Assembly (NCBI RefSeq): GCF_001625215.2
Contig: NC_030386.2
Coordinates: 39,774,796 to 39,838,795 of the forward strand
DNA length: 64,000 bases
Reading direction: 5' to 3'
Source of the DNA: Daucus carota subsp. sativus
Taxonomy: Eukaryota > Streptophyta > Magnoliopsida > Apiales > Apiaceae
The notes under the pieces are model-generated. The model ran no database searches, had not been told where the DNA came from, and saw only the letters and a list, made by a program, of their open reading frames with translations. This document shows, in pieces, positions 1 to 64,000 of the stretch (position 1 is the stretch's first letter; each line of letters begins with the position of its first letter). Made by a program: the position numbers and the translations under genes.

Positions 1-722
1 TCTTAAAAAAAAGCAAAAGAAAAACACAATATTAACATGCATATAATATACGTGATATTCATTAAACCAATCTAGTTTCGTTATAATAACACATGTCGTC
101 GGGATATAAAAGTTTAAAGTGTTCCCACGCTTGATTTCCAGTCGCCACATTGGATATTGTCAAAAGATACAAACAGATTGACTTGTATTAGTATTATTAA
201 GGATCTCTTTATTAGTGCGAAAAGTCATCCGCCGCGTCTAATTTTTTATATATAAATTTAATACGGATTTTCACATTACAAAATGTGTAAATACAGAATA
301 GTGAATATAATAACAGTCTCGTTAAATAACTAGAGTCGACAAAGAGCTTACTTGGCTGAACTTATAACTCATAATTTAACGTGACTTATTTGATAAGTTG
401 AGAATTTAAAATATTTGTTTGGATAATTTTAATTTATTAATAACTCATAAACTATTAAAATATAAAAATGAAAGTGATTTATATGTAATATATGTATTAT
501 GAGCAATTTTTATTGAAAAAATAAATTAATTCACCTTAAAAAATATCTCAAACTAATTTTTGATTTTAAGTCAATTTCTAATTTATTTTTGATTTTAAAT
601 TAGTTTCTAATTTTTTACACAAAAATATATTTTTCAGTGAACCAGCCAACCAGGCTGTAAGTTGGCCCAAGCAGACTCAAAATCTTCAACTCTGCACGCC
701 GAGAAAGTCAGTTGTCCTGAAC
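1..722. other. AT-rich intergenic DNA, no gene seen
   Basis: I see no supported gene here. The stretch is AT-rich, with short poly-A and poly-T runs. An open frame starting at 662 runs into the neighbouring hAT-type element and has no recognisable protein character. Confidence 0.6.
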
Positions 723-1200
723 TAGGGGGTAAACAAACCAAACTATTCGTGAGCTACTCGAGTTCGGCTCGGAAAATATTCGAATTTGATTCGGTAATAA
801 TCGAGCCGAGCTCGAGCTCGAGCTATTCAAATGTTTTACCGAGCCGAGCTCGAGTTTCAAATTACTCGGCTCGTAAGGTTCGCGAGCCTTATCGAGCCTC
901 TATTATTTTTTAATTTTTTAATTATAAATATATTTTTACAAATATATTCAATATTTTATTTATAATTTATATTTATAATTTATATTTCGAGTTTTTGTCA
1001 ATATTTGGTAACTTGATTCGAGTTTTCGAGTCGAACTCGAGCTTATCGAACTATTTACGAGACGAGTTTCGAACTTGAAATTAAAGACTCGGTCGAACTC
1101 GAACTCGAGCTCGAACTCGAGCCCCGAACTTTTCAGTCGAGCTCGAGCCGAGCCTGGCAGTGTTCGACTCGGCTCGGCTCCTTTACACTTTACACCCCTA
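723..1200. mobile_element. Non-autonomous hAT-like element (478 bp)
   Basis: The element starts with TAGGGGGTAAACAAAC and ends with the loosely inverted ACTTTACACCCCTA. It is flanked by a perfect 8-bp target duplication, TCCTGAAC, at 715-722 and 1201-1208. An 8-bp duplication with CAGGG/TAGGG-type termini is typical of the hAT superfamily. The interior is rich in GAGCTCGAGC and CGGCTCG motifs, as in many plant elements of this kind. No transposase frame is present, so it must have moved using an enzyme supplied elsewhere. The perfect target duplication argues for a fairly recent insertion. Confidence 0.8.
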
Positions 1201-1230
1201 TCCTGAACGGTCCATTTATTGGTCCCGACG

Positions 1231-1977
1231 TAGGGTTAAAAATGGGGTGGGGAAAATGGGGAACCCGCCTCAACCCGCCCCGAACGGGGCAGATCCGCCC
1301 CGCTAATATGGGGGATGGGGTAGTGACGGGGATTGATTTTATGCCCCGCCAAAATATGGGGCAAGTATGGTATTTGTTAAATCTCCGTGGGGATTTCCCG
1401 CCCCGCCCCGCATATATTTAATATAAATAAATAATTATATTTAATATAATATATTTATTATATTTAGTATAACATATTTATTATATTTAATATTATTATT
1501 TTATAATACACAAAAGTTTGGAGAAAATGAAGATTTTTTCTATTATGTCATTAATGTCTTTAGTCTGTGAAGTATTTTAATTAGTTCAGATCTTGAGACT
1601 TGAAAGTATTAGAAAGTTCTTATGTTAGTAAAATGTCATTTTTGATATTTTTATATGCAAAATGGTTACTAAAAAAAGATTGCGTGATTATATTGTTATT
1701 CTAATTTGACATGCATGCATTATTTAGTTTTTTGCTTTTAATATACGTGCCTCGTATATTTTTATTAAATTCTGAAGAAAAAATTACTAAATTTTTAAAT
1801 AATTATATAAAATGTAATATCATAACAACGGGCGGGGCGAAATTATATTAAATCCCCAGTGGGGCGGGGACGGGGATTAAAAATTAATCCCCGCGGGGAA
1901 TGTGGCGGGGACGGGGCAGGAAAAATATATATGGGGCGGGGCTGAGAAATGAAGTCCCGGCCCCATTTTTAACCCTA
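1231..1977. mobile_element. Non-autonomous hAT-like element (747 bp)
   Basis: The ends are TAGGGTTAAAAATGGGG and CCCCATTTTTAACCCTA, a 17-bp perfect terminal inverted repeat. The target duplication TCCCGACG is perfect at 1223-1230 and 1978-1985. Both subterminal regions are G+C-rich, with repeated GGGGCGGGG/CCCCGCC motifs, and they flank an AT-rich core. There is no coding capacity. It begins only 30 bp after the hAT-like element at 723-1200 but has a different target duplication and a different interior, so it is a separate insertion. Confidence 0.85.
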
Positions 1978-2325
1978 TCCCGACGAATGGCTATTTGGGC
2001 CGAATTGAAAGTGAGTTTGGGCCATCGTCTAAAGTGTTGGTCCACGATATCCACAATTGAAATATTGTGTGCGGCCTTACTATTTGAGTATTTGTCATGT
2101 TGTTCGTCCATTCGCATGAATTGAATTGTTGCTCGATTGTGTGAATTTTGTGAAATTCATTGTTGTGTGATCGAGTGTGTATTTTACCATATTTCATAAT
2201 TTCATTTTACTCTTCGAATAAAACTTATACAGTTCTTTATAGTGTTTCCGTAAGATACTATATGAGAATCTGGAGAAAATTAATAAATTTAATGTAATAT
2301 AGGAAAGTTCTGATATCATTTTGAA

Positions 2326-2356
2326 CTAGCTTTTTAACTCGTGCAAAGCACGAGTT
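2326..2356 (-). mobile_element. Possible Helitron 3' terminus
   Basis: On the minus strand a 9-bp perfect stem with a 3-nt loop (2336-2356, AACTCGTGC / GCACGAGTT) is followed about 6 nt later by CTAG (2326-2329) and then T. Helitrons end in a short hairpin followed closely by CTRR and insert between A and T, which fits. The body would run rightwards from here. I could not find the matching 5' TC end, so its length is unknown. Confidence 0.45.
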
Positions 2357-2920
2357 GTTTTAATTTTTTTTTCAATATATCTTGTATCTTTTTGTTCATT
2401 TTTTCTAAATTAAAATTATTTATATTATAAACGTAATTTAAATGTAATATTTGTTTGTATTTGAAGTCATATCATCAGTATGTTAGGCTGCCCCGACTTA
2501 TGGCTTTCTTTTCAAAGAAAATTGGTTTCTACTTTTCTTTACCTGTTTATGTATGTAAAAGTTCAGAAGCACGTGTAAGAAGCCGAAAATTCCATCTTTT
2601 TATCAGGACTTCTACTCTCTTTCAAACATTTTAATATATTTATAAGTCTAGACTTACTTCTCATTTATAATCCCCTTTTTTATTTTAAAAAATAAGTCAC
2701 TTTTTTTAAGTTTACCCAAACGACCCCTATGTTGATGTATATATATATATACACATATCCTCACTATTATGATATTTATTAAAATATAAATACAAAAAAT
2801 ATACACTATTAAAAATTTTATTATATAATTAAAATACCACTCACCTAAAATTATTGAAAATTTGTTACAAAAAATGAGACTCTTGCCGAATTAGAGTCTT
2901 TGTCATATAGTTATTTATTA

Positions 2921-3155
2921 CTACCTCCGTCCCACCAGGTTCTTTACGTTACTTTTTGACACGCATTTTAAGGCTCCTGTAAAGTATACTTACATTATAT
3001 ATATTTTTTAAAAGAAAATTCTTAAAAAATGTTTAAAGTTTAAACTTTTATTCAAAAAAAGAAAAAATTAAAAATACGTTATGTAACTATACTTTACGAG
3101 AATCTTAAAATACGTGCAAACAGTGTACGTAAACTCCCTGGCGGGGCGGAAGGAG
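2921..3155. mobile_element. Stowaway-like MITE (235 bp)
   Basis: The left end CTACCTCCGTCCCACCAG mirrors a right end that reads GGCGGGGCGGAAGGAG. Both sides have a TA dinucleotide as target duplication (2919-2920 and 3156-3157). The interior is itself foldback: GTAAAGTATACTTAC pairs loosely with GTAACTATACTTTAC. TA duplication plus CTCCCTCCGTCCC-type ends identify the Tc1/mariner-derived Stowaway class. The right end is partly decayed. Confidence 0.75.
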
Positions 3156-3489
3156 TATATTTATAATCATTCGAATGTGTGTGTGTATAATTTTATTAAA
3201 TCATAATAATTAAATTCTAAAAATCGGCCGAATTAACGGATTATTCAATAATCGAACGGATTTTGATCCGATTTGTTAAAATCCAGTTAAATCGATGTCT
3301 AATTGGTAAGAGATTTAAATAATAGTTCGAAAATCAGCGACAATACAAAAATATACAAAAATTTATGGGGAAAAATTAAAGTTTAAAAATTGATTATATA
3401 TTGTTTTAACATATATAATATTAAATTAATTTTAAATAATGATCATGTTAATTATTCTCATTAATCGTCGTTTTTTACAGCACTAGATA

Positions 3490-3540
3490 TCTATCTACTT
3501 ATATATATAATAAGACAACGAAGGGCAAAAATTGTCAAGA
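3490..3540 (+). other. Helitron 5'-end-like motif (weak)
   Basis: The stretch begins TCTATCTACTTATATATATA and continues into AATAAGACAACGAAGGGC. Many plant Helitrons open with TC followed by such AT-rich sequence and an AATAAGAC-like motif. No matching hairpin plus CTRR end was identified downstream, so this is only a hint. Confidence 0.25.
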
Positions 3541-4053
3541 AAATGATCGTGAAAAGTCGAATATACCCCTGCTTATCTTATAATTACAGAAAAATCATCA
3601 ATTAATGCATTTATTACATTTAAACTATTATATACTATTAAATAATTATATTCCTTTGTGAGCTATACTTATGTTAATCACATTCATTGATCACTCATTT
3701 ATAATAGCGTCATTATTTAATTAATTTTCACATATAGTATCAAGAATAAGTACTTAAACTTGATAAATGCAGGGATCAGAATGAGATGTATCAAACTTGA
3801 TAAATATGGACAAGTTTTGTTAAAGTGATCGGAGTTAGATTCAAAATTAAGTTACGTGTCATGCAAATAATGTAAAACTCAATTAAGAGAATGATCTATT
3901 TTTAAATATCGACTGAGTAATTTCGTAACACCAAATCTAATAAATGAATGATAGATAAATAATCATCATAAAAAATTCTCAAAGAAGCATATAATATATA
4001 AATACATTTTCATTAATAATAGAGCAACAGATGATCAACTATACTCACAATAA

Positions 4054-4313
4054 TGGGGTGGCAATTTCGAGTAATAGGTCGTGTTCGTGTCAGCAATCGG
4101 GTCGATTTCGGGTCAAGCTAAAATCACTTAAAATTGAATAACACTAAAAATCGAAGTGTTTAGAAATGAAATTCTAATTTCGGGTCATTTCGGGTCCATT
4201 TCGAGTCAGTCGGGTGATTTTCGGGTCACTTTCGAGTTTTATCTCAGTAAATCGGGTTGCGGTTCGGGTCGGGTTCAAGTCGGGTTCGGGTCGTGTCTGA
4301 TATTTCCACCCCT
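4054..4313. mobile_element. hAT-like MITE with GGGTC-rich interior
   Basis: The stretch starts TGGGGTGGCAATTTCG and ends TATTTCCACCCCT, an imperfect terminal inverted repeat. The interior is full of TCGGGTC and CGGGTT motifs near both ends, a composition seen in plant hAT-type non-autonomous elements. I could not find a convincing 8-bp target duplication, so exact ends are uncertain and the copy is probably old. Confidence 0.5.
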
Positions 4314-5839
4314 TCTTAATTGATTGTTTCAGATTTTCCGGATTCTACCCTTTCAATTTCAAAACAAAAGGGGTCAATAAAAAAAATCTACTAATTTAAA
4401 GATATTTTTCGAATTTTATATATTATCTAGGTCTTTACAAAAGACTTTAAAGATAATGAATGTATCGTCCAGTCGACGAGTGACAAACTGTAAGTATATA
4501 TTAATAAGTTTAAAATTAATGTCGGCCATGCATGTTCCCTAGATAAAATTCAATTAATGGTCATCTATCATATGATTATATCAAATTAATTTGTCCGGTA
4601 TATCAGTATAAATGTCTCTACAAATTATGTTTTGTTAGTTCAAGTTGAATAAAAATATTATTAACATTAGTAGTTGATTTTTAAAATAAATTTATATTTA
4701 TAAAATTATTTATCAAATATATTATACAAAAATTGAATTAAAATCAAAATATAAATCATAATTATAAATATGTATTGGAGTTTTAATCATATAGTAATTA
4801 ATGTATATTAATTAAGAGACATTAATGTCTAATAAATATGTTAATATAAAAAGTCAATAGTACCCTCACTATTTATGAATATACATGTATAAGGAGGAAG
4901 GGCAATTTAGTCTCAACGAATTAAATTACTCACACTTGTTCTATTAGATATATAATAGATGTCTAAATTGTGTTCACTTGTCATAATACACCATAAAAAC
5001 ATGTGTGTTTATTATTTACATGGTGAATAATTGAATACTAAACGGATAAAATAAAAATACGAAATTAAAATGTATCGCCGAAGACTAATGGATTACATTT
5101 TAGAAAATAGTTATAGTAAAACTAAACTACAACTGTAATAGATTTTATTTGCTTTTTAAGAACAAGAGTCGTCCCTTTCATTATTCTTAATTATTTGGTA
5201 TAGCTTTTAAAAATATATATATGTAATATGGATTTATAATCGTTTTTTAAAGTGTTTTTTTTTGACAGAACGTTTTTTAAAGTTTCTTGTTTCTATAAAA
5301 ATTAAAATACAACAATTTTATCTAAAAGAAGAAATTGAAATAATTTTCAATAAATATTTTATAAGAATTTTAAAATACATATCGGGTTTTTATTCCACAA
5401 TATAAACTATTGAGTGGGACCGATACATAATATTACAGTATATGATACATGTTTGGCAAACTTCATATTCCAAATACAAGGGCTTGTTTTTAAAAAAAAA
5501 ATCATCTTCTTATAATAATTTTAGATATAAATTTTAAATTAGTGTCTCATACCGTTATTTGACAAAAATAAAAGCTTGTTTTAAAAAAGTTAGAGTTTTT
5601 ATGTTTTTTTTTTCAAAATAAATCTTTATTTCTGAACAATAATTATTGCCAAACCTGCGGATGATTTTTTTATCGGTCTCTAAACTGACACTAAAGTTGT
5701 CAGATAATTGTTGCTGCAGCTCTATCATTTTTGTCCAAACGAGTTCTCATATTCAATTTACTTATTAGAATTATCTATTTGTCAGATATTTATTTACTGA
5801 GTATATTTGAGTGCAGCTCAATCAAGACTCGCCATAATT
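4314..5839. other. AT-rich intergenic DNA, nothing recognised
   Basis: No gene, long open frame or clear element ends were recognised. Composition is strongly A+T-rich with scattered poly-T tracts. Confidence 0.5.
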
Positions 5840-6025
5840 TTCGTTCTTGTAGAATCCGAAAGCCACCGATAACCTAGAAGGTTTCCCAGTTCATCTAGAG
5901 AAACAGTTCAACGAGTTTTCGGAAACAACCATAAAAAAATCAGCCAATTAATCTTTAATTTCTTGCCGTACGTTCAAGACTATGATGCTGAATACGGAGC
6001 AGTTAAACTGAAAACAACATACTGT
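5840..6025. repeat. Dispersed direct repeat, copy 1
   Basis: This stretch shares several exact blocks with 6885-7065, in the same order and orientation: ATAACCTAGAAGGTTTCC, AAAAAAATCAG and TTTCTTGCCGTACGTTCAAG. The copies are about 1.04 kb apart and moderately diverged. I see no open frame kept in both. What was duplicated is not known. Confidence 0.65.
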
Positions 6026-6884
6026 ATTAACCCAAAAACCATTTATCCTTCTTGTTCTAAGGAACTAAGATTAATTGATATTGTTCGGTTTATTATTAGA
6101 CAACATTCTATTAATTATTTTCTATGTAATATTTAACGATAACATATTTTCTAAAATTAAAACAATAGCTTATATATAATAAAATTTGTATTATTACTTT
6201 AATATCTATGTTTAATTAAATTAGCTAAATATTTTCAGAATTTTATTTATTTTTAATTATATATATATTCAAGCCCGTACATCATAATTACACCACTTTT
6301 TTTTTTTTGAATCAATCACAATCACACTTAATTCGTGATTTATTGTGTGATTCTTATTTGCGTGATGGAGTGCTATATATATTTTACCACATTATGTTAG
6401 GTTGCGTTTAGAAACTTACATAGTTCTTAGCTGTGTTTATTGTTATATGAGAAATCGGGGGAAATTATTATATTTTATTTAATTAACAAGTAGACGGATA
6501 TCATTCAACCAAAACATACTCTCGCTATTCAATTAAATCATGCTCTCGGTATCTAGGTCTACAAATTTTTATTTGGATGAACAGTAGGGATTAGTAGAGA
6601 TGAGAATGTGTATTTTAAAAATATTTCATATGAGTTGAATGAGAATTCTATTCGTTTTACACAATAAAATTTCTATTTAAATAAAATAACATATATGACT
6701 TTTTAATTCCCGTTAATCATATTTATTAATCAATTTATTTAATTTTTAATTATATTAATACCGAAATATTTGCTAACAAAATATATTTATTAAGCAAATA
6801 TCTGCTTAGGAGGAATTATTATATTTCACCATTTCTAAATCAAAATTCACCTTGATTTCACTTTTCTATATAAATGTTTAGAAG

Positions 6885-7065
6885 AAACGTACAAGGCAGA
6901 ATCGTGAAACCAGCAATAACCTAGAAGGTTTCCGAGTTCTTCCAAAGAAGCAGTCCAACAATTTGTCGAAATCAATCTTAAAAAAATCAGTCAATCGTTG
7001 ATTTTCTTGCCGTACGTTCAAGACTATTGATGTTCGATACGGAGTAGTAAAAATGAATAGAACTC
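6885..7065. repeat. Dispersed direct repeat, copy 2
   Basis: Second copy of the segment at 5840-6025, with the same ordered blocks and a shared end near TACGGAG(C/T)AGT. A Stowaway-like element begins 12 bp after it, at 7078. Confidence 0.65.
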
Positions 7066-7077
7066 ATTAAACCAGTA

Positions 7078-7336
7078 CTCCCTCCGTCCCTAAATACTTT
7101 TCCCGTTTGCCTTTATCACGTTTGCCAACACACACTTTCTATCATTAATATCTTTAATTTCGTATTAGTATTAAATATAAAAATTTCACCGTATTAAAGT
7201 ACTCGTAAATACGAATCCAACAAGATCACTCATGACTATATTTCGTCTTATAGATTAGACGTAAATAAGTAATTTGTCTCATGTCATGAACAGTCCCGAC
7301 ATATGAAACGGGAAACGTTTAAAGAAACAGAGGGAG
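7078..7336. mobile_element. Stowaway-like MITE (259 bp)
   Basis: The left end CTCCCTCCGTCCCTAAATAC and the right end AAACAGAGGGAG form imperfect inverted repeats, flanked by TA at 7076-7077 and 7337-7338. It has no coding capacity. Confidence 0.8.
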
Positions 7337-7558
7337 TACTCTTTTATTCCTTTCTTACAATTACCATGATTGCACTTGGTAAAAATTACAAAATTAAATT
7401 ATCATGATATAAGTAAATAATTAATTATTTGCATAATTATAGATTTAATTAAAAAAAATCACCATCCATATCCATGTTTAGTTAATATTATAATTAAATT
7501 ATAAGTATTCGATGTGGACGTCGACCCTCCTGCTTTATATGAATATCTTAGAAATATA

Positions 7559-7751
7559 TTCCCTCCGTCCCACCAGATTTTTTACGCTTTTTTTTAAGGC
7601 TATACCACTCATTTCTTTATATTACAAAACTTTCCTAAAATAGTTAATGGTCCCAACTCTTTCTCACTTTTTCTTTCTTTTCGAACTAATTTTACTCCAC
7701 TATCGGACCATTTCACATACTTTTCTTTCTATTTGGGTGAGACGGAGGGAA
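7559..7751. mobile_element. Stowaway-like MITE (193 bp)
   Basis: The termini TTCCCTCCGTCCCACC and GGTGAGACGGAGGGAA are inverted and flanked by TA (7557-7558 and 7752-7753). It lies about 160 bp upstream of the presumed TATA box of the SAUR gene, so it may sit in that gene's promoter. Confidence 0.75.
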
Positions 7752-7912
7752 TATGTAATATTGATATGTGGACTTTTTTTTAATATGCAGACTTAAAAAA
7801 TAATTTCCTTACATGTACCTTCCTGGTACGCTTATTTGTACCTTTCACCTATCCCTCTTCTTCTAGATCACAATTCACATGCAAGAAATTATATTATTCT
7901 ACACACTCGTTT

Positions 7913-7924
7913 TTATATAAATAC
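7913..7924 (+). promoter_or_regulatory. Probable TATA box of the SAUR gene
   Basis: TATATAAATA lies about 135 bp upstream of the ATG at 8056. That leaves room for a start site near 7950 and a leader of about 100 nt, a normal plant arrangement. Confidence 0.5.
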
Positions 7925-8055
7925 ATGATAACATCTTCACTCCTACCACGCTCTTAACTTCTTTTTGTACTATTGAAGTCGTAAACGAGTCGAAATTCTT
8001 CCTTTCCGAGTTCGAAAGCGGTAAACGAACCGAATCGAGTCGAAATTCGATAGTA

Positions 8056-8430
8056 ATGAAGAAGTTGATTCAGCGTTTCTCTAGGGTTACCGATTCGACT
8101 CACTACTCTCTCCTCCGATCAGAGACCCGAGTTTCTTCGCGCACTCGGAGGACTAGCGGCGTGCCGGAGGGCCACTTGCCGGTGTACGTGGGAGACGAGT
8201 CGGCGAGGTTTGTCGTGAGCGCGGAGTTGTTAAACCATCCGGTTTTTATGATTTTGTTGAACAAATCGGCTCAAGAGTACGGTTACGAGCAGAAAGGAGT
8301 GTTGCGAATTCCGTGTCGTGTTTTCGTGTTCGAGAGGGTGTTGGAAGCGTTGAGGATCGATGAGGTGTCGCAAGATGTTATGGAGCTTCTCAATTCGTTC
8401 TCCGATGAGCTCGTGACCTATGTAGACTAG
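8056..8430 (+). CDS. SAUR family auxin-responsive protein
   Basis: Single-exon gene for a 124-aa protein of the SAUR (small auxin up RNA) family. Members are short-lived plant proteins; several promote cell expansion by restraining type 2C.D phosphatases, so that plasma-membrane proton pumps stay active. The SAUR core spans roughly residues 35-100: GVPEGHLPVYVG, then RFVVSAELLNHPVF, then QEYGYEQKGVLRIPC. The length and lack of introns are normal. The N-terminus is basic and Ser/Arg-rich, with no signal peptide or membrane segment. The ATG at 8056 is preferred because it follows a plausible TATA box and leader, and the family core lies fully downstream. G+C is much higher than in the flanks. 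Which of the many SAURs it matches was not determined. Confidence 0.93.
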   Translation: MKKLIQRFSRVTDSTHYSLLRSETRVSSRTRRTSGVPEGHLPVYVGDESARFVVSAELLNHPVFMILLNKSAQEYGYEQKGVLRIPCRVFVFERVLEALRIDEVSQDVMELLNSFSDELVTYVD

Positions 8431-8849
8431 AATTTAATTACTTATGATCGGTTGATCTATTAATTTTTTATAGATTTTTTATTTTTATCAGACGATTGTG
8501 ATGAGGGTTTGGTCGCGTTATGCAGATAGATCTGCTTTGTATATATCATGTGTATATATGGAGATTATGGTTGCTTTTACTTCTCTTTATTTCTTTTATT
8601 CATGTCTGGGTAGTATTTAAATTAAAAATATATAATCGAACTTGCATTGATTTTTTAAAGTTGTTTTACTTGCATTTTAGGATTATATGAAAATTTAAAT
8701 ACAAATTTAATCGGACCTTAAGTTCCGGCTAGATCCCTTAATTCCGTACGTACGGCACGAAAACAAAGCAAGACATAAAGCAAACTGTTTCTGGAGGTGT
8801 TTGGTGAACTGACAGAGACTTGGAAGTTGGAACTACATGTACAATGTAC

Positions 8850-9750
8850 ATGCTGTTGTTAAAAGTTTATCAATTCTTTTTTTTAAATCTGAAAACTACA
8901 AATTAAAATAAAATAAATATACTTTCTAATAATATAATTTTTATTATTTTTCAGATAAAATATAGTCAATTTGACTGGTCATATATTAAAATATACATGT
9001 AAAAGGAGAGGGTGAGAGTACACGCTTGATATCTGTGCTTAAATGGAAACCTGTAAAATCGTGAATGTCTCAGCAGACTAAAATTAATATGATACTATTT
9101 AAAATGGCACGTATTAGTCGGGATGATAACCGGTTGATTTGTTGATTACATCGTCGGCAATATCTTTAGTCTGCGACGACTAGCAAGTCTAGTAAGAATT
9201 TGCAGTTTAGTCGCATCTAAAGTTTGACTTGCCTCTGTTCATGTAATATCTCAGTGTAACAGGTTTAAATCCCTCCGCATATATTGTCAGGAGCCGCCCT
9301 GTACATCTCAGAGAAACAAAATGAAATTGAAAAAAAAAATATAGAGAAAGAAAAGAAATAATAAAATTATTTTATTTGTTTGATTCTACTCTGAAAACGG
9401 AGTAAAAATTATATAACAAGTTTTATATCTAAATTTGTGGTATTATATAATTTGAAAAAAGACATATATATCATGTTTATAATAATATAATTTATTTATG
9501 TTTTTAAAAATTAATATTATTTTTATATAATTTTTTTCCTGATTTCAGTGATTTGATATATAAATTATAAATGAAAAGAAGAAAAAGGAAATGAAAGCAA
9601 ATAACTAGTGGGGTGGGGAGTGGATAAATGGAGATATTATATAAATTTATATATGATTAAAAGAGATGAAAGGAAATGACAGTTGTGATGAAACAAATTA
9701 ACATTTAATATTTTATGTCGAAACTATTTTTATTTTATGGTGTTATTGTT
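8850..9750. repeat. Tandem duplication, copy 1 (without MITEs)
   Basis: About 0.9 kb immediately repeated at 9751-11163. Long near-identical blocks include GGCACGTATTAGTCGGGATG, AGTCTGCGACGACTAGC and GTCGAAACTATTTTTATTTT. Both copies end at TATGGTGTTATTGTT. This copy lacks two Stowaway-like insertions present in copy 2, so it shows the empty sites. No protein-coding frame is evident. Confidence 0.85.
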
Positions 9751-9829
9751 AGAACTTTATCATTTTTTTTTCTTTTTAAATCTGAAAACTGCACATTAAA
9801 GTAGAATAAATATACTTTCTAATAATATA

Positions 9830-10091
9830 CTCCCTCCGTTTCAAATTACATGTCCACTTTCAAAAAATCACATAGTTTAAGAAAAGTGGATTTTGAGAAA
9901 AAAAGAGGTGTAATAAGTCATTAATTGATCCTAATATGTGGTATATGGTTGATCTTGGAAATATAAATTTGAAATATGTGAAGAAGAGTTGATTTTGGAA
10001 ATATAAATTTACATTGAAAGTTCAAGCAGAGAGGTATTTTGAAACAACTTTTTTTTTCTAAAGTGGACATGTATTTTGAAAACGGAGGGAG
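9830..10091. mobile_element. Stowaway-like MITE (262 bp) with a known empty site
   Basis: Termini CTCCCTCCGTTTCAAATTAC and GTATTTTGAAAACGGAGGGAG, TA on both sides. Inner arms GTCCACTTT and AAAGTGGAC continue the inverted repeat. The matching place in duplication copy 1 reads straight through TAATATAATTTTTATT with a single TA, which proves insertion at TA. Confidence 0.9.
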
Positions 10092-10257
10092 TAATTTTTA
10101 TTATTTTTCAGATAAAATATAATTATTTTGACCTGCACATATAAAAATATACATGTGAAAGGGGAGGGTGAGAGTATACGCTTGATATCTGTCCTTATAT
10201 GTTATATGGAAATCTGTAAAATCATGAATGTCTAAGCAGACTAAAATTAATATGATA

Positions 10258-10530
10258 CTCCCTTGTCTTAATTTATAGGTCCTTTTTGGAATAAAAATTT
10301 GTCCCAAAATGCTTTTCCCTCTCTTCTTTCAATACAAATTTATCTACATATTAATTGTGATTTTTTTGAAACTCAACATTATTCTCATTTCTCAATGCAC
10401 TAACTCCCTATATTTATTGTGATTTTTTTGAAACTCAACTATATTCTCATTTATCAATGCACTAATTAATGATAAACCAATTTTTTTCTTAATATGCGTG
10501 TTTATTACCTATAAATTGAGACGGAGGGAG
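10258..10530. mobile_element. Stowaway-like MITE (273 bp) with a known empty site
   Basis: Left end CTCCCTTGTCTTAATTTATA, right end TATAAATTGAGACGGAGGGAG, TA on both sides. Copy 1 of the surrounding duplication lacks it. The interior holds a direct repeat of TTGTGATTTTTTTGAAACTC with the following ATTCTCATTT and CAATGCACTAA. Confidence 0.88.
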
Positions 10531-11163
10531 TACAATTTAAAATGGCACGTATTAGTCGGGATGATAAACGGTTGATTTGTTGATTACATCGTCAGCAATA
10601 TCTTTAGTCTGCGACGACTAGCGAGTCAAGTAAGAATTTGCAGTTTAGTCGCATCTAAAGTTTGACTTGCCTCTCTTCAGTCTTCATGCAATATCTCAGT
10701 GTAACAGACTAACAGGTTTATATCCCTCCGCATATATTGTCGGGAACTCAGGATCCGCCCTGTACATCTCATAGAAATAAAATGAAAATTGGAAAAAAAT
10801 ATATAGAGAAAGAAAAGAAATAATAAAATTATTTTATTTGTTTGATTCTACTCTGAAAAGGGAGTAAAAATTATATAACAAGTTTTATATCTAAGTTTTA
10901 TGGTATTATATAATTTGAAAAAAGACATATATATCATGTTTATAATAATATAATTTATTTATGTTTTTAAAAATTAATATTATTTTTATATATAGAGAAA
11001 AGGGAAATGAAAGCAAACAACTAGTGGGGGTGGGGAGTGGATAAATAGAGATATTAGATAAATTTATAATTAGAAGAGATGAAAGGAAATGACAGTTATG
11101 ATGAAACAAATTAACATTTAATATTTGATGTCGAAACTATTTTTATTTTATGGTGTTATTGTT

Positions 11164-11668
11164 TAGCTATAAAGAGTTTATAGTTAAAATTCAATCACTG
11201 ATTATTGTACCAGATTACTTGATTTTATCGTTCAAATAAAAAACCAAATTTTGACATCCAGTTGAATGCTTTTAATAATATTGCTGAAAATTAAAAATCA
11301 ATAATTAATATATTGTTACATAAAAAAATTTCATACAATACACATGCTTTAAGCCGTATACTTGATCTGCGTAATAACCGGCAATTGTTTAGGGAAGAAT
11401 GAACAATTCTAGATAAATTAGCCGTCGTGCTCTAATTTTCAAAGATGCACGTGTCCGTTTTTATTGTTTAAAATCTTAACTTCCATTGTTTGCATAGAGT
11501 ATTATCAGCTGGTAGCCGTCCGTACGAATAGTGCTTATTCTTAATCGTGTGATTACTTTAACAATGGAGTAATTGATAATTTAGATAAAATAAGTCGAAA
11601 TATGACTGCTTCCAAAATTACCGAGCCGTACATGATACAGCCTTTGTCGTAAAAACTTTTATTGACCT
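11164..11668. other. Intergenic DNA, nothing recognised
   Basis: AT-rich sequence between the tandem duplication and the next Stowaway-like element. No gene or element ends were recognised. Confidence 0.5.
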
Positions 11669-11946
11669 GCTCCTCCGTCCCACCCATTTCTTTACACTTT
11701 CCTTTTTGGTGTCCAACCCAATTCTTTACATTTTAAAACTTACCAAAAATAGTCAATGGGTCCCACCACTTCTCTACTTTTCTTTCCTTTTCACACTACT
11801 TTTACTCCACTATTTTCTTTTTATACATTAAAAATCAATGGGTCCCACCACTTTACTCACTTTTCTTCCTCTTTTCCACTAATTTATACATATTCCTTAA
11901 TCTCGTGCCCAACCCATTTGATAAGAAATGAGTGGGACGGAGGGAG
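11669..11946. mobile_element. Stowaway-like MITE (about 278 bp)
   Basis: Right end GAGTGGGACGGAGGGAG, followed by TA; left end near GCTCCTCCGTCCCACCCA. The left target duplication is not clear, so the start is approximate. The interior repeats the motif AATGGGTCCCACCACTT, near 11757 and 11840. Short open frames across it are by-products. Confidence 0.65.
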
Positions 11947-13657
11947 TATATTTTAGATGGCTCAGGCAGTTTTCGATCTATTATATCTTTTGAACTGTTG
12001 TTGTCGTTTTGTTTATCTGAGTTCTGTTGAATGTGGCTATATATCAGAGGTTTAACGTCCATCTGTGCGTTGAAAATTCGTTCATCCAAAATCTTAACGA
12101 TTAGAGATCCAAATAAATTTTAGAGTATTGTTTGAGATTTAAATGTTATGTTATATTTCAATTTTTTCAATTTTGTAATATATTTCAACGCCAGTCTACG
12201 GTATACAAAATGAAGTTTGATCATATTTACAAATTTTGTGGTAGTGACAATTTTATAATGCGGTGACTCTAAACCAGATTCCTCGCTTCATTATGCAACA
12301 ATTAAAATCCTCATACTCATTCTCATAAAAAAGGAAGAAAAAAACTTAACGAAAAAATTCTTCTTCGTTCATCAATACGTATGTACTAGTACTGCTATAA
12401 ATTATGTGCCATAAACTCGTGACAGAGAGAAAATCAAAATTAAGAAGACGACACGGGATCAATGACGGCAGCGCATTAGGATTATGAAGAATAAACCTTG
12501 ATTATTGTAACCAGCACATGCTAATCCACATTACAACGGGTTGACTAGTATCCCGAACGGAAATAACAACAATTCGTGTTGTGCCTGTCAATTTGAATGC
12601 AGGATTTGATTCATATTAATAATTCAGCGAAGAAAATTTTATTTTCAAAATCGATATTTTTGATAATGACTTAATTATTTTAAATTATTTGATTGTTGAA
12701 ACAATATTTTCATACAATCGTACTTGTGCTATATATATTAGCCCGTGCTATGATATTCTTCGTTATTATTCAAAATCTCGTTTCACTTATCGTTTTGATT
12801 GTCTCCATGGACTTGATGATAATTTGTGTCACTGTTGGGTAGTTTTCATGTAAAGTGGAAGGAGGTTCAAAAATGAAGGGTAAGATTTTGTCAAGATTAG
12901 GAAAATTACATGTGAAAGCGAGACTTCGTATGCGGCACATGCCACTCTTTTTCTTCTTCTTCTTCCTGCGATTTACAATCAATAATAAAAACTTAAGTAC
13001 CAACCCTAACATTCTTTATGGGGGAAGGAAAACTAACCGTACATGTCTAATATTCGAGAATATCTTCGTTTAATTTTCAAATGATTAAAATGATCAAAAT
13101 TCAATTAAAATTTATATATCATATAACTGCAAAAATTAAGAAAATTTATACCAATACAATTATTTATATAATTTTTCATTTTTTAAGATAATAGATTAAA
13201 TTGTCTCTCTCTCTCTCATCTTAAAAAAATGATTAAATTAATCACAAAAGGTATTGTACCTAACTAGAAATAATATTTCTATATTATAATATTAGAGGAA
13301 AGGTCTAGGTATTGACTGGAAGACTTTAGACTCTTGCTGCACACAGCACTACCCAAAAATAAGTAGTAGTCCGTTACAAAACGTTACTGGACTATAACGA
13401 AAGAGTGCCCAAAGCCCATACATACAGAAAGCCCACTATTCAGCATAATGCTCCAGAATATATTCGAACCCGACCCGACCCGAACAACTCGAACCACTTC
13501 TGTTCATCTTTCGTCACCGCGTTTTCTTAAAACCCCAGCCAAACACGCCCTTATTTCCAACAAACACTACTTCGCGCTTCCATCACTACTCTCCAAAATC
13601 AAACATATATAAACTAGGGTTTCAAACAGCTTGTATCTATTGCCTATACTTACAGAA
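11947..13657. other. Intergenic region and presumed TTI1 promoter
   Basis: No gene is supported between the Stowaway-like element and the TTI1 homologue. There is a (TC)n tract near 13204-13220. The last ~300 bases, with CGACCCGACCCG and CCCATACA motifs, are the likely promoter and leader of the TTI1 gene. Two overlapping frames near 12770-13073 lack protein features. Confidence 0.5.
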
Positions 13658-16600
13658 ATGGATGAACAAATTGAAATTGAAGAATCATCACAAAGCAGCT
13701 TCTCAGAACTCAAGCACCACTGCTTACAGCTCCTCGAGCTCCTTCAAAACCCTAGAAACGACTCTCACACACTCTCTCAACTCCATAGCCTCCTCTCGCG
13801 ATCTCCGCCGCACTCTCTCCAGCCTTTTTTCGAGTACGCTTTTGTGTTTCGAGCATATATTTTTATGATTATATGAGTGTTTGGGATGTTTGATGAGTTT
13901 TTTATTTGTGATTGTCTGCATTTAGTTAAAATGATGTGTAATTGTGTTTAGTTTTTTTTTGATTATATGCTTTGTAGTTGCACGTACTCTGTCCAGCTTT
14001 TTTTCGAGTATGCTTTTGTGTTTCTGAGTACAGATTTTTTTAGTTATTTGAGTGGTGAGGCTGTTTGATGAATTGTTGATTTATGACTGTGTGCATTTAT
14101 TTAGTTGAAATGATGTGTAATATTGCTTAGTTTTTTAGTTATATGCTTTTGTTAGTTACGCGCACTCTCTCCAGCCTTATTCCGAGCATTTTTGTATATA
14201 TAATTATTCGTGCATTTAGGCTGATCACTGATGAGTTGTTGATTTATAAATGTGGGCATTTAGTTGAAATGATGTGTGCTAGTCTTTAGGTTGTTTAATT
14301 GCCTGATTATATGCTTTTTTAGTTGTACACACACTCTTTTCTCGAGTATCCTTTCATATTTCAATACAAAATTAGTTAATCATGCATGAATTAGGCTGTT
14401 TGATGAGTTGTTAATTTATTTATGTGTGATTTAGTTGAAATTTAAAATGCGGAATGAGTGTGTAATCAGTCGAAGCAATTTTTAGATGTTTAGTTTTTCT
14501 CAATAGGTTGTTTTACGTGTTGTTGATTCACGTGTTTCTTTCCATGTGCTTGAGTATTTGATTATATGCCAGTAAAAAGGAGGATTAGGTAATTACGTGT
14601 GTGTGTTTGTGTGTGTATTTGGTTGAAATTTTTCGTTATAGTGTTCAGTTTGTCTCTTTAGGTTGTTTGATGAGTTGTTGATTTATTTGCTTTTATTTTT
14701 CAGTTATACGTTGTTTCCATTGCTGCTTCTATTGGATAGAGCTGTCGAGTGTAGATCGCAGGTTGATTCCGATAATTCTAGTGGACCACTTATAGTGAGT
14801 GACAGTATAGCTGAAGGTGTGCTTAAATGTTTAGAGGAACTTCTAAAAAAGTGTCAAATAGGATCGCTGGATCAGGTATTTTAAATTTAATTAGGTTATG
14901 TATGCATTTTCAGACTTTATTGGGTCAATTACAGATTATGATAGGTTTTGCTATATATTATATCACTGTGTTGCGTGAAGTAAGTTCACAGTCTTTTAGT
15001 GCAATCCTAGATCCATTTATTTCCTTATTATAGATTAGAGTTGCTCAATATCATTCGTCGCAGACAGAATTCATATGTAATGGCTCTTGGGTTACTTCTT
15101 TTACGTTTAAAGGCTTCACTTGATTGATGTTATAAATGAAGTGTTATGTTTATCTAAACTGGCGGTACTGCTTAAACCAATGCAACATTTATAACCAATG
15201 GGTATCTTTTTGTATTTGCAAAATCGGCAAAAGAAGTGATAGTTTTTTCAATTTGCTAAATCATATCTTACCCCTTCTTTTCCCTAAAAAGTAGCAGTAC
15301 TTGGTAGAGGTCTCTATTACTAAAGCGGGACGAGCATCTCTGTTTGTCTTATTTTTTTAAGCAGATAAATACCATAATTTAATAATTACAGGCCGTTCTA
15401 TTCATGGTTAAATGGTTAAATGTTGATGAACCTGATTAACGAGACTCATAACCTCATCTTCATGTGTGTTTGGATTAGCCATTTGGTGTTTGGAATGCAA
15501 ACCCCGTTCCTGCTAGGTCTGTATATCATTCCCTCCACATCCCTTGGGATTCTATATCATTCTCATTCCCAATTACTCTCGTTCCCTTACCCTCCATTTC
15601 ATTCCCGATTCCCATCAACTATCCAAACGCCACCCTAGTTTCTAGACACTATATGGTTTTTTAGTTTATATTAGAATTATTAGCCATTGAAGAGGCAAGC
15701 TAGACTGGAATGGTTGCAGTCTTCTCCGTAAATAAATACTTGGCTCATATGTAATATGGTCATCATATCTTGATAACACTGTTCTGGGAAGAGTTTACAG
15801 AAAAGATATTATGTTTAATATAAGCTAGGATGTGAAGTAGGCAAGTTGATGTAACTATAACGATGTCATAGTTGCTGTAGCATAAGTAGCCACCAAGTAA
15901 CTACTGTAGCAAGCTTTACGAGGAAGCTGAGTTTATCTGTATAAAGAGACTTGGTCTTCCTTCTTGTAACAAAACAGAAAACATAGAAGTACTTTAGTAG
16001 TATAGAAATGCACACTGTTCACTGCACCTCTGCTTGTGTTCATAAGTTTTCTCTTTTCTCTCTATATTTTGCCCTTTTAAACATAAAATTTTTGACATAG
16101 GACAATATCTTGCGAGACATTGTACGAGTTATTCATTCACGGGAGGAGAAAATATTTTGTAATTTGGTATTAAGGTGGTATAAATTTTGGCCTTGCATTT
16201 ATTATACCTTGGTACTTGGCAGCGGCTTAGTGGCATATACGATTTGTAGTTTCAGTTTGTAGGAATGTCACATTTTGTGCCAGTGAGGTGAAATTGGTTC
16301 ACTTGAAGTACAATTATTTAGCCGTCTCCCTCTTACCTTTTATTTGTCTTCATTTATATATATATTTGGAGAATAAGGCAAGTTGTTGGCGCTTTTGTCA
16401 GTTTTCGCTGAAAGCAGACTCAACATGGTTTTGATTGTGCAAGTGGGTAGTGTTGATTATTGACTACTCACTCTATTTTTTAAATATGAACTTGTGCTCA
16501 CAATCTTAATGTGCCTCAAGCATAGCTCATCTTGTGAAAATAATCAATTGCTATGTCATTGTTTTGTTAGGCAGATGAGTTCCCATTCGCGCACTTGTAT

Positions 16601-19600
16601 TTATAAATCAAAGCATTCCTGAAAATTGTAATCATTGGTATGTAAGAAATTTATCTCTCTTCATGCAGATGGTCATTATATTGAAGAAATTGACTAATGG
16701 GGCGATACTTTCTCCATCTGAGGCTGCAGAAGAATTTCGTGGAGGGGTATTAAGGTGTTTCAAGGCTCTGCTTCTTAGTTTGCATATGTGCTCCAACAAG
16801 TCTTGCCCATGTAAACAGATAATTGGTTGGCCTGCACTTTCAAAAAGAAGTGAATTTCAATCACCCATTAGTACAGGCACAGAATATGATTCTGAACGAG
16901 AATGTCTACTTGCATTTCTTCAATCTCAAACAGCTTCGGCTGCTGTTGGGCATTGGCTTTCTCTTCTTCTAAAGGCATGTGGTGTTTATCTTATTTTTTG
17001 TTGCCTTGATTTTAAGGGCATATGCTGATTCCACGAATAAAGATGTTTTTAAAATTACTAATCCTTAAATGTGCACTGAATTTTGTGTGAAGGCTGCAGA
17101 TATCGAAGCAGGGCGTGGACAGCTAGGTAGTGCACAACTTCGGGCAGAAGCCTTTTTTACGCTGCGTATACTTGTTGCCAAGGTGACTTTGCATGCATTT
17201 ACTAACTTTATTAAGTCCATAGTTTGTTTTTGTCCTGGATTCTTTAACAATAGTGAGTTGTCCACACTCCACTGGACACACCTTGTAAACTTGTGGACAT
17301 AGAAGCCTTAGGTTACACATGTGAAATTTACGGGATATATGTCTATCTTAACACAGTCAAGAATATTCGTGCTTGTTGATATCAGATTTGTATATTGTAT
17401 TTATATAGTTATTATTTGTGAAAATCTTGGGATTTTATATAGTTATTATTTGTGAAGATCTTGGACGTTCACTTTTTTTTTTGTAGGTTGGCACGGCAGA
17501 TGCTTTATCATTCTTTGCTCCTGGTGTAGTAAGTCAATTTGGCAAAGTTTTACATGTAGCAAAAGCGATGATAAGTGGAGCTGCTGGAAGTGCAGAAAGC
17601 CTAGATCAAGCAATTCGAGGTTTGGCTGAGTTCCTTATGATAGTTCTGGAAGATAATGGTGATTTGCTTAGTCCTGATGAAACTGTCAATGGCATTGCTG
17701 GAATGCCCTTGAATAAGGATATATCTTTGCAATCAGTCCTGGAGGATCTCCGCCATTTGCCTGTTAATGCTATTGGTCAGAGTCAAATTGTAGTGAAAGA
17801 TGTGAAAAATGTAGTGGTGGACGGGAGTGTTCCTGCAGTGAGACACATGAACAAGGGCACTAAAAGCAGGGAAATTCCACTAGGAAGGCTGCATGTTGAT
17901 CGTACAAAAGAGTGGATATTGAAAACTTCAGCTCACGTGACTAAATTATTGTCTGCAACTTTTCCGAATGTAGGTTCTGACAATTGACTTGGTACTTGGT
18001 AGTAGTCAATCCATAAGATTTGTGCAGTTATGTTTCGGTTCTTGTATTTTTTTTTTTTTCAAACTGCAAAGGATAATCATATTCCCTTAATGTTAATCAC
18101 TTGTTTTTGCATATTCTTGTAGCTTTGTGTACATCCAGCTCAAAAGGTGAGAAGGGCACTATTGGCTGCTGTGGAAGGGCTTTTATCAAGGTGCTACTAC
18201 ACACTGAAGGAGAGCAGATTAGTTTTTCTGGTAAGCTTCAGTCTTCACCCTGAATTAATAACTTTGTAGAACTTGGCTAGTGCAAATCTTAAGGTACTAG
18301 CAAGCAGACTTAATGTGTCGAAGGGTCAAGTGGATACTAAATGAACCAATGCTGATATTGAATATACACACACAAAAGAAAATCTGCGAATTGAAACGTA
18401 GCATGCATACATTGTTTAAATCTGTCATTTTTCATTATAAGCATGACATAGCCTAGTAAAAGTTATAGTTATTTGACTAAACCTAGCACAATCAAATAGT
18501 TACTTGACCAAATAGGTCTGCTTAACATGGTTGCATATGTCTTAGCTTATTTTTTCTTTTCATATGGGCTTATCTTTCTTCTCATCGTGTACAGGAGTGT
18601 TCATTCGTGTTAGTTTGTGATGATTTCGAAGAGGTGTCTGAAGCTGCACAAGTGTTTCTTGGAAATCAGTTCTCATCAAGGGGAAAACATGACATTAAGC
18701 ATGATGTTGCTCAAATTTTTAGCAGGTTTAATTTTGTTTGCCTCTGCATTATCCTTTAGTATTTAGCCTCTCTCCCCAAAGTATAATGAAAGCTTGGAGA
18801 GTAGTGGATGTTTGCAAAAAAATTTGATGTTAGTGCATTTCTTCGTACAGGCTCACCAAGAAGCTTCCAAATATGGTGCTTGGAAGTGAGGAGGCACTTG
18901 CAATATCACATGCACAAAAATTGCTAGTTCTAATTTACTTCTCTGGTCCAAGTCTTGTAAAGGACCACCTCCTCCAATCACCTGTATGTGCAGTGTGCAC
19001 CTTATTGTTTTTTTGGGTTTGGGGATTATGCCTTGTTCCAAGAACAATATGTTACTTAAATGGTCAAGGATTATACATGACAATTTTGCTGAAAGCTTTT
19101 CTTCCATTTTAAAGTTCATTGAAAATAATTAATTATAACAGACAGTTCTTCTCAGTTATTTGTTTGATATTGATCATAACTAGGTTCCCTTTGTTCATAA
19201 TTTAGGCCACAGCTGCCCAATTCTTAGATTCATTTGCTCTGTGTCTGGGTCAAAATTCGGCATTTGCTGGTTCGCTTCAGAATCTTATGTTAGCAAGGCC
19301 GTCCTCAACTGGTTATCTGCACTCTATAGCCGAGATGAGATCCGTCAATTGCTTTAGCATCGATGATAAATCTATCAATCAATCCTTTTCATCTAAAGAG
19401 CCAAAGTTTCTGGGCACCCAAAAGAACGGACCTTTAAACACATGGGAAAATGTGCACAATAAAGACAAGCTTCCACGAATGCCCCCTTGGTTTGTCCATG
19501 TGGGCAGTGATAAGCTTTATTTGACCCTTGCAAGAATCTTGAGGCTTGTAGGTTTATCTTTAGTTGCAGGTTAGCTTTTTCAAATAGGTCTTTTTGATTT

Positions 19601-22600
19601 TGTCAATCACTTAGTGTTCTATACTTATGGCAGGTCGCTTTTTCCAATTGTATGTAGATTCCCAAAGTGAAGCATCGCTATCAGTTGTTGCTGATATTCC
19701 TCTAGGCTACTTGCGTAAATTGGTTTCTGAGATACGGATAAAGAGTTACAGTAAGGAAAGTTGGAAATCTTGGTACCGTAGAACTGGTTCTGGACGCTTA
19801 GTGCGACAGGCTAGTGTTGCTGCATGTATTCTTAATGAGATGATATATGGTCTGTCAGATCAAGCAATTGATGCATTTAGTAAGATGTTCCACATTCCCT
19901 GTATAAGATGGGAAGTAGATGAAACTGCGATGGTAGATGAATATTCTATGCAACAGGACAAAGTTGCGCGTACTGGGCAAGATGAGTCCGTTTGGAGGTT
20001 TTGTCATAAAGATGGACACAGTCATTTGATTGATTGTGTTGGTAGTGTATTACATGAATATTTATCTAGTGAAATCTGGGATCTTCCCAGTGCAAAGCAG
20101 GATTTTGTTGAACTATCAGATATTGCAGATGGGGATATAACCTTGCATTTTTTTCATGACAATGCTATGATGCACCAGGCAAGATATATTTTTCTCTAAC
20201 TTGTGGCTGTCACATTTCATTTATTTTATCAACATGTAAAATAAATTTGAACTTTTTTAGTTTAATGCCAGTGTTGCTTTTTTGAAACAGGTTGTAATAG
20301 ATGGGATAGGAATATTCAATATGTGCCTTGGAGGAGATTTCACATCTTGTGGCTTTCTTCATTCTTCACTATATGTGTTGCTTGAGAGTCTTATTTGTTC
20401 TAACTTCCACATTAGAAGTGCATCTGATGCGGTCTTACATGTTATTGCAGCTACATCTGGCTATCCAACGGTGTGATGAAGTGGTATATTTTTTTTAGTT
20501 CACTTGAACTTGGTACGAAATTTATAAAAATAAACTTGGTGCAGGTTGGGCACTTGGTGGTAGATAATTCAGACTATATAATTGACTTTATTTGTCAACA
20601 ATTGCGCCATTTGGATTTGAACCCTCATGTGCCAGGTGTGCTTGCTGCTATGCTCTCCTACATCGGAGCAGCGCATAATATATTGCCATTACTGGAGGAG
20701 CCGGTAAGTGTTTATATTATTCCTATTATACGCAATGAACTGTCTTATTAATTTTCAGGCCTCAAACTTGTATGATGTGCTACTTTTATCTTAGCTTTAT
20801 GAGGTTCTCAGGGGACAAGTGTACTAATATGTTGCTGTTCCATTTCTATCGCATTTTTACATAATAAACTGGCAAAGATACAAGTGTTTTATCCCAAAGA
20901 TCAAGTCAAAAGATAAAGCTTATTGCTATGCTCTTTATATTATTGTTGATACTTATGCAGTTGTGCTTATAAATTCTTAGTTTCTTACCATTGAATTATA
21001 CCAGTAATTAATGAATTGTACAGATGAGGTCTGTTTCTCTGGAGCTTGAGATTCTTGGCAGGCATCAACATCCTGAATTAACTATTCCTTTTCTGAAGGT
21101 ATTTTTGTGGTATCATCTATTTGCAAGTCGTTCTTGTTAATCATAATATCATACAGTACTGCATATAACTACAGATTTGTGGCCTTCCTATGGTAAGATC
21201 TAGTTCATGCAAATGTCCGGAAATTGTTTCAAATTTCAACATCTACATGCAGGTGTCATCTAATTTGCGTATAAGGATAAATCACCATGAGTTATTCTAA
21301 AATTGTACTCAAAGTTTACAAATATAGAAGTAATTGCAAGAAATTGTATGGTTCAACACCCATAACCGTGAATCGTGATCATTATGTAATTTGAGTTCAT
21401 GCCCTTTGATTTAGGTCATAAACTACTGATACCGCTACTATTTTAAGCTAGATGTTGAGGATGAGCAAGAGAGCAATGTAATGCATGAAGACTAGATGTT
21501 GTACTGCTGATTGTAAAGGCAAAATAGGGGTCAGCATTACATTGACAATTAGAATTGAACAGTTTTAAGTTTGATATGTCATTGTCTATTGAACGGATGC
21601 TAGACAACATATTTACACCGTATATAGACCGTCTTTATTAATAGGATGGTATTCTACATTGGTCTTAAGATATAGATAACTCCATGATCCTCCATTCCTC
21701 CCTCACCCTTGGACACTGATTTAATGGTATATTTCAAAAATAATGTATGTTGCTTCGATCAAGAGAATAGTGGTATTGAACATAGAACATCAATCCTATA
21801 TCTGATATTAGAATTTGGCATTTTGTTGGCTGACAGTACCAAGTAGTGCATATAGTGTATTGCGTTTTTTCTTATTGTAATAATGTTTTTTTAGGCGGTT
21901 GCAGAAATCGTTAAGGCATCCAAGCGGGAGGCGGTTACGTTGTGTTCTCAAGCAGAGTCATATTTAGAGGTTGTCAAGTCTAAAATGTCTGCCATAGAAA
22001 ATAATATAAAATGTGATATCGGTGCTGCTGCTGTGGATTGTGGTTAGTATTCTAAACTTTTAATGTGGTTTACATAATATAGCATATAGCTTCTACATAA
22101 ATGATTTGATTAGGCTCAGTCTCTTACAGCAGTATCAACAATGTAAACATAATCCAAAACATTCAGTAAATGAAAACATTTGAGGATAGCTGTGTAACTA
22201 TGTGAACTTACTTTTAACTAGCTATGTTCTTTTTACTTATAAGTAGCTTAAAAGCTTAGCCAAACACACTGTGTCCCCCTTTGTCTCACTTAATTTTTTT
22301 GTTTTTATCTGCAATGTTTATCTATAGTTGCACTTGTTGCAATGTCCTGTGATGGTTATGCATTATTTACTTTTTCACCATCAGCCTGTTTAAAACATCA
22401 TGTACTTTAAATATATATAGAAATAAGCAAACCTGCGGTAGAACTTTGGAGCCTAATTTTCTGTACGCTTCTCTTGCCGAGTCAAAAAAGATCATCTGTG
22501 GTGTATGTTAACTCTTGGCATGGGATTGCAATATTAGGTAAGCAAGCATGGACAATGATATCTAATATGTAGGGTAAAACTCAGCCACTCAGGTGAGACC

Positions 22601-25600
22601 CGTGAATCGTGAAAAAGAAAGATCATTCAGAACAAATTTGCAGAACTACAACTTGAAAAGTGCAGAAACTTTGGTGTTTATGATTCCCACCTGAGTGTTA
22701 CCCGTAAATCACAATACACATACACTGATGCTGGACCTTTGCGAAAGACGAGTCTATGAACTAAAAAGGATAATGATATAGAACTTGGGTGGATTGAACG
22801 CAAAAAATTCACCACCCTAAGGGTTTCTGGCAGAAGGGGGGGATAATCCATGGAGTGTACCCAAGAAGAGACTCAATCAATATTGATATATTAATTACTG
22901 TATATCAACCAAGTCTTGGACAATATTTTGGGGTTACAATACTAAATAAGAAGTAGAATCTAATGGAATGAGGCTCAAAACATTGGGCTTATTATGAGTA
23001 ACCTACATATACTTAACTTCTAGCTGGATAAACTTCTCTACTATTTATAATTAAATAAACTTAAACCGGATGTTAACATATTAAAAGAGTAAGGTACACA
23101 ATTGTAATTTGTTTAGAGATCTTTGTGGGTTTTAACACATATCTTATACAATGCTCATATAGTCATATTTATTCTGTCACTAATGACTAAGCTTAGCCGC
23201 AAATATTGTTTACCAAACTTTCACACCGTTTTTTTAATGTGTTGCAAAACAATGATGCATGAGCTAACCTAGTTCTGAGGAATCTTCAAGTTTTATCATC
23301 TTTTAAAATTTAATGCATCTTATCTTTTTAAAATCAATAAAATAAATTCTAATAACTAGTTACAAAAATTATTTAATTTTATTTCAGAAAAAGAGACCGG
23401 TGACTTTACCAACAATGTAGATGTGTACATGGAAGAGGTGGAGTCTACATTGCTCACAATAAGTGATTTTAGAAGATATAGACGTACAGTTGGCTCGATA
23501 ATTGGTTCATGTGTGACAGCTGTAACACCTCTGCTTATTTCTGCAATGCAAGTGGCTAGCCTAGTTGCCTTTGATATCATTGAGGTACGATATTTTTCTT
23601 TTTTGCTAATATATTGAGGTACATGACAACTAGTACATGGTTTACGCTTATTATGACTGCTGGGGAATTTGATTAGGAAAACAATGACATCATATTCTAG
23701 TTTCTGCCTAAAAAAGTGCTCCAACATCAGCAAGTTCTAGTCTGGTCTGGCTCGGCCCTTATGTTTCAGTAGCCAGAAGTTTGAGTTTTGCACTTGAAGA
23801 AGACATATTGCCAAGTATAACTTTCTGTAAAGGGTGAAACAGATGTGTATCGACATTCGGAGATCGTGATCTTCATGTTGTATCTGCCGTTACAAACCAA
23901 AAGTCTTTAATCAGCCACTTATCTTTCATATAGCATTACTTATGACAAGGATATGTGGACATCATTAAGAAGAGTAAGGTCCTTAAGTATTTGCTTACTG
24001 TGGAAGCAGAAAATTTACTTTGTGGCCAACTGACTGCTCAAAAATAGAGTAAAAAGGCAGTCATGTGTGTTTGGAAACAGTTTCGACGTTCGAAACTATA
24101 GTATTGCTTGTAGAATTCCAGTTATATGTGCTGTGCTGGTTTCTATGAAGTATTAATATGAACAACCCAGAGCCTTTTGTATTTAATTGTCATACAGGAT
24201 CACGTGATTTACATTTATCTTAAAAAAAGTAAAAAATTCATCTGCTATTGTTACTGATTTTGCTTATTTGGTCTCTGTATCTCATTCTTTCTTTAAAACT
24301 TAGGATTGTGTTATGGCTCTTGCAAAAGTGGAGGCGGCCTATAAAGACGAGAAGCAGACTATGGTTTTAATTGAAGAAATTGTAGAGTTGTGCTCACGAT
24401 ACGATTTTAAAGATGCGCTGGATGCAGATGAGAATGCAACAGATGAGAACAGGTTGCTTCCTGCAATGAATAAAATATGGCCTTTCTTGGTCTCATGTTT
24501 TAGAAGTGGGAACCAGTTGGTGAGTGTTTCTTTACCTCACTTGGTTATACTTTGGAAGCCTGTTTTCCTTTACATTGTTATCTTATTATTTTTAGTTTTT
24601 GTGTCATGAAATAGACCTACACCCACCAAAACCCAAGGGGTCTTATGTTATGACATGCTACACTTGAATATATGTTATGATCTTCATGTATTCCTTCTTG
24701 TAAGGTTCATATTAGCACTCTATATTTTGATGTAAAAATGTTATGGAGACCACTATTTTATTGGAGACCATATATGTTATGCAAGCAGAACAACTAGTCT
24801 CCAATCCCTATATATATGTATTATTTATATTTGCTTTTATGGTTTCTACGACCTTAGCACTATCATTTTGCATAGATGGACTTTTTATGGTCTATATCCT
24901 TAGAAATGAAATCTAGTAGCTCATTTGTTGTACTACTTGATGCTTTGTGAAAAGTTTACTAGTATCTTTTAACGGTTAATATACAGGCTGTTCGCAAATG
25001 CTCGGCGGTGATTAGCAGTTCAGTGCAAGTTTGCGGGGGAGACTTCTTTTCACGTCGCTTTTATACGGATGGCGGACACTTCTGGAAGCTTCTTAACACA
25101 TCACCATTTAAGAAGAAACCTATCTCAAAAGAGGAGAGAACACCCCTTCAACTTCCTTACCGGAGTACTCACACGGTGTCTGAGAATTCAATGTCTGAGG
25201 TGTCTGATTTGAAAGTTCAGGTGGCGGTGCTAAATATGATTGGTGATATATCCCGGAACAAAAGGAGTGCCTCAGCACTGGATGCAGTCCTCAAAAAGGT
25301 GAGTGGTATTGTTGTAGGGATTGCGTGCAGTGGCGTCACTGGGCTTCGGGATGCATCTATAAATGCCCTAGCTGGCCTTGCCAGTATCGACCCTGATCTG
25401 GTTTGGCTTCTTTTAGCTGATGTTAACTATTCAACCAAGAAAAACACACTGCCACAGCCCACTGCAGATTTTCCGAAAGTTAATCAAATTTTGCCCCTAC
25501 CACAATCTACTAAAGACTACCTTTATGTACAGTATGGAGGTCAGAGTTATGGTTTTGACATTGATTTCGCTTCTGTAGAGATTGTTTTTAAAAAGTTGCA

Positions 25601-25634
25601 CTCACAGGTTTTCACTTCCCAGTTCTACATTTAG
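13658..25634 (+). CDS. TTI1: TELO2-interacting protein 1 (TTI1) homologue, 17 exons
   Basis: Large ARM/HEAT-repeat protein, 1376 aa by this model. TTI1 works with TELO2 and TTI2 as an HSP90 cochaperone that matures PI3K-like kinases (TOR, ATM, ATR). Exons: 13658-13833, 14704-14875, 16669-16974, 17093-17182, 17487-17969, 18123-18230, 18595-18725, 18851-18983, 19206-19569, 19634-20178, 20291-20470, 20545-20703, 21024-21098, 21895-22042, 23388-23584, 24304-24519 and 24987-25634. All phases join, total 4131 nt with stop. Family-typical stretches include HPAQKVRRALLAAVEG, HLDLNPHVPGVLAAML and GRHQHPELTIPFLKAV. The middle carries a divergent linker (FSIDDKSINQSF). Introns 3 and 10 use GC donors. 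The start follows a leader and precedes an acidic N-terminus. Identity rests on remembered plant sequences. Confidence 0.87.
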
Positions 25635-26040
25635 ATGTCAGGATGACAGCATATACATGTACAGTTAGGATCGATGTCATTTAGGAATCAGTACGCTGCT
25701 ACTACCTAAAACACAGTACTGATCATGTATATACGTTCTTAAGCTTTGTTAGTGACGATGTTATTAAAGAATCAGGATGTTCTTTTTCTTTTCCCCGATA
25801 ATTTAGGATTTGCCTATTTGGGATGTTTGTACTATTTGTAATGCAGCACGGGTCATGTATATACGTTCTTAAGCTTCGTATGACCTTAAATGTCCCACTG
25901 ATTCCTGGTCAAGAGTTTAAACCGAAACTCACAAATTTTAGCTCTTCTAACGGGAAAAATGTAGCAAAAAGAATGGCAAATGTCGGTCTTCATTTTTTAA
26001 TATGGTGTTGCATTTTTTTATTACGGTAAGATAGATTGTT
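25635..26040 (+). other. Presumed 3' UTR and downstream flank of TTI1, with the LINE target site
   Basis: Non-coding sequence after the TTI1 stop. It contains a short repeat: TGTATATACGTTCTTAAGCTT occurs near 25727 and again near 25856. The left 16-bp target duplication of the LINE lies at 26025-26040, so the insertion is about 0.4 kb past the stop and may fall in the transcript's 3' end. Confidence 0.5.
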
Positions 26041-27569
26041 TTTTTTTTTTTTGAAAGAAAGCTGGAATATCATTAAAACAAAGAATCTCTCAGTACAACC
26101 TCTGCCAGACAATCAGGAAGAGATGATAAATCAATATGGCAATTCACTAAACAGGGTAACCTAGCAATCTCGTGAGCTACCTTATTAGCATGATTCCTAA
26201 CGAAATGAATGGAAGTATAAACTAAATCTCCAAGGAGCATCTTGCACTGATTGAACACTTCCCCCACTTCCAACAAGTTCTCTGTCACCTTCTTTATGCC
26301 GTGCACCACTAACATGGAGTCAGTCTCTAGCTCCACCTTTTGATCACCCAATTGATTTGCTTTAATCCAGGAGAGAGCTTCACGCACTGCAATAGCTTCA
26401 GCTTCTAAAACCGTCGTTGTAGACTCAAGACACATGCACCTTCCTGTTAAAAACTTCCCTTCATGGTCCCTGAGCACCATGCCCACTGAGAAATTTTCTG
26501 ACGCTATCCGGAAAGAAGCATCCACGTTGACTTTCAGAATACCTGGATCAGGAGGCTTCCATTTAAGTACAGGACTTTTATCTCGTTGTCCAGTGTTCAA
26601 AGTACTGTTCTTGATTCTGACCCTCTCAATTTTCCATTCTTCTACATGACCGAAGCTGTTATTCATGGCGACTGCAGCACTAGCAACCTTTCCTTCCCAT
26701 ACTCTCTTATTCCTCCATCCCCAAATACCCCAGAGAACTATACAGACCTTCAAAATCTCCTCATCATTAGCCTGAGAAAGAGTGTTCAGGAGCCAGGAAG
26801 GTGCACTCTCTACCAAGCTCATATCATAATCCAAGCCAACATGGTTCCAGCACTGCATGGCAAATTGACAATCGAAAAATATATGCAAGAGATGCTCGAC
26901 GTCTGCGTTGCACATAGGGCATGTTATAGGCAAGTGGATCCCTTTGAAGCTAAGTCTCCAACGAACTGGTATAGTATTTCGACAGAACCTCCAAATGAAG
27001 ATTTTTACCTTATGAGGAACAAGAAGTGACCAAATTCTATTCCAGCCTTTGCTCTGAGTAATGGCAGAGGTGGTATAGTTTTGATTATACCAGAATCTGT
27101 ACCCTTCCTTAGCTGTGTACGTTCCTGTCGCGGAGTCAGCCCACACAACTCTATCATGAACTTCATGCGGGGGGATAGGAATCATGAGAATAGCCTTTGC
27201 ATCTTCAGGGAGAAATTTCTCGCGGACCTTTAGAACATCCCAACTTCTTGTGCTCGTGGTTATGTAATCTGACACTCGCTCTGTTCTGCCAACATATCGA
27301 TGATCGTTTTCAACACAAAAATTTTTTTTCCCTCGAATCCATTGATCTTTTGTTGCAGATATGTCCTCGCCATTACCGACCACCCACCTGAATCCCTTAT
27401 TGAGGGAGTTCATCGCTGTCAGTAAACCTTGCCAAATGAAACTCGGATTACGTCCCTTTTGCGCCTCAAAAATATGCGTATCTGGGTAGTATCTTGCTTT
27501 GAAAACTCTAGAGACCAAAGAATACGGATTCTTTATAAAATTCCAACATTGTTTTCCCAGAAGTGCAAT
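26041..27569 (-). mobile_element. 5'-truncated LINE (plant L1-like) with RNase H
   Basis: Minus-strand insertion of about 1.53 kb. Its 3' end is a poly-A tail (T run at 26041-26052). The 16-bp target duplication GGTAAGATAGATTGTT is perfect at 26025-26040 and 27570-27585. The remaining frame is open from the 5' break to a stop at 26073 (481 aa from its first Met at 27518). It encodes the end of ORF2: a zf-RVT-type zinc-binding region (CPMCNADVEHLLHIFFDC), then an RNase H domain with VDASF, EAEA and ETDS carrying acidic catalytic residues, and RNHANKVAHEIA. Endonuclease and reverse transcriptase are absent through 5' truncation, the usual outcome of incomplete target-primed reverse transcription. 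An open frame and perfect duplication point to a young, immobile insertion. Confidence 0.9.
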
Positions 27570-27958
27570 GGTAAGATAGATTGTTAATTGTGTAATGTAA
27601 CGAAATTTGTACTACGATGTCCGGAATGGTTATGTTTTTCCATTTTATTTTAACTATCAACTTTTGAAAACGTGAATAAATTTTGTGTACTCTCTCTGTC
27701 CCAAAATACATGTCACTTTGATTTTTTTTTCATGTAATTTGATGTGCAAATAAAACATATTTTTATACATTATTTTTCAAATTTTCTTTTATTTCAACCA
27801 TCAACTTTTAAAAACGTGAATAAATTTTGTGCTCTGTAAATGTCAAAATTAGTAAAGTATGAAGCAATTTAGGCAAATATAAAATGAATTATCGGAGTAG
27901 TTATGCTAATATAGCATAGAAAAAAGTAAATTAACGTATCAAAGCAGATCGTCTCTTA

Positions 27959-28328
27959 GAGCATCTCCAAGAGCCTCCTTGTTGGCTCCTAAATATAATA
28001 TAAAAAATGTGGCTCTTAGTAATTTAGGACAAAGTTAAGAGTGTAAACTACAACAATACTCTCTACATCTCTTCTCTATATCATATTTTATTCATATATT
28101 GGGCTCCACTATAACAAAAGAGAGGGAAAGATTGAGGTTGATTGGAGGGAAGGATTTTTTTATTGTGAAAAAATAAGTTAGCAGCCATATGGTGGCTCTT
28201 AACTTTGAGGAGAGAGGAGAGAGAAACAAGAGGCTCTTAAAGAGCCACTTAAGAGTCTCTTGAAGCAACATTTTGCTTCTCCCTCCTCAAATCTCAAGTT
28301 AGGAGCCTAAATGCTCTTGGAGATGCTG
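27959..28328. mobile_element. Tourist-like (PIF/Harbinger) MITE, 370 bp
   Basis: Termini GAGCATCTCCAAGAGC and GCTCTTGGAGATGCTG match at 15 of 16 positions and are flanked by the 3-bp duplication TTA (27956-27958 and 28329-28331). Inner inverted pairs continue, with AGGAGCC near the right end and CTCCT near the left. It sits about 70 bp upstream of the PPR start codon, so it may form part of that promoter or leader. Confidence 0.8.
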
Positions 28329-28395
28329 TTACTTAAAAAGTCTCAAATAACATGATTCAGCAGGGAGGGAGACAATTACTAGTTCATTGACAGGA

Positions 28396-30653
28396 ATGAA
28401 CAAATTAAGAATAGCTTTGAACCACATATACTACACTTCATTTCACTCAGACCATGCTTTATATTCTCAAGCTCTGCAACTCTGCATCGAATTGCGAGCC
28501 TATAAACAAGGCAGATTGGTCCACAGCCATCGGATAAGAAATGGGCTGCAACCAAATTTATACACCGACACTAAACTGATCATATTTTACTCGAAAGTAG
28601 CTGAAATGAGCAGTGCCCGGAAAGTGTTTGATGAAATGTCTGAGAGAAGTGTAGTGTCTTGGACTGCATTGATTTCTGGGTATTGTCAGAATGGTGATTC
28701 TGATGAAGCTTTGGGGGTGTTCGGGGAAATGCACGGGAAGGGTGTTAGGGCTAATCAGTTTACGTATGGGAGCGTGTTGCGGGCGTGTACTAGTACTGTG
28801 GGTTTGGATGTTGGGAAGCAGATACAGGGGTGTATTGAGAAGAGTAGGTTTGTGGGGAACTTGTTTGTGCAGAGTGCATTGGTTGATTTTCATTCGAAGT
28901 GCGGGAAGATGGAGGATGCACGTCATGTTTTTGACGAGATGGTTGACAGGGATGTGGTGTCGTGGAATGCAATGATTGGTGGTTATGTGGTTCAGGGTTT
29001 TAGGAATAATGCGTTCCTGATGTTTCAATCAATGCTCAGGGAAGGTATTGGTTATACTTTATATTTGCTCTTTGCAGGAGTGGTATGTCATTTATAAGCA
29101 AAATGTTTTTATGAATGTTTTGTTTAAGTATGCATAGTTAGTAGTTAGGTTACGTGCAAAACCTATGAAAACAATGCTAAGAAAAAAGTAAGTATGTGTC
29201 CGTAATGGAAGTCGAGTTAGAGTAAGAAGCTCATTTGCTGGGGTGCTAATTTTTTTTATAACTTTTCTGGTCACTTTAGCACGATTATAGAAAGAGTTAA
29301 TAATTAATGACACGAGTAGCAGAAATAAAGTAGTGTTCTGTCTTTTTAATTGTTCTTTGTATTCAAGTTTGAGCAAGTTGAATTATTTTCCTCTGTACTT
29401 CTATTTTTGGAGAGAATTTAATACTTGTTAGTCATCATCACATCAGTAAATGTGGGATTTCTGTTAAGACATCTCTTCTAGTATCTCAAGTGTTTGAATG
29501 TTAAATAAGTTATCCGTTAGTCTTTCTTGTACTGACATGACAACATTATATAATAGGCATGACTCCAGATTCGTTTAGTCTGGGAAGTGTTCTTAAAGCC
29601 TTTGGTGGAGATAACGATCTCCTGATGGTCATGAAGATACATGGAATTGTTTTAAAATTGGGTTTTCAATTATTTAATATATTGACTGGATCACTGATCG
29701 ATGCTTATGTTAAATGTGGAAGTGTATTAAGTGCAAATAACATTTACAAGAGTATGCCAAGAGTGGATACAGTAGCTTGCACAGCATTGATTACTGGATA
29801 TGCACGCGATGGTCACAACTGCATTGGTGCTGTGGATCTCTTTAATAATTTACGTCGGATGTCTCTTGCAATCGACAATATAATATTGTGCTCGATGCTC
29901 AATATAAGCGCTAATTTAGCGTCACTGGTCTTGGGAAGGCAAATTCATGCAATTGCAGTAAAGAAATATGAGTATAATCATGACATGGTTATGGACAATG
30001 CTCTTATTGACATGTACTCAAAATCTGGAGAAATAAATGATGCTAACCAGATTTTTTATGAGATGGAGAAGAAAAATGTTATTTCATGGACGTCTCTAAT
30101 TGCTGGATACGGCAAGCATGGGGATGCAGATACTTCGCTTAAACTCTACAAGAAGATGGAACATAATGGGTTAATGCCAAACGGTATTACATTCTTATCT
30201 CTCCTCTTTGCTTGTAGCCACAATGGGTTAACAAACGAAGGATTGGAATGTTTCAGTAATATGGTTGGCAAATATAATATATTGCCAAAGGCTGAGCACT
30301 ACTCTTGTATGGTGGATCTCTTTGCACGTGGGGGTCGGTTAGAAGAAGCCTATGCTTTAATATGCAAGATGAAAATAAAGCCTAATGCCTCACTATGGGG
30401 TTCCATTCTTGGTGCTTGTAGCATCCATGGCGATACGACTCTTGGAAAAGTAGCAGCCAAGCATTTGTTTGATTTAGAGCCTACAAACTCTGCCAACTAT
30501 GTTGTTCTAGCAAGCACATATGCTGCAGCAGGCTTGTGGGGTAATGCATGGAAGACTAGGAAAGTAATGGAAGATACAGGATTGAAAAAGAATGCTGGAT
30601 GCAGCTATCTTCAATCCACAAGAAAGAGTGCAGCACTTCTGCCTGCAGGCTAA
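28396..30653 (+). CDS. PLS-class (E subgroup) pentatricopeptide repeat protein
   Basis: 581-aa protein from two exons, 28396-29044 and 29557-30653, joined in phase at Arg-Glu-Gly-Met. PPR proteins bind single-stranded RNA in plastids or mitochondria; PLS-class members with E motifs usually take part in C-to-U editing with partner DYW proteins. Repeats run across nearly the whole length, seen as VVSWTALISGYCQNG, VVSWNAMIGGY, VISWTSLIAGYGKHG and NGITFLSLLFACSHNGL. An E region follows (SLWGSILGACSIHGD, ANYVVLASTYAAAGLW). There is no DYW domain; it ends soon after E+. From memory it resembles Arabidopsis At3g20730. The ATG at 28396 is the first in frame. A ~0.5-kb intron inside a PPR gene is less common. 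The organelle target is unclear. Confidence 0.85.
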
Positions 30654-32329
30654 ATTGCCCGAACTTTACAGGTAATGTATTTTCCGTGGAGTGAACATGC
30701 TGATAGTGATAGAGTTGATTAAGTATGTTTTCTCGATTACGTCGTAGCAGCAACCATCACAACTTTGTCTTTGTGCTTAATAGTTCATTTATCTTTAAGC
30801 AAACTGTGGACAAAGACTGAAGTGAAACCAAGGAAGCTGATAACGTGTAAGCAGAAGTTTACTGATGAGAGAGATCTCTGCTACGGAATAGAGAAGGCCG
30901 TCATGTTGTGTACATACTGACAAGGAAAAATAACAAAAGGTGTTAATTCTGTCTTTCTAATTTTATGTTTATATAATTAATTTGTGTTAAGTGAATTTGA
31001 GGTTAATTAATACAGGGTATTGGGGCGCAAGTTTCTGTAGGATGGTGCATAAGCTAGTGTATAGTGTCAAACACATGGATCAAAGGTACTCTGTTGTGTC
31101 TCTCATTCATTACTGAGCTGTTTACTGAACCAACCTTTTGTTTTGATTTTTTGCTAGTGTTTAGTGAACATCAATTATGTGAAGTGGAATGGGCTCCGAT
31201 CTGGGCACCTATCATATCTATCTTGTACGCCATTCAAAGGTATCTTGTTGCACATCATCACAAATATACGCCAGCAAAATAGATCTGATAGTTCATATGT
31301 GTCAGCCTTCAGTTTTTGGCTCCTATTTGGATATCAGTGATACAAGTCAATACTGGTAAGTGTTTATAATTTTTTACTGTTGGAGCTTGTGAAATGACTT
31401 TCTCACTTGTTAACATTTCAAATCTAGATGTTATTTAACAGTAGTGTCTTTATTACTGCAGAAGTGAGCTGAGATACCCTTAGGGCACATCTATATTTAA
31501 GCAATAAATTAAATGTATCTGGTATCTCTTGGCCTCAGTGGATCCGCAGCCGGTCCAGGATGAGCAGTTGCAGAACCAGAACAATCAGTGGTAGCAAATT
31601 AACAAACGGGAAGAGGAGTGTTGTGGAGCTTTGTTGTTTGTAATCTCGACAGGAATGCCCGTCTACGTGACTAATGAAGATATATAAATTATTGTACTGA
31701 TGAAAATAAATAAATAATTAGAAATGAGTTGATGTAGGATTTCTGATCTAGCATTGTGCATTTGATGTTGCGGAGTCGATTTTACTTTGTGTTTTTTGCT
31801 GGTAGCAGAATGTATTTTTGTTTTGCATGAACTCACAGCAGGGCTAGTTAACAGTACTTAAAAAATAATGTCGCCCTTTGTCTCTTCTTTCTTTTGAAAG
31901 TCAGTGTCGCCCTTTTATTATCAATAGTTTGTAAAAATCTTGATATTCGAAACAAGAAGTTAATATTAAAAACAACAAATTACTAAAATTTTCTAATATG
32001 GTTGTCATATTACAGGAGTCAGAATAAGAACAAAAGTTAATATTCAGTTTTCCTTGTGTGAACGAGAATTAAAATAAATTAAGAAACTGTGTAATCAACA
32101 CCTTGTTGTATTCTTGAAATCCTTTATCCTATTTTCTCTCTTTGTAAATTTCTACTAGCTCAGTAAAGATACAAATCTGTATATACAAAACGCATATTAT
32201 CTGCTTCAAGAGTTCGGACCTTGTCAAAAAAAACGTGGGTGTCTGCATGTGTTTAATTATGTATGAAAAAACATATTAAATACATGGTATGTACACTCGG
32301 AGTTGATTTTCTGCATGTCTTGGATAGTT
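30654..32329. other. Intergenic DNA with one protein-like tail
   Basis: No complete gene is supported. Around 31541-31594, after a CTCAG that could be an acceptor, an open frame reads DPQPVQDEQLQNQNNQW and then TAG, which looks like a real C-terminus. I found no upstream exons that join it. It could be a 3' remnant of a lost or retrocopied gene, or chance. The rest is AT-rich. Confidence 0.35.
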
Positions 32330-33060
32330 GGATCTTAAGTACCTCTTTCTTAATAAGTGCCATCGACTCTTCAGCATTACCATCACTATCAATATCAGCA
32401 AGGGTCAATTTGTGCATATTTGGCATTGCTCCCTCCACTTTTATAGAGGTGATCCTCTTTTGGCATGAAAATTATACGCAGGGATGCAAACCTGAAAAAA
32501 TAACTGATGAAAATGTCTCGTACTTGCATAGACAAAAAACCAAAATCTTTTTGCGAGATGCTGCATAAAGGATCTAGTATATCTACGCCACATTGCAATG
32601 TTTTCTTTTAAAACCTGAGTTCTTTGACTGGGTTCAAGAGAGGAATGCTTCATTATCTATCATTATTCTAGTAACGAATCTGGTATGATCTTACTCTGCA
32701 TTAGAAGTGGGGCTCAGGATGTCAAAGATATTTCAGCAAAATACAAGATCAGCAAGAGAAACTGACTCAACCAATTCTGAGCTGGACAGCTTTAGAGAAG
32801 TGTTTTTTCTCATGATTACCTGGCACCAACATAAAAACAGTATTAACCATAAAACCATGCACACGTCTAATAACAAGAAGGGCTAACATGCTGCTTAAAA
32901 TGGCATCAACCTCGGACAGGGGATAAACACATCACTATATCATGCTTGTATCAGTAATCCAAAAATAGAAGACATATTTAGTACCTACAAAAAATGGAAG
33001 ACAAGTAATCCAAAAATAAGAAACGATAAAATTAATATAGGCAAGAGAGTCTAAAGTATT
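32330..33060. repeat. Tandem duplication downstream of the RFL gene, copy A
   Basis: Diverged copy of about 33310-34080. Matches run in order: ATATCAGCAAGGGTCA against ATATCAGAAAGAGTCA, GGTGATCCTCTTTTGGC against GGTGATCTGCTTCTGGC, and ACCTCGGACAGGGGATAAAC against ACCTTGGACAGGACAAAC. The offset grows from about 0.98 to 1.03 kb. On the minus strand both copies keep a pyrimidine tract plus CAG followed by GTTT, which looks like a 3' splice site (near 32490 here). Confidence 0.7.
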
Positions 33061-33309
33061 TAGGAATTAGATCTACCAATATTGGACAACTAATGACAAC
33101 CAAGTATTGCGACCTCGTCTGAAGCTTCTACTTTTTATTGATTTTATTTTATTACAGACTGATTATATAACAAAGTCGAGGAGATTCGAAGTCATTTTTT
33201 GTACTTGACTGGATATGGTACTTTTATAGCAATGGTCGTTCTGTTGTAATTCACACACAAAAAAAAACTTACACTTGTATTGTGTGACGGCTCTGATGGC
33301 ATTTCAAAG

Positions 33310-34080
33310 TAATCTTCATGAAGGTTCTTTTACAAACGACCTTCTTCATCAGTGTCACCAGCATTAATGTTGTTACCAATATCAGAAAGAGTCACTTGGA
33401 GCATTGCAGGCATCTCAAACTTCACAGTGGTGATCTGCTTCTGGCTTCAAAATTTCATGCAGGGCTGTGAAACCTGAAGAAAGAACTGACGAAAATTCAC
33501 TGTACTAAAATAGGCAACAGGCTTTAGCAAAACAATTGGAGATTCTAGTAAGTGATGAATACAGGATCTGATATTTCAGAGGCCTACATTTACCTAGATA
33601 ATTTCTTTTATGAATTCTTTGAATAGGTTAAAGCAGGGAATTCTTATTTATCAGTTTATTTACATTCTAATAACATATAATAGCGTCTCATCAAACTCAA
33701 CATATTCTCAAAGATGTTAAGTGAAGCTAAAGGTATTAATATCATTCCACAAACATAAATAAGCATCAAAAGATTCTGGTTCAGAAAAGTTCAAACCTTG
33801 ACAACCACTATGGATAACTTTAGATATGTGTACACGACGATCTTCCTCATGATTGACTGAGAACACCCAAAAAAAAGTATTTAGTGCTGAAAACACTACT
33901 TAAGAAGGGTAAACACACTGCTTATATACTGCACCGCACCTTGGACAGGACAAACATGCATCATTTATCATGCTCGTGTTGTTAACTTATAACATAGAGG
34001 AGGTTTAAACCAAAAATAAGAATAAGCAAAATTATAAGTTATACAAGTAAACAAGACCAAGGTTTCCAAGATTCAAACCC
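33310..34080. repeat. Tandem duplication downstream of the RFL gene, copy B
   Basis: Copy nearer the PPR gene. On the minus strand a strong acceptor (TTTCTTCAG) ends at 33474, and the sequence after it could be a terminal exon of the PPR gene. Splicing from 34311 would join in phase and add FTALHEILKPEADHHCEV before a stop at 33415-33417. The equivalent exon in copy A does not keep the same frame for long. Confidence 0.65.
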
Positions 34081-34302
34081 TTATGAGAAAGGTAATGTTA
34101 AAGCAGATACTAAAGGGAATGTCTAAATATAGTATAGGCGTAAACAATGTAAAAACGCGAGTTAATCCAGCAACAATAAGAAGCCTTCAAAGCTACAGGT
34201 TGTGTCCCGGAAACAGATTAGATCCACAAAAATAATTTTAAATCATATACTGTAGGTAATAAAAAAGAACACAAATGAAAAAGAGATTTTTATTAACAAA
34301 AG

Positions 34303-35925
34303 TCACATACCTGACTGCAAGCACTTCTGATGCATTGCAAGGAGAGTTGGATCCTGTACTTCTGATAAGACTAGGTGCTGTAGTAAAGATGTTGTAAATG
34401 CATCTGCTAAGAAGCCGCAATCCACCATTTTGTCCATCAGTTTACATGCTTCATTATACTTCTTATTCCGAAGACATCCACGAATGATTATATTATGAGT
34501 GTCCTTGTCAGGAATTAAACCATTGCATCTCATCAAGTGAAATAAAGACAATGCCTTATCAACGTACTGGTTCTTGCAAAGACCATCTAACAAGGTCCGG
34601 TATATCACAATATCCAGCTTATGGCCTTGGTCTTGAATTTTGTAGAAAAAGGTCAGTGCTTCCTTAGATATACCCAGCTGACATAGTCCGTGTAACAAAA
34701 TGTTGTGAGTTTCAACTGTGGGCAGCAGACCTTCACATGCCATGTTTCGGTAAAGATCCATAGCTATGTCCAGTTTCAGCTCCCTGCAATATGCATCCAA
34801 CAGAATGTTATATGTATAACAGTTGGGCTTCATCTTCTTACTTTTAATGGTATTCAGGACAGCCAATGCCCCATCCGTTTGTCCTTGTGAACAATATGCC
34901 TGAATGAGAGCACTGTAGGTAACTGTATCAGGACATTCACCCCTTTCATTCATTATCTCTATTATCCGCTTGGCATCGTCCAACTTCCCCGACCTGGAAT
35001 AAGCATCAACCAATATAGTAAAAATATGAACATCTGGAGAAACTTTCATGTCATTGATCATCTGTTTAAGCAACCGATCAACCTCTTCCCATCTCTTTAA
35101 TTTGCAGAGTACCTGGATGATTGAGGCGTAAGTCCAACCATTCGGTAAAACGCCTTTCTCTATCATTTCCGAATGCAGCTTCAAAGCATCTTCAACAAGA
35201 CCAAGCTTGCACAAAGAATCAATAATTGTAGAATAAGTCACTGTATTAGGTTTACACTCCGATTTCTCCATAAATCTGAACAACCAGACGGCCATATCAG
35301 TATGACCTGTCTTGCAAAGTCCATTAATCATAGTACTATAACTCACTACATTAGGCTCAAATTCTTTGAATTTGACAAGGTTCGTGAACATAACCCTAGC
35401 CTCTGCAGACTTATGCTGGCAACAAAGCCCCCTAATTAAAGTAGTATACGTAAACACATCAGGCACAAAACCGCGCTTAAATATTCCCGCAAGCAAAGCA
35501 AACGCAAAGTCTATCCGATTCGAGTGACAACAACAATTGATCACAATATTAAAGCTAATAACATCAATCGGAACACATAGACTACACATATCCCTAAACA
35601 GAGACACAACTACATTGTAATGTTTCATTCTAACGAGCGCCGTGAGCAGCTGATTAAAGTGGAAATCGTGAGGGAGAGGCTGCGATTTAAGCATTTTATC
35701 AAACACCGCGAGAGCATCCGCCAGATTATCGAAACCTGATTTCGATTTCTCGACGAGTAATCGTTGTAATTCTATGTGAGGGCTACAACTAGGGTTTGAA
35801 TTGTTGTTATTATGAGCATCGAAATGGAGCTGAGCAATGTTTAGTGATTGTAAGTGAGATAGCAATTGAAAACAAGCGGAACCTTGCTGGTGCCTTCGTA
35901 AACATGAATATAATATCGAAGACAT
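34303..35925 (-). CDS. RFL-like P-class pentatricopeptide repeat protein
   Basis: Single-exon minus-strand gene, 540 aa from the ATG at 35925. An in-frame upstream extension is low-complexity Arg/Glu from a GA-rich leader, so I start at MSSILYSCLRRHQQG. That N-terminus is basic and Ser-rich, like a mitochondrial presequence. About a dozen 35-residue P-type repeats follow, for example DVFTYTTLIRGLCCQHKSAE, NTVTYSTIIDSLCKLGLVED and NCYTYNILLDAYCRELKLD. The run FNQLLTALVRMKHYNVVVSL is typical of the Restorer-of-fertility-like subgroup, whose members bind mitochondrial transcripts, often those causing male sterility. The stop codon overlaps a strong splice donor (TCAG/GTATGT at 34311/34310), so an alternative spliced C-terminus is possible. 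The gene is divergent from the sulfurtransferase gene, about 1.0 kb away. Confidence 0.88.
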   Translation of the reverse strand: MSSILYSCLRRHQQGSACFQLLSHLQSLNIAQLHFDAHNNNNSNPSCSPHIELQRLLVEKSKSGFDNLADALAVFDKMLKSQPLPHDFHFNQLLTALVRMKHYNVVVSLFRDMCSLCVPIDVISFNIVINCCCHSNRIDFAFALLAGIFKRGFVPDVFTYTTLIRGLCCQHKSAEARVMFTNLVKFKEFEPNVVSYSTMINGLCKTGHTDMAVWLFRFMEKSECKPNTVTYSTIIDSLCKLGLVEDALKLHSEMIEKGVLPNGWTYASIIQVLCKLKRWEEVDRLLKQMINDMKVSPDVHIFTILVDAYSRSGKLDDAKRIIEIMNERGECPDTVTYSALIQAYCSQGQTDGALAVLNTIKSKKMKPNCYTYNILLDAYCRELKLDIAMDLYRNMACEGLLPTVETHNILLHGLCQLGISKEALTFFYKIQDQGHKLDIVIYRTLLDGLCKNQYVDKALSLFHLMRCNGLIPDKDTHNIIIRGCLRNKKYNEACKLMDKMVDCGFLADAFTTSLLQHLVLSEVQDPTLLAMHQKCLQSGM

Positions 35926-36005
35926 CTCTCTCTCCCTCCCTCCTTCCCTGTGTCTCTCTCTCCTTCTCTCTCCCTCTCTCCCCGCGTCTCTCTGTGTCTC
36001 TCTCG
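35926..36005. repeat. CT/GA-rich microsatellite in the RFL leader
   Basis: Runs of TCTCTC and CTCCCTCC on the plus strand, hence GAGAGA in the transcript leader just before the PPR start codon. GA-rich leaders are common in plant genes. Confidence 0.75.
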
Positions 36006-36059
36006 GATTGTGTAGAGGCTTGCATGCGAGATAGATGCAGCAGAGGTGAATCAATCAGG

Positions 36060-36943
36060 GTACACTGAGACTCTTACTTTTTCATTCAAAGTGCGGAGAA
36101 ACTTGGAAAACAAGAATTTAATAAACATTTTACGACAAAAATAAAGAATTCAATACTATTTTATATTGAAGGTGTATTAGTTCAAACTGTTAATAAATTT
36201 ATTGGATTAAAATTAATTGTAACAAACATGAGTTTATGATTTAAAATTGAAATGTGTCAAAAATAATTTTGAAATCAAACCATATTAATTAATATTAAAT
36301 TCGTTCAACTGTATTATTCCTTCGGAAATTAAAGATTTTTTTGATTACTTATAATATATATATTATATTAAAAATTATATTAAGAGATTTATTTATAACA
36401 CGCGTTATATAATATATATTTTTTGACGTCTAATAAATTTCAATATTATTATATAATGTATATTGCAAATAATAAATAAGTTTATGAATTATGATAAAAG
36501 AAATAATAATAAGTATAAATTATATATAATAATACAATAATAGCTAATTCTAAATCTAAATATCTAAATATTAATAAATTATAGTTGAGAGTTGTGGATG
36601 TACTATTGAATTTTATTTTATTTTGAAATAAGGATGTACTATTGAATTAAAAATTAAATGACATAAACGGCCCTAATTTATATGATTGCAAATAATAAAG
36701 AAAACAGAGGCCAGGCCGGATAATAAAACACAGTGAGAGTAAGCAGCAGAGCTATATAATTCACTAGACTAAAACACAAATTTTATTTTGTCAAAAAAAA
36801 AAAACACAAATTTTATTGATCGAGACTTCAATTCTTGTGGTATCGAGGGTTCTGATTTAATTGTTTGTTTGCACTTTAATCGGGTCACTCTGTACCACTA
36901 ATCATAAACCCTAATTTGGCAATTTGGGTTTTTTTTAAAAAAG
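36060..36943. other. Intergenic promoter region between divergent genes
   Basis: About 0.9 kb of AT-rich sequence between the RFL-like gene (minus) and the sulfurtransferase gene (plus). It must hold both promoters. I see no clear TATA box for either and no further gene. Confidence 0.5.
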
Positions 36944-39900
36944 ATGGCAGCTTCGATTATATCAAGAACTCTTTTTGCTACTAATCGCGTTCTTCAATCT
37001 TCTTACGCTGTTCCACACAAGACCCGGTTTTTATCTTCTGTGTTTAATGTAAGTTGTGATTTTTAGTATTTCTTGATTTCTTGTTATTGATTATGGATTG
37101 TAGTACTTTGTTTAATTTGATTTAGGAATTCACTAATGAATGAATGACTTGAATTCTTGATTTTGCGGTTTTTTTTATTTGTGACAGATTAATTCTTGGG
37201 TTTTATATGAACTGCAGTAGGTTGTTTAATTGAATTCATTTAGTCACTAATGAATGACCTGAATTCTTGAGTTTATATATTATTGTATGTTGTTTGTTGA
37301 TGGTTGGTTGAGTAGCTGGAGGCAAATATGTAATGGGGTTCTTTGTAATTTAGTGTGCTTGCAAGTTTAATGTTAATCGGAATAATTTGGAGGATATGTA
37401 GAGACCGGAAATTGTTGTCGTGCATTCCCCACAAAGGAATGCGTTTAATTTCTATAGTGAATTATGTTTCAGTTTCTTTCGTGCAAAGTACTGGATTTTG
37501 GAGTTTTTCGGCATTACCTTCAATAAGTTGTGATGCAGGCTGTATGTGAATACACATTTAGTTAAAATAGACATTGGTATCTCCGGTTGATTCTTGTATT
37601 TTTTTTGTCTGGACTTATGTAGCTTTTTAATTGCTTTCAGATAAAACCTTCACACTTTAGGGTTGCTTCTTATGCTAAACATAAGACTTCTGGTTATTTT
37701 TCTACTATGGCTTCATCTGTTAGTGGGGTGACAGCTGCTTCATCAGTACAGTCCATGTCTACTAGTGAACCTGTTGTATCAGTTGATTGGCTCCATGCCA
37801 ACTTGCGAGATCCGGATATGAAGGTATGATAGTTGGGGTCAGTAGGCAGCAGTTTTTTATTCTATGAAGCAATCTATATTTACATGTTGTGATGTATATA
37901 GTTTTTTTATAATTGTCTGATATATATGTTTAATGTAAGGATATATCAAAAACATTATTGCATGGAAGGTGTAGTGTTATGTTGCATGTACCATCAACAC
38001 GTAGTCTGATAATGCAATACATGTCATATTGTGGCCTTATAACGCTAAGTATTAATTTTTGTAAGACTTGAGAGGAGAGTGAATGGGCCTGTTTAATTAT
38101 ACTAGGTTACATTTAGTTTTTATTGAAATGTCTAGATGTCTTGGATATGATTAATATTAATGTCCGGAACTATATTTTGTATATTGATCAGTAAATTCAT
38201 GACTTAATTATAGTTCTTATTAGTTTGAAAATCAGCCATTATTTTGATTAATTACCGTGTTACACAATCAGGTCCACCTCACATCTAATTCTATCGACAA
38301 TTTTTTTTATCAAATGGCTTGTAGTTGGAACAAAATGTAAATGTGCTGATATAGTGATATTTCCAGGTTCTAGATGCATCATGGTATATGCCAAACGAAC
38401 AGAGGAACCCACTACAGGAGTATCAAGTATGGAATGGATTTTTTTTAATACTTTTCTTCTACTGGACATTTTTTTTAGAACTTGTAGACTTTCTACAGAT
38501 ATTTTCTCTTGAACTGTAGTGTTTGGGACAACTTAGGTTCAATATCTTTAATTGCACTTCTGTATTAATGCCTCTATATTCCTTCTGCTTTCTGTGTTTA
38601 CAGGTTGCCCACATTCCTGGTGCCCTTTTCTTTGATGTTGATGGGATATCAGATCAAGCTACGAATGTGTGATTCTTATTCCTTCTATTTTGGATCTTGT
38701 CTACTTCTATATATACACCAGAGTAAGCAGGGCTGTAAATGAACTGAGTTGAGACCAAAAAGTAGTGAGCTCAAGCTTGACTCATTTAAGAAATAATATA
38801 GTTCAGCTTTGGGTTTAGTTTGAACTTGAGAAATGTTAGGGAGTTTGGCTAGTGAGAAATATGTTGTTAAAGTATTTACTTTTTCAAAATGAACTAGATT
38901 TTACTTGTTCGATTTTAGCTTGTTAAAGTTTGAAGATCGAACTTAATTTGTGTTGCTTTCAAGTTCAGATATAGCTCAAGCTGCTCACAACAATTCTGCT
39001 CATGTACAGCCCTACTTGCATGCCAGTTATATTCTTGCAACTAATATATATAAATATGGTCAGTCTTTTTTATAATGCTGAAGCATCTTGAAATTTTGAT
39101 TGTTATCAGTTGCCGCACATGCTGCCATCAGAAGATGCTTTTGCTGCTGCTGTTTCAGCTCTTGGTATTGAGAACAAAGATGGAGTTGTAGTTTATGATG
39201 GGAAGGGCATTTTTAGTGCTGCTCGAGTGTGGTGGTGAGTTGTAAGTTTAATAACCAGGGTTGTTTATTAGATGGTTCACTGTTGCAATTGGATCAATAA
39301 ACTGAGTGAATTATAGTTAGTAGTTCTTGATGCACAGGATGTTCCGAGTCTTTGGGCATGATAAAATATGGGTGTTAGATGGAGGCCTTCCAAGATGGCG
39401 TGCTTCAGGATTTGATGTTGAGTCGAGTGCTTCTAGTGATGCTATCTTGAAAGCTAGTGCTGCAAGTGACGCAATAGAGAAAGTATATCAAGGACAGGCA
39501 GTAAGTTTAAGATTATCAACACCAACAATATATTGATAGTATTTGATACCGGATAATGCTTCTTTTTCATCTGTGTTATATATATATTTGATTTATTCTT
39601 TGGTTTTCCATGATAGACTTGTTGCTCAGTCATTTAGTGAAAAAATAATTTAAATAGATATCTCTATTTCTCCAGGTCACACCAATTACATTTCAAGCCA
39701 GATTACAGCCGCATCTTGTTTGGAATCTAGAGCAGGTTTAGTTGCAACTTGTAATCAGTGTGTTTTTATGTTATTTTTACTTTCGAAATTGTTTGTTTGG
39801 GACACTAATTACTGGGGTTGAAGTAGACATTACAAGTGATTTATATAAATTATTACAGTCGGTAAGTTGTGGTTCAAAGTTACAATATGTGGTAGTTCTG

Positions 39901-42900
39901 TTTATGTATTCTATGTATAATACCTTCAGGTATGCAGTGTCTGTGAACCTGTTATATTGCAAACTTCTTTTGAATACCCTACCTTTTTGTGTTGCTTTAA
40001 AGATGTCCAGAAGTATGAGTCATGGCTATAAATTTCATTATGTGCTCTTTATTCTGTAGTTCATTGTGGTAGCTAAATGAAAATTACACATGAACCTCAT
40101 AACTTGGTTACTAACTTCTAAGATAGTTCCTACTAGTCATTTAAGATAATGAATCAGCAATTTCTATCTTGTTCATCCTCATATTTTATAAAATGTACTC
40201 TATAGTTGGGTTCTCTTTCCCACATCGTGGCATTCATAAAGTATCTAGGAAAGTGATAAACAGGTTGTCACTAGCTTTGAATATAGATGTCAAATACAGG
40301 TCTAGTTGAATCTTTTTTTATTTTTAATTTAGTGTTTTATTTCCGATTTCTAAATTTTTGGTTAGAACTAAGATACATCTCTCATGCTAATGCATGAAAT
40401 GCCTTTTTGAATTGAACTTTGCAACTTCCTATTATTACTTTATCTTTGAACAATAATTTTATGTAATCAAATAGGTTCAAAAAAACATTGAGGAAAATTC
40501 ACATCAAGTTGTAGATGCTCGTTCGAAGGCCAGGTACTTTTATATATATATAGTTTATATTGTTCTGCTGGCTGCTAGTGTATCCCTCTTGTAACATGTA
40601 TCATATTTACTTTGAGGCATACCAATGAAAATATGGCATATCTGGTATAGTATTTTCTGGTTCACTTTGAGAATACGGTTCTATTTTTGTAGCACCTTTT
40701 TTGTTTGTTAAGTGTTGTATACTTTTAGAATGTGGTGTATCTGATTTCAGATATAAGAACACTATAATAATTCATGTAGCTGGATCCTTCAGAACCAAAT
40801 TAATCCTTACTTAAAATGGGATGTTTAAGAGCACAAATTTTAGAATGAACTTGGAGCATGATATAATTGGTAAATAAGTAGTGAAGTTGTGACTATGGCC
40901 TACTGATGCGAGTTGCATATCATATTATATATCTATTATCTACAAGGGGTTAAATACGTGAAAGTACCTCTCGAGAAAGCAATAGATGCAAATAATCTGA
41001 CTAATCAAGTAGCAGCCCTTAGTTAAGGAAACAATTCTTCAAATCTTTTTTAATCTCCGACTCTCAATATACATTTTCTTAATTTTGGACTTTGGAGTTT
41101 CATTGAATCAGTTAAATTCTTCCCCTTGCCCTAATAAACACGTCTGACCATGGCTTAAATATATAGAGATTCATCTTAATCATGAATACAAAACTTTGCT
41201 TGTCTTTAGCCAAGTAATCTTAGTGACTTAACAAATGCTTTCCTCACAAATATTTCTGTTCTTGGAAGCCTGATTTCGGTTTGTGGAGATATTGAACGTG
41301 TTGGCTTTTGCAGGTTTGATGGCACAGCGCCTGAGCCTAGAAAGGGAATAAGAGCTGGTCATGTGCCTGGAAGCAAGTGTGTTCCGTTTCCACAGGTAGC
41401 ATAGTACATTTGTTACATTAATACTAGTTTTTTGTATATCTGGTGAACTGGATTTATTCAACAGGTTGGAAAATCATTAATATCCCTATTCACTATTATA
41501 TTGCAAAGTGTATAAAGTGAAATCATGCAAAACTATTTTTGTCACTGTATAGTCGATGCCCTATTTAGTATGTACTTAAGTTGAAAGCAACTTCATATTA
41601 TTTATCACTAATACAAGGTCTTTTAAATATAGTGATTTCTTACTCTCTCTGTAGCTCTATTATTTCCCCATGTACCCTTTTTTATATATAATTTGTAGAA
41701 TGATAGAATCTGAATCATTAACATTCTTTATGAAGCTGCTGGTGTTCATCGGCTAATCTAATTTTCGTATATATTTTATATACAAGAATTAATAGTGTTG
41801 TACACAACGTTATTTTTCGTCAGTACTTGCCAAAATTTCACTACAAAGTCGTTGTCATGCTATAGATTCATGTTAAACTCTTTTAAACAGACATGTCTCG
41901 TGACCCCATTTCTGTGGTTCCTTGCAGTTATTGGATAGCTCGCAGTCACTCTTACCACCAGCCAGTCTCAAAGAAAAATTTGAGCAAGAAGGTAATACTT
42001 GTGTAGTTGTGTGCCTGTTCAAAGGGTTGACTGGGGAATTTACTTGTTACTCTTTTCTTCTGGGCAAAGGCCAGTAACAAAAAATTTAAATACTTGCGAA
42101 CATATTTTTCCTCCACTGAATTACAGGGTGATAGAACTTATATATTGTTACAGATAATGGATGCCACCACTAGAATGTATATTAAGTATTAGAAAGCAGT
42201 CAACTAACAATTACATATGTGTGTAAATCGTTTCTGTTTATGTGAATAGTGACCTCCCTGCTCCCTATGTTAATAATTTTCTTGGGTTTATCAACTGCAG
42301 GCATTTCCTTGGACCAACCTATTGTAACTTCATGTGGCACTGGTGTTACGGCTTGCATTCTTGCACTGGTGATGATCTTTTTCCCTTTCTATTGTTTTAC
42401 TGGTGATGACTTTAATGCTTAACATGACATTATATAGTCTTTGGTTGAACATCAAAGTCTTTTTTTATTATTCAATCTTCATCTATTTTTACAAAGGACC
42501 GGTGTTTAAACAAGATTTTTAAAAGCATATGTTCTTTAAATTCGACCATCATCTTTTTAAACTAGATTTGATACATCTTTGCTCAGTTCTGACCTTTTTC
42601 TAGGATATTGAAAGAATTATATGGGAAGTTTGTATTCTAAAACTTGTTTTACCTAGGAAGAACTTTACTATGATTTGTTATGAATGTACTGTGTTATGCT
42701 TGATACTTGCAGTTTAAATGGCATTTATCATTTATTCTTTACTCAATACAGCATGGAAAACATGCGTGTTAACATGTCAAGAAAGGAATTGTAACATTGT
42801 TATTTCGTAAGCTGATACTTGCTCATTTACAGGGCCTCCACCGTCTTGGAAAGACTGATGTTCCGGTGTATGATGGGTCCTGGACAGAATGGGGAGCACA

Positions 42901-42946
42901 TCCTGATACTCCAGTTTCCACTTCTGATCTAGCTGAAACTCAATAA
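36944..42946 (+). CDS. STR1: Thiosulfate/3-mercaptopyruvate sulfurtransferase, 12 exons
   Basis: 381-aa two-domain rhodanese. It transfers sulfur from 3-mercaptopyruvate (or thiosulfate) to cyanide or thiols, in cysteine breakdown, mainly in mitochondria. Exons: 36944-37048, 37641-37823, 38367-38426, 38604-38666, 39110-39234, 39338-39500, 39676-39735, 40475-40533, 41314-41395, 41928-41991, 42301-42368 and 42833-42946; all phases join. Residues 1 to ~70 form a Ser/Arg-rich targeting region. The N-terminal domain shows [17 protein letters not shown] and [20 protein letters not shown]. The C-terminal domain has DARSKARFDG and the active-site loop CGTGVTA, with Cys about residue 333. Length matches the Arabidopsis enzymes (about 379 aa). 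An inner Met near residue 57 could give a form without the presequence. No damage seen. Confidence 0.95.
38728..39014. mobile_element. Degenerate hAT-like MITE in sulfurtransferase intron 4
   Basis: Starts CAGGGCTGTAAATGAAC and ends CATGTACAGCCCTA, imperfect inverted ends of hAT type. The interior has repeated TTGAACTT/AAGTTCA-like motifs. No clear 8-bp duplication, so it is probably old. It lies wholly inside the intron 38667-39109. Confidence 0.5.
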
Positions 42947-43384
42947 GAAGCTTCCCAGATATGCGCCTAGTAAGAACTTGTATCCAAACAGTGAATTAAT
43001 CGATATCCCTCGTAACTGTTGAGTGTTTGCTTTTTGTGGATTGCATCATCATGAGCTCTCTTTATATAGCATTTGTAAAAATTGGAATGGAAGGCTGTAT
43101 TTGCTTCATATTGTTCTTTTTGAATCTGATAATCCCATAAGAAATATCTCGACTCATATCATTTCAACGAAAAAAGCGTGTAAGTTAATGTTTTGAATTT
43201 GGAAAGTACGTGATGTCCTATAACTAATAAGAAGAACTGGACAGAGGGCGTGATAATTTATATATTTAGAATTTTAATTATTTTGAAAACGAGTATTCAG
43301 TGCTAAGAATTACTGTGTCATGTGAGAAAAAATTACTATTGTTTGTAATTACGTAACAAAAGTTATGTAAAAAGTGTCACTGTC
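42947..43384. other. 3' flank of the sulfurtransferase gene
   Basis: Presumed 3' UTR followed by AT-rich spacer up to the tRNA gene. No other feature recognised. Confidence 0.5.
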
Positions 43385-43457
43385 GATCGCGTGGCCTAAT
43401 GGATAAGGCGCTCGCCTCCGGAGCGGGAGATTGTGGGTTCGAGTCCCATCGTGATCG
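43385..43457 (+). tRNA. tRNA-Arg (anticodon CCG)
   Basis: A 73-nt cloverleaf without intron. The acceptor stem is GATCGCG paired with CGTGATC (one G-T pair), then discriminator G. D arm: GGCCTAATGGATAAGGC. Anticodon stem CTCGC/GCGGG around the loop CTCCGGA gives anticodon CCG, which reads CGG. The T arm is GTGGG-TTCGAGT-CCCAT. CCA is not encoded, as expected for a nuclear gene. A TTTT run at 43460-43463 is a likely Pol III terminator. Confidence 0.95.
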
Positions 43458-43791
43458 CCTTTTCACATAATTCGTGCAAAAAAAAAAAATCCAAGTGTAA
43501 TTTTTTTTATTAAAAACTCTAATTATTTTGCTGCCTTGTCTATATACTCAGTTAGAATGTTAGATGACGAAACAGTGGAATTTTTAATTTAGTACATCGT
43601 TTTTGTCTGCGTAAAATCAGTAGAATCTAGAGAGAACAAATTCTACAACACCATGGCCTCCATTCCCAGAAATATTACAAAATTATGACTCCCACGGGGC
43701 TAAAATGAGAGATTACAAAATTATGACCTCAACAGAGGATCAATCATTTTCCATTACTCAACAATTTGGTGATCTTTGATTCCCCTTAAAT
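43458..43791. other. Spacer and presumed 3' UTR of the methyltransferase gene
   Basis: Sequence between the tRNA gene and the minus-strand methyltransferase stop codon. No separate gene recognised. Confidence 0.5.
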
Positions 43792-46189
43792 TTATCGCTT
43801 AAATAAGAAAACAATAATAGGAGCAAGTGGTTTGTTTAACATTTCAAGCTTGCAGCAGCTCCATTTATCAACCGCCAAACCAGAAGCAAATGCTTGGACC
43901 GTCTCAAACTCTTCCCTGCATAATGTCACACGTGATTAACTTTAATGGTTCATATAAGCTTTGGAGCACAAAGAAAAGCCTTAAAGAATTACAAACTTAA
44001 ACTTATGTTGTGTTTGGTTGGGATGAAAGAAAATGGAGGGAATGGAATGAGATTTGAACTATAATTTAGTTGAATGTATGATAATTTCATTCCTTCCACC
44101 ATTCCATTATCACCCTCAATTAGAGCTCAAAACCTCCATTTTGTTAAGGAATGCTCTATTCCAATTCCTACCTATTTTCTACCCAAATCTCATCATAGAA
44201 AATTTGCACTCATTTTTTTCAAAGTTATCCCTCCTGCACTCTATTCTTTTCTTTTATTTATACTCATTCCATTCACCCCAACCAAACACAACATTAGTAT
44301 CTCAAAATCCTTCACCTTTTCTTTAAGTCTCGTTTGGATCTCATTTATATTAATTAATTTATCTATTGCATCTTAATTTATTTAAACCACAGTAATATCC
44401 CGTCTTCATGATTAAAGATAGCGGTATATGTGTAAGTATATCAGTTAAAAGTAAAACAGAACCTTCCACCGGGGTGCCCAACATAAACCAGCAAGCTGAT
44501 GAGACCTCCAGGTGCAACTACTCTCTCTGCTGCTTCTAATCCCAGAAGTGTTGTATCTGACTTGGTAATCATTGTTTTGTCACCTCCAGGAAGGTAACCC
44601 AAGTTAAATGCAACTAGCCTGTACAATCAAGTGACACGATATGGATGGGTATAAGATGAAGAAGCTTGTAAATAAAGCAAGAAAGGGGTGGTGAGTAAAT
44701 GACTTGTCAAATAATGAAAAGGTGATCATCTGCAAGGAAAAAAATATCAAAGTAAGAATAAACGGGTAAAACTGAGTGGAATTGCAGTACCTCACTGTGA
44801 TGTTTCTTGGTATGACTTCCTCCAATTTACTGTGACATGTGCTAAAGAGCTCAACGAGTTCTCTCTGCAGTATATGAGTTCATTCAAACACAGTGGGTAT
44901 ACGAATTTGTAGTAACAGATATTTTCTGGCAGGATTTTGCATGCTATAATCTGGTAGACATGTCAGACAGACTCATAGGCAACATCGACCATGGTACACA
45001 GCTCTATACAATAAGGGTATAAGGTATTGACATAAATGTGTATATAATTGACAAGTGTTGAGAACAAAAGAAAAGTAATCAAACTAGACAATGCATATAA
45101 GGAGCACCTCATTGTCATCCAGTGATTCATCCAGCAAAGAACGAGTATTTTGTAAAGCAACATCTTGAAGATCTAATGCATAAACACGGCCTTTTTGTGA
45201 CTTATCAGCAACCATATTAAGCATTGCTAAGGTATCATACCCATTACCACAAGTGGCATCGATAACTGCATCCCCTTTCTGGACTACACATTTCCACACC
45301 CTGTGCATAAAAGGAGCATAAGAGAGTTTAGAACAAATTAACTGTAAATAGCATTCATTCTCCAGCAGACTGTATAAACCAGTGAAACTGTAGTGACAAA
45401 TTGTTTTGATATTGCTGGCCATGCAACCCTCAAAGATAACTTATATATTATTCTATGTCATAAAACTAGCGGGGAAAGCTCCCACATCGCAAGAGCATAA
45501 GTAAAAAGTTTTTCTCGCACCATGTTAATCAGGGCTAAAACTAATCCTGGGTTTTATTTTAGCAGCAGTCATTTTACATTTACGCTATTATTTTCACATG
45601 TTCAGTTTTAGCAAGTTATTTTTCATACTTATTTTCCATCAAAAATCATCCAAGAAGATGATTCAAATACAGTTCACAAGTTATTTCCAATCAAAATTTT
45701 ACTTATCTCTAGAGTTTTAAATATTGAAATCTAGGCTAGTACTCTCAATCAAAATTTTCCGTTCTCGAGATTTATAATATTGTAAAAGCACTGTAAACTC
45801 CAATTATAACTTCCAAGTAGTGAATCAAAAGTACCTACGAGTGAGCAACTTCAGTAGCTTTCTTCTTCCCAAACATGTACTCTAACATCACATTTTCCAA
45901 ACCTAATTCACAACAATAACACAAAAGAAGACCGAGTTGACTCAGTTTTTGATAAAAAAAATAAATTGTACGGATAGAGAAATAGTTTGTGAATTAGACC
46001 TGGGAGATTAGGAGGCTTCTTTGCAATTGGAGACTGAGCTTGAGCGGCAGCGACGAGGCTGTGATTATTGGTTGAATTTGTAGTGAAATTGAAAAAATTT
46101 CTAGGGTTTCTGAGTGATGAAGCGGGTACAAAAAGGAAGGGTTTATGAGAGAAGAAGAGGGTTGAAATGGGGTGGTGTAGTTTCGACAT
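43792..46189 (-). CDS. YtqB/MnmM-type SAM-dependent RNA methyltransferase, 6 exons
   Basis: 266-aa protein, minus strand. Exons from the 5' end: 46189-46000, 45902-45839, 45300-45108, 44864-44791, 44618-44463 and 43915-43792; all phases join. The first ~60 residues are Ser/Asn-rich and resemble an organelle transit peptide. SAM-binding motif I is [12 protein letters not shown] (about residues 97-108), followed by [11 protein letters not shown] later loop reads [10 protein letters not shown], the family's distinctive motif. It ends [11 protein letters not shown]. Bacterial YtqB/MnmM methylates the 5-aminomethyl group on tRNA wobble uridine; plant members are annotated as putative rRNA methylases. 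The organelle tRNA role is inferred. From memory it resembles At1g16445. Convergent with the sulfurtransferase gene; a Tourist-like MITE sits in the last intron. Confidence 0.88.
44006..44293. mobile_element. Tourist-like MITE (288 bp) in a methyltransferase intron
   Basis: Ends TGTTGTGTTTGGTTGGG and CCCCAACCAAACACAACA are inverted repeats flanked by the TTA duplication (44003-44005 and 44294-44296), as in PIF/Harbinger-derived Tourist elements. It lies in the intron 43916-44462. Several frames across it are by-products. Confidence 0.8.
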
Positions 46190-47054
46190 TGTGCCGGAAA
46201 GATATACACCAGTTTTAATCGAGAAAAATATCCAGAATTCGAATTTTTTTTCCAGAGATATACAATGTAATAATCTTACTTGTAATTTTAACGATCTGGA
46301 AAATAATTGTTTAATTTTGAAAATATATTTGAAAACATGACTATTTTTACAAAAATTCTAAATTCTAATTTTTTAATCATAATTGTTACAATAATTTCAT
46401 ATTTAAATTGAATATGTGGATATTACAAATTTAGTATGTCCTGAAATAAGATTTTAAAATTTGGTACCACATGTCCTAGCATGCACAAATGTAAAATCAA
46501 GGGACAAGCCTGCAAAGAGACCCTCACCCTTCTGCCAACATTATATTGTTCAAACCTCAAACCCTCAGCCTCCCGTTCGTTTTGTGAAAAGCAAGCGGTA
46601 ATCGGACTTAAACAGTAAAATCATATATGTTAGGCCAATGCCCCTTGTGCATCTTATTAAGCATTTTCAGATTTATTCTTTTCAGTTTTGAAATGAATTG
46701 ACCAATCCATACTTCTTTCAATCTTTTACACAACTTTTTGTTAGAATTTACCCTCATTTTCCACATTACCTCTATAATCCACTTCAACCACCTAAAACTG
46801 TCCCTAAATTTTCTTGTTACATTCTCCTGTCATTCGATCGCAGCCAAGAACATTACCCTGGTCTTCGTATCACAATTAAATTTGCCATCCTAATAGGTAG
46901 TACACTACCCCATGAAGCAAAGCTGCATAATTCATGACTTAAAACAGAGGAACAATGAGAAGTTTAAATGCATGGACGAAAGAAGTAATCAAGTTTGTGT
47001 TGATCATTCATTTAAAATGATAATTGTTCCACCAGATAAGCTGGATTTGGACCC
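46190..47054. other. Intergenic DNA with promoter of the methyltransferase gene
   Basis: AT-rich sequence upstream of the methyltransferase start (46189, minus) and downstream of the SDR gene. No gene is supported; a plus-strand frame at 46698-46937 has no family character. Confidence 0.5.
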
Positions 47055-47056
47055 TA

Positions 47057-47150
47057 GGGGTGGGAGGAGTGGCTGAGGCCTCCAGGAGTAATCTCACTGT
47101 CGCAGGTTCCCATCCCCATAGGTTAATGTACCTTAATAAAAGGTCCTTGA
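47057..47150 (+). mobile_element. Possible tRNA-derived SINE remnant
   Basis: A Pol III A-box-like TGGCTGAGGCC (near 47070) is followed about 36 bp later by a B-box-like GGTTCCCATCCCC (near 47105). This spacing and the G-rich head (GGGGTGGGAGGAG) fit a plant SINE. Both boxes deviate from consensus and no target duplication or tail was confirmed. It lies just past the SDR gene's stop. Confidence 0.4.
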
Positions 47151-47232
47151 ATAGTTTATAAAGACAATCTACAATAATTAAGTTCAAACAGAAGGCTGAG
47201 TTCAATAAAAGCTGATTTTGTAATGACTAACA

Positions 47233-50035
47233 CTAAAGTTTGCTTGTGGGAACCCCGACAGGTGCAGCTCTTGAACGTTTCTCCACTGTGCGGGAAAGCT
47301 GCTTCACTGCCTCTTTTGGTAAAGGGCGGGGCCTGCTCAGCCAGAGTCCACCATCAACTACAAGAGTGGTGCCATTGACGTATTTACCTTCACCAAATAT
47401 GAAAGACACAAAAATTATATGATGAATAAATATTAAGTGCATAAATAAGCAAGGAAGAAGGAACATGGTGCAGGGAAGTGAATATTCCACACAAGTGAGT
47501 GTGTGTTGTCTTGCCTCCTCCCATGACCGTTCCCTCAATAGTGTAAGGATAAACTTGAGGTATTGCTAAAATCAAACGAGACCTTTAAATGAAATGATAT
47601 TTTGAAGGCACTATGATACATAGGGTAGCCAGAGGCGATAGTATATAGAGTTATGTATATATATGACTGTCGCCGGCAACTGTTTTAGTGGCTTTCTAGG
47701 CAAACATGGAAGACTGAGCTGATATAACTCAGTAAAAGAACATACAGCTGATCCAAATAAGTGTAATATGTACCAAAAGAAATTGATTACAGATTAGAAT
47801 TATTAATAGTAATAGTAGACATACTTTTATATGATTAAGAATGGACATTATCAGATGAGCACGGAATGAAGTTAAAACTTAACTACGAAAACAGCAAAAT
47901 GTTTAACAAAATCAGGAGGCTTAAATACAGGAAATTTGGGAAGAAATCCATACAAGGCTCGTCAGGAGAAAGTTATCATTCTTTAATATTTAATAATATA
48001 AACAACATCCCCCACTCCTGAAACTTATAAAAATTGATATATTATAACAAACTCAGTTGGTTGGCGCTCACATAAATTCAGGCTTTGTATATGATCCATA
48101 GAAAACAGATGAAGGACTGCAAATTGAATTAAAAAGGAAAGAAAAAAAATGATCAGTTTACTAACCAGCTTCTGATGTAAGGTAGAGTGCTGCAACAGCT
48201 ATATCCCACTTCTCTCCAAGTTTATATAGAGGCATCTCTTTTCTAGAGCTGTTTTTTATTTCATCAGGTCCCAGTTTACTCATACCAGCAGTGTCACCAA
48301 TGGGGCCAGGAGCAATTCCATTTACTCTGATATCATAATCAGTTCCCCATTCTAAAGCCAAATTTCTCGTAAGAGCATCCACAGCTGCCTGAATTAATCA
48401 TTTATTTTAATATATCATGCAGATGGTAAATAGGTAAACATTATTACTGCAACTAGTACAAACCTTGGCAGCGGATACATGGATTTGATAAAAAGATGCT
48501 GTGTAATGTAAAGTAGCACTGATATTCAATATGCTTCCACCACTTGATGATGTCCTGCCTGGAGCTCCTTTTTTAAGATATTTAAGAGCTTCGCGACACA
48601 TGGTGAAGGTACCAACTGAATCAATATCCATCACTGTAGAAGGAAGGTATCATAAAAACATTAGCTTTCCGCTTAGTCTAAGCCCCCTCTTTTACCTCCA
48701 GTTATACTTTAATGATCTATACAGCGATTAGCTGACAACTTACATGAACCAGCTACCTCTTGCTAAAAATGCATAGTTAATACAATTAATTTAAGACAGT
48801 ACATCTAAGCACTGAAAGAAAAAATCACAAGACAACTGTAGTTCTTACTTATTGAATTTTGATGAATATAACTATAAGCCAGAGTATCAGACAATATGTT
48901 AGAGCGTATCTTCAGAACTGCACCAGACAGCAGATATTACCTGTTCGGAATCCATTAGGAGACAAATCCTCAGCTGACACCAGAAAATTGCCAGCTGCTG
49001 CATTAACAAGAATATCAAGCTTTCCGAAGTGCTTTATAGTTGATTCCACAACTTTTTTTGCATCTTCCTGTTTGCGAACATCACCCTCAAATCCAACAGC
49101 CTATGAAAAAGGAGCAACAAAACATAGGGAACTATTAGAAGAAAAGCCTTTAAAAAAGAAGAAGCCACAATGGACTTTCAGATCAAAGTAACCAATAATC
49201 AAGCCCCACATATTTTTTTGTCTAAAACTAAAGCAAACAAAGATAGGCTCTATGCAAATTCTTACAGTCATAATCTCTGATCAATCATCATGTATATATA
49301 AGAACCATCATTCTTATCATTTCTATATAGCTCAATACAATCCCCAAAAAGAGAGACAAAATAAGCCATTTCCGGTATAGGGATAATGTTACTCCAAAAT
49401 TAATCCAACTCAAACAACAACAACATCAGACACGAATCATTGAAAAATTATTACACTACATTAACTCTACAAAAATAATACTACATCACCACGATCCTTC
49501 ACCACATTACATTAACTCTACAAAAGTTGGAACAATTCCATTCAATTTCTTATAAACCTGAAAAAACCAGTCACTCTAACGAGGCAGTCCCATTATAACA
49601 ACCCATCCACAATAACACAACATACAATCACCGCATATAAACAATCATACCCAAAAGCATACAAAAATTCAGTCTCTACTGATTCTTCCATCTCAGTCAA
49701 ACCTCATGATCACAAAATTTTATTAATCTACATCATAACCGAGAAAAAAAATATTACTTAATCAAAATTAAAACACAATATTGGGACTTAAAAAATATTA
49801 CTTCATCGAGATTAAAAACAAAAAAATATTACTTTATCGAGATCACTACCTGAATCCCAAGTGATCGAAGAGAGGCAACAGCAGAATCAAGAACAGACTT
49901 GCGGCGACCCATGATAGCAACACAAGCTCCATGTTGACCGAACTGGCTGGATATTTCGTACCCAATACCCGACCCGCCTCCAGTCAACAGGGCTACCTTG
50001 CCATTAAGAATGTTTGGTTTAAATGGGCTCTCCAT
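47233..50035 (-). CDS. Peroxisomal 2,4-dienoyl-CoA reductase-like SDR, 5 exons
   Basis: 297-aa short-chain dehydrogenase/reductase, minus strand. Exons: 50035-49850, 49100-48941, 48633-48464, 48388-48166 and 47387-47233; all phases join. The enzyme should use NADPH to reduce 2,4-dienoyl-CoA during beta-oxidation of unsaturated fatty acids. The cofactor motif is TGGGSGIG near residue 20. LDILVNAAAGNF and LNISATLHYTASFYQIHVSAAK mark the active-site region. The C-terminus is SKL, a canonical peroxisomal targeting signal. Length matches Arabidopsis SDRB/DECR. I start at MESPFKPN (50035), where the known family begins; an in-frame ATG at 50065 would add 10 residues. A TATA-like ATATAAATA lies at 50146-50154 on the minus strand. 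The gene looks intact. Confidence 0.94.
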
Positions 50036-50249
50036 TTCTTGAATAAAAACCCAATCTTTATTCAAGAATCAAGTAAATTATGTGGGTTTTCTTGGTTTCT
50101 CCGATGAATGTGTGAAATGTGTGGGTGTTTGGTGTGTGTAAAGATTATTTATATGGTGGAAGAAGGTGTGGAGGTGGTGGTTTGAGTACTACAAGTAAGA
50201 CAAAGAGGAGCCAGTCAAGTTTGACAAAGGTATATTCCTATGATTACTA

Positions 50250-50561
50250 CTCCCTCCGTCCCAATGAATAATATACATTGGGATTGGACACGGAGACCAA
50301 GAAAAAGTGTAAGAAATGAGTAAAGTTAGGTGAAAAGTAGATAAAGTGGTGGGACCCATTTATTTTTAATAATAGATTTGAGATAGTGGAAGAAAGTAGT
50401 GGGTGTAATAGTGTTTTTATTATTATAGAATGAAGATAGTGAAAGAAAGTAGTGGGTGTAATAGTGTTTTATATTGTAAAAAGTTGCTATTTTGGGAATG
50501 TATAGAAATGATGGGACATTCCAAAAAGGAAACTGTATAGAATTGATTGGGACGGAGGGAG
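50250..50561. mobile_element. Stowaway-like MITE (312 bp)
   Basis: Ends CTCCCTCCGTCCCAAT and ATTGGGACGGAGGGAG are perfect inverted repeats, with TA on each side. The interior holds a direct repeat of GAAAGAAAGTAGTGGGTGTA-like sequence with the following ATAGTGTTTT (near 50391 and 50437). It lies about 0.2 kb upstream of the SDR gene start, near its promoter. Confidence 0.88.
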
Positions 50562-50847
50562 TAGTACTTAAATATTATTAAAAAATGTGTTTTTTTGTCA
50601 TAATGTGTTTTGACTTTTAAGAACTAGTAATTATTATGTTCTCATAAAATAAATAAATAATTATTTTGTGAATTTTAAATAGCAAATATAAGCGCTCTTT
50701 GGGGTTTACTATAAAATAATAATTTTTAAATTAGATAAATAAATTAAAATTCACTAAATGGATTTATTCTCTTAAAAAAAACTGTCTTTCTTTTATTAAA
50801 TATTTTCTCTTCTAAAAATATATTTTAAAATAGTTTAATTCAAAAAA

Positions 50848-51400
50848 GAGTTAATTATCAATTAGATCACTTATTACGCTAGAAAATATCAAGTGGGTCA
50901 CTGGGAAATTTTTAGTCTCATTTGAATCACTAAAAACATAAAAAATATCAAATAGATACCTTTAATATCTTTTCGAGGAATAAACTTTATTTTGCATGGA
51001 GTTTCACACATTTTTCTTAGGTGTTAGTATAATCAAATGAAAGGTTATAAATTCTAGTATTTAAGATAATATATTCAGATTTTAAGAAATTTATTTACTA
51101 TTTATTTTTAATTTTACAATTACTTTGTTTAATTATATCAAATGAATAATAAATAAATTTTTTAAAATCTGAATATATTATCGTAAATACAAGAATTCAT
51201 AACCTTTCATTTGATTATACTAACAGCTAAAAAAAATGTGTGAAACTCAATAAAAAATAAAGTTTACTCCTCGAAAAGATATTAGAGGTATCTATTTGAT
51301 ATTTTTTTATGACTTTAGTGATTCAAATGAGACCAAAAATTTCTCAGTGACCCACTTGATATTTTCTAGCGTAATAAGTGACCTATTTGATAATTAACTC
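50848..51400. mobile_element. MULE-type foldback MITE with ~270-bp arms (553 bp)
   Basis: Almost the whole element is one long inverted repeat: the left arm from GAGTTAATTATCAATTAG pairs with the right arm ending in GATAATTAACTC at roughly 90% identity. It has a perfect 10-bp target duplication ATTCAAAAAA at 50838-50847 and 51401-51410. A 9-11-bp duplication with long arms beginning GAG fits non-autonomous Mutator-like elements. No transposase. The transcript would fold into a long hairpin. Confidence 0.8.
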
Positions 51401-51754
51401 ATTCAAAAAATATATCTGAAAAAATCAACACAAAAGATAACTTAATCATTTTTGTAATTTTATATTGTGAACTTATTATTTATTATCTTTTTTATAGAAA
51501 TGATTGATATCACTTTTCATTTGAAAAGAAATCCAGATAATTAATTTCATATGACTTCTAAAAACTAGTAAAATATTAATAAATTATAAACTTTTAAAGA
51601 TCAATAAAAGAAAATTTTGGAAATCTCAACTTTTCTTATTCAACTTATAGCAAAGACCAACAACACAAACAATAGTCCAATACCAACGATTCTACATGGG
51701 CCTGGCGAACAGCAATATGTTGTCACTTGATCCCATGACCCTCACAGTAATATA

Positions 51755-52003
51755 CTCCCTCCGTCCCCCTGAGTTATATACATTGGGGACGGGATGCGGC
51801 ACGGACTTTAATACTCCTGTAAAGTATAGTTCTATAACTTATTTTTAAGATTTTTCTTTTCTGAATAAAAGTTTGAATGTTATATTTTTATTCAGAAAAA
51901 GAAAATTTTAAAAATAACTTATAGAACTATATTTTATAAGAGCATTGAAATGCGTGTCGAGCAGTGAAAAAGAAACGTATAGAATTAAATGGGACAGAGG
52001 GAG
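51755..52003. mobile_element. Stowaway-like MITE (249 bp)
   Basis: Ends CTCCCTCCGTCCCCCT and AATGGGACAGAGGGAG, TA on both sides (51753-51754 and 52004-52005). The inside continues as foldback around GTATAGTTCTATAACTTATT and its inverse AATAACTTATAGAACTATA. Confidence 0.85.
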
Positions 52004-52079
52004 TATTCGACATTTTTATTGTTGGTGTGTAAAGAAAGATCCTACTTACAGTATTAATAAGGTGAAACAAGAGCAAAAT

Positions 52080-52395
52080 AACATACAAACTTAAACAACA
52101 TCAACCATATCAATGCTAGAAAACTAGACAGAGGAAACTGCTCCAGGTCCAGCTGCTGCACAATTTCCATATGCTGAGGTTGAGCTTGAGCTTCTTGGTA
52201 TGCGGGTTGGTGCTGTGATGTGGATTCCGAAAGAGGAGAATAGAGCGGAGTTGTGGATACCCGAAGAGGAGGCTGCATGTAGAAACTGGTACTGAAATTT
52301 TGGCGGTAGCTACAGCATCAGGTGTGTTAGGTGGGTTATTGCCGGTTTGATCTGCACTCTCTGCACTATTCTGTTGTTTACTCTCCGTAATCAAA
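52080..52395 (-). pseudogene. NF-YC-like gene fragment, N-terminal part (block 1, left arm)
   Basis: Minus-strand match to the N-terminus and 5' flank of the intact NF-YC-like gene. Recognisable pieces are ADQTGNNPPNTPD (intact gene: ADQEGNNPPPLPD) and, in another frame, AYQEAQAQPQHMEIVQQ (intact: VYQEIQAQAQHMENVRE). The frame is disturbed and there is no histone fold. It is the left arm of an inverted pair centred near 52650. Confidence 0.7.
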
Positions 52396-53035
52396 GTTCA
52401 CAAGTATTCAATCTTTACAAGTGAGTCTCCTTGTTGCCTGTCATTCCATAAATCAATCAGTAATCATATCAATCACTACATTACTCTGCAAGGATGATGG
52501 AGACCAACAAATTATTTAATTGAAGAACTCACCAAACTTGTGAATGATCCAAGATGAGATGTATTTCTTAAATAGAGTTTTTTTCAATACGTGTTAATTT
52601 AGAATTATCACCACACTATATACTGAAGACACCTAGTTTGGGCATGCAAAAACACATCTACATGTCTTCTGTATATGGTGCGGTGACAATTATAATTGAA
52701 CACGTATAAAAAATAATAATTTAAGAAACGCATCTCATTTTTAAATCATTCACAAGTTGGGTGAACTCTTCAATCAAATATTTGTTGGTCTTCATGGTCC
52801 TTGAAGAGTAATTTACTGATTGATATGATTACCGATTGATTTACAGAATGGACAGCCAACAAGGAGACACACTAGAGTTTTAAGAATTGAAACTTGTAAC
52901 CTTTGATTATGGAGAGTCAACAACTACATTGCAGAGGGTACAGATCAAACCGGCAATAACCAACGCGACATACCTGATGTTGTAGCTACCAGCAACGTTT
53001 CAGTACCAGTGTATACAATAATGCAGCCTCCTCTT
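52255..53035. repeat. Large inverted repeat IR-N1, centre near 52650
   Basis: Left arm about 52255-52640, right arm about 52660-53035. TTGTTGCCTGTCATTCCATA on the left corresponds to the inverse of the segment near 52840-52870, and TGTGAATGATCC pairs with AAATCATTCACAAG. Both arms hold the N-terminal region and 5' flank of the NF-YC-like gene, head to head. Arms are diverged but clearly paired over ~370 bp. Confidence 0.75.
52905..53035 (+). pseudogene. NF-YC-like gene fragment, N-terminal part (block 1, right arm)
   Basis: Plus-strand mirror of 52255-52395. It opens ATGGAGAGTCAACAACTAC (Met-Glu-Ser-Gln-Gln), equivalent to the start of the intact gene, but the frame soon ends. It leads into CAGCCTCCTCTTCC, seen in the other N-terminal fragments. 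Confidence 0.6.
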
Positions 53036-53339
53036 CCCCAGGGATAGGCAGTTTTGCAAGTCCACCTGAAAGTGCAATAGCTTTGTTATCATTAATTGCC
53101 AGTTTCAGCAGATTTAGATGCGTGGCAAAGAGCTAATTGAATAAAAAAAGAAAGTAATATAGGCAAACATAACGGGTGAATGAGATGCATTAAACAAAAG
53201 AAACGATAAAAATAAAAGAAAATAGAGATTAAAAGTACTACCATATACAAGTGTTCTAATCAAGAAAGAAAAAATTTATCCACCACAATTGAACACAATC
53301 TATGTAGAAAGGAGTTGGAACCAACAATCTAATCAGTTT
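53036..53339. repeat. NF-YC-cluster leader-like repeat, copy 1
   Basis: Contains GGGATAGGCAGTT, TGCAAGTCCA, ATACAAGTGTT and CACAATTGAACACAATCTAT in this order. Related copies lie at about 54550-54830 and 60880-61100. No protein frame is seen. It may derive from a leader or intron of a family member. Confidence 0.6.
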
Positions 53340-53902
53340 TCCTCTAGCTCCTCGTTGCTCGGCTGGTCGGGTTGTTGCTCAGCTTGAGGCCAGTACTGCT
53401 ACATTGGGCTCTGCTGGTACTGATCTGTAGCCATGGCTGATACTGAGGCATAAATGGATGAGGTTGCTGATCACCAACACGGCAACACTTGTTATACTCG
53501 ACACTCGTATTCCATGCTGTTGATCAGGAACATTGTAGCAATAAATTCAGGACCAGCAGATGAGCTCGCCTGTGGTCCATTGTTTGTGGCCCCTAGAATT
53601 TGTTCAATCGATTCATCTCTTGGAATCCCGTGTTCAAGAATATCAAATGTATCTGTTTTAAAAATTTGTCACAGCAATATCTTTCTTTTGAACATTTCTT
53701 CTTCCATCTTTCTCATTGTTGATCCAGGCTTGTGAAGTCGTATCAAGGATAAACATCTCGCAAGTCTTAGCAAAGACAGCTACAGTTTCCTGGACAATCA
53801 TCCTGATATCATTATCCGCTCTCATTATCCTTTTAACCGGAGCAAGTGGGAGCTTGTGCTTCTTGAGGTCTGCTGGCGTCATTTCATGCATTTGGTTAGC
53901 CC
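53340..53902 (-). pseudogene. NF-YC-like fragment with histone fold (block 1)
   Basis: Minus-strand copy of the central part of the NF-YC-like gene. An open stretch (53891-53658) reads MTPADLKKHKLPLAPVKRIM and on through FAKTCEMFILDTTSQAW, the NF-YC histone fold. After a frame change, FKTDTFDILEHGIPRDE and ASSSAG can be followed, then Q-rich remnants with stops. No start context or N-terminus is attached. It is the left arm of an inverted pair. Confidence 0.75.
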
Positions 53903-54175
53903 GAGATTGCCTCCATGTGCGATTTTGGGCTAACCAGATGCTAGAATGACTCCAGCAGACCTCAAAGAATCAAAGGCTCCCATTTGCCCCAATTAAAAGG
54001 ATAATGAAAGCAGATAATGATATCAGGATGATCGCCCAGGAAACTGTAACCGTCTTTACTAAGACTTGCGAGATGTTTATCCTTGATATGACATCAAGAG
54101 CCTGGATTAACAATGAGGAAGATGGAAGGAGAACAATTCAAAAGAAGAAATTGTTGCAATAAAACAGATACCTTT
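53645..54175. repeat. Large inverted repeat IR-H1, centre near 53914
   Basis: Left arm 53645-53902 and right arm about 53927-54175, separated by only ~24 bp. Arms are about 88% identical by eye across the histone-fold sequence; for example GGTCTGCTGGCGTCATTTCA faces TGACTCCAGCAGACC. A transcript across it would form a hairpin of about 250 bp. Confidence 0.85.
53927..54175 (+). pseudogene. NF-YC-like histone-fold fragment (block 1, plus strand)
   Basis: Plus-strand mirror of the preceding fragment. In one frame it reads FAPIKRIMKADNDIRMIAQE and FTKTCEMFILDMTSRAWIN. A stop lies just upstream in the segment matching ANQMLE, and the frame ends soon after the fold, so no working NF-YC can be made. 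Confidence 0.75.
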
Positions 54176-54549
54176 GATTTTCTCAAACACGTAATGCCAA
54201 AATATATATTGAGCGAACAAATTCTCAAAGCCACAAGCAATGGACAACAGGCCTGAGACCATGGCGCCTCTCGTGCCTTTGCAACTTATCAGTTACAGAG
54301 GCTGAACAGCCACCAAGAAAACAGGGACAGGATTTGAAATGAAAACTTTTTCATACAATATTTCTTCTATGTTTGATAATCTGATAAATTTCCTTCATTT
54401 CTGATTTCAACTTGTGAAAATAATTCTAAATAAATCAATATCTTGCTACTACCTCCGTCTCAAATTACAAAGCCTAGTCAGATCTCGTGAAATCTTCTCC
54501 GACAGTACTAAAAAGTAAAGATGGAGTCTTGAGTCCAACAAATCTTTCC

Positions 54550-55310
54550 TCCGCCCTAGGGATAGGCAGTTCTGCAAGTCCAACTGAAAGTTCAATGGGC
54601 TTGTTATCAATACAATTATCAACAAATTTAATATAAAAATGGTAAATTAGGCAAATATAAAGGCTGAATGAAATGCATCAAACAATACACATAACAAAAT
54701 GAAAAAAAAAAGAAGAAAGAGAATGATAGTATTACCTTATACAAGTGTTCGAATTAATGTGAAAAAACTGAATCGGCCACAATTAAACGAAATCTATGTA
54801 GTAAAAAACTGTAATGAACATATATATTTTGATTGAAGAGATAACGGAAACCGTAACAATCAAGGTAAAATGGAAGAGCTAATAGAAACTATAACCAACA
54901 GTGTTTTGATAGAAGAGCTAATAGAAACTATGGATGACGTAGAGATGCTACCGAAGAACCAGAGATGAGATGAGTTTCGCAGAGATGAGATGAGTTTCTT
55001 AAATAAAAGATATACCAGATTTGAGATGACACGTATTACATACAAATAAAAACGTATGCAATATATGAATGACACGTATTTTTCCCATGCAAAAACGGAC
55101 AAAAATATACGTGTCCTAGATTAATTACATAATGACATTTTAGCTTAGCGTAACACGGTTCACAGAATTTTCGAAATTATTAAAAATAAAAAAAATTAAA
55201 TATGCATATTCTTGTATTGCTAGTTTGCTACATTAGAAATGACTTAATGACAACACAAGCTGAAGTTTCAACTAGATGCAAGTTACACCACTACACCACG
55301 CCAGCACAGA
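54550..55310. repeat. NF-YC-cluster flank repeat (block 1)
   Basis: Closely similar to about 60880-61560. Long shared blocks include GATGACACGTATTACATACA, AAACGTATGCAATATATGAA and TGACATTTTAGCTTAGCG. On the minus strand this corresponds to the 5' side of a family member. It places block 1 and block 2 as copies of one ancestral arrangement. Confidence 0.8.
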
Positions 55311-55312
55311 GT

Positions 55313-55560
55313 AACAATTATGACCTTCATTTAACTACGACTCTAAGAAACAAATTAAAATTACATTAATAACTTGCAGACTTGGAAAAAGCATTCTACA
55401 ATCACAGTTTCCATCAAGCTCTCTACTTCCATGCCAAACAATTATGACCTTCATTTAACTACGACTCTAAGAAACAAATTAAAATTACATTAATAACTTG
55501 CAGACTTGGAAAAAGCATTCTACAATCACAGTTTCCATCAAGCTCTCTACTTCCATGCCA
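55313..55560. repeat. Tandem 124-bp duplication
   Basis: Two adjacent, essentially identical 124-bp copies at 55313-55436 and 55437-55560, each starting AACAATTATGACCTTCATTT and ending CTACTTCCATGCCA. A single diverged version stands beside the intact NF-YC-like gene's stop codon near 61575-61670. Confidence 0.9.
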
Positions 55561-55640
55561 AGTAGATTTATTAAATCCTTGCTGCTGCTGATTCTGATGG
55601 TCCTGTTGCTGCTCAGCTTGAGGCGATGACTGCTCTAAGT
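55561..55640 (-). pseudogene. NF-YC-like gene fragment, last codons only
   Basis: Minus-strand match to the last ~20 codons and stop region of the intact NF-YC-like gene (shared CAGCTTGAGGCGATGACTGC and GGTCCTGTTGCTGCTCAGCTT). Homology stops abruptly at about 55640, where the UGT gene's 3' flank begins. It marks a breakpoint. Confidence 0.8.
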
Positions 55641-55740
55641 TATGTTAGAATATAAAATTAAATTTTTTTATTTATTATTATATGGAATACATGATAAACT
55701 TAATCACTCACAATATAATTATTCATATAAACTCCCCGAA

Positions 55741-57072
55741 CTAGATATTACAAAGCTGAAGCAATTCTTCCACCACGATATCTACATATTTGTCCCCACT
55801 CTCCCTCCGGCTCTTGCTCAAATCTTTCGTCTTCCGTCTTATTTCATCCCCATCCTTGTGCACCACAACTTTCTTTATAACTTCTGCAATATCGCTTCCC
55901 CGGAATCTCCCATTCCCATCTCTCTTAACCTCCGCGCCCAACCCAGCCTCGTTCACCACTCTAGCATTCAGCGGCTGATCATACTGCATTGGCATTGCAA
56001 TGATCGGAACGCCGTAGGCTAATGCCTCCGTCACCGAACCCCGTCCACAATGACTCACGAATCCCCCGATGCTTGGATGCGCTAATATCCTGGTCTGCGG
56101 TGCCCATGTCTCTAAAATAATTCCCTTTTCTCCAATTCTTTCGCGAAATATTTTAAGAAAATCACCGATAAAATCTCTGTCGGGACACTTAACAACCCAT
56201 ATAAAATTCACACCGCTCAGCTCGAGTCCAGAAGCCATCTCCTCCACCTCTTCCTTCGACAAGTGACACTCGGTCCCCATCGAAACAAACAACGTTGATG
56301 CCTCATCTTTTTTGTCAAGCCACTCGAAAATCTCGCAATCATCATCTTGTTTCCAATCAACAGTCTCAGAAACAAGTAGACCAACTGGGAGAACTTTTTT
56401 CCTACACAGAGTAGAAAAATAGTCAATATACTTTCCCTCAATCTCATCACAGCTCTTGACTAAAATCAGTTTTGATTCCCTGACGCAAGAGCTGACACGC
56501 TCAGCCGTCCCGATGCCATGAGCATGCACTTTCATCAATTTCTCAAACTTGGCCTTTTCATAGTCCGTGACATATATTTCCGGATAAGGAAACGGAGAGT
56601 GGCGCCCATTAATCTCAAAATGAGTCCAGTAACACGTCGTCACGGCGCCATTTGTGATGTACGAGACCGTTGGAACATTCTGGGACAGAGCCACTTGCGG
56701 CGCCCAATGTTGGAAAATATCGTTTATAAGCAAATCTGGTTTTAATGTTCGAATGATATCCGACAAGTTCGGGGCTGCCATGTCAAAGGCTTTTCTCAGA
56801 GTGGAGAGGAGGTTTGGTGGGAGGCCATTTACTGTGTGGTAATGAGGAGGAAGTTCTGGCAAATTGGGAAGATGGATCTCGATTGTTTTTATTGAAGGGC
56901 TGTTTAGAAGGGCTTTTTTGACTGAGGCTAGATTCACTGGGGTTGAACATAGATGAACAGAAACACCTCTTTTGGTGAGTCTTTTGCCGAGCTCTAGGTA
57001 AGATGATACATGGCTGTAGCCTAGCCATGGTAGCATCAGAACCGTTATGCCTCTCCCTTTGCTTTCCGCCAT
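55741..57072 (-). CDS. UDP-glycosyltransferase, UGT94-like (sugar-chain extending)
   Basis: Single-exon gene, 443 aa, minus strand. Family-1 UGTs move a sugar from UDP-sugar to small molecules in the cytosol. STPVNLASVKKAL, LPELPPHYHTVNGLPP and PIIAMPMQYDQPLNARVV resemble UGT94 members, which add a sugar to an existing glycoside (flavonoid, crocetin, lignan types). The actual substrate is unknown. His21 (YSH) and Asp118 (IND) fit the catalytic pair. The PSPG box spans residues 323-366 (WAPQ to DQ); its last Gln favours UDP-glucose, though this is no proof. The near-invariant Trp at box position 22 is Arg344 here (HCGRGS), and position 23 is Gly. Length is normal (about 450) and there are no breaks. 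TATA sequence at 57121-57129. It sits between two NF-YC debris blocks. Confidence 0.9.
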   Translation of the reverse strand: MAESKGRGITVLMLPWLGYSHVSSYLELGKRLTKRGVSVHLCSTPVNLASVKKALLNSPSIKTIEIHLPNLPELPPHYHTVNGLPPNLLSTLRKAFDMAAPNLSDIIRTLKPDLLINDIFQHWAPQVALSQNVPTVSYITNGAVTTCYWTHFEINGRHSPFPYPEIYVTDYEKAKFEKLMKVHAHGIGTAERVSSCVRESKLILVKSCDEIEGKYIDYFSTLCRKKVLPVGLLVSETVDWKQDDDCEIFEWLDKKDEASTLFVSMGTECHLSKEEVEEMASGLELSGVNFIWVVKCPDRDFIGDFLKIFRERIGEKGIILETWAPQTRILAHPSIGGFVSHCGRGSVTEALAYGVPIIAMPMQYDQPLNARVVNEAGLGAEVKRDGNGRFRGSDIAEVIKKVVVHKDGDEIRRKTKDLSKSRRESGDKYVDIVVEELLQLCNI

Positions 57073-57120
57073 CTCTCTCTGGATATTTAGATATGAGAGA
57101 TCTCATGTTCACACGGCTCG

Positions 57121-57129
57121 TTTTTATAG
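57121..57129 (-). promoter_or_regulatory. Probable TATA box of the UGT gene
   Basis: Minus strand CTATAAAAA, about 50 bp upstream of the ATG at 57072. This implies a very short leader. Confidence 0.55.
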
Positions 57130-57897
57130 AGCTTCATGCGGACGGCTATAATAGAAAATACTAGAAAACATAATACATCACTCTAATTATATGTTAAATA
57201 TTTTATTAAAATATATAATAACTAAAAAAATTAAAAAAGGAGGAAAATAAATAAAGTTAAAAAAGTGAACAATTTTCATACCCATAAATATTAGTAGTTA
57301 CTCTCTCTGTTTTTTTTATTTGACACTTTGATTTTGGACTAAGTGTTTTGACCGGGTATTTAAAAATAATATTTTCTGAATAAAAATATATAACCAAATA
57401 GATTATTTTTAAAAGATGAAAACGCTTAGGCAACAACTCTGAAATATAAAATACTTTTCATGTGTTATTAATTTCATGCGTTTTTAGTTATTATCATATT
57501 TATTTTTATTTTGATACTTACATTAAAAACCCACTAGAAAATATTTTTATTTTTGAAAATTATACCCTTATTTTTCAAAATCATAAAAGAAAATTTTACA
57601 TACCCAAATGGCCAAATTATTATACACTGACATAATTAAAAACATTATTTTAAGATCATGGACATCTGCTCTTGAGTCTTGAGGCTTCATCCATATGTAC
57701 ATTTCACTAATATTACTCCATGCACATGCCACCGGCCCACAGCTATTAAAACACGACTATATGCACATGCCGCCGGCCCCATGAACTCATATAGAGATGA
57801 CATGTTCCATTTATAACGGAGCTTACATCTGTGGATGATAACATGACACACATGCAGATCATATTCGATCATATTACTTACAAGGTTACACCATGAT
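57130..57897. other. UGT upstream region with a partial Stowaway-like end
   Basis: AT-rich flank. Near 57301, CTCTCTCTGTTTTTTTTATTTG looks like a decayed Stowaway end without a clear partner. A short motif, CATGCACATGCC(A/G)CCGGCCC, occurs twice near 57718 and 57761. No gene recognised. Confidence 0.4.
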
Positions 57898-58022
57898 TTT
57901 CTGGCTGAGGTTGGATTGACTGGTTGTTGAACGTAGATATATACTCAAAGACCTCTTGTTGCGCAGGTAAGATGATACATGGCTACGTTATATATGCCTC
58001 TCCCTTTCATGATCTCTCTCTA
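57898..58022 (-). pseudogene. Degenerate fragment of the UGT 5' end
   Basis: Minus-strand remnant matching the start of the UGT gene. AGGTAAGATGATACATGGCT and ATGCCTCTCCCTTT occur in both places (near 56995 and 57052 in the UGT), with CATCTCTCT or TGATCTCTCT at the presumed start codon. Only about 40 codons can be followed, with gaps. It shows that a second UGT copy once stood upstream. Confidence 0.7.
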
Positions 58023-58769
58023 TTCCTTACCGCTGTTTGATTGTCATTTTCAACACCATTTTTCCATTAAGGCTCTGTTTAAAGGTGTTAATCACAAACA
58101 TCCCTTTTTCTTCTATATATCCCATGCATCTAATAAGATGCAGTTTCTTTTCATTTCAGAAGAATCCCTCCTCTTACATTCTAATAATTTGCAAACACCT
58201 TTTTTAAATATTGAAAAGATTAAACCCGTAGATCAAATTACTTCTTCATGCCATACTGAGATATTTTCCCTTTCATCTACTAGCGCTTCTTATTCACTTT
58301 TTTCACCATGAATTTTCAAAAATTTTTGATATTGAGAATGGGGCTAGAATTAGCATCTTAATGACGAGAATAGAATTTTTGGAGTATCTTATTGTTTACT
58401 GAGATAGAATTAGTGTGTTTTAAGAAAATAATTATTTTATTCTTAATAAGTAAAAAAGACAAACACCAAGGTATACTATCAAATATTAATTTGGAAGTAG
58501 ATAAACTTGAAATTCACAAAATAGATATATATGTATATTTTTTCTAAAAGAAATAAATATATATAACTTAATAAATATATGATAAAATCTGTTATTGTTA
58601 ATTTATTATTTATCATCTTTCTTTGTTAAAAGATGTAATTTAATTATTATTTTTCTCTTGAAAAAAATAATAATCAATTTATGGTTTTGAATAAAAACGA
58701 TAATTAATCTAATGTGATATGTTGAGTGAATTATCAAATATTAATTTGTAAATAATATAGATGCAGGAA
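58023..58769. other. Intergenic DNA, nothing recognised
   Basis: AT-rich, mostly without structure. A short plus-strand frame overlaps the UGT remnant and has no family character. Confidence 0.45.
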
Positions 58770-59190
58770 ACTACACCAGAGTCTGCAGGTCCAGCTGCTG
58801 CTAAGCCTGTGGCCAAGGTATAAACGACTTGCTGATTATGCAGTGACTAAGCCTGAGGCGCATGCATAAAGAATTCTGTGGTCTTGGCATATGTACAAGT
58901 TATGCTGGGATAAAGCCTAAGCACTGGCATAAAAGATTGCAGAATCTGGCCTACATAAATGGTACTGTAGTTGTTGGGAACGAGCTTGAGGTGCAGAAAG
59001 AAAAGATTGTTGGCACTGTTGCCTGACATAAATGACTGCTATGCTCAAGATCACCTAAGTCGTCTTGCACAGTCTCCATATGCTCGAGCTTCTTGGTATG
59101 CGGGTTGCTGTGATAGTGTGATGTGATGTGGACTCGGAAAGTGGAGAATAGAGCGGAGGTCGGACCCCGGAAGAGGAGGCTCATTCCTAA
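58770..59190 (-). pseudogene. NF-YC-like fragment lacking the histone fold (block 2, minus)
   Basis: Minus-strand remnant where N-terminal sequence (PAYQEA-like segment near 59090) runs directly into Q-rich C-terminal sequence (near 58980-58770), with the histone-fold part missing. Frames are broken. The mirror copy at 59340-59720 has the same joint, so the internal loss came before the inverted duplication. Confidence 0.65.
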
Positions 59191-59217
59191 TAGTTAACAT
59201 GTATTGGAAAAATATTC

Positions 59218-59295
59218 AATTTAAGAAACACATTTCATTTCTAGATCATTCACAAATTTGTGAATGATCTAGAAATGAAATGTGTTTCTTAAATT
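59218..59295. repeat. Perfect 78-bp palindrome with tandem 37-bp units
   Basis: The sequence reads the same on both strands over 78 bp, with no loop (centre 59256/59257, ACAAATTTGT). A 37-bp unit beginning AAATTTGTGAATGATCTAG is repeated head to tail at 59254-59290 and 59291-59327. As a result a 48-bp left arm (59211-59258) also pairs perfectly with 59292-59339. It is the centre of the N-terminal inverted pair of block 2. Confidence 0.95.
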
Positions 59296-59339
59296 TGTGA
59301 ATGATCTAGAAATGAAATGTGTTTCTTAAATTGAATATT

Positions 59340-59720
59340 TGTCCAATAGATGTTAAATTTTGAAATGCAGCCTCCTCCTCCAGTATCCACAACTCCGCTC
59401 TATTCTCCTCTTTCGGAATCCACATCACAGCACCAACCCACATACCAAGAAGCTCAAGCTCAGCATATGGAGATTGTGTGAGAACGAAGCGATCTTGGGC
59501 CTTAGGCTCACTCCCAGCACAACCAACAGCTATCATTTATGTCCAGCAACAGATCCAGCTCGCAATCTTTTTTGCCTGCACCTCAAGCTCATTCCCAACA
59601 ACTCCCATTTATGTCATGGCCTCAGATTCTGCAATCTCTTATGCCGGTGCCTCAGGCTTAGTCACTGCATAACCAGCAGCAGCCTCAGTCACTGCATAAC
59701 CAGTAAGCCGTTTATACCAT
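59340..59720 (+). pseudogene. NF-YC-like fragment lacking the histone fold (block 2, plus)
   Basis: Plus-strand mirror of 58770-59190. It reads MQPPPPVSTTPLYSPLSEST and HQPTYQEAQAQHMEIV, then a stop, then Q/P-rich pieces such as PAPQAHSQQLPFMSWPQ in a neighbouring frame. The histone fold is absent. Confidence 0.7.
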
Positions 59721-60271
59721 CTCTTCTGGTCAAGTTGTTCCTCAGCTTGAGGCGACTGCTGGTCTGGGCTCTGCTGGTACTGAGTCTGAGGAAAAGGCAG
59801 GCATAAAGGGTTTGCTGGATCTTTGGCCATGGCTGATACGAAAGGCATAAATGGACGATCGAGGTTGCTGATCACCAACACTTGTTATACTCAACATTGT
59901 AGCAATAAATTTAGGACCAGCAGATGAGCTCGCCTGCTGTCCATTGTTTGTGGCCCCTAGAATTTGTTTGATTGATTCATCTCTTGGAGTCCGGTATTCA
60001 AGAATATCAAATGTATCTGTTTTAAAATTTTGTCACAGCAATATCTTTCTTTGAACCGTTCTTCTTCCATCATTTTCAGTGTTGACTCAGGCTTGTGAAG
60101 TCATATATATCAAGTATAAACATCTCGCAAGCTTTAGCAAATACAACTACAGTTTCCTGGGCAATCATTCTGATATCATTTTCCGCTCTCATTATCCTTT
60201 TAACCGGAGCAAGTGGGAGCCTGTGCTTCTCTTGAGTTATGTTGGCGTCATTTCATGCATTTGGTAAGCCC
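59721..60271 (-). pseudogene. NF-YC-like fragment with histone fold (block 2, minus)
   Basis: Minus-strand copy corresponding to 53340-53902. It holds the histone-fold region (LAPVKRIMRAENDI can be read), then degenerate Q-rich C-terminal sequence. Broken in several places. It is the left arm of inverted repeat IR-H2. Confidence 0.72.
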
Positions 60272-60545
60272 AAGATGGCCTCCATGTGCGGTTTTGGGCT
60301 AACCAGATGCTAGAATGACTCCAGCAGACCTCAAAGAATCAAAGGCTCCCACTTGCCCCAATTAAAAGGATAATGGAAGCAAATAATGATATCAGGATGA
60401 TCGCCCAGGAAACTGTAACCGTCTTTGCCAAGGCTTGCGAGATGTTTATCCTTGATATGACTTCATAAGCCTGGATTATCACAGAAGAGGACAAAAGAAG
60501 AACTGTTCAGAAAAAAGATATCGTTGAACCAATTTTTAAAACAAT
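60010..60545. repeat. Large inverted repeat IR-H2, centre near 60283
   Basis: Arms about 60010-60271 and 60296-60545 around a ~24-bp spacer. It has the same design as IR-H1 and a nearly identical centre (CCTCCATGTGCG.TTTTGGGCT), so the two are copies of one inverted repeat, about 6.4 kb apart. Confidence 0.85.
60296..60545 (+). pseudogene. NF-YC-like histone-fold fragment (block 2, plus)
   Basis: Plus-strand mirror copy. One frame reads LAPIKRIMEANNDIRMIAQE and continues to FAKACEMFILDM, after which a stop follows. It keeps the AKACEMFI stretch of the intact gene better than the block 1 copy does. Confidence 0.72.
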
Positions 60546-60879
60546 CTTCTTCTATTTGATAATTTGATATATTTCCTTCATTTCTGATTTCAACCTGTGG
60601 AAATAATGCTAAATAAATAAATATTTTGCTACTACCTATGTTTCAAAATTATTTTAGTTTTGAAAATAAGTTAATTATAGAACTATGTGAACCTTATAAA
60701 ATTCAAAAAATTGAAGAATGGATATAGGAACCTTGTAAAATGCTGGGACTGAGCCTGAAGCACGGGCATAAAGAATTGCTTAAGAAAGAACTGATATTAC
60801 CGAAATGCGAAAGCAGATAAACACTGAACCAGCCACAAGTTTCCTGGTATTCTAGCTTGCCGATTCCTGAGAGTTGAAG

Positions 60880-61560
60880 AATTGCAGTCGATAAGTCTTA
60901 TCCAAGAGGCCGGGAGTCGAAGAATTTAATATATAACAAGGTAAATTAGGCAATAAAAAGGCCGAATGAAATACATCAAACAACATATATAATAAAAGGT
61001 AAAAAAAAAGAAGAGAACGATAGTATTACCTTATACAAGTGTTTGAATTCATGTAGAAAAACTCAATCTGCAACAATTGAACACAATCTATATAGAAAAA
61101 ACAGTAACATACAGATGTTTTGATTGAAAAGATAATAGGAACTGCCACTATTTGAAACAATCGAGGTAGAAAGGAATTATAACGAACAAATGTTTTGATT
61201 GAAGAGCTAATAGAAACTATGGATGAAGCAGAGATGTTATGGATGAACGAGAGATGAGATGAGTTTCTTAAATAGAAGAAATACCGAAAACGCGTTAGAT
61301 TTGAGATGACACGTATTACATACAAATAAAAACGTATGCAATATATGAATGACACGTATTCTTCGCATGCAAAAACTTACAAAAACATACGTCTTTTAAA
61401 TTTATTATATATTGACATTTTAGCTTAGCGCAACACGGTTTCCACGAAATTTCCGAAACTATTAAAAATCAAAAAAAAAATGCATAATCTTGTATTGCTG
61501 CATTAGAAACGACTAAATGGCAACACAAACTGAAGTTTCATTTACTTAACTTATTGATGC
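60880..61560. repeat. NF-YC-cluster flank repeat (block 2)
   Basis: Counterpart of 54550-55310, with long near-identical blocks. It lies between the block 2 inverted repeat and the stop codon of the intact NF-YC-like gene. Minus-strand frames across it (61026-61355) are Ile/Ser-rich and hydrophobic, recur in diverged form in block 1, and are unlikely to be coding. Confidence 0.8.
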
Positions 61561-61688
61561 ACCACTACACCACACCAAAGTAACGATTATGACCCTCATT
61601 TAAATATGATTCTAAGAAACAAATTAAAATTACATTAATAACTTGTAGACTTAAAAAAACAAGTAGATTTAGTAAATCCTTGCTGCTG

Positions 61689-62906
61689 CTAATTCTGCTG
61701 GTCCTGTTGCTGCTCAGCTTGAAGCGATGACTGCTCTAAATTTTGCTGTTCCGGACTCTGCTCAGGTAGAATACAAGATGCAGGAAAGTGCTGCGAGGTA
61801 TGCTGGTCAGTAGTCTGTTCAGCCTGAGTAGAAGATATAAGAGGCTGCTCCGGGGTCTGCTGGTCCAGAAGCTGCTGAGATTGTGGCCAGGAAATTAATG
61901 ACAGATGCTGTTCCGGGATCTGCTGAGTCTGTGGCCAGGGAAATAACGACGGCTGCTGGTCCTGATGGTGCTGAGTTTGTGGGCAGGGAATAAATGAGAG
62001 ATGCTGCTCCGGGATCTGCTGAATCTGTGGCCAGGGCTGGTACAGATGCTGCTGGGCTTGTGGCCAGGGAATAATTGGCAGATGCTGCTCTGGGGTCTGC
62101 TGAGTCTGTGGCCAGGGAATAATCGGGGTTTGCTGGTACAGATGCTGCTGAGCTTGTGGCCAGGGAATAATTGGCAGATGCTGCTCCGGGATCTGATGAC
62201 CCTGTGGCCAGGGAATGAACGGCGTCTCCTGGTTTTGCTGGGACTGAGGCACAGAGAGAAACGACTGCGGGATCTGTGGTACTGGCCGAAACAAAGGGAC
62301 AAACGGCGGGGGTTGCTGAACAACAGCTCTTGTCACACTCGATGCATTGTTGCCATGACTTCCACTATCAGTAGATGAACTTGCCCCTTGTCTCGCATTT
62401 TTGGCTTTGAGAATTCTTTTCTTCACTTCATCTCTTGGAATTATGTTGTCAAGAAAATCAAACATATTTGTTTTAAGAACTGCTTCAACGATATCATTTT
62501 TCTGGACAGTCCTTCTCTTGTCCTCTTCCGTGACAATCCAGGCTTGTGATGTCATATCAACTATGAACATCTCACAAGCTTTAGCAAATAATGGTAAAGC
62601 TTCCTGCGCGATCATCCTAATGTCGTTATCAGCTTTCATTATGCGCTTAATTGGAGCAAGCGGGAGGCTGTGCTTCTTGAGGTCTGCACGTGTCAATTCT
62701 TGCATCTGGTTAGCCCAAGATCGCCTCAGTTGTTCTCGCACGTTCTCCATATGCTGGGCTTGTGCTTGAATTTCTTGGTACACGGGCAGTACTGATACTA
62801 GAACGCTGTTGGAAGCTACAACATCTGTTGTGTCAGGAAGGGGAGGGGGATTATTGCCTTCTTGATCTGCATCCTGATCAGCAATGTATTGTTGGTGACT
62901 ATCCAT
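61689..62906 (-). CDS. NF-YC-like histone-fold protein with PWPQ-repeat tail
   Basis: Single-exon gene, 405 aa from ATG 62906 (MDSHQQ), minus strand. NF-YC pairs with NF-YB in the nucleus; with NF-YA or CCT-domain proteins the dimer binds CCAAT-type promoters. A spacer with AQAQHMENVREQLRRSW precedes the fold, as in plant NF-YCs. The histone fold (about residues 75-162) has IMKADNDIRMI, LFAKACEMFIVDM, RRTVQKNDIVEAV and FDFLDNIIPRDE. In the first helix the usual LARIKK is LAPIKR: Pro85 replaces a near-invariant Arg. The tail is Q/P-rich with about eight 16-residue units built on PWPQ (about residues 232-365), far from normal NF-YC tails. At 405 aa it is longer than typical (about 200-260). The gene is open throughout. 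Function is uncertain, since Pro85 may weaken DNA or partner contact. Confidence 0.85.
   Translation of the reverse strand: MDSHQQYIADQDADQEGNNPPPLPDTTDVVASNSVLVSVLPVYQEIQAQAQHMENVREQLRRSWANQMQELTRADLKKHSLPLAPIKRIMKADNDIRMIAQEALPLFAKACEMFIVDMTSQAWIVTEEDKRRTVQKNDIVEAVLKTNMFDFLDNIIPRDEVKKRILKAKNARQGASSSTDSGSHGNNASSVTRAVVQQPPPFVPLFRPVPQIPQSFLSVPQSQQNQETPFIPWPQGHQIPEQHLPIIPWPQAQQHLYQQTPIIPWPQTQQTPEQHLPIIPWPQAQQHLYQPWPQIQQIPEQHLSFIPCPQTQHHQDQQPSLFPWPQTQQIPEQHLSLISWPQSQQLLDQQTPEQPLISSTQAEQTTDQHTSQHFPASCILPEQSPEQQNLEQSSLQAEQQQDQQN
61830..62215 (-). repeat. Coding minisatellite, ~48-bp units (PWPQ repeat)
   Basis: In-frame repeat in the NF-YC-like gene. Units alternate between PWPQ-xQQ-xPEQHL-xxI and PWPQ-AQQ-HLYQ-type forms. 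On the plus strand the recurring core is TGTGGCCAGGGAAT. The alternation of two unit types suggests growth by duplication of a ~96-bp double unit. Confidence 0.85.
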
Positions 62907-63123
62907 AATCAAAGTTTACAACTGCTGTGCCTCTGTCTGTGGTCTGTCATTCCATAAATCAATTAGGACTAATTCATTAAACCATCAATTAGTAAAGTAT
63001 CATGATCTAAAGAAAAATTATGCAAACTCATTACTATGCAAGTATTCTAAGATTGAAAAACTTACTCCACTACCAAGACTAACAAATACAACTGATCGAA
63101 GAGTTCAAAAACTTATGCCTGAT

Positions 63124-63180
63124 TCAGAATGAAATGGGTCTCTTAAATTGAATTTTTTCCCCAGTACATGTTAAATTTAC
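63124..63180 (-). promoter_or_regulatory. Family 5'-flank box of the intact NF-YC-like gene
   Basis: Contains ATGGGTCTCTTAAATTGAATTTTTT on the plus strand. It is a version of a box (ATGAAATGTGTTTCTTAAATTGAAT) found beside most other N-terminal copies in the cluster. It lies about 220 bp upstream of the ATG. A role in promoter or leader is inferred from conservation only. Confidence 0.4.
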
Positions 63181-63315
63181 ATGCAGAAGCGTACAATGAG
63201 TGTCGGTTATAATTCAAGTTAACAGAGACACCTGTATCATACATGCAGAAACGTACTATGAAAATGTCGTTACAAAATATGAAGAAGACACGTACTTCAT
63301 ACATGCAGAAGATGT

Positions 63316-63373
63316 ACAAATAAACATGCCACCGCATCAAAGGCACAAATAAACATGCCACCGCATCAAAGGC
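63316..63373. repeat. Perfect 29-bp tandem repeat, two copies
   Basis: Unit beginning ACAAATAAACATGCCACCGC at 63316-63344 and 63345-63373, identical. Just before it, ACATGCAGAA with a following GTAC recurs three times at ~60-bp spacing (near 63179, 63242 and 63301). Confidence 0.9.
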
Positions 63374-64000
63374 ACGTAGACACCTATTTTACATATGTAA
63401 AATACAAAAATTATAAGAAAAAAAAACTTACCGTGTGGCTAGAATAGAAAAAAGATAGTATAACTAATAGTGAAAATTAATTTATTTTTTTAAAATTTGA
63501 ATAACATGATAGCAATATTAGAATGAGAAATAAAACTCACACTGATGCATGCTTATGCAACTAAATTATGTATAAACTTAAAGAAATCACATTTTATATC
63601 ATATATATAGTATAATTTTATCACATATCATTATATTTTGTATTCTTAAATATATTGCAATATTTAAATTGTTTTCATAAATTTTTAATAAATAATTAAG
63701 ACAGACAAAGCTAAAAATAAAAAAAAATCTGAGTGATGGACTACATCTAAATATATAATTTTCTCAATAAATTGTTCATACTTCATAGTGAATATCTAAT
63801 TAAGACAATTGTGAAATATTATTAAATTTATTTTTGGTTTGTAAATTTCAAAGTCTAGAATAATATAAATTTGGATCTTCTTAAACTAATATAAATAAAT
63901 ATATTAAAAAATTCCAGAGAAGTTGCATATTTTAAATTGATTGCAATTATTTATTTTTGTTCATTATCATTATATTTTTAACATTCTTGTTTAACATTTT
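63374..64000. other. AT-rich intergenic DNA, no gene seen
   Basis: Strongly AT-rich to the window end. No gene or clear element recognised. Confidence 0.55.

Follow-up and report, generated by a model that had tools for sequence, protein, structure and literature searches.

A tandem array of NF-YC-like genes and NF-YC-derived palindromes in the carrot genome

An NF-YC-like gene and its neighboring palindromes

The window analyzed here is a 64,000-nucleotide stretch of contig NC_030386.2 of Daucus carota subsp. sativus, and the features considered lie toward its end (Table 1). The intact NF-YC-like gene, gA, is where a first-pass annotation had placed it: its frame is open, and its product scores 66 bits against PF00808 (cutoff, 21.4 bits), as an NF-YC histone fold should. 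Its best match among solved structures was a plant-type chain, "Nuclear transcription factor Y subunit C-2" (E = 1.7e-31). Within the histone fold, dN/dS was 0.11 to 0.12 between gA and the other three genes of the array on contig C6 (described below) and 0.11 to 0.14 in five of the six pairs of C6 genes, the remaining pair (gB-gC) giving 0.37 on 5 changes. By this measure, the open frame of gA is under purifying selection. At least nine NF-YC-derived pieces were found, the number that had been given, and four inverted pairs follow one another in the order previously described (79, 81, 73, and 78% identity). A UDP-glycosyltransferase-like gene occupies the place expected for the gene of the first unit, and no block among the C6 self matches of at least 500 bp covers it.

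Table 1. Features of the NF-YC-like array within the window
Feature	Position	Strand	Description
N-terminal/upstream palindrome, unit 1	52263-53036	.	79.4% self-inverted match, centre 52649; NF-YC-like 5' region (leader and first codons with the sequence upstream of them) in two head-to-head copies
Histone-fold palindrome, unit 1	53568-54252		Arms 81% identical
Arm S, unit 1	53568-53913	-	Sense relative to gene strand; holds 77-aa ORF (53658-53891), PF00808 50.7 bits
Arm A, unit 1	53919-54252	+	Antisense to gene strand; one-base loss by junction
3' flank and last C-terminal codons (55591-55644) of lost gene copy	54625-55644	-	Contains 124-bp direct duplication (55313-55560)
UDP-glycosyltransferase-like gene	55741-57072	-	PF00201 72.4 bits
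N-terminal/upstream palindrome, unit 2	58899-59673	.	73.3% self-inverted match, centre 59286; near-perfect at centre
Histone-fold palindrome, unit 2	60018-60543		Arms 78% identical
Arm S, unit 2	60018-60282	-	Frame broken by insertions
Arm A, unit 2	60288-60543	+	Outer part of C6_3-6 type (recombinant)
Flank between histone-fold palindrome and gene	60533-61660	.	Common to C6 units; C8 copies share part
Intact NF-YC-like gene gA	61689-62906	-	405 aa; C terminus Pro/Gln-rich, repeated

Extent of the array and origin of the palindrome arms

In the genome that contains the window (441 Mb in 11 contigs), searches revealed six tandem units on contig C6. Their parts follow one order, with a 5' (N-terminal/upstream) palindrome, then a histone-fold palindrome and ~1 kb of flank, and finally an NF-YC-like gene. 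The gene has been lost from unit 1 (W1), inside the window, and in unit 6 it is reduced to a remnant. All four C6 genes are 2.4 to 2.5 kb from a hairpin, and the remnant is 1.6 kb from one. A second array, on contig C8, consists of 11 N-truncated NF-YC-like copies and 2 further histone-fold palindromes, which brings the number of histone-fold palindromes to eight (six on C6 and two on C8). The two array regions span 39.827 to 39.871 Mb of C6 and 2.935 to 2.985 Mb of C8. The arrangement seen in the first-pass annotation is confirmed, but it is not confined to positions 52080 to 62906: the array runs far past the window. Because diverged copies occur at eight places on two contigs, misassembly of a palindrome was ruled out.

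The arms are ~73 to 82% identical to the gene. When 8 of the 16 histone-fold arms were compared with gA, 21 to 28 of ~40 synonymous sites differed (dS, 0.9 to 1.9), whereas gA differed from the three other genes of C6 at 4 to 8. The earlier description of the pieces as the gene's own fragments is thus not quite right; on these substitution counts, the arms look as if they come from an older NF-YC-like lineage and not from the present gene. All eight histone-fold palindromes have the junction in common, as well as indels specific to each arm; a single origin is therefore most likely. Trees with other NF-YC genes as the outgroup gathered no clade of sense (S) arms, of antisense (A) arms, or of all arms, and the approximately unbiased (AU) test rejected none of these clades (P = 0.38, 0.23, and 0.39, respectively). 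The recombinant nature of arm A of unit 2 (W2) favors a history of recombination.

On balance, and with some reserve, we favor recombination-driven amplification of an NF-YC-like array in which old pseudogene palindromes were mostly carried along. The repeat unit would have held two old palindromes, both from an earlier NF-YC-like paralog, one derived from its 5' region and the other from its histone fold, and the latter would go back to a single event in which gene copies were joined by fold-back. Unequal recombination may then have produced the six units on C6, with partial copying to C8, and tracts would have been exchanged among arms, units, and genes. The palindromes would be mostly passengers. 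Since any transcripts of the palindromes would fold into hairpins suitable for cutting by Dicer-like enzymes, occasional small interfering RNAs (siRNAs) against NF-YC-like copies are plausible under this model.

Hairpin formation, maintenance of pairing, and alternative readings

The capacity to form hairpins, which the first-pass annotation had stressed, is real. By RNA folding, the window's predicted hairpins reached -437 and -291.5 kcal/mol; z-scores were -38.8 (unit 1) and -27.2 (unit 2) for the histone-fold pairs and -38.4 (unit 1) and -30.0 (unit 2) for the N-terminal pairs, and no shuffled sequence folded as well as the native one (100 shuffles for the unit 2 histone-fold pair and 20 for each other pair). 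The palindromes are gene-derived inverted repeats able to form a long hairpin, as expected of an hpRNA silencer locus. Counting palindromes with at least 300 nt aligned, at least 70% identity, and a spacer of less than 100, we found 13 in the 63 kb of C6 that start at window position 50001 and 10 in 80 kb of C8, some of these being MITE-like, and none in window positions 1 to 50000 or in 5 random 10-kb stretches of 40 drawn. Two were found in three 10-kb stretches surrounding other NF-YC genes, neither of them matched by the gA protein.

We next consider whether pairing is being maintained. Several observations count against mere passenger status: strong predicted folding is retained by all eight histone-fold palindromes; palindromes are mostly 88 to 98% identical in the W1-W2, W1-C8, and W2-C8 comparisons, above much of the flank (73 to 89, 77 to 93, and 82 to 95%, respectively, where well aligned, with poorly aligned stretches between); and arm-against-arm pN/pS was 0.27 to 0.41 in five loci, so a simple history as dead copies of a single sequence does not fit the arms. 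Other observations favor passengers. Between W2 and C6_3 or C6_5 (units 3 and 5), the palindrome is 79 to 91% identical and the flank mostly 90 to 99%, and recent arm changes were near neutral (pN/pS of 0.63, with P = 0.16 for a difference from 1), compared with constraint (0.13 and 0.15) in the two C6 gene pairs tested. Over six unit pairs, the palindrome was better conserved than the flank in three, worse in two, and equal in one. Observed/expected CpG, in which depletion could be a footprint of methylation, was 0.35 to 0.57 in the eight palindromes, 0.65 to 0.95 in the histone fold of the four C6 genes, and 0.33 to 0.36 in three C8 copies, and it pointed in no clear direction. Both arms had changed at the same position between groups in 6 of 160 cases, compared with 2.2 expected (P = 0.006 for W1 plus C8; by set, in comparisons that overlap, P = 0.018 for C8, 0.012 for W1, and 0.19 for W2), a small excess that would fit either conversion or selection for pairing. 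Taken as a whole, these mostly negative or mixed sequence tests give no clear sign of selection preserving pairing.

A less probable reading, though one to be taken seriously, is that the palindromes are working hairpin silencers, with histone-fold transcripts giving rise to siRNAs that would limit the NF-YC-like genes and, by analogy with poplar FERR-R, 5' palindrome siRNAs aimed at upstream regions and leaders. Silencing of the kind reported for soybean CHS and poplar RR9 could take place here. The very strong predicted hairpins, their proximity to the C6 genes, the coordinated arm changes, and the good conservation of the palindrome in half of the unit pairs all speak for it, as do precedents: the targets of soybean siRNAs are reported to share 81% similarity with CHS4 (PMC6710647), and poplar FERR-R siRNAs are reported to reach the promoter, 5' untranslated region, and exon 1 (PMC7674411). 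Moreover, the hairpins of units 3 and 5 hold 21- to 35-nt exact matches to present copies. In a comparison of five of the eight hairpins with four genes (gA, gB, gD, and h5), C6_3 had exact 21-mers to h5, and C6_5 had exact 21-mers to gA, gB, and h5, while W1, W2, and C8_1 had none to any of the four. The longest exact match of the window's two hairpins to the neighboring intact gene is 19 nt, which counts against silencing. So do the finding that arms matched their own partner no better than those of other units in their group (81.2% versus 81.1%, P = 0.31; lowest within-group P, 0.083 over nine settings) and the absence of a wobble bias (40 wobble-type versus 36 mismatch-type arm differences, P = 0.73).

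In a more elaborate and distinctly improbable version, conversion between genes and arms would keep the hairpins matched to the genes they limit. At the four coordinated positions common to W1 and C8, both arms of units 3 and 5 (C6_3-6 type) have the letter of the genes examined. If true, such a self-updating silencer would serve as an internal brake on dosage or would suppress a gene family that evolves fast, with a logic comparable to that of the Drosophila Dox/Nmy system.

We consider it very unlikely that arm S encodes a histone-fold-only microprotein (77 to 111 aa) that would bind NF-YB partners in competition with full NF-YC. Open reading frames of that length with an MHEM start are present in seven of the eight loci, and that of W1, the one scored, matches PF00808 (Table 1); however, recent pN/pS in S arms was 0.79 (P = 0.47 for a difference from 1), the frame is broken in W2, and indels make its end vary between loci. 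That the palindromes are MITEs that captured NF-YC pieces, as MITE-like palindromes nearby (50845 to 51403) and in the C8 spacers might suggest, is scarcely credible, and a mobile origin was rejected: in genome searches that score the best candidates only, all 53 matches listed for the histone-fold core fell in the arrays, except those at three further NF-YC-like sites, and all 32 listed for the 5' palindrome fell inside the two arrays, whereas the MITE-like palindrome gave 1,240 first-look candidates (best 40 scored) on many contigs.

Significance and comparison with known systems

In plants, natural inverted repeats of genes have several times given rise to silencing loci, affecting seed coat color, sex determination, and methylation variants, and they are one proposed source of new microRNA (miRNA) genes. 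With eight related hairpins that differ by degrees in their divergence, next to a gene family and within one genome, the locus could indicate the age and identity limits of hairpin processing and action. If the hairpins are inert, they show how far passengers can persist while still folding strongly, a caution against regulatory calls made from sequence alone.

Among the reported routes by which NF-YC genes expanded in angiosperms is tandem duplication (PMC12936444). Our array resembles what that survey describes in its tandem expansion, and the words "inverted" and "pseudogene" are absent from the survey's main text; no NF-YC hairpin array was among the literature matches listed. Plant miRNA genes are reported to originate by inverted duplication, in which pieces of transposons or pseudogenes likewise become hairpins (PMC3237417); here, in contrast, no known MIRNA family matched in the window, where a tRNA was the only match at Rfam gathering thresholds. 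The Nmy and Tmy hpRNAs of Drosophila simulans are also sequence related to an amplified gene family, Dox (PMC10292708), but that system is animal, and its autosomal hairpins act on X-linked drivers.

Further parallels come from plants. In the Arabidopsis accession Cvi, neighboring gene copies form the palindromes VIM4-VIM2, which is head to head, and PAI4-PAI1 (PMC13213937), although there each locus has a single, Cvi-specific palindrome with siRNA and methylation evidence. The RR9/ARR17 repeats of Populus (FERR-R in P. deltoides) also consist of inverted, truncated gene pieces with the full gene outside (PMC7465354, PMC7674411). They differ in being sex linked, with arms 90 to 95% identical in P. 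trichocarpa, whereas the window's palindromes are 73 to 81% identical and their units are repeated beside genes; moreover, siRNAs, methylation, and cleavage are reported for P. deltoides FERR-R. At the soybean I locus, CHS1-3-4/CHS4-3-1 is likewise an inverted repeat of a gene family in a duplicated region with nonallelic recombination (PMC6710647), but its two arms are identical 10.91-kb gene clusters with demonstrated siRNAs, in contrast to the short fragments and almost spacerless palindromes described here. The comparison with CHS and PAI drawn in the first-pass annotation is nonetheless apt, as the silenced CHS7 and CHS8 are reported to be 81% similar to CHS4 (PMC6710647), a similarity within the range of that between the carrot arms and the gene.

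Organization of the arrays

The first-pass annotation described two histone-fold and two N-terminal inverted pairs in the window, and these proved real; the window spans C6:39774796-39838795. The halves of the four palindromes are 73 to 81% identical, and their folding is far stronger than that of shuffled sequence. A search of the genome (441 Mb, 11 contigs) with the first histone-fold palindrome as the query recovered eight such palindromes, six on contig C6 and two on contig C8. Every C6 copy is preceded by an N-terminal (5′) palindrome and followed by a flank and then a gene or gene remnant. The distance between the two palindromes is 1.0 to 1.3 kb in units 1 to 5 and 6.4 kb in unit 6. The gene is reduced to its last codons in unit 1, with a glycosyltransferase gene adjoining, and to a remnant in unit 6. 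This array structure is well established.

Features of the C6 array (window frame) and other NF-YC-like places matched by the histone-fold palindrome
Feature	Position	Strand	Product
5′ palindrome, unit 1	52263-53036 (centre 52649)		
5′ palindrome, unit 2	58899-59673 (centre 59286)		
5′ palindromes, units 3-6	centres 66568, 72973, 79893, 87981		
Histone-fold palindrome, unit 1	53568-54252 (centre near 53916)		
Histone-fold palindrome, unit 2	60018-60543 (centre near 60285)		
Histone-fold palindromes, units 3-6	centres near 67781, 74042, 81000, 94425		
gA, NF-YC-like gene	61689-62906	-	405 aa, intact
gB, C6 gene			379 aa
gC, C6 gene			345 aa; tail in another frame from about residue 280
gD, C6 gene			410 aa
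Other NF-YC-like places	C6:29.16, C5:8.13, C4:43.37 Mb		

The two C8 palindromes have the same order and orientation relative to the gene as those on C6, and the 5′ region near them is a single arm, with no palindrome. C8 carries at least 11 NF-YC-like copies without the N terminus, a lower bound because the stretch contains 2,500 N. All 11 have upstream DNA in common, and a new N-terminal stretch (MRPRCLKSFD... or close) is joined near the LKKH motif (5 of 11 translated; C8:2935938-2981589). In 10 of these copies, as in gC on C6, a different frame is used for the C-terminal part, the Gln-rich tail of the putative protein. C6 gene copies vary in length (345 to 410 aa), and the C terminus of gA is composed of in-phase repeats at 61811-62308 (spacings of 48, 48, 48, 81, and 96 nt) with abundant Pro, Trp, and Gln (PWPQ...). 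The flank of unit 1 includes a perfect 124-bp direct duplication (55313-55560).

By a common criterion (at least 300 nt aligned, at least 70% identity, spacer below 100), we counted 13 palindromes in 63 kb of the C6 array and 10 in 80 kb of C8, some of them MITE-like. None was found in positions 1-50000 of the window, which include a tRNA gene (43385-43457; Rfam RF00005, 61.7 bits), or in the five 10-kb stretches examined of 40 drawn at random; the surroundings of other NF-YC genes, sampled as three stretches, held two in total, neither with an NF-YC match. The MITE-like 559-bp palindrome at 50845-51403 (90% between halves) belongs to a dispersed, high-copy family (1,240 first-look candidates, the best 40 of which were scored) with members also in C8 gene spacers. 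A 163-bp palindrome at 51797-51959, with ends like CTCCCTCCGTCCC, is presumably a Stowaway-type MITE. All 32 genome matches listed for the 5′ palindrome fall within the two arrays, and all 53 listed for the histone-fold palindrome fall in the arrays or at three other NF-YC-like places; dispersal of either beyond such places was not found among these matches.

Origin of the histone-fold palindrome

The central junction is recognizably the same in all eight palindromes; all eight S arms (sense on the gene strand) have the MHEM start region in common, as well as one additional base close to the fold end, and all eight A arms (antisense) a one-base loss near the junction. Because of this common junction and these arm-specific indels, a single formation, earlier than the multiplication of the units, is most likely. 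A tree grouped neither the S arms nor the A arms, nor did it reject such grouping. Within seven loci, the two arms differ at 10 to 16 of about 40 synonymous and 16 to 22 of 146 to 158 nonsynonymous sites; pN/pS, tested in five of them, was 0.27 to 0.41 (Fisher P, 7e-5 to 0.03). Eight arms compared with gA differ from it at 21 to 28 of about 40 synonymous sites. From these counts, arm divergence was largely protein-like, and the arms seem to derive from an NF-YC-like lineage that predates the gene arrays of today; the earlier description of a gene surrounded by its own fragments is thus not quite accurate. Recent arm changes are near neutral (pN/pS 0.63, P 0.16). Either two already unlike copies would have been joined, or tracts of working genes would have been copied into the arms later. 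Exchange is directly visible in part: the A arm of unit 2 switches type along its length, and arms of units 3 to 6 bear gene-like letters.

Tests of kept pairing

Arms pair slightly better with their own than with random partners (81.2% versus 79.7% identity, P 0.010), but within a group of units there was no such advantage (81.2% versus 81.1%, P 0.31), nor was there when wobble pairs were counted (P 0.47 and 0.58 on the two strands). The lowest within-group P over nine settings was 0.083 (inner coding part, gene strand). Arm differences showed no wobble-type bias (40 wobble-type versus 36 mismatch-type distinct cases, P 0.73).

Among six aligned unit pairs, the palindrome (mostly 88 to 98%) was better conserved than well-aligned flank in unit 1-unit 2 (flank 73 to 89%), unit 1-C8 (77 to 93%), and unit 2-C8 (82 to 95%). 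It was worse conserved in unit 2-unit 3 and unit 2-unit 5 (79 to 91% versus mostly 90 to 99%) and equal in unit 3-unit 4 (94 to 98% versus 94 to 100%). Such a mosaic is consistent with exchange of blocks between units; constraint on the palindrome would also fit the first three pairs. Coordinated changes between groups, with both arms altered at one position, exceeded expectation once codon position was allowed for; in overlapping comparisons they were seen at 6 of 160 positions for unit 1 plus C8 (2.2 expected, P 0.006), 7 of 188 for C8 (P 0.018), 10 of 191 for unit 1 (P 0.012), and 4 of 191 for unit 2 (P 0.19). At the four such positions common to unit 1 and C8, each arm of the C6 units compared (units 3 and 5) has the letter found in the genes. 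Conversion, either between arms or with genes as donors, would explain these coordinated changes with no function required; pairing selection could also do so.

Passengers, silencing, or coding

Taken on sequence, we lean toward the palindromes being passengers of a recombining gene array; a regulatory role would be a hypothesis. Silencing by the hairpins, likewise hypothetical, might occur in view of hairpin-gene matches, tabulated for five of the eight hairpins against four genes, and of precedents in soybean and poplar. The longest exact match of the window hairpins to gA is 19 nt, in the S arm of unit 1; 21-mers with one mismatch number six in the unit 1 A arm, five in the unit 2 S arm, four in the unit 2 A arm, and none in the unit 1 S arm. 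In units 3 and 5, stretches of 21 to 35 nt match gA, gB, or h5 (a C8 copy) exactly. A soybean CHS report shows that silencing can reach targets with 81% similarity to CHS4 (PMC6710647), and an account of poplar FERR-R siRNAs describes them as guides for promoter, 5′-UTR, and exon 1 methylation and for parent-transcript cleavage (PMC7674411). A histone-fold ORF of 77 to 111 aa in seven of eight S arms might suggest coding, but recent S-arm substitutions (pN/pS 0.79, P 0.47) lend this no support. Unusual through its repetition, the array is of the same type as known plant gene-derived inverted repeats.
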